From positions 1-19,410 of the forward strand of contig NJBP01000044.1 of assembly GCA_005223085.1 (NCBI GenBank): a stretch of 19,410 nt of DNA, written 5' to 3'. This stretch comes from Candidatus Aerophobetes bacterium Ae_b3b (GTDB taxonomy: Bacteria; Aerophobota; Aerophobia; Aerophobales; AE-B3A). Position numbers and translations under genes: made by a program. Shown piece after piece: positions 1 to 19,410 of the stretch (positions are counted from its first letter, which is position 1; each line of letters opens with the position of its first letter). The notes under the pieces are model-generated. The model was given only the letters and a program-made list of their open reading frames with translations, had not been told where the DNA came from and did not search any database.

Positions 1-851
1 TTCATCTGAATAGGGGTGAGGAAAACGTCTAGAGCCCCTTCATGGAATAATCTATCTACTATGTGCTCGTAGAGCTCGGGATTCATGTCATCAATATTAG
101 TTTGAATTAAAGAGACTACATCCTCCTGGTAAGCTTTTCTTATTACCCCTATCGACACTCTCAACAAATTAGGGATGGTAAGGTCTCTTTGCCCGGCTCC
201 ATAGCCAATATGCTCTATTTTCATAGGAGGCATCTGGCCAAAGTTTTCAGCTAGATTACTAATAATAGCTGCTCCGGTAGGGGTAACCAGCTCGGCCTCG
301 ATATCGCTGCCATAAACAGGAACCTCTTTTAACAGCTCCAAAGTTGCCGGAGCCGGTAGCGGTAGGATGCCATGGCTACATTTTACGAAGCCTTTACCGA
401 GAGGTAAAGGGGAAGAATACGCCTTCCCTACACCTAAATAATTCATCCCCGCCACTGCTCCCACCACGTCAATAATCGTATCTAAACCGCCTAGTTCATG
501 AAAATGTATCTTTTGTGGGCTTTTTCCATGGATCTTGGCCTCCACGCTGGCGAGTTTGGTAAATATAGCTCGGCTCCGCTCCTTCACCTTTTTTTCCAAC
601 TTACTCTTATCCAGAATAGATAAAATATCCTCAAGTGTCCTTTCCTTTTTTTCCTCTTTAGCACCTATTTTAATTTGGGTGGAGAGAATACCCCGTTTGG
701 CCACTTTTTTTGCCTCAATCCGATAACCAAAAAGGTCTAATTTATCTAGCTCCCTTTTTAGCTCCTCTACCGGCCAGCCCAGATCGACCAATGCTCCCAG
801 CACCATATCTCCACTAATGCCGGAAAAACAGTCAAAATAGGCAGCTCTCAT
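1..851 (-). CDS. larC: LarC, nickel insertion protein for the nickel-pincer nucleotide cofactor (partial, C-terminus beyond left edge)
   Basis: LarC inserts nickel into pyridinium-3,5-bisthiocarboxylic acid mononucleotide in a CTP-dependent step, finishing the cofactor of lactate racemase and related LarA-family enzymes; it acts in the cytoplasm. Reading the minus strand from the ATG at 851-849 gives the family's N-terminal signature (YFDCFSGISGDMVLGALVDLG), then HFHELGGLDTIIDVVGA, the TPTGAAI segment and TNIDDMNPE near codon 250. About 283 codons are open to the left edge, so the C-terminal part is missing from the window. I saw no frameshift in this part; the larC of Lactiplantibacillus plantarum is known to need a programmed one. 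The start overlaps the larB stop as ATGA, so the two are probably translationally coupled. The larE-larB-larC order supports the call. Confidence 0.93.
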   Translation of the reverse strand, partial: MRAAYFDCFSGISGDMVLGALVDLGWPVEELKRELDKLDLFGYRIEAKKVAKRGILSTQIKIGAKEEKKERTLEDILSILDKSKLEKKVKERSRAIFTKLASVEAKIHGKSPQKIHFHELGGLDTIIDVVGAVAGMNYLGVGKAYSSPLPLGKGFVKCSHGILPLPAPATLELLKEVPVYGSDIEAELVTPTGAAIISNLAENFGQMPPMKIEHIGYGAGQRDLTIPNLLRVSIGVIRKAYQEDVVSLIQTNIDDMNPELYEHIVDRLFHEGALDVFLTPIQM

Positions 852-1606
852 TTTTCTCTCCCCATGTGGTTAATCAAACTGGCCATATATCCAGCTCCAA
901 ATCCATTATCGATGTTGACCACTGCTATCCCGGGAGCACAGCTATTAAGCATGGTAAGAAGAGCAGAAACGCCCTTAAAGCTGGCTCCGTATCCTATGGA
1001 GGTGGGTACTGCTATGACTGGTTTACTCACCAGGCCCCCGACTACACTGGGCAGAGCTCCCTCCATACCTGCAACCACAACCAAAACGTTGGCACTAAAG
1101 AGTCTGTCTTTATTGTCAAACAGCCTGTGAATTCCAGCCACCCCTACATCGTAAAGACGATCTACTTTATTACTCATAATTTCTGCCGTCACCGCTGCCT
1201 CCTCGGCTACTGGCATATCTGCGGTTCCTCCACTCACTACCAATATAGTATGAGGGCTTACTTTTTCTTTTCTTTCCCCGAGCACGGCTATCTTTGCCTT
1301 CTCAAAATACCTCACTTCTGGCAGACTATTTTTAATAGCCTGATAAATCTCTTTATTTGCTCGCACAGCCATAACTGTCGATTTATTCTCCCTCATTCGC
1401 TCTGCAATATGGACAATCTGCTCAGGAGTCTTACCCGGGCAAAAAATTACCTCGGGATAGCTTCTTCGCAGCTCCCGATGAGTGTCAATCTTAGCAAAAC
1501 CAAGATCCTGGTAAGGAAGAACTTTTAACTTTTCTAGAGCCTCTTCCACCTTTATCTTACCTGATCTTACCTCTTTTAGCAGATCTCTGATTCGGTCTAC
1601 TTTCAC
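848..1606 (-). CDS. larB: LarB, pyridinium-3,5-biscarboxylic acid mononucleotide synthase
   Basis: LarB carboxylates the pyridinium ring of nicotinic acid adenine dinucleotide and releases AMP, the first step of nickel-pincer cofactor synthesis. The 252-aa length fits the family. The C-terminal two thirds is a PurE (AIR carboxylase)-like domain: SGGTADMPVAEEA at residues 125-137, GMEGALPSVVGGL at 180-192, PTSIGYGASFKG at 201-212 and NIDNGFGAGY at 231-240. The N-terminal FAKIDTHRELR stretch (37-47) is also typical. C223 (in NSCAPG) is in the place expected for the cysteine that forms the covalent pyridine intermediate in the Lactiplantibacillus enzyme (Cys221 there). It lies 6 bases downstream of larE and overlaps larC by 4 bases, so it is the middle gene of one operon. 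Confidence 0.95.
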   Translation of the reverse strand: MKVDRIRDLLKEVRSGKIKVEEALEKLKVLPYQDLGFAKIDTHRELRRSYPEVIFCPGKTPEQIVHIAERMRENKSTVMAVRANKEIYQAIKNSLPEVRYFEKAKIAVLGERKEKVSPHTILVVSGGTADMPVAEEAAVTAEIMSNKVDRLYDVGVAGIHRLFDNKDRLFSANVLVVVAGMEGALPSVVGGLVSKPVIAVPTSIGYGASFKGVSALLTMLNSCAPGIAVVNIDNGFGAGYMASLINHMGREK

Positions 1607-1612
1607 TCTGAT

Positions 1613-2419
1613 TCACCTTTTTTCTAAAACCTCATTCATGCTTCCTGGGCGATAGCCTTCTAGATCAAGTGTAACGTAAGTATATCCTAATCTTTTAAGT
1701 TTATCGATTATCAGCCTTACCATATTTTCCTGCCAGAATAAGCTCATTTCTTCGTGGGCTACCTCGATTCTAGCTATCCCATCATGGTCTCTTATCCTTA
1801 GCTGTCTTATTCCTAGGCCCTTTAAAAATCTTTCCCCCTCATCAATTCTTTTTAATTTTTCTCTGGTTATTCTAGTTCCGTAAGGGATTCGTGAAGCTAG
1901 ACAGGCTAAAGAAGGTTTATTCCAGGTAGGTAGGTTCATTTTATGAGAGAGGCTGCGAATTTCCTCTTTGGTTAAACGAGCCTCCTTTAAAGGACTTTTT
2001 ATACCAAGTTCTTGCCCAGCCTGCCTCCCTGGACGAAAATCAGCCAGGTCATCATAATTGGAAGCATCCGCTACATAGTTTAAACCTTGTCCTTTGGCTA
2101 TCTTATTTAATCTGGAAAACAATTCTCGTTTGCAAAAATAGCATCTTTGAGGAGAATTCTTGAAAAAATCTTGTTTCGATAGCTCCTCTGTCTGGATGAC
2201 GAGATGCTTAACGCCTAATTTTCGAGCTATCTTCTTGGCTGCCTCCAGTTCGGAAGCTGGGTAAGTTTCTGAGCTTGCTGTGGCTGCTACTATCCTTTTT
2301 CCAAGTACATCATGAGCAACCTTAAGAAGGAAAGTACTATCTACTCCCCCGGAGAAAGCGATGAGAACGCTTCCCATATTAGATAAGATTTTTTTGAGGC
2401 TGACTAGTTTTTCCTCCAC
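1613..2419 (-). CDS. larE: LarE, ATP-dependent sulfurtransferase (three-cysteine type)
   Basis: LarE adenylates the carboxylates of the pyridinium intermediate and turns them into thiocarboxylates. The 268-aa protein has the PP-loop ATP-binding motif SGGVDS at residues 23-28. C93 and C96 (RCYFCKRE) plus C173 (SLACLASRIPYGTRIT) form the three-cysteine set. Family knowledge: some LarE proteins sacrifice one cysteine per sulfur, whereas three-cysteine forms such as that of Thermotoga maritima bind a [4Fe-4S] cluster that can carry the extra sulfur; this protein should be the latter kind. The start is GTG: an in-frame TGA lies seven codons upstream and no ATG fits, and AAGGGG sits about 6 bases before it. 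It is the first gene of the lar operon, behind a good promoter. Confidence 0.95.
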   Translation of the reverse strand: MEEKLVSLKKILSNMGSVLIAFSGGVDSTFLLKVAHDVLGKRIVAATASSETYPASELEAAKKIARKLGVKHLVIQTEELSKQDFFKNSPQRCYFCKRELFSRLNKIAKGQGLNYVADASNYDDLADFRPGRQAGQELGIKSPLKEARLTKEEIRSLSHKMNLPTWNKPSLACLASRIPYGTRITREKLKRIDEGERFLKGLGIRQLRIRDHDGIARIEVAHEEMSLFWQENMVRLIIDKLKRLGYTYVTLDLEGYRPGSMNEVLEKR

Positions 2420-2450
2420 AAAAACCCCTTTTTTCTCTCAAGATGGGGTA

Positions 2451-2478
2451 ATTCTAGCCTATTACCTGATCTTGTCAA
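2451..2478 (-). promoter_or_regulatory. Promoter for larEBC
   Basis: On the minus strand, TTGACA (2478-2473) and TAGAAT (2456-2451) are separated by 16 bases, close to the sigma-70 consensus. Transcription would start near 2444, about 25 bases before the larE GTG. The 245-base space between larE and lipA holds this promoter and presumably one for lipA in the other direction; I could not settle on a lipA promoter. Confidence 0.55.
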
Positions 2479-2664
2479 ACACCTCGTTTTTTTCAAATTT
2501 CCAGACCGGACTTGCCAAAATTCCATTTTTCATACATGATATGAAAGAACAAGGTAATAAAATCTTTTTTCTTTCACTGTCAGAGACTCTGTATTGATCA
2601 AGTTGTTTAGTCTTATATTTTGCCTGGGAGTAGGAATGATTATTTATTCGGGGGATGGTAGAAA

Positions 2665-3549
2665 ATGAGTTTTCCTCTCTGGATCAAGAAAAGAGCCCCT
2701 AAGGAAGAGATTCTTCAGGAGATGAAGCATCTTCTTCGCAGTCTTTCCCTTCACACCGTCTGCGAAGAAGCAAGGTGCCCCAATATAGGGGAATGTTTTG
2801 CTAAAAAAACAGCCACTTTTATGATCCTGGGGAATAGATGTACTAGAAATTGTCGATTTTGTGCGGTAGAGAAGGGGAATCCTCTTCCCCTTGATTTTTC
2901 TCAGCCGGAGAATGTAGGGCGGGCGGTAAATAGGCTCGACTTAAAGTATGTGGTTATAACCTCGGTGACCAGGGATGATTTACCAGATGGAGGAGCCAGC
3001 CAATTTACCCGAACCATAAAAGAAATAAGAAGAATCGATAAGGATGGGATCAGGATCGAGATCTTAATCCCTGATTTTAAGGGTTCTCTGTCCTCCCTTA
3101 AAGCAGTGATAGGGGCAAAACCTGATGTTCTGAACCATAATCTGGAGACAGTTCCCCGCCTCTATAGGGCGGTAAGGCCAAAGGCTGATTATTCAAGGTC
3201 ACTTGAGCTTTTGAGACGGAGTAAAGAAATGAACTCGGGTATTTATACTAAATCTGGACTGATGGTGGGCCTAGGGGAGAGCTTTGGCGAAGTGGTTGAA
3301 GTAATGAAGGATTTAAGAGAAATCGGTTGTGATATTCTCACCATCGGTCAGTACCTAAGGCCTTCCCCTGAACATCTTGAGGTAAAAGAGTTTGTGGAGC
3401 CTCGGAAATTCAAAAAATACGAGAAAATAGGCCGATCCTTGGGTTTTTCCTGTGTAGCTGCCTCTCCATTTGTAAGGAGTTCCTATCAAGCCAAAGAGGC
3501 TTTAGAGAAGATAAAGGGAGAGCATCATCAAGCAAATGGGGCACGGTAG
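2665..3549 (+). CDS. lipA: Lipoyl synthase (radical SAM)
   Basis: LipA inserts two sulfurs at C6 and C8 of an octanoyl chain bound to a lipoyl domain (E2 subunits or glycine-cleavage H protein), using two [4Fe-4S] clusters. Both cluster motifs are visible: the auxiliary cluster C33-x4-C38-x5-C44 ([12 protein letters not shown]) and the radical-SAM cluster C59-x3-C63-x2-C66 (CTRNCRFC). The family's closing RSSY, whose serine ligates the auxiliary cluster, is at 271-274. At 294 aa it is in the normal range. The ATG follows GGGGGA by 9 bases. No lipB or lplA is next to it, so the octanoyl donor enzyme must be elsewhere. The last codon and stop lie inside a dispersed palindromic repeat, so the final few residues may have been altered by that insertion. 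Confidence 0.97.
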
Positions 3550-3600
3550 CCGCAACCTGAAGGTTGCGCTTGCTTGCGCAGGCTAAAGCCTGCGACTACC
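3545..3600. repeat. Double-hairpin palindromic repeat (REP/MITE-like) overlapping the lipA stop codon
   Basis: This 56-base element has outer arms GGTAG (3545-3549) and CTACC (3596-3600) and two inner hairpins with 7-base perfect stems. The first is CGCAACC-TGAA-GGTTGCG at 3551-3568, the second CGCAGGC-TAAA-GCCTGCG at 3577-3594. Together they form a three-way-junction-like structure. I have a general impression that elements built from GCAACC..GGTTGC and GCAGGC..GCCTGC hairpins recur in several environmental bacterial genomes. Only one copy is in this window, so its dispersed nature is inferred. The TAG of its left arm serves as the lipA stop codon. It could also act as a bidirectional transcription barrier, though no T-run follows it. 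Confidence 0.75.
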
Positions 3601-3679
3601 AGATTATAAATGGGCAAGTTCATTCGCCCTGGGATAATTTATAAATTCTTAGGCCTCAAATAATAAGGAGTAAAGACCA

Positions 3680-4483
3680 ATGAAAATCTACATTATGGTT
3701 GATCTTGAGGGGATAACCGGGGTAGTGAGTTCTGAGAGACAAGCAAGGCCGGGAAGTGATGGATATGAAGAGGCAAGAAGCCTTTTAATGTCTGATCTTA
3801 ATGCAGCCATTGAGGGTGCTCTTGAGGGAGGAGCAACAGAAATTGTGGTCTATGATATGCACTATTATGGGCTAAATGTTATTTTAAATGAGCTTCATCC
3901 CAGAGCAAAGATTATTATGGGTAATCCCCATGTAGTTCCCCCGGAGCTAGGGCTTAATGGGAGCTATCAGGGGATGATGATGGTGGGATACCATGCCATG
4001 GCCGAGACAAAAGGAGCTCTTTTACCTCATACCTATGCTCTTGATATGAAAAGCCTTTATCTAAATGGCGTATTGATGGGCGAGATCGGTCTTGAGGCAG
4101 CAATTGCCGGCACTTTTGGAGTTCCACTAATTATGATAAGCGCTGATTCAAAGGGAATGGAAGAGGCGGAAAAACTATTGAAACGCGTGGAAAAGGCCGT
4201 GGTCAAGTACGCTATAAGTAAGGAGGGGGCGGTTTGCCTACCGGCTTCAACGACGAAGGAGATTATAAGGAAGAGGGCAAAAATTGCCGTGGAAAAAATA
4301 GATAGGTTCACTCCCTACAAAGTTCTCTCCCCTTATGAAATAAAGCTAGAATTTTATGAGAGAGGTTCTGCCGAAAAGGCGTCAAAGATAAGCAGGGTAA
4401 ACAGGTTGGATGATACAACTATCCAGTTGAAGGGGGATGATCTTCCCCTTCTGTGGAAGAGATTCACCAGTAAATATCAATAA
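3680..4483 (+). CDS. M55-family zinc D-aminopeptidase (DppA-like)
   Basis: M55 peptidases release N-terminal D-amino acids such as D-Ala from short peptides; Bacillus subtilis DppA is the type member, a cytoplasmic decamer with a two-zinc site. The 267-aa protein follows DppA along its length. MVDLEG places D8 and E10, and H61 (YDMHYYG), H105 (VGYHAMA) and E135 (MGEIGLEA) complete the metal ligands; H117 (LPHTYA) matches the catalytic histidine region. AAGGAG at 3665-3670 sits 9 bases before the ATG. There is no dipeptide transporter beside it, unlike the Bacillus dpp operon, so peptidoglycan peptide turnover or general D-peptide scavenging are the likely roles. Its arginine codons are almost all AGA/AGG (11 of 12 by hand count). 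Confidence 0.9.
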   Translation: MKIYIMVDLEGITGVVSSERQARPGSDGYEEARSLLMSDLNAAIEGALEGGATEIVVYDMHYYGLNVILNELHPRAKIIMGNPHVVPPELGLNGSYQGMMMVGYHAMAETKGALLPHTYALDMKSLYLNGVLMGEIGLEAAIAGTFGVPLIMISADSKGMEEAEKLLKRVEKAVVKYAISKEGAVCLPASTTKEIIRKRAKIAVEKIDRFTPYKVLSPYEIKLEFYERGSAEKASKISRVNRLDDTTIQLKGDDLPLLWKRFTSKYQ

Positions 4484-4532
4484 TAGATTATCAACTTGCC
4501 TCACTTACACAAAAGATGAAAGGGAGAAGAAA

Positions 4533-5048
4533 ATGGAAGTAAGAGAAGCTATTGAAAAAAGGAGAAGTGTTCGAGCTTATGAGGATAGGCCCATTCCAGA
4601 GGAGAAACTAAGAAGGGTCCTTGAGGCAGCAAGATTAGCACCCTCTGCCTCTAATCAACAGCCCTGGAAATTTGTAGTGGTTCAGGATGTTGAGTCACGG
4701 AAAAAGCTCGCCCGGGCAGCCGGAAATGAGAGCTTTGTAGGCGAGGCTCCGGTAGTTATTGCCGCAGTAGCCCTTCGCACAGATCATATTATGATGTGTG
4801 GAGTTCACAGCTATCCAGTGGACCTTGCCATTGCCGTAGACCACATCACTTTAGCCGCTGTTGAAGAAGGGCTGGGAAGTTGCTGGATTGGTGCTTTCTC
4901 CCAGGCGGAAGTTAAACGCATTCTCAATATTCCCAGGCAATACATGGTCGTTGCCCTTTTGCCAATCGGGTATCCCGCTGAAACCGGTGGGTTAAAATCA
5001 CGCAAACCATTGGAGACAATAGTCTCTTACGAGACCTTTTCTGAATAA
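4533..5048 (+). CDS. Nitroreductase-family flavoprotein
   Basis: A small FMN-dependent nitroreductase-fold protein of 171 aa. The N-terminus VREAIEKRRSVRAYEDRPIPEEKL holds the family's RRSVR FMN-phosphate contact, followed by APSASNQQPWKFVVV (the SxxNxQPW motif). The C-terminal half has EGLGSCWIGAF and the LLPIGYPAE stretch. The reading frame is open further upstream, but the ATG at 4533 is preceded by AGGGAGAAG and begins exactly where family similarity begins, so I use that start. It lies 49 bases after the M55 peptidase and may be cotranscribed. The CGVHSYPVDLAIAVDHITLAA region is the usual dimer helix. Physiological substrate is unknown; the family also covers enoate, flavin and quinone reductases. 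Confidence 0.88.
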   Translation: MEVREAIEKRRSVRAYEDRPIPEEKLRRVLEAARLAPSASNQQPWKFVVVQDVESRKKLARAAGNESFVGEAPVVIAAVALRTDHIMMCGVHSYPVDLAIAVDHITLAAVEEGLGSCWIGAFSQAEVKRILNIPRQYMVVALLPIGYPAETGGLKSRKPLETIVSYETFSE

Positions 5049-5167
5049 TAAGAGGGGCTAAAATTTTCAAACCTTTAACTTTGTCAAGGATTCAAGGGTT
5101 AAATCCAATTCTAAAAAACCAGAGATCAACCCAGGCCTTTTCAAAAAAATTTGAAATTTCCCCCTCC

Positions 5168-5196
5168 TTGACAAGTAAAACTATACGCGACATAAT
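5168..5196 (+). promoter_or_regulatory. Sigma-70-type promoter upstream of the hydroxyacid dehydrogenase
   Basis: TTGACA (5168-5173), a 17-base spacer and CATAAT (5191-5196) give a near-consensus promoter on the plus strand. Transcription would start near 5203, giving a leader of roughly 240 bases before the ATG at 5443. The palindrome at 5209-5222 falls just after the predicted start, where a repressor would block it. Confidence 0.55.
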
Positions 5197-5208
5197 CAAA
5201 ATGTCATG

Positions 5209-5222
5209 TTTGTACGGACAAA
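5209..5222. promoter_or_regulatory. Candidate operator palindrome TTTGT-N4-ACAAA
   Basis: TTTGT (5209-5213), four bases ACGG, then ACAAA (5218-5222). It lies about 6-20 bases after the predicted transcription start of the 5168 promoter. The core differs from the palindrome in front of iclR (TTGTTCG-N7-CGAACAA), so I cannot say the same regulator binds. A second symmetric element, AGTATC-TGTA-GATACT at 5254-5269, follows. Confidence 0.3.
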
Positions 5223-5442
5223 GAGCTTTCGCCGAAAAGACGGTCAAAGGGAGAGTATCTGTAGATACTTAAAGCCTGTCGTGAGAATGGCAACATTCAC
5301 CAATATGTTTTCCCATCCGCGGTAATTCATCGTTCTGGACCACCGACGAAAATCAAAAAGACGGCCAGAAAAAAGTGAGACAAGATAACCTCACCTTGAT
5401 GCAGCGCAGAGAAAGCCAAACAGTTTGAGGAGCAGAAAGCCC

Positions 5443-6453
5443 ATGAAGCATTTCAAGGTTGTTGTTACTGATTACCCGACACAGTATGATTTTCAGGTAG
5501 AAAAGGAGATTCTCGCCGTAATCGGTGCAGAACTCTACACCGTCGATTGTCGAACAGAACAAGAAGTGCTCGATTGTTGTCAGGATGCCGATGCGGTGAT
5601 GACGGTGTATGCCCCAGTGGGTGCACGTGCGGTTGGGGCGTTTAGCCGGTGCAGGATTATCGCGCGTTATGGCGTCGGCGTAGATAATATAGATATCCCT
5701 GCGGCAACCAGACGGGGCATTGTGGTTGTAAATGTACCCGATTACTGCATGTATGAAGTTGCTCTGCATACTGTATCTTTAGTGCTCTGCCTCAGTCGGA
5801 GAATCCTCATCTTACATCACGAGGTAACCGTGAGGCACAATTGGGATGTTGCGGCAGCCAAACCCGTCTTTCGCCTGAAAGGACAGACCCTGGGTCTCGT
5901 GGGCTTTGGTAGGATTGCACAGGTTGTGGCTGACTTGGTAAAGGGCTTTGATTTGTCTATTCTTGCCTTTGATCCCTATGTCAACCGTGACGTTGCTGAG
6001 GTTCGCGGAGTTCAGCTGGTCGAGCTCGAAGACCTCTTGGTGCGCTCGGATTTTGTCTCCGTTCATGCGCCCCTTACCGCCGAAACCAAATACCTGATTG
6101 GAAAATCTGAATTACAAAAAATGAAGCCCACGGCATTTCTCATTAACACAGCAAGAGCAGCAATTGTCGATCAAAAGGTACTGTACCAGGCTCTCAAAAA
6201 TGGCTGGATCGCTGGTGCGGGATTGGACGTTCTGGAAGAGGAACCACCCAAAGAGAGTAATCCCTTGCTCAGCTTGGATAATGTGGTCATTACGCCCCAT
6301 GCCGCCTCCTATTCGATACAATCCTACCAGGAGGTACGCGAAAGGGCTACCCAGGAAGTTGTTCGGGTTCTTTCCGGCAAGTGGCCCAGGCCGATCGCAT
6401 TTCTTAATCCTGAGGTTAAGAACCGCGTATGGTGGGCAAAAAGCAACCATTAA
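5443..6453 (+). CDS. NAD-dependent D-2-hydroxyacid dehydrogenase (SerA/CtBP-like family)
   Basis: Enzymes of this family reduce 2-oxo acids to D-2-hydroxy acids or run the reverse with NAD(P); members include D-phosphoglycerate, glyoxylate and D-lactate dehydrogenases. The 336-aa protein has the substrate domain at residues 1-~100 (VVVTDY.., YGVGVDNIDI, VPDYCMYEVALHT), the Rossmann glycines GLVGFGRIAQ at 151-160, and the catalytic set R238 (NTARAAIVD), E267 (DVLEEEPP) and H286 (TPHAAS). The frame is open from a TTG at 5425, but GAGGAG at 5427-5432 sits 10 bases before the ATG at 5443, which also matches the family start. Arginine codons are mostly CGN (13 of 21 by hand count), unlike the preceding genes. 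It converges on the UroD-family gene, with 18 bases between stops. Exact substrate cannot be told. Confidence 0.9.
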   Translation: MKHFKVVVTDYPTQYDFQVEKEILAVIGAELYTVDCRTEQEVLDCCQDADAVMTVYAPVGARAVGAFSRCRIIARYGVGVDNIDIPAATRRGIVVVNVPDYCMYEVALHTVSLVLCLSRRILILHHEVTVRHNWDVAAAKPVFRLKGQTLGLVGFGRIAQVVADLVKGFDLSILAFDPYVNRDVAEVRGVQLVELEDLLVRSDFVSVHAPLTAETKYLIGKSELQKMKPTAFLINTARAAIVDQKVLYQALKNGWIAGAGLDVLEEEPPKESNPLLSLDNVVITPHAASYSIQSYQEVRERATQEVVRVLSGKWPRPIAFLNPEVKNRVWWAKSNH

Positions 6454-6471
6454 TTACTAAAACGCGAAATA

Positions 6472-7641
6472 TCACGATATCGGATACCCGCCGTATTCAT
6501 ACGCAGCATCGTACATGGCTACAATATTCTCTGGCGGGACATCGGGCTCAAAACTGTGAGCCGGTCCTAAAATATAGGCGCCGCCGGGGGCGTAGGTTTT
6601 TATGGTATGTCTAACCGCCTCTTTGATCTCGTCCGGTGTTCCGTTGCACAAAAGCTCCTGGGTGTCAATCCCTCCACAAAAGGTGAGGTCTTTACCGAAT
6701 TCCTTTTTGAGTCGCCAGGGTTCCATATGCTTAGCTAATGGCTGCACGGGATTTAAGATTTCCACCCCGTTCTCAATGAAATCCGGGATAACCTCATACA
6801 CTGAACCGCAGCTATGTCGGTAGATTTTTGCACTCGTATATTTCTTGATGTGGGCAATCATCTTCTTTTCATACGGCTTAATGAAGGTAACATAATCTTT
6901 GCGAGAGCAGAGAAGACCATTTTGAGTGCCCATATCACCGTAGGTAGCAACGATGTCCACGTAATCACCAAGGGGTCCGATGAAATGCTCCACAATCCCA
7001 AACCCCACTTCTAGGAGCCTGTCGGCAAGCGCAAAGAAAAAGTCCGGATCTAATTTCATGTCCAGAAAGAACTTGTCCCATCCACTGAGCAGGGCATACA
7101 TCAAGAAAGGAAAGGCCAGAAGATTATCGACGACGATAACATAATTGGTGTTTTCTCTCAAATCCTTAGCTTCCTCTATTTTGCCCACAGAAAGTTTATG
7201 AAAATCATTAGGGGAGGGCCAGTATGGGTAGTGTTTGAGCTCCTTCTTGCTCATACACTGCTTGAGAGGAAAATAAAATACGTCATCGAAATAACCCATT
7301 TTTTTTACCCTCAAACCGCAATATACTCCCAAAACGGTTTTTGTTCCGTCAGCCTTCACCACAACTTCCGGAGCATTAGGGTCTATCCGCCTAAAATCAG
7401 AGTGAAACCGTTGGATTACCCGCTCATCAATATTCATTACCGAGTTGAAGGCAAAAGAAAGCTTCGGCTTCTCGTAATTCTTTATTCCTAGATAGTGGCA
7501 GAGCTTGGTATAGTTCTTCCCATCGGGCGGACACTCTAAGATGTCGGTAGAAAGTGTGGCCCCAAAAATAATCGGGACTCGATCCGGTTCTTGGTGACCA
7601 ATTGCAGTAAGAACCCTTTCTCGTGAAGTACATTCTTTCAT
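6472..7641 (-). CDS. Uroporphyrinogen decarboxylase (URO-D) family protein, methyltransferase-like
   Basis: The 389-aa protein belongs to the URO-D superfamily branch that includes zinc methyltransferases acting on corrinoid proteins (MtaA/CmuA type) and many uncharacterised members. Visible signs are the opening SRERVLTAIGHQEPDRVP, the central GDMGTQNGLLCSRKDYVTFIKPY (residues ~235-257), a likely zinc set H276-x-C278 (RHSCGS) with C322 (FCGGID), and the closing GGAYILGPAHSFEPDVPPENIVAMYDA. The H-x-C...C set argues against heme synthesis and for a methyl- or thiol-related reaction. It follows the ABC permease gene by 108 bases on the same strand, so its substrate may be what the importer brings in; genes of this type often sit beside sugar ABC transporters in anaerobes. 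Real substrate unknown. Confidence 0.85.
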   Translation of the reverse strand: MKECTSRERVLTAIGHQEPDRVPIIFGATLSTDILECPPDGKNYTKLCHYLGIKNYEKPKLSFAFNSVMNIDERVIQRFHSDFRRIDPNAPEVVVKADGTKTVLGVYCGLRVKKMGYFDDVFYFPLKQCMSKKELKHYPYWPSPNDFHKLSVGKIEEAKDLRENTNYVIVVDNLLAFPFLMYALLSGWDKFFLDMKLDPDFFFALADRLLEVGFGIVEHFIGPLGDYVDIVATYGDMGTQNGLLCSRKDYVTFIKPYEKKMIAHIKKYTSAKIYRHSCGSVYEVIPDFIENGVEILNPVQPLAKHMEPWRLKKEFGKDLTFCGGIDTQELLCNGTPDEIKEAVRHTIKTYAPGGAYILGPAHSFEPDVPPENIVAMYDAAYEYGGYPIS

Positions 7642-7659
7642 TTGTTTTCTTCCAAACCT

Positions 7660-7677
7660 CCTCGGGGATTACCGAGG
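7660..7677 (-). promoter_or_regulatory. Small hairpin overlapping a Shine-Dalgarno-like sequence before the URO-D gene
   Basis: On the minus strand CCTCGG-TAATCC-CCGAGG is directly followed by AGG, so the downstream arm is part of CCGAGGAGG. That purine run is 15 bases or more from the ATG at 7641, while a GGAAG closer to the ATG may be the true ribosome site. It could tune translation of the last gene in the operon, or be chance. Confidence 0.25.
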
Positions 7678-7749
7678 TACCAGCACCTGGTCGACGAACT
7701 CTAGTAACCGCTTCTAACTGATGGAGAGAAGTTCACTATCCGCACGGTC

Positions 7750-8586
7750 TCATTCTTTGACCGCCCCCGCGGTGAGCCCCTGGATGATGTACTTTTGGCC
7801 CAGGAGATACATAGTTAATATCGGAATCAACATTAAGACTGCTCCAGCCATGAGCTCACCCCACAGGTATACATCTCCCAGGATTCTTTCTGAAAGCCAC
7901 ATAGGTGTGGTCTTCTTTGATTCGGTACTTATGAACGTGAAGGCATAGAGCAGTTCATTCCAGCTCAACAGGAAACAATAAACGGTGGCTGTTATCACCC
8001 CCGGGAGAGCTACGGGAAGAATCACCCGAAAAAGTGCTCCTATCCTCCCACAGCCGTCTATTCGTGCCGCCTCTTCCAGCTCTCGGGGAATAGTGCTGAA
8101 ATATCCGGTGAGAAGCCAAGTCGCAAAAGGAACGCCAAATACAGGATATACGAGTATTAAAGAAGAGAGTTTATCCGTCAGGCCAAAAAAGTTAATCACA
8201 ATCAGTAAAGGAATGAACAGTACCGCTGCAGGAAAAAGGTAGACAAACAAGATCATTTGACTGACTGCCTGACGTCCTTTATAACGAAAGTGGGATAAGC
8301 TATACGCGGCTAGTATGGCGATCAGCATCGAAAAGCCGGTTGCAGACATGGCAACCATCAAGCTATTTTTGTAGTACACAGAGAGCCCTTCCTTTACTAT
8401 ATTAACATAATGGCCAAGATACAGGGTGCGGGGAAAAAAAGTGGGGGTACGGCTATAAATCTCAGCGGTGGTTTTTAGTGAAGTAAGAATCATCCAGTAC
8501 AAGGGAAAAGCAATGATAAAGACGAGCATACCGAGGCCGAAACAGAAAAAGATTCGCCCCAGAGGCTTCCTGGTTCTTAGTGACAT
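7750..8586 (-). CDS. Sugar-type ABC transporter permease (MalG/LacG-like)
   Basis: Second inner-membrane permease of a CUT1-type carbohydrate importer. About six hydrophobic segments are visible, the first being FCFGLGMLVFIIAFPLYWMIL after a basic N-terminus. The cytoplasmic EAA loop that docks the ATPase reads ELEEAARIDGCGRIGALFRVILPVALPG, at residues ~169-196. At 278 aa it matches the family. Two GTG codons lie just upstream in frame, but AGAGAGG is about 10 bases before the ATG at 8586, which I take as the start; the GTG at 8592 is the alternative. It is 7 bases from the stop of the partner permease, so the pair are coupled. No ATPase gene follows. Confidence 0.93.
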   Translation of the reverse strand: MSLRTRKPLGRIFFCFGLGMLVFIIAFPLYWMILTSLKTTAEIYSRTPTFFPRTLYLGHYVNIVKEGLSVYYKNSLMVAMSATGFSMLIAILAAYSLSHFRYKGRQAVSQMILFVYLFPAAVLFIPLLIVINFFGLTDKLSSLILVYPVFGVPFATWLLTGYFSTIPRELEEAARIDGCGRIGALFRVILPVALPGVITATVYCFLLSWNELLYAFTFISTESKKTTPMWLSERILGDVYLWGELMAGAVLMLIPILTMYLLGQKYIIQGLTAGAVKE

Positions 8587-8593
8587 CACCACA

Positions 8594-9460
8594 TCACCTC
8601 TCTCTCAATACTATTCTCGACGTTATCAGAATTAACCCTACAAGAAGAGGAAATACCATTACGGAAAACGTAATGGCCTGTCCGATATGTTGACCTCTAA
8701 TGCCGATCTCATAGACAAAGGGCACCATGATCATACTATGATACCCTGGGCCTCCTCTGGTCAAAAGATACACGATCTCAAAATCATTAAACGTCCAGAT
8801 GGTAGAAAGAAGTATCGCAATCATGGCGATACTTCTTAGTGCCGGCAGCGTCACGTACAAGAAACACTGAAACGTGTTAGCCCCGTCAATTTTAGCTGCC
8901 TCATATGACTGTCCAGGAACGCTCTGGAGTCCAGCTAACAGAAGAATGCCAAAAAAGGGAAATCCTCTCCAGACATTGACCGCAATAACTGAACCAAGGG
9001 CTAATGAACTACTTGAAAGCCACGGGACCGGACCTACGTTTATCCGCACCAGAAAGAAGTTAAAGACACCAACTAAATCATCATATAGCCATCGCCACGT
9101 AAAGCAGGTCACTACGGTGGGAAGAATCCAAGGAATCAACAAAAAACCCCGAAAGAAATTTCTCCCCCGAAAATCCCGGTTTAAAAGAAGTGCTGCTCCT
9201 AACCCCAGAACAAACTTCAAAGTAATTGACACAGACGTATAAACAAGTGTGTTTTTGAGGACTTTGAAAAAATCTGGATTTCTCAGCCAATAGATGTAAT
9301 TACCCAGTCCGATAAATTCCGCCGGCATCCCGATGTTCTTTTTCTGAAAGCTGAGCCAGATGTTAATAAAAAAGGGAAATAGGATCATCCCCATGACATA
9401 AAAAAACACTGGTAAAATAAGGATGACTCCTAATCTTCGTTCCTCGGTACCGACTTTCAC
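8594..9460 (-). CDS. Sugar-type ABC transporter permease (MalF/UgpA-like)
   Basis: First permease of the same CUT1-type importer. The 288-aa protein starts with a hydrophobic segment (LGVILILPVFFYVMGMILFPFF) and has six likely membrane segments. The EAA loop is SYEAAKIDGANTFQCFLYVTLPAL (residues ~185-208), the ATPase-contact signature. The start codon is GTG, with no strong ribosome site in front (AGTGAG about 15 bases upstream); an ATG start is absent nearby. It is separated from the binding-protein gene by 114 bases that contain a strong hairpin, so it is probably expressed at a lower level than the binding protein. Confidence 0.92.
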   Translation of the reverse strand: MKVGTEERRLGVILILPVFFYVMGMILFPFFINIWLSFQKKNIGMPAEFIGLGNYIYWLRNPDFFKVLKNTLVYTSVSITLKFVLGLGAALLLNRDFRGRNFFRGFLLIPWILPTVVTCFTWRWLYDDLVGVFNFFLVRINVGPVPWLSSSSLALGSVIAVNVWRGFPFFGILLLAGLQSVPGQSYEAAKIDGANTFQCFLYVTLPALRSIAMIAILLSTIWTFNDFEIVYLLTRGGPGYHSMIMVPFVYEIGIRGQHIGQAITFSVMVFPLLVGLILITSRIVLRER

Positions 9461-9504
9461 TAGTTATGTTTTACTCACTTCGCTGATGTTAATAAAAATA
9501 ACTG

Positions 9505-9541
9505 CGGAGGAGTAGCCCTGTGTATAGAGGCTACTCCTCCG
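9505..9541 (-). terminator. Hairpin between binding-protein and permease genes (leaky terminator or mRNA stabiliser)
   Basis: A perfect 13-base inverted repeat, CGGAGGAGTAGCC at 9505-9517 and GGCTACTCCTCCG at 9529-9541, has an 11-base loop. In the direction of transcription (minus) it is followed by CAGTTATTTTTATT, a broken T-run. This suits partial termination or 3'-end protection of the upstream binding-protein message while letting some transcripts through to the permeases. Confidence 0.65.
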
Positions 9542-9574
9542 TCACTCCGGTCTTTCATGCGTTACGCACACTTT

Positions 9575-10867
9575 CTATTCCCAGCGTGCATAGATCCCTT
9601 TGGCCTTTTCAAAACCCCACTCAAGGGCTTGTTCGGAAGTCCACCCCTCTACAATGACTTTCTGGATCATGTCCGACAGAACATAACCGGCGAAAATCTC
9701 GCCGGCCGCTGCAGTGGGAGGTCCGGGCCATCCTTCGTAAACTCCATATTTTGCACCCATTTCCGCAAATGCTTTCTTATAAGGATCTTTCCAGAAGGGA
9801 TTGTCCAGTAAAGCCGGATATACAGGTTGGATTTGGCCTCCCGCCTGCTCGATCCATCCCTGATACCGGACGGGCTCCATTATGAACTTAATGAGCTCTT
9901 TAGCAATCTCGGGGTATCGTGTTGCTTTGTTTGCCACAATGGCATGAGGGGAGACGTCACTAAACCTTCCTGCAGGACCTTCAGGGATGGGCGTAATCGC
10001 GGTGTTTTCTAGTAGAGCTGGGTCATTCTGCCTCATGTAATTGTATACACTGGCAGTGTTCTGTATCCCGGCAGCCCATTTTGTTTGATAAGCCCTGTTG
10101 TTACTGCCATCATCCCAGGAAGCAATCCCGCGGGGCATAATGCCCTCTTCGACCAAACCGGCTATATACTTGACCGCCTCCAGGGTTTCCTCCGATTTTA
10201 AGACCAGATTTCCCTCCTTATCCGCTACTGACCCTCCGTAAGACCAGATAACAGTGTTAATAAATTTCTCTCCGTCCGTCGCCGGCCTTCCCAGGGCGGT
10301 GGCAAATCCGTAAAATGAGCCTCCCTCGGTAATTTTTTTTGCCGTATCCTTGAGCTGATCCCACGTGTCAGGAACTGATAATCCCAGATTTGCCAGAATA
10401 TCCTTTCTCCAATAATGAGCTTCTGCACTACTATGCAGTGGAAGACCAATCTTCCTCCCTTCTGCGGTAACAGCGTCGCTTAGCATGGGCGACAAAAGAG
10501 ATTTTGCATTCATTTCACTAAACACATCCGTAATATCGAGCAGTATCCCCATATGCTCAAACTGAATAATGTTACTGATCCACATTTCGGATACATCTGG
10601 AAAAGTTTTGGCTTCTACCGAGGCCATCCATTTCCGAAACAGCTCTTCCGCGGGAATGAAACTAACGTTTACTTTTACTCCCTTGCTCTGCTCAAATTCT
10701 TTTATCTGGTTGGCCATATACGCGTTCTGTTCTTTGACAAAAGACCTCCAGAACCACACGTTCAAAGTTGGCTTTTCTTGGGCTAGTACGGAAATGAACT
10801 GCCCTAGCACTACGAAGACGACAACAGTACTTATGAGAAGACAACCCCATTTCTTCTTTTGAACCAT
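9575..10867 (-). CDS. Extracellular solute-binding protein of the sugar-type ABC importer (family 1)
   Basis: Binds the ligand outside the inner membrane and hands it to the two permeases. The 430-aa precursor has a signal peptide: KKK near the start, a hydrophobic core (CLLISTVVVFVVLGQFIS) and a likely cut after VLA-QE at about residue 29. I see no lipobox. The mature part starts TLNVWFWRS and carries KGVKVNVSFIPAEE, PDVSEMW and TAITPIPEGPAGR, all usual for family 1 binding proteins. The ribosome site AAGGGAGGAGGG lies close before the ATG at 10867. First gene of a minus-strand operon with two permeases and a URO-D-family gene. The aromatic-rich N-terminus (WFW) fits sugar binding, but the ligand cannot be told. 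Confidence 0.93.
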   Translation of the reverse strand: MVQKKKWGCLLISTVVVFVVLGQFISVLAQEKPTLNVWFWRSFVKEQNAYMANQIKEFEQSKGVKVNVSFIPAEELFRKWMASVEAKTFPDVSEMWISNIIQFEHMGILLDITDVFSEMNAKSLLSPMLSDAVTAEGRKIGLPLHSSAEAHYWRKDILANLGLSVPDTWDQLKDTAKKITEGGSFYGFATALGRPATDGEKFINTVIWSYGGSVADKEGNLVLKSEETLEAVKYIAGLVEEGIMPRGIASWDDGSNNRAYQTKWAAGIQNTASVYNYMRQNDPALLENTAITPIPEGPAGRFSDVSPHAIVANKATRYPEIAKELIKFIMEPVRYQGWIEQAGGQIQPVYPALLDNPFWKDPYKKAFAEMGAKYGVYEGWPGPPTAAAGEIFAGYVLSDMIQKVIVEGWTSEQALEWGFEKAKGIYARWE

Positions 10868-11059
10868 TTTAACCCTCCTCCCTTAAGACCTGGTTCGCTC
10901 TTTCCTCAAAGCCCCTAGAGAGACTAATCTTTCAACACTTCTCTCTTTGCAAAGTTTTCCTTTCCCCCAGCCAATGGCCCCATTTATTTTCTATTTCTCA
11001 CCTCCTCCTGGCCCTATTTTTGGCCTTTCTTTTTAGATAAGGATCTAACTTCATTATTA

Positions 11060-11088
11060 ATTATTAGCAAATTTCTTTTGTCTGTCAA
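11060..11088 (-). promoter_or_regulatory. Promoter for the ABC importer operon
   Basis: Minus-strand TTGACA (11088-11083), a 17-base spacer and AATAAT (11065-11060), one base from the TATAAT consensus. The start would be near 11053, leaving a leader of about 185 bases before the binding-protein ATG. It is back to back with the iclR promoter; the two -35 boxes are about 38 bases apart, so one bound regulator could affect both. Confidence 0.55.
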
Positions 11089-11126
11089 TACCTCAAATTA
11101 TTGGACATTCCCCAGTTTTGGTTTCC

Positions 11127-11159
11127 TTGACAAGAATTTTACTTTAATTACCATATAAT
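11127..11159 (+). promoter_or_regulatory. Promoter for iclR and perhaps the downstream TRAP operon
   Basis: A perfect TATAAT is at 11154-11159 and a perfect TTGACA at 11127-11132, but the spacer is 21 bases, longer than the optimal 17. Such spacing usually gives a weak or activator-dependent promoter. The predicted start, about 11166, coincides with the first base of the palindrome at 11166-11186. Confidence 0.5.
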
Positions 11160-11165
11160 AGAACA

Positions 11166-11186
11166 TTGTTCGAAATAGGCGAACAA
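11166..11186. promoter_or_regulatory. Perfect palindrome, probable IclR-family operator
   Basis: TTGTTCG (11166-11172), seven bases AAATAGG, then CGAACAA (11180-11186): a perfect 7-base inverted repeat. It lies between the TATAAT box and the iclR ATG at 11189, covering the predicted transcription start and the place where a ribosome site should be. The symmetric half-sites are of the sort dimeric winged-helix regulators bind; self-repression by the downstream gene product is the simplest reading. Confidence 0.55.
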
Positions 11187-11188
11187 AT

Positions 11189-11956
11189 ATGAAGTCCGTA
11201 GAGAAGGCCATAGAAATTCTGGAGGCTTTGGCTAAAAGAGAGAATGGGATAGGAATAACTCAGTTAAGTCGAGAGCTGGACCTACCAAAGAGCACCATTC
11301 ATCAAATTCTCTCCACCCTTAAAAGCGTAAGATTCGCAGAGCAAAATCCCGAGGATAGAAAATATCATTTGGGACTCCGGATTTTCGAGCTGGGCAACAT
11401 TTTTCAATCGCAACTTCAACTTAGAAAAATAGCCTATTCTTACTTGTATAATATAAGCGGAAAGACCAATGAGACAACCTACCTGGTAGTTCTGAAAGAT
11501 AACAGGACAGTTTACATAGACTGCGTGGAGTCAACGGCAAGGCTGAGGGCGCATCCTCTTTTTGGAATAAGAGTTCCTCTTCATTGTACCGGCGTGGGTA
11601 AAGCCATAATGGCCTTTTTGCCGGAGCAGAAAATAAATGAAATTATCCATGAAGATGGGTTAGAAAGATTTACCGAAAATACTATTACTGATCCCCAGAT
11701 ACTTAAACGAGAGCTAAAGGAAATTAGGAAAAGAGGATATGCAATTGATAATATGGAACATGCGGAGGGGATTCGCTGTGTGGGTGCCCCTATAAGAAAT
11801 CATCGAAAGGAAGTTTTTGCTGCCATCAGTGTTTCTGGTCCTTCTCAGAGATTTGATCCTCCAAGGATACCGGCTATAGCTAAATTGGTTATTGAAGCAT
11901 CTGAGGAAATTTCAAGAAAAATGGGCTATAAAAAACAAAATATGCCTGAGGCCTAA
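11189..11956 (+). CDS. IclR-family transcriptional regulator
   Basis: IclR proteins control carbon-source genes and sense small carboxylic acids or sugar acids through a C-terminal GAF-like domain. The 255-aa protein starts with SVEKAIEILEAL and a winged helix-turn-helix (residues ~22-50: ITQLSRELDLPKSTIHQILSTL), then EDRKYHLGLRIFELG. The effector domain shows HCTGVGKAIMAFLP (~132-145), RKRGYAIDNMEHAEGIRCVGAPI, and VFAAISVSGP. No clear Shine-Dalgarno precedes the ATG because the palindrome occupies that space; the start matches the family exactly. It is divergent from the ABC importer and 98 bases upstream of the TRAP genes in the same direction, so it may control both. Ligand unknown, but likely related to the TRAP or ABC substrate. 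Confidence 0.94.
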   Translation: MKSVEKAIEILEALAKRENGIGITQLSRELDLPKSTIHQILSTLKSVRFAEQNPEDRKYHLGLRIFELGNIFQSQLQLRKIAYSYLYNISGKTNETTYLVVLKDNRTVYIDCVESTARLRAHPLFGIRVPLHCTGVGKAIMAFLPEQKINEIIHEDGLERFTENTITDPQILKRELKEIRKRGYAIDNMEHAEGIRCVGAPIRNHRKEVFAAISVSGPSQRFDPPRIPAIAKLVIEASEEISRKMGYKKQNMPEA

Positions 11957-12054
11957 AAAATCCAGCAAAGGGGGTGATGATCTATATCACAGGCATACGA
12001 CCTTAATTTAGGCCTTATCAACAACAGAAAAATTTATTAAAGGAGGTATCTGAG

Positions 12055-13059
12055 ATGAAAGGATGGAAGATTATCGTCGTTTGTATTCTTGCAGTAGGAC
12101 TCCTGTCTTCCGCAAGTTTTGCTCAGGAGAAGACCTATACCCTCCGCTTTAACACGGTAGCCGGACCTAAGGAACCTCAGACTCAGGCTATGAACAAGTT
12201 TGCCGAAGTAGTTGAGGAGTTAAGCGCAGGTAAAATCATAGTTAAAGTTTTTCATTCTGGTGCGCTCGGAGATCAAAAGACAGCTCTTTTGGGCATTATG
12301 CGAGGGACCTTAGAGATGACCAGTGATGCCAGTCCTGCCTGGTTTGCAGAGCTCTGTGATTATCCCGAGATAGGTGTTTTAGAAACACCTTACGCCTTCA
12401 GAGATCTCGACCATCTCTATAGAGTTCTCACTGGGCCAACAGGCCGGAAGTATTGGGATGAGCTTACCAAATCTGGATTGCGAGTTCTCGACATATGGTA
12501 CCTCGGTACCCGTGAATTAAATCTGACCAAGAAAGCTGGTGTGGTGCGAAGGCCTGAAGGTCTGAAGGGAATTAAGTTAAGGATGCCCAATGTAGAAGCC
12601 TGGCTTGATGTAGGAAGAGCTCTTGGAGCAGAGCCTACACCTTTGGGATTTGGAGAGGTTTATATGGCTCTAAAAACCGGAACTGTAGATGGTCAGGACA
12701 ACCCTCTTCCCACAGACTACTCGGCAAAGTTTTGCGAAGTAACTCATTACATCATCCTTACTGACCATATGATTGGTTTTATCACACCGGTAATCAACGA
12801 AAAGCTGTGGCAGAGTATGCCTGAAAAGTATCGGGTTTATATCAAAAAAGCTATACAGGTGGCTCGATTCTACCAGAACAGAATAGTACTGGAACAAGAG
12901 GCTAAACTCCTAGGGAAGTTTGTAAAGGATTATGGAATGGAAATAATCATCCCGGACAAGCAAGCTTTCATGGAAAATGTCAAAAAGTTCTACAGCCAGC
13001 CCAAGTTCGATAAAAAGTGGGGGAAAGGGATTTACGCCAAGATTCAAGCTATAGAATAG
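12055..13059 (+). CDS. dctP: TRAP transporter solute-binding protein (DctP family)
   Basis: The periplasmic receptor of a TRAP importer, which uses ion gradients to take up organic acids. The 334-aa precursor has a signal peptide (MKGWKIIVVCILAVGLLSSASFA) with a likely cut before QEK at residue 24. Family marks are YTLRFNT near the mature start, FHSGALGDQK, LRMPN with R176 (the arginine that usually pins the ligand carboxylate), the segment TPLGFGEVYMALKTGTVDGQDNP (~195-217) and FITPVINEKLW. An AAAGGAGGT ribosome site lies just before the ATG at 12055, the strongest in the window, fitting a highly made protein. Aldolase and KdsB genes downstream favour a sugar acid or ulosonic acid ligand, but this is inferred. 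Confidence 0.94.
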   Translation: MKGWKIIVVCILAVGLLSSASFAQEKTYTLRFNTVAGPKEPQTQAMNKFAEVVEELSAGKIIVKVFHSGALGDQKTALLGIMRGTLEMTSDASPAWFAELCDYPEIGVLETPYAFRDLDHLYRVLTGPTGRKYWDELTKSGLRVLDIWYLGTRELNLTKKAGVVRRPEGLKGIKLRMPNVEAWLDVGRALGAEPTPLGFGEVYMALKTGTVDGQDNPLPTDYSAKFCEVTHYIILTDHMIGFITPVINEKLWQSMPEKYRVYIKKAIQVARFYQNRIVLEQEAKLLGKFVKDYGMEIIIPDKQAFMENVKKFYSQPKFDKKWGKGIYAKIQAIE

Positions 13060-13069
13060 GCGGTAAGCT

Positions 13070-13111
13070 TGCCCCGGGGAAGGTCTTTCTTTGTTGCCTC
13101 TTCCCGGGGCA
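13070..13111 (+). terminator. GC-rich hairpin between dctP and dctQ
   Basis: TGCCCCGGG at 13070-13078 pairs with CCCGGGGCA at 13103-13111, and the stem may be extended by a G-T and an A-T pair. The loop is about 20 bases. What follows, CTTATTACTCTAATAAGG, is only mildly T-rich. As in the ABC operon, it sits between the binding-protein and membrane-protein genes, so partial termination or mRNA protection of dctP is likely. Confidence 0.6.
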
Positions 13112-13138
13112 CTTATTACTCTAATAAGGTAAGAGTGT

Positions 13139-13648
13139 ATGAGAAGGATTTTCAAGAAGATATTCGATTTGCTGGAGGTTCACCTGGCAGTCTTAATTTT
13201 TCTGGTTTTAATTTTCTCCGTGGTAATCCAGGTTTTTTCTCGATATGTCCTCAACCGACCTTTACCACGCCTCTTTGAGCTATCTATCTATAGTTTCGTC
13301 TGGGTTATCTATCTGGGTGCTCCTCTGGCAAAACGGTATAGAAGACACATTCGCTTTGATATTCTTTACCGTAAATTCCCCAGAAAAGTGCAACTCCTCA
13401 TCGATATAGGTTTTGATATATTAACCAACGCAGTGCTTCTCCTAATCTTGATTCCCAGCATAGAATACACTGCCTGGAACTACAGAATAAAAGCCTCATC
13501 TCTGCGCATACCCTGGACTTACCTTCTGGTATGCTTTCCCATATTTATTGGACTTCTTTTCATTCATAACTCTGTCTGGATCTATACTTATATACGAGAG
13601 CTTTTGGGAAAGAAGGCATCCATTAAAGAGGTTCCACCATGGCAGTAG
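13139..13648 (+). CDS. dctQ: TRAP transporter small membrane subunit (DctQ family)
   Basis: The four-helix small subunit that pairs with DctM in the inner membrane. The 169-aa protein has four hydrophobic segments: residues ~14-33 (VHLAVLIFLVLIFSVVIQVF), ~45-60, ~87-107 and ~127-150. Family marks are SRYVLNRPLPRLFELS after helix 1, the RRHIRFD segment between helices 2 and 3, and SSLRIPW before helix 4. AAGGTAAGAG before the ATG at 13139 is a modest ribosome site. The 3' end overlaps dctM by 10 bases, so the two membrane subunits are translationally coupled, as in many TRAP operons. Confidence 0.92.
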   Translation: MRRIFKKIFDLLEVHLAVLIFLVLIFSVVIQVFSRYVLNRPLPRLFELSIYSFVWVIYLGAPLAKRYRRHIRFDILYRKFPRKVQLLIDIGFDILTNAVLLLILIPSIEYTAWNYRIKASSLRIPWTYLLVCFPIFIGLLFIHNSVWIYTYIRELLGKKASIKEVPPWQ

Positions 13649-14931
13649 CTGTTTGGCTGATAGTTTTTGCCGCTGTTTTTGCTGTGGGGTATCCTATTGC
13701 TCTGGGAATGCTCATAAGTTCAGCTCTTTATTTTTTGTTATCCGACATAAGCCTCGCTACCCTTATGGATATAATGGTCATAAAATTCGAGAATCAATTT
13801 GTCCTCCTGGCTGTTCCTCTTTTTATTTTTACCGCTAAAGTTATGAATGCTGGCAAAGTAACTGACCGGGTTTTTGATTTTGCCAAAACTTTGGTGGGTC
13901 CGCTTAAAGGAGGATTGGGTCATGTGAATATTGTAGCAAGTATAATCTTTGCTGGAATGACCGGTTCTGAAATAGCTGACGTTGCTGGTCTGGGAGCTGT
14001 GGAAATTAAGGCCATGAAAGATGGAGGTTACGATGGTCCCTTTAGCTGTGCCGTTACCTGTGCTTCAGCTACCATAGGACCTATTATTCCCCCCAGTATT
14101 CCCATGGTTATTTACTCTATGCTTTCAGGTACATCAATAGGATACCTCTTTCTGGGAGGGTTTATTCCTGGGCTTATCCTGGGAGGAGTTTTGATGCTTC
14201 TGGTTTATATCATTTCCGTTAAGAGAAACTATCCTTCCGAAAAAAGGGTCTCCTTCAGGGAATTCTTGAAAAGCCTTACCAAATCTTTTCTTGCTCTTAT
14301 GGCCCCGGTACTCCTCCTGGGCGGGATCTACGGAGGGGTCTTTACTCCAACAGAGGCAGCAGGCGTAGTGAGTGCCTACGCATTAATTCTTTCCTTAGTT
14401 GTCTACCGAACAGTTGGTTTAAAAGCACTTTACAAGATTCTTATTGATACAGTAGTAAGCACCGGATTTATTACCTTTCTTATAGCCGGCGCCTTCGTAT
14501 TTGGTTATGTGATAGCAAGGGAGGAAATACCGGTTCTAATCACCAATGGTTTTATAAGTTTGGGGTTAATGGAAAGCAAGTGGACTGTACTTCTCTCTCT
14601 TAACGCACTATTTTTGATTTTGGGTTGTTTTATTGATGTTTCAGCTATTTTATTGATAATTGTACCCATTGTTCTACCTCTGGTTGAAGCTGCAGGAATC
14701 GACCTGGTTCACTTTGGAGTTATAGCTGTCTTCAATTTAATGATCGCCCTGGATACACCACCTTATGGTGAAACTATTTTTATTACCAGTGCCATCAGTG
14801 GAACTCCTTTCCCTGATGTTGTGAAGGAAATGCTGCCATTTATAGCTTTTGAAATAGGTGCCCTCATGATATGCACCTATATTCCTGACCTTGTTCTCTG
14901 GTTACCCCGATTAGCCGGTTATCTGGGGTAG
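13639..14931 (+). CDS. dctM: TRAP transporter large membrane subunit (DctM family)
   Basis: The large, roughly twelve-helix transport subunit. The 430-aa length is standard. It shows the repeated TRAP segments: LLAVPLFIFTAKVMNAGKVTDRVFDFA (~54-80), the GHVNIVASIIFAGMTGSEIADVAGLGAVEIKAM stretch (~94-126), CASATIGPIIPPSIPMVIYSM (~138-158), FTPTEAAGVVSAYAL, and near the end the PPYGETIFITSAISGTP stretch. The start overlaps dctQ, with AGAGG just upstream. Followed after 34 bases by the 406-aa gene, in line with one operon. The combination DctP-DctQ-DctM is complete, so this importer should be functional without other membrane genes. Confidence 0.95.
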   Translation: MAVAVWLIVFAAVFAVGYPIALGMLISSALYFLLSDISLATLMDIMVIKFENQFVLLAVPLFIFTAKVMNAGKVTDRVFDFAKTLVGPLKGGLGHVNIVASIIFAGMTGSEIADVAGLGAVEIKAMKDGGYDGPFSCAVTCASATIGPIIPPSIPMVIYSMLSGTSIGYLFLGGFIPGLILGGVLMLLVYIISVKRNYPSEKRVSFREFLKSLTKSFLALMAPVLLLGGIYGGVFTPTEAAGVVSAYALILSLVVYRTVGLKALYKILIDTVVSTGFITFLIAGAFVFGYVIAREEIPVLITNGFISLGLMESKWTVLLSLNALFLILGCFIDVSAILLIIVPIVLPLVEAAGIDLVHFGVIAVFNLMIALDTPPYGETIFITSAISGTPFPDVVKEMLPFIAFEIGALMICTYIPDLVLWLPRLAGYLG

Positions 14932-14965
14932 AGTTGGAAGAATTTGACTACTCAGAGAGAATAAA

Positions 14966-16186
14966 ATGGATATAAATCAAATTAACCATGATTTGGTGGA
15001 GCATCTTTACCAGGGTTTGGAGGAGGTTTCCAAGCAGCGAGTTGATCAAGCTATATCTAAAATAGTCCAAGCTAAAGAAAGAGGGAGAAAAGTCGTTGTG
15101 GTAACAGGAAGTGGACCAAATATACACGAAGGTGTCACCACCTTAATAGCAGAACTCATCAAGAAAAAAATTGTTGATGGTGTCATCACAAGCTCTGCTG
15201 TGATAGCTCACGAAATGGCAGGTAGTCTTGATAAGGTTAAAAGATTAGACGGTAAAAAACTGGGCATTTGTGAAGATGCGCTACCTAAGGGATCAGTATT
15301 TGAAATCACGCTTATGGATAAAGAGACACTCGAGCAGATAAAAAGGGAAATGTTGGTAGATGTTGAGCTCATAGAGAGAACCCTGGGATTACCAGGAGAT
15401 GTAATAATAAAAGCAGCAGGTAATATGGGTTATCCTATGGGTCTTAGAACAGAGAGAATTGCCCGAGAGGTGGAATCTCTTGCCAGACTAACCGGTAAAC
15501 CATTCGAGTACATATCTGGACTGGGAGCTGATGAGAGGACAATGATAGGAACAGGGGTAAGAGAGAATATCCCGGTAATAGTTTCTGCTGTCCAGTTAAT
15601 TGGGGGCGGTGTGGTAGGTCTATCCATAGGCGACAGCATTTCATTTAAACAACGAAGTGCTATGGTTGCAAGCATTTTAAATGGTGCAGATGTTATAGTT
15701 GAGTCAGGAGTGGCGCTAACACAGGAGATTCACGATGGACCTTTTGAAACATACACCGGTCATGGAATCTGGTCAGCCTGGGAGGGGGCTAAAACATTCA
15801 GCCTCAAGGGTAAAACACTGATAAGAATTGACCTCGACCCTAATTTGGAAAAGGCATGGCAAATGGAAAGAAAGGGTGGAAGTGTCCAGAAGGCTATCGA
15901 TGAAGGATTACCAAAGACAAAGTTTCTCGAGGTTCCCTTTAGAATGGAAATGTCAGGTTTCGCCCGCCTGGAGGATAGTATTCCCATAAGGGAAGATCTT
16001 GGAGTTGTCTGGCCAGTTATAACCCTTAAGGTGAGCGAGAAACTGGGAATATCTTTGGATTTTCTTTCTTATCCTCAAGAAACATCAGCTGGAAAAAAGA
16101 TGAAGGAATGGATAGTTAATAATGTAAAGATTCTTAACAGGGAACTTATGTATAAAAGGGTTAAGGAAATACAAGAAGTTAATTAG
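14966..16186 (+). CDS. Unrecognised 406-aa protein, possibly deoxyhypusine-synthase-like
   Basis: I do not recognise this gene with certainty. It is soluble in appearance, with no signal peptide or membrane segment. Residues 43-84 (VVVVTGSGPN, then VDGVITSSAVIAHEM) look like a nucleotide-binding Rossmann-type unit. Residues ~200-273 hold NIPVIVSAVQLIGGGVVGLSIGD, LNGADVIVESGVALTQEIHDGP and GHGIWSAWEGAKTF. The order of a glycine-rich turn, an I-V-D-x-x-I-T strand, then a GGG-V segment and an N-GAD-x-x-V segment ending near an SAWEG motif recalls deoxyhypusine synthases (NGADYAV, AVSWGKI in the human enzyme), which are NAD-dependent. The match is by eye and weak. A role on spermidine or eIF5A would make no sense in bacteria. 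Placed between dctM and kdsB, it is likely to act on the TRAP substrate or a product of it. Confidence 0.85.
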   Translation: MDINQINHDLVEHLYQGLEEVSKQRVDQAISKIVQAKERGRKVVVVTGSGPNIHEGVTTLIAELIKKKIVDGVITSSAVIAHEMAGSLDKVKRLDGKKLGICEDALPKGSVFEITLMDKETLEQIKREMLVDVELIERTLGLPGDVIIKAAGNMGYPMGLRTERIAREVESLARLTGKPFEYISGLGADERTMIGTGVRENIPVIVSAVQLIGGGVVGLSIGDSISFKQRSAMVASILNGADVIVESGVALTQEIHDGPFETYTGHGIWSAWEGAKTFSLKGKTLIRIDLDPNLEKAWQMERKGGSVQKAIDEGLPKTKFLEVPFRMEMSGFARLEDSIPIREDLGVVWPVITLKVSEKLGISLDFLSYPQETSAGKKMKEWIVNNVKILNRELMYKRVKEIQEVN

Positions 16187-16210
16187 AATCGCTAAAAAAG
16201 AGAAAGTTAG

Positions 16211-16963
16211 ATGCAAGCATTGGGTGTAATTCCGGCAAGATACGGGTCCACAAGACTTGAGGGAAAACCGCTGGTTGATATTATTGGAAAACCGATGATT
16301 CAACATGTCTACGAAAATGTTACCAGATCCTCTATTCTGGATGATGTGATAGTAGCAACTGACGATTCTAAAATTAAGAAGGTCGTTGAGGGTTTTGGAG
16401 GAAAAGCAGTCTTGACTTCACCTGACTATACTACCGGGACAGATAGGGTGGCAGAAGTTGCCAGAAATCTGGATGTTCAGGTGGTAGTAAATATTCAGGG
16501 AGATGAACCATTCATTAATCCAGAGATGATAAACGAAGTTGCTGAACCACTCCTTAGAGATAAAAATATTCTTATGGGTACTCTGATGCACAAGATAAAA
16601 AACGAGGAAGATTTATCTAACCCCAATGTGGTTAAGGTAGTAACCGATAAATCAGGTTTTGCCCTGTATTTTTCCCGCTCTCTAATTCCCTATCTCCGAC
16701 ACTCTGAAGGACATCGTGCCTTCGAACACATTGGTATCTACTCTTATCAGAAAGATTTTCTTCTTAAATTTGCCGAATTGAAACCCACATCCTTGGAAAC
16801 GTCCGAGTCTCTGGAGCAATTAAGAGCATTAGAAAATGGGTATAGAATAAAAGTTGTATTGACAAAACAGAAATATATTGCTCTCAGTGTGGATACGCCT
16901 GAGGATTTAGAGAAAGCAAGGGTTTTTGCAAAATCGCTGAGAGAAAAAGAGGGAGGTTTTTAA
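16211..16963 (+). CDS. kdsB: CMP-KDO synthetase (3-deoxy-manno-octulosonate cytidylyltransferase)
   Basis: KdsB joins CTP and KDO to make CMP-KDO, the donor for the inner core of lipopolysaccharide. The 250-aa protein aligns by eye with the Escherichia coli enzyme from end to end: VIPARYGSTRLEGKPL at the start (CTP binding), SPDYTTGTDRVAEV (~70-83), NIQGDEP with D98 for magnesium, FALYFSRSLIP (150-160), HIGIYSYQKDFL (173-184), ESLEQLRALENGY (199-211) and the closing VDTPEDLEKAR with D228. All key residues are present, so it should be active. Odd is the location, between a TRAP importer and an aldolase rather than with LPS or kdsA/kdsD genes. It may be the normal housekeeping copy or act on a related ulosonic acid. 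The purine-rich AGAGAAAG precedes the ATG. Confidence 0.95.
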   Translation: MQALGVIPARYGSTRLEGKPLVDIIGKPMIQHVYENVTRSSILDDVIVATDDSKIKKVVEGFGGKAVLTSPDYTTGTDRVAEVARNLDVQVVVNIQGDEPFINPEMINEVAEPLLRDKNILMGTLMHKIKNEEDLSNPNVVKVVTDKSGFALYFSRSLIPYLRHSEGHRAFEHIGIYSYQKDFLLKFAELKPTSLETSESLEQLRALENGYRIKVVLTKQKYIALSVDTPEDLEKARVFAKSLREKEGGF

Positions 16964-16965
16964 AA

Positions 16966-17859
16966 ATGTTAACCTGGGAAGGAGTAATTGCTGCTATTGT
17001 AACATCTCTAAAAGACGAGGGGGAAAAAATCGATACCCAAGCGATGCGCTCTTACTGTGATTTCATTGTGCAAAAAGGGGTACAGGGTTTGTTTGTTGGA
17101 GGGACGACTGGCGAGGGACCACTTTTATCTTTGCAGGAACGAAAATCAATCGCTGAAACAGTAGTCGATCAGGTTAAAGGTAAAACCCGGCTAATAATCC
17201 AAACCGGATGTATCACAACTGATGAGACTATTGAGCTTACTCGACATTCCCGTAGTGTTGGAGCAGATGCAGCAGGAATAGTGCTTCCCTACTTTTATCA
17301 TTTGGATGACGATGCATTGTTTAAACATTTTTTTAAAATAGCTAATGCTGTGCCGGGATTCCCCCTTTTTATTTATAACATTCCTCAATGCACCTGTAAT
17401 AATGTGAGCCCTCGACTATTTGAAAAACTCCTTGAAAAGATAGAAAGTCTGGTGGGTATAAAAACGAGTAACCCCGATATTTTTCAAATTCAGGAATATG
17501 TGCGCCTTGCAGAAGATAGATGCTCGGTATTTGTAGGATGTGATGGCCTTATTCTGGTTGGCTTATCCGCCGGTGTGCGGGGGATAGTTTCAGGGAATGC
17601 CTCTGCCTTTCCTGAACCTTTTATAAAGATTTATCAGGCTTTTGAGAGGGGGGAGCTTGAAAAGGCTCGAGAATACCAGTTATTTATAGACAAGTTGCGA
17701 AATGTGTTGGGGGATGGGTGTTATATCGCCTCGTTTAAAAAGGCTTTGGGTTTTAGAGGGATAAAAGTTGGCAGCGTGAGAGAACCTAATAGGGAGTTTT
17801 CAGCCGAGGAAACAGCTGAGCTAAGGGAATCCTTAAGAGAACTGGGGGTAGTTCAATAG
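16966..17859 (+). CDS. DHDPS/N-acetylneuraminate lyase-family aldolase
   Basis: Class I aldolase of the DapA/NanA family, which links pyruvate to an aldehyde or splits 2-oxo-3-deoxy acids through a lysine Schiff base. The 297-aa TIM-barrel protein has GGTTGEGPLLSLQER (45-59) for the carboxylate-binding turn, the catalytic tyrosine Y137 in YNIPQCT and the Schiff-base lysine K166 in VGIKTS. GCDGLILVGLSAGVRGIVSGNAS (191-213) closes the site. The usual DapA sequence YNVPxRTG, whose arginine binds aspartate semialdehyde, is here YNIPQCTCNN, so true dihydrodipicolinate synthase is unlikely. A 2-keto-3-deoxy sugar-acid or KDO-type aldolase fits the neighbours. The ribosome site GGGAGG lies in the kdsB 3' end, and only 2 bases separate the genes. 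Confidence 0.9.
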   Translation: MLTWEGVIAAIVTSLKDEGEKIDTQAMRSYCDFIVQKGVQGLFVGGTTGEGPLLSLQERKSIAETVVDQVKGKTRLIIQTGCITTDETIELTRHSRSVGADAAGIVLPYFYHLDDDALFKHFFKIANAVPGFPLFIYNIPQCTCNNVSPRLFEKLLEKIESLVGIKTSNPDIFQIQEYVRLAEDRCSVFVGCDGLILVGLSAGVRGIVSGNASAFPEPFIKIYQAFERGELEKAREYQLFIDKLRNVLGDGCYIASFKKALGFRGIKVGSVREPNREFSAEETAELRESLRELGVVQ

Positions 17860-17882
17860 TTTTGACCTCGGGTTTTTCAAAA

Positions 17883-18035
17883 ATGAGTTTTAAGGTTTTA
17901 GTTACCGATCTTAGACATGTAAATATTGAGAAGGAAAAACAAATCCTATATTATCTCAAGTTGGGGAACGTGAGTAAAATGATTATGAAGGGTGAAAACC
18001 TGACAATTATTCTCTTGGGCCAAAACTGCGATTAA
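17883..18035 (+). pseudogene. Truncated 5' end of a D-2-hydroxyacid dehydrogenase
   Basis: A 50-codon frame starting 23 bases after the aldolase stop begins SFKVLVTDLRHVNIEKEKQI. The pattern (F)KV-x-VTD, then acidic and lysine residues and an IL pair, is the first strand and helix of a D-2-hydroxyacid dehydrogenase; the intact enzyme at 5443 starts HFKVVVTD and continues with VEKEIL. After about residue 22 (17948) the resemblance ends, which is exactly where the antisense vapC stop codon lies. The rest of the frame is only the complement of vapC. I read this as the remnant of a former last gene of the TRAP operon, cut by arrival of vapBC or by a deletion. The match is short, so chance is not excluded. 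Confidence 0.5.
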
Positions 18036-18329
18036 ACAGTCGGTTAAGGGGATAACGGTGCCTTTTCTTTGTAGTTCAAAGGATAACTTTCCCACCTTTT
18101 CCCAGGTTTTCTCACTTTCCTTTAGTAGGGGAAGTACCTTCAGGTTTTTCCTTAACAATTCGAACTCGGCGTCAGTTTTCGCTCCTTGAAGGAGCTCAGC
18201 TAAGATTATTCCAGTGACGCATACCGCCTCCATCTCCAGGAATTCAGCCAGCCTCTGAGCGTATTCTGATTCTGGGCGATTAAAATATTCCACCCAAATA
18301 GAAGTATCCACCAGTATTCTTTTATTCAT
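17946..18329 (-). CDS. vapC: VapC-type PIN-domain toxin
   Basis: PIN-domain RNases of VapBC pairs cut RNA (often tRNA or rRNA) when freed from their antitoxin. The 127-aa protein has acidic metal ligands D8 (LVDTSIWVEYF), E45 (LAELLQG) and D97 (PLTDCLIAVLA). The fourth acidic position, near TLHNHF, appears to be N116, as seen in part of the family. Helical content and length are typical. The ATG at 18329 overlaps the vapB stop by 8 bases, so the two are translated together. The gene is complete to its C-terminus (HVPQLEII), and the foreign junction with the dehydrogenase remnant falls at its stop codon. Confidence 0.92.
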   Translation of the reverse strand: MNKRILVDTSIWVEYFNRPESEYAQRLAEFLEMEAVCVTGIILAELLQGAKTDAEFELLRKNLKVLPLLKESEKTWEKVGKLSFELQRKGTVIPLTDCLIAVLAQENNCQVFTLHNHFTHVPQLEII

Positions 18330-18525
18330 CTTTTTCCATTTCTCTCAATTTTCTCCAATTCTCCTTCAAAGAGATTTTGCCCCGTAGATTAATAAGTGCC
18401 TCCAGTCTCTTTCGGTGAATAAATTCCTGCAAAGCTCGGTTAACTGCTTCGGTTTTGGTCTTAGAGTCAGTTAGATTGATAACTTCCTTTATAAGATCGT
18501 CTGATAAATTTAAAGTGGTCCGCAT
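18322..18525 (-). CDS. vapB: VapB-type ribbon-helix-helix antitoxin
   Basis: A 67-aa DNA-binding antitoxin: the N-terminal strand MRTTLNLSDDLIKEVINLT and following helices (KTEAVNRALQEFIHRKRLEAL) are a ribbon-helix-helix domain that both represses the operon and dimerises. The C-terminal tail (LKENWRKLREMEKDE) is charged and would wrap the VapC active site. The frame is open to an ATG at 18540, but that upstream sequence, AAGGAGGG, is itself the ribosome site of the ATG at 18525, so I take 18525 as the start. Confidence 0.9.
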   Translation of the reverse strand: MRTTLNLSDDLIKEVINLTDSKTKTEAVNRALQEFIHRKRLEALINLRGKISLKENWRKLREMEKDE

Positions 18526-18536
18526 CTTTCCCTCCT

Positions 18537-18583
18537 TCATATAATTTGCTTTATATTATATGATATTTTTGGTCATCTGTCAA
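18537..18583 (-). promoter_or_regulatory. vapBC promoter with overlapping operator palindrome
   Basis: On the minus strand the -35 is TTGACA (18583-18578), the spacer is 17 bases and the -10 is TATAAT (18560-18555): a perfect consensus promoter. A 9-base inverted repeat, TCATATAAT (18537-18545) and ATTATATGA (18555-18563) with 9 bases between, overlaps the -10 box and runs up to the ribosome site, where a VapB ribbon-helix-helix repressor would bind. Confidence 0.65.
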
Positions 18584-18848
18584 CCCCTTTTTTATACATC
18601 AATTATTTGTATTTCTTATGTCATTCATATTTTTAGAGAAGCCTGGTCCAGGAGGATCCACAAAAATTACGGGTCAACGAGGAAATTATTTATTGCACCT
18701 CAAAGAATAAGTGAGGGGGGTTGGGTAGGAAGCCCCCTTTCTATTAGGAATAAAAGAAAGTGCAAAAATAGAGAGTTTATGGCTGTAAAAAGGTGTGTTT
18801 TGGGTAGAACTGGATGCGGTGAGGAGATGAGGCTAATGTGGCAGGGTC
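18584..18848. other. Intergenic region between vapB and the right-hand gene
   Basis: No gene is convincing in this 265-base stretch; a plus-strand frame of 117 codons across it (18560-18913) runs into the antisense of the next gene and has no family look. A possible stem, GGGGG with CCCCC at 18715-18737, could end the minus-strand transcript of the right-hand gene, but it has a mismatch and a 110-base distance from that stop. I see nothing else. Confidence 0.4.
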
Positions 18849-19410
18849 TTACCTGCTGGCCAGGTGGGTTAATATTTTTTCATGCTGTAGGCAGACATCG
18901 TTTTTACTGGTAAGTTGAGCCCGGATGAGGTCTTCCTGCCAGTGGGCATTGTAGAGGCGGCAGTTTTTGTTCTCACAGAAAGGATTCCCGGTGATATGAA
19001 AGAATAATGCTTGCATCACATATCCTTTCGTAACCTCGGTTAACCGAAGATCATTATAATCGATGAACCTTCCTTTGAATTCCTCTTTTAAAGTGAGCAG
19101 GCTGACTCCCAGTTGTTGTTTCAGGTAGAAATCCCTGGGTTTGGCCGGTGCCTCAACCACTCCCGTGGTGGAAATGAGAGAAGGAAAACCATAAACACTC
19201 ACCCGGGCGTGATAGCGATGATCATCCTCACTCCAGGTGCCAAAAAGCTGATTGGTGAAAACGATGTGGCAATGATCGAGGCTAAGTTCCTCCTCAGGGA
19301 CCAAGGGAGAAAGGAGAGCCAGGAGTTCTAAGCCATCATACAAGATGCCAAAGGATTTTACTTTGCCGTAAAGAAGTTTTTTTCTTTCATACTCAACTTC
19401 TCCTTCAAGA
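18849..19410 (-). CDS. DUF6775-like putative metallopeptidase (N-terminus beyond right edge)
   Basis: On the minus strand the frame is open from the right edge to the TAA at 18849. Inside the window, TTG at 19343 could be read as a start, but the in-frame sequence before it continues without a stop (EGEVEYERKKLLYGKVKSFGI), so the true start lies outside. About 186 residues are visible. Typical of the family as I remember it are RYHARVSVYGFPSLISTTGVVEAPAKP, FIDYNDLRLTEVTKGYVMQALFFHITGNPFC, and NCRLYNAHWQEDLIRAQL. The two cysteines around NPFCENKNC and histidine HW may bind a metal. Function is unknown; the family occurs in archaea and some bacteria. The name rests on memory of the motifs, so it is moderately sure. 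Confidence 0.7.
   Translation of the reverse strand, partial: LEGEVEYERKKLLYGKVKSFGILYDGLELLALLSPLVPEEELSLDHCHIVFTNQLFGTWSEDDHRYHARVSVYGFPSLISTTGVVEAPAKPRDFYLKQQLGVSLLTLKEEFKGRFIDYNDLRLTEVTKGYVMQALFFHITGNPFCENKNCRLYNAHWQEDLIRAQLTSKNDVCLQHEKILTHLASR

Follow-up and report, generated by a model that had tools for sequence, protein, structure and literature searches.

A widespread bacterial protein family with a predicted deoxyhypusine-synthase-like fold is paired with KdsB and may act in Kdo metabolism

What does a protein that resembles deoxyhypusine synthase (DHS) do in a bacterial operon for sugar acids? The question is raised by a 19,410-nucleotide stretch of contig NJBP01000044.1 of Candidatus Aerophobetes bacterium Ae_b3b (hereafter the window), in which a 406-aa protein, termed P1, is encoded between the transporter gene dctM and kdsB. 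Kdo (3-deoxy-D-manno-octulosonate) ranks among the best conserved of all outer-membrane sugars in bacteria, and its pathway is considered to be fully known. A widespread unnamed family coupled to KdsB implies an undescribed Kdo transformation. We found that P1 belongs to such an unnamed family and is best explained as a Kdo or CMP-Kdo enzyme paired with KdsB; this family-wide pairing suggests an unrecognised step of Kdo metabolism and not hypusine chemistry.

The reading frame of P1 is intact, running from an ATG at 14966 to a stop codon ending at 16186 without internal stops. It contains the motifs TGSGPN (residues 47-52), VDGVITSSAVIAHEM (70-84), GGGVVGLSIGD (213-223), LNGADVIVESG (238-248) and GIWSAWEGAKTF (267-278), all of which are conserved across the homologue alignment. 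P1 is single-copy in its own genome, and its identity to the copies in genomes G015 (72%) and G137 (52%) marks it as a real gene; G015, from the same taxonomic order, carries the same gene block. The reading frame, the motifs and the gene order dctM-406aa-kdsB given in a preliminary description were thus all borne out by the ORF check and profile searches. The features of the window are collected in Table 1.

Table 1. Features of the window that are relevant to P1, with positions counted from the first letter of the stretch
Feature	Position	Strand	Assignment or evidence
larC (partly in window)	153-641	-	nickel-pincer nucleotide biosynthesis
larB and larE	848-2419	-	nickel-pincer nucleotide biosynthesis
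IclR-family regulator	11189..11956	+	PF01614/PF09339
dctP, TRAP solute-binding protein, sugar-acid (SiaP-like) type	12055..13059	+	PF03480
dctQ, TRAP small permease	13139..13648	+	PF04290
dctM, TRAP large permease	13639..14931	+	PF06808; TIGR00786 over cut-off
P1 (406-aa protein)	14966..16186	+	uncharacterised DHS-fold family; KdsB partner
kdsB, CMP-Kdo synthetase (3-deoxy-manno-octulosonate cytidylyltransferase)	16211..16963	+	TIGR00466, 256 bits vs cut-off 155
DHDPS/N-acetylneuraminate-lyase (NAL) family aldolase	16966..17859	+	PF00701, E 1.3e-62

Because the genes are tightly spaced (34 bp from dctM to P1, 24 bp from P1 to kdsB and 2 bp from kdsB to the aldolase gene), IclR-dctP-dctQ-dctM-P1-kdsB-aldolase was read as one operon with its regulator. 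The IclR-family protein, whose homologues also occur at loci L007 (the G015 locus), L015, L063 and L081, is the probable regulator. The KdsB of the window keeps the motifs GKPL, QGDEP, FSR..IPY, HIGIY and VDT.EDL when aligned to solved KdsB enzymes, and its nearest solved structures are all KdsB. The aldolase reached none of the curated NCBIfam equivalog cut-offs, and we propose that it is a 3-deoxyulosonate (Kdo) aldolase. For DctP, the nearest solved relative is 4pf6 (Roseobacter RD1_0742), whose ligand in the crystal we take to be Kdo, with the SiaP sialic-acid binders next. The two proteins share the block LRMP..AW...ALGA.PTP..F.E.Y.AL.TG.VDGQDNPLPT; structure prediction of DctP did not reach confidence (pLDDT 46).

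The predicted structure of P1 was obtained from a 55-sequence alignment (AF2; pLDDT 94, pTM 0.93). Its best Foldseek matches were DHS (E 2e-7), and its VIA Z scores were 17.1 for the AgrE C-terminal domain (3.0 A over 217 residues, 18% identity), 16.8 for DHS and 16.5 for LOR/SDH. The distant kinship to DHS that had been proposed from sequence was therefore called correctly, since these three are the nearest solved folds, and the Pfam DS profile (PF01916) also matched P1 just above its gathering score (29.7 vs 27), over residues 24-90 only. Every more specific model remained below its cut-off on P1, including the DHS equivalog TIGR00321 (26.6 bits vs 304), TIGR00300 (19.5 vs 410.8) and the GSU2086 family model (30.7 vs 250). 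The NCBIfam DHS, AgrE/ArgZ, TIGR00300 and GSU2086 models all match the same N-terminal stretch far under their cut-offs. Weak matches recur among the 55 homologues for GSU2086 (53/55) and TIGR00300 (48/55). The significant DHS-type profile match covers only some 70 N-terminal residues, the full-length alignment being weak (E 0.007), and a PDB profile search with the family alignment returned chance matches only. P1 defines an uncharacterised bacterial family with a predicted DHS/AgrE-C fold, one that neither Pfam nor NCBIfam names separately; our literature searches found no paper on the family or on Kdo catabolic operons.

Compared with DHS (PDB 7cmc, 1dhs), P1 is alike in predicted fold over residues 8-365 and in the N-terminal nucleotide-binding motif region, and the segment around D344 lines up with that of the C-terminal aspartate in DHS. 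It differs in lacking SWGK, in its length of about 400 residues (mostly longer than DHS), in its pairing with kdsB and in falling under the equivalog cut-offs. The AgrE/ArgZ C-terminal ornithine cyclodeaminase domain and LOR/SDH (PDB 6lrg, 3c2q) gave Z scores of 17.1 and 16.5 over 217-218 residues, but at 11-18% identity, and P1 has no arginine dihydrolase domain and stands in a sugar-acid context. The GSU2086 family (NF052581) is the best NCBIfam match of most P1-family members (profile comparison probability 90%), yet it is a separate family: matches reach about 30 bits vs a cut-off of 250, and many carriers have both. At one locus a protein of this uncharacterised DHS-fold branch adjoins a heptosyltransferase-like LPS gene (L107:498-1505 and 1483-2427), and it may be another enzyme of this fold that works on LPS sugars.

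The lysine at position 276, put forward earlier as catalytic by analogy with DHS, did not hold up, being lysine in only 6/75 homologues and proline in 39/75. In a low-scoring profile alignment to seven DS-family proteins that carrier genomes encode (E 0.007 for one comparison), their conserved SWGK stretch falls on VQKAIDEGLPKTK of P1, and in both families an aspartate-containing segment follows (CDATIFLP in the DS-family proteins, EDLGVVWP in P1). On this alignment, which is weak and is not a structure superposition, K317 or K319 in GLPKTK would more plausibly take the place of the DHS lysine. Both are invariant in 75/75 homologues, as are H54, H82, H256, H266, D344, G314 and P316. In total, 45 polar, charged or tryptophan positions are invariant or nearly so, among them seven Lys/Arg residues in the C-terminal half (R230, K283, R287, K317, K319, R326 and R334) that would suit an acidic or nucleotide-bearing substrate.

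These features bear on whether P1 might act on amines. A genuine DHS was rejected, given scores far under the DHS cut-off, the lack of SWGK and the variable K276. A divergent deoxyhypusine- or homospermidine-synthase-like enzyme working on polyamines would agree with the shared fold and the marginal Pfam DS match, but we regard it as very improbable: P1 lies far under every DHS and homospermidine equivalog cut-off, it lacks the SWGK motif and a conserved K276, its neighbours are Kdo and sugar-acid genes with no polyamine family recognised in the examined neighbour clusters, and several carriers encode a separate SWGK-bearing DS-family protein. An ornithine-cyclodeaminase-like enzyme (AgrE/ArgZ-C, TIGR00300) with an amino acid or an amino sugar as its substrate is improbable as well. 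It can draw on the AgrE domain as the slightly best structural match and on the recurrent weak TIGR00300 matches, but P1 scores far under the cut-off, no amino-acid metabolism genes were recognised among the recurrent neighbours, and all 53 carrier genomes encode KdsB.

The genomic neighbourhoods point to Kdo. A scan of genome contigs gave 254 P1 relatives; the best 80, those closest to the query, were analysed and comprised 78 non-duplicate loci, assigned to many phyla. For the order dctM-406aa-kdsB highlighted in the preliminary description, the counts in these loci show kdsB in 41/78, mostly adjacent, and TRAP genes in 4-5. Among the same 78 loci, waaA was encountered in 16, NAL/DHDPS-type aldolases in 15, BNR-repeat (sialidase-like) proteins in 14, kdsD in 10, kdsA in 9, SSS symporters in 7 and YhcH in 4. 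Synergistota show the arrangement kdsA-kdsD-waaA-P1-kdsB, Desulfobacteraceae/delta and some Bacillota MAGs waaA-P1, and Planctomycetota, KSB1 and Bacteroidota kdsB-P1-BNR/GH38/GH92/NAL/SSS, a glycan-foraging type of neighbourhood, while in Aerophobetes, Spirochaetota, Atribacterota and Chloroflexota a transporter and/or aldolase accompanies P1-kdsB. The P1 tree groups by neighbourhood type, with the window protein among the transporter-type loci. For most copies in gut Bacteroidales the neighbourhood holds no Kdo gene, although KdsB is present in those genomes. The earlier idea, in which P1 was recruited to a new NAD-dependent reaction with the TRAP substrate, remains plausible but was too vague. 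The family evidence ties P1 to KdsB and Kdo also in loci without TRAP genes.

Two side observations concern transferases. In Desulfobacteraceae/delta MAGs (L067, L076, L079 and L085), P1 follows waaA and a second waaA-type gene lies elsewhere in the genome, so the P1 branch may have a Kdo transferase of its own. In Synergistota clusters an ELM1-like (PF06258) putative glycosyltransferase gene follows kdsB (L064:9964-11142, L005:8888-10060).

The coupling to KdsB was further assessed across genomes. KdsB was found in 53/53 P1-carrier genomes, among which KdsA occurred in 35/53 and a WaaA domain in 40/53. Thirteen carriers, the genome of the window among them, have neither KdsA nor WaaA; a comparison of coordinates showed that all 13 keep kdsB beside P1 or one gene away. 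Within the taxonomic order of the window, KdsB was found only in G000 and G015, both P1 carriers, and in 0/15 other genomes (Fisher exact test; p = 1/136, uncorrected for relatedness). P1 appears to require KdsB, and KdsB does not require P1, since it is common elsewhere (98/145 genomes). In the KdsB tree, the sequences linked to P1 in Planctomycetota, KSB1 and Bacteroidota group in a single supported clade, and canonical planctomycete KdsB falls outside it. Distances of P1 and of the linked KdsB correlate with r 0.90 over 41 loci, as expected of a pair that is inherited or transferred together. Capsule Kdo transferases (PF05159) were considered as CMP-Kdo users in the waaA-less carriers and rejected; matches were weak in 3/13 carriers without KdsA and WaaA and absent from the genome of the window.

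As KdsB is the sole universal partner and is kept without KdsA or WaaA, P1 would either feed KdsB or use its product. That P1 is an enzyme of Kdo metabolism acting directly beside KdsB, with an NAD-binding DHS/AgrE-C fold, is a reading to which we give even weight for and against. NAD(H) binding is predicted from the fold and the N-terminal motif similarity. The genetic context points to Kdo as the putative substrate or, given that no partner other than KdsB is universal, more probably to CMP-Kdo or to an isomer of Kdo linked to CMP. The reaction would be that of an epimerase or isomerase, a choice that the sequence does not favour over oxidation, hydrolysis or other chemistry. Hydride recycling is a property of both DHS and AgrE, and similar hydride borrowing would be the likeliest chemistry for P1: NAD+ would transiently oxidise a sugar hydroxyl, the invariant K317/K319 may act near the keto intermediate, and NADH would give the hydride back to yield an epimer or isomer. 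With P1 as a Kdo enzyme, the range of the DHS/AgrE fold would widen beyond amines and take in sugar acids.

The same KdsB and Kdo genetic evidence would equally serve another kind of Kdo-metabolic enzyme, either a dehydrogenase that depends on NAD or a CMP-Kdo hydrolase or quality-control enzyme, and the fold could accommodate net oxidation as well as elimination and hydrolysis. We hold this to be a minority possibility that deserves to be taken seriously, but the recurrent neighbour clusters examined contained no recognisable aminotransferase or oxidase dedicated to a downstream step, and both DHS and AgrE recycle their hydride. An epimerase acting on Kdo can itself be put more specifically, and here we are tentative and think it rather unlikely in full detail: P1 would be an NAD-dependent CMP-octulosonate epimerase in a Leloir-like route, with KdsB activating a Kdo isomer, either taken up or newly synthesised, and P1 interconverting the product with CMP-Kdo. 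Such an epimerase would explain why kdsB is kept beside P1 in the 13 carriers without kdsA or WaaA, and if P1 depends on the CMP ester, an activated sugar would be understandable in transporter/aldolase operons.

In the scheme proposed for the window, a Kdo-type acid would enter through the TRAP system and be interconverted and activated by P1 and KdsB; its cleavage into pyruvate and D-arabinose would fall to the NAL-type aldolase. The most informative related set is found at locus L041, in the order LacI-dctPQM-P1-kdsB-YhcH-aldolase-L-fucose isomerase (FucI)-ribulokinase, where the isomerase scores 1060 bits vs a cut-off of 850 and the ribulokinase 742 vs 583. As L-fucose isomerase also isomerises D-arabinose, this set fits a path from Kdo to pyruvate and D-arabinose, then D-ribulose and ribulose 5-phosphate. 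The family also implies a route of Kdo uptake and breakdown in bacteria that make no Kdo-LPS. Operons for sialic-acid uptake and catabolism (siaPQM-nanA-yhcH) likewise combine a TRAP transporter, a NAL-family aldolase and YhcH, as several P1 carriers do, but P1 loci add kdsB and a DHS-fold protein, and the FucI and ribulokinase of L041 point to an octulosonate. The KdnA/KdnB-KdsB pathway for 8-amino-Kdo in Shewanella also has a Kdo-modifying NAD enzyme encoded with KdsB, but no aminotransferase was recognised beside P1, and KdnA and KdnB have other folds.

Three further explanations were set aside. P1 might replace a missing KdsC phosphatase of Kdo synthesis, as the G137 cluster has kdsA, kdsD, waaA and kdsB without kdsC; this substitution was rejected as close to negligible, for KdsC lies elsewhere in the G137 genome (145 bits vs cut-off 107), P1 is kept in carriers without kdsA, and its predicted fold is that of DHS/AgrE and not a phosphatase. 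A dependence on the nickel-pincer nucleotide made by larBCE was suggested by the presence of larB, larE and larC in the same window and by the NCBIfam naming of distant DHS-fold relatives as NPN-dependent. It is highly improbable and largely refuted, as LarC exceeds its cut-off in only 27/53 carriers, leaving 26/53 where it does not, and no homologues of the window larB or larE were found in the 79 P1 loci. A phage or plasmid origin of P1 was also rejected; no relatives were found in plasmids or viral contigs, and no viral structure matched at E <= 0.001.

Upstream of the operon, the window encodes a 2-hydroxyacid dehydrogenase and a sugar ABC transporter (5425-6453 and 7750-10867), and homologues of these (30-43% identity) directly adjoin NAL-P1-kdsB-YhcH in a locus of Chloroflexi (L063), so that further genes of the pathway may lie upstream in the window. 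A URO-D-family protein (6472-7641, minus strand) adjoins the ABC transporter, and another (L025:3488-4681) was noted upstream of NAL-SSS-kdsB-P1-BNR at a planctomycete locus.
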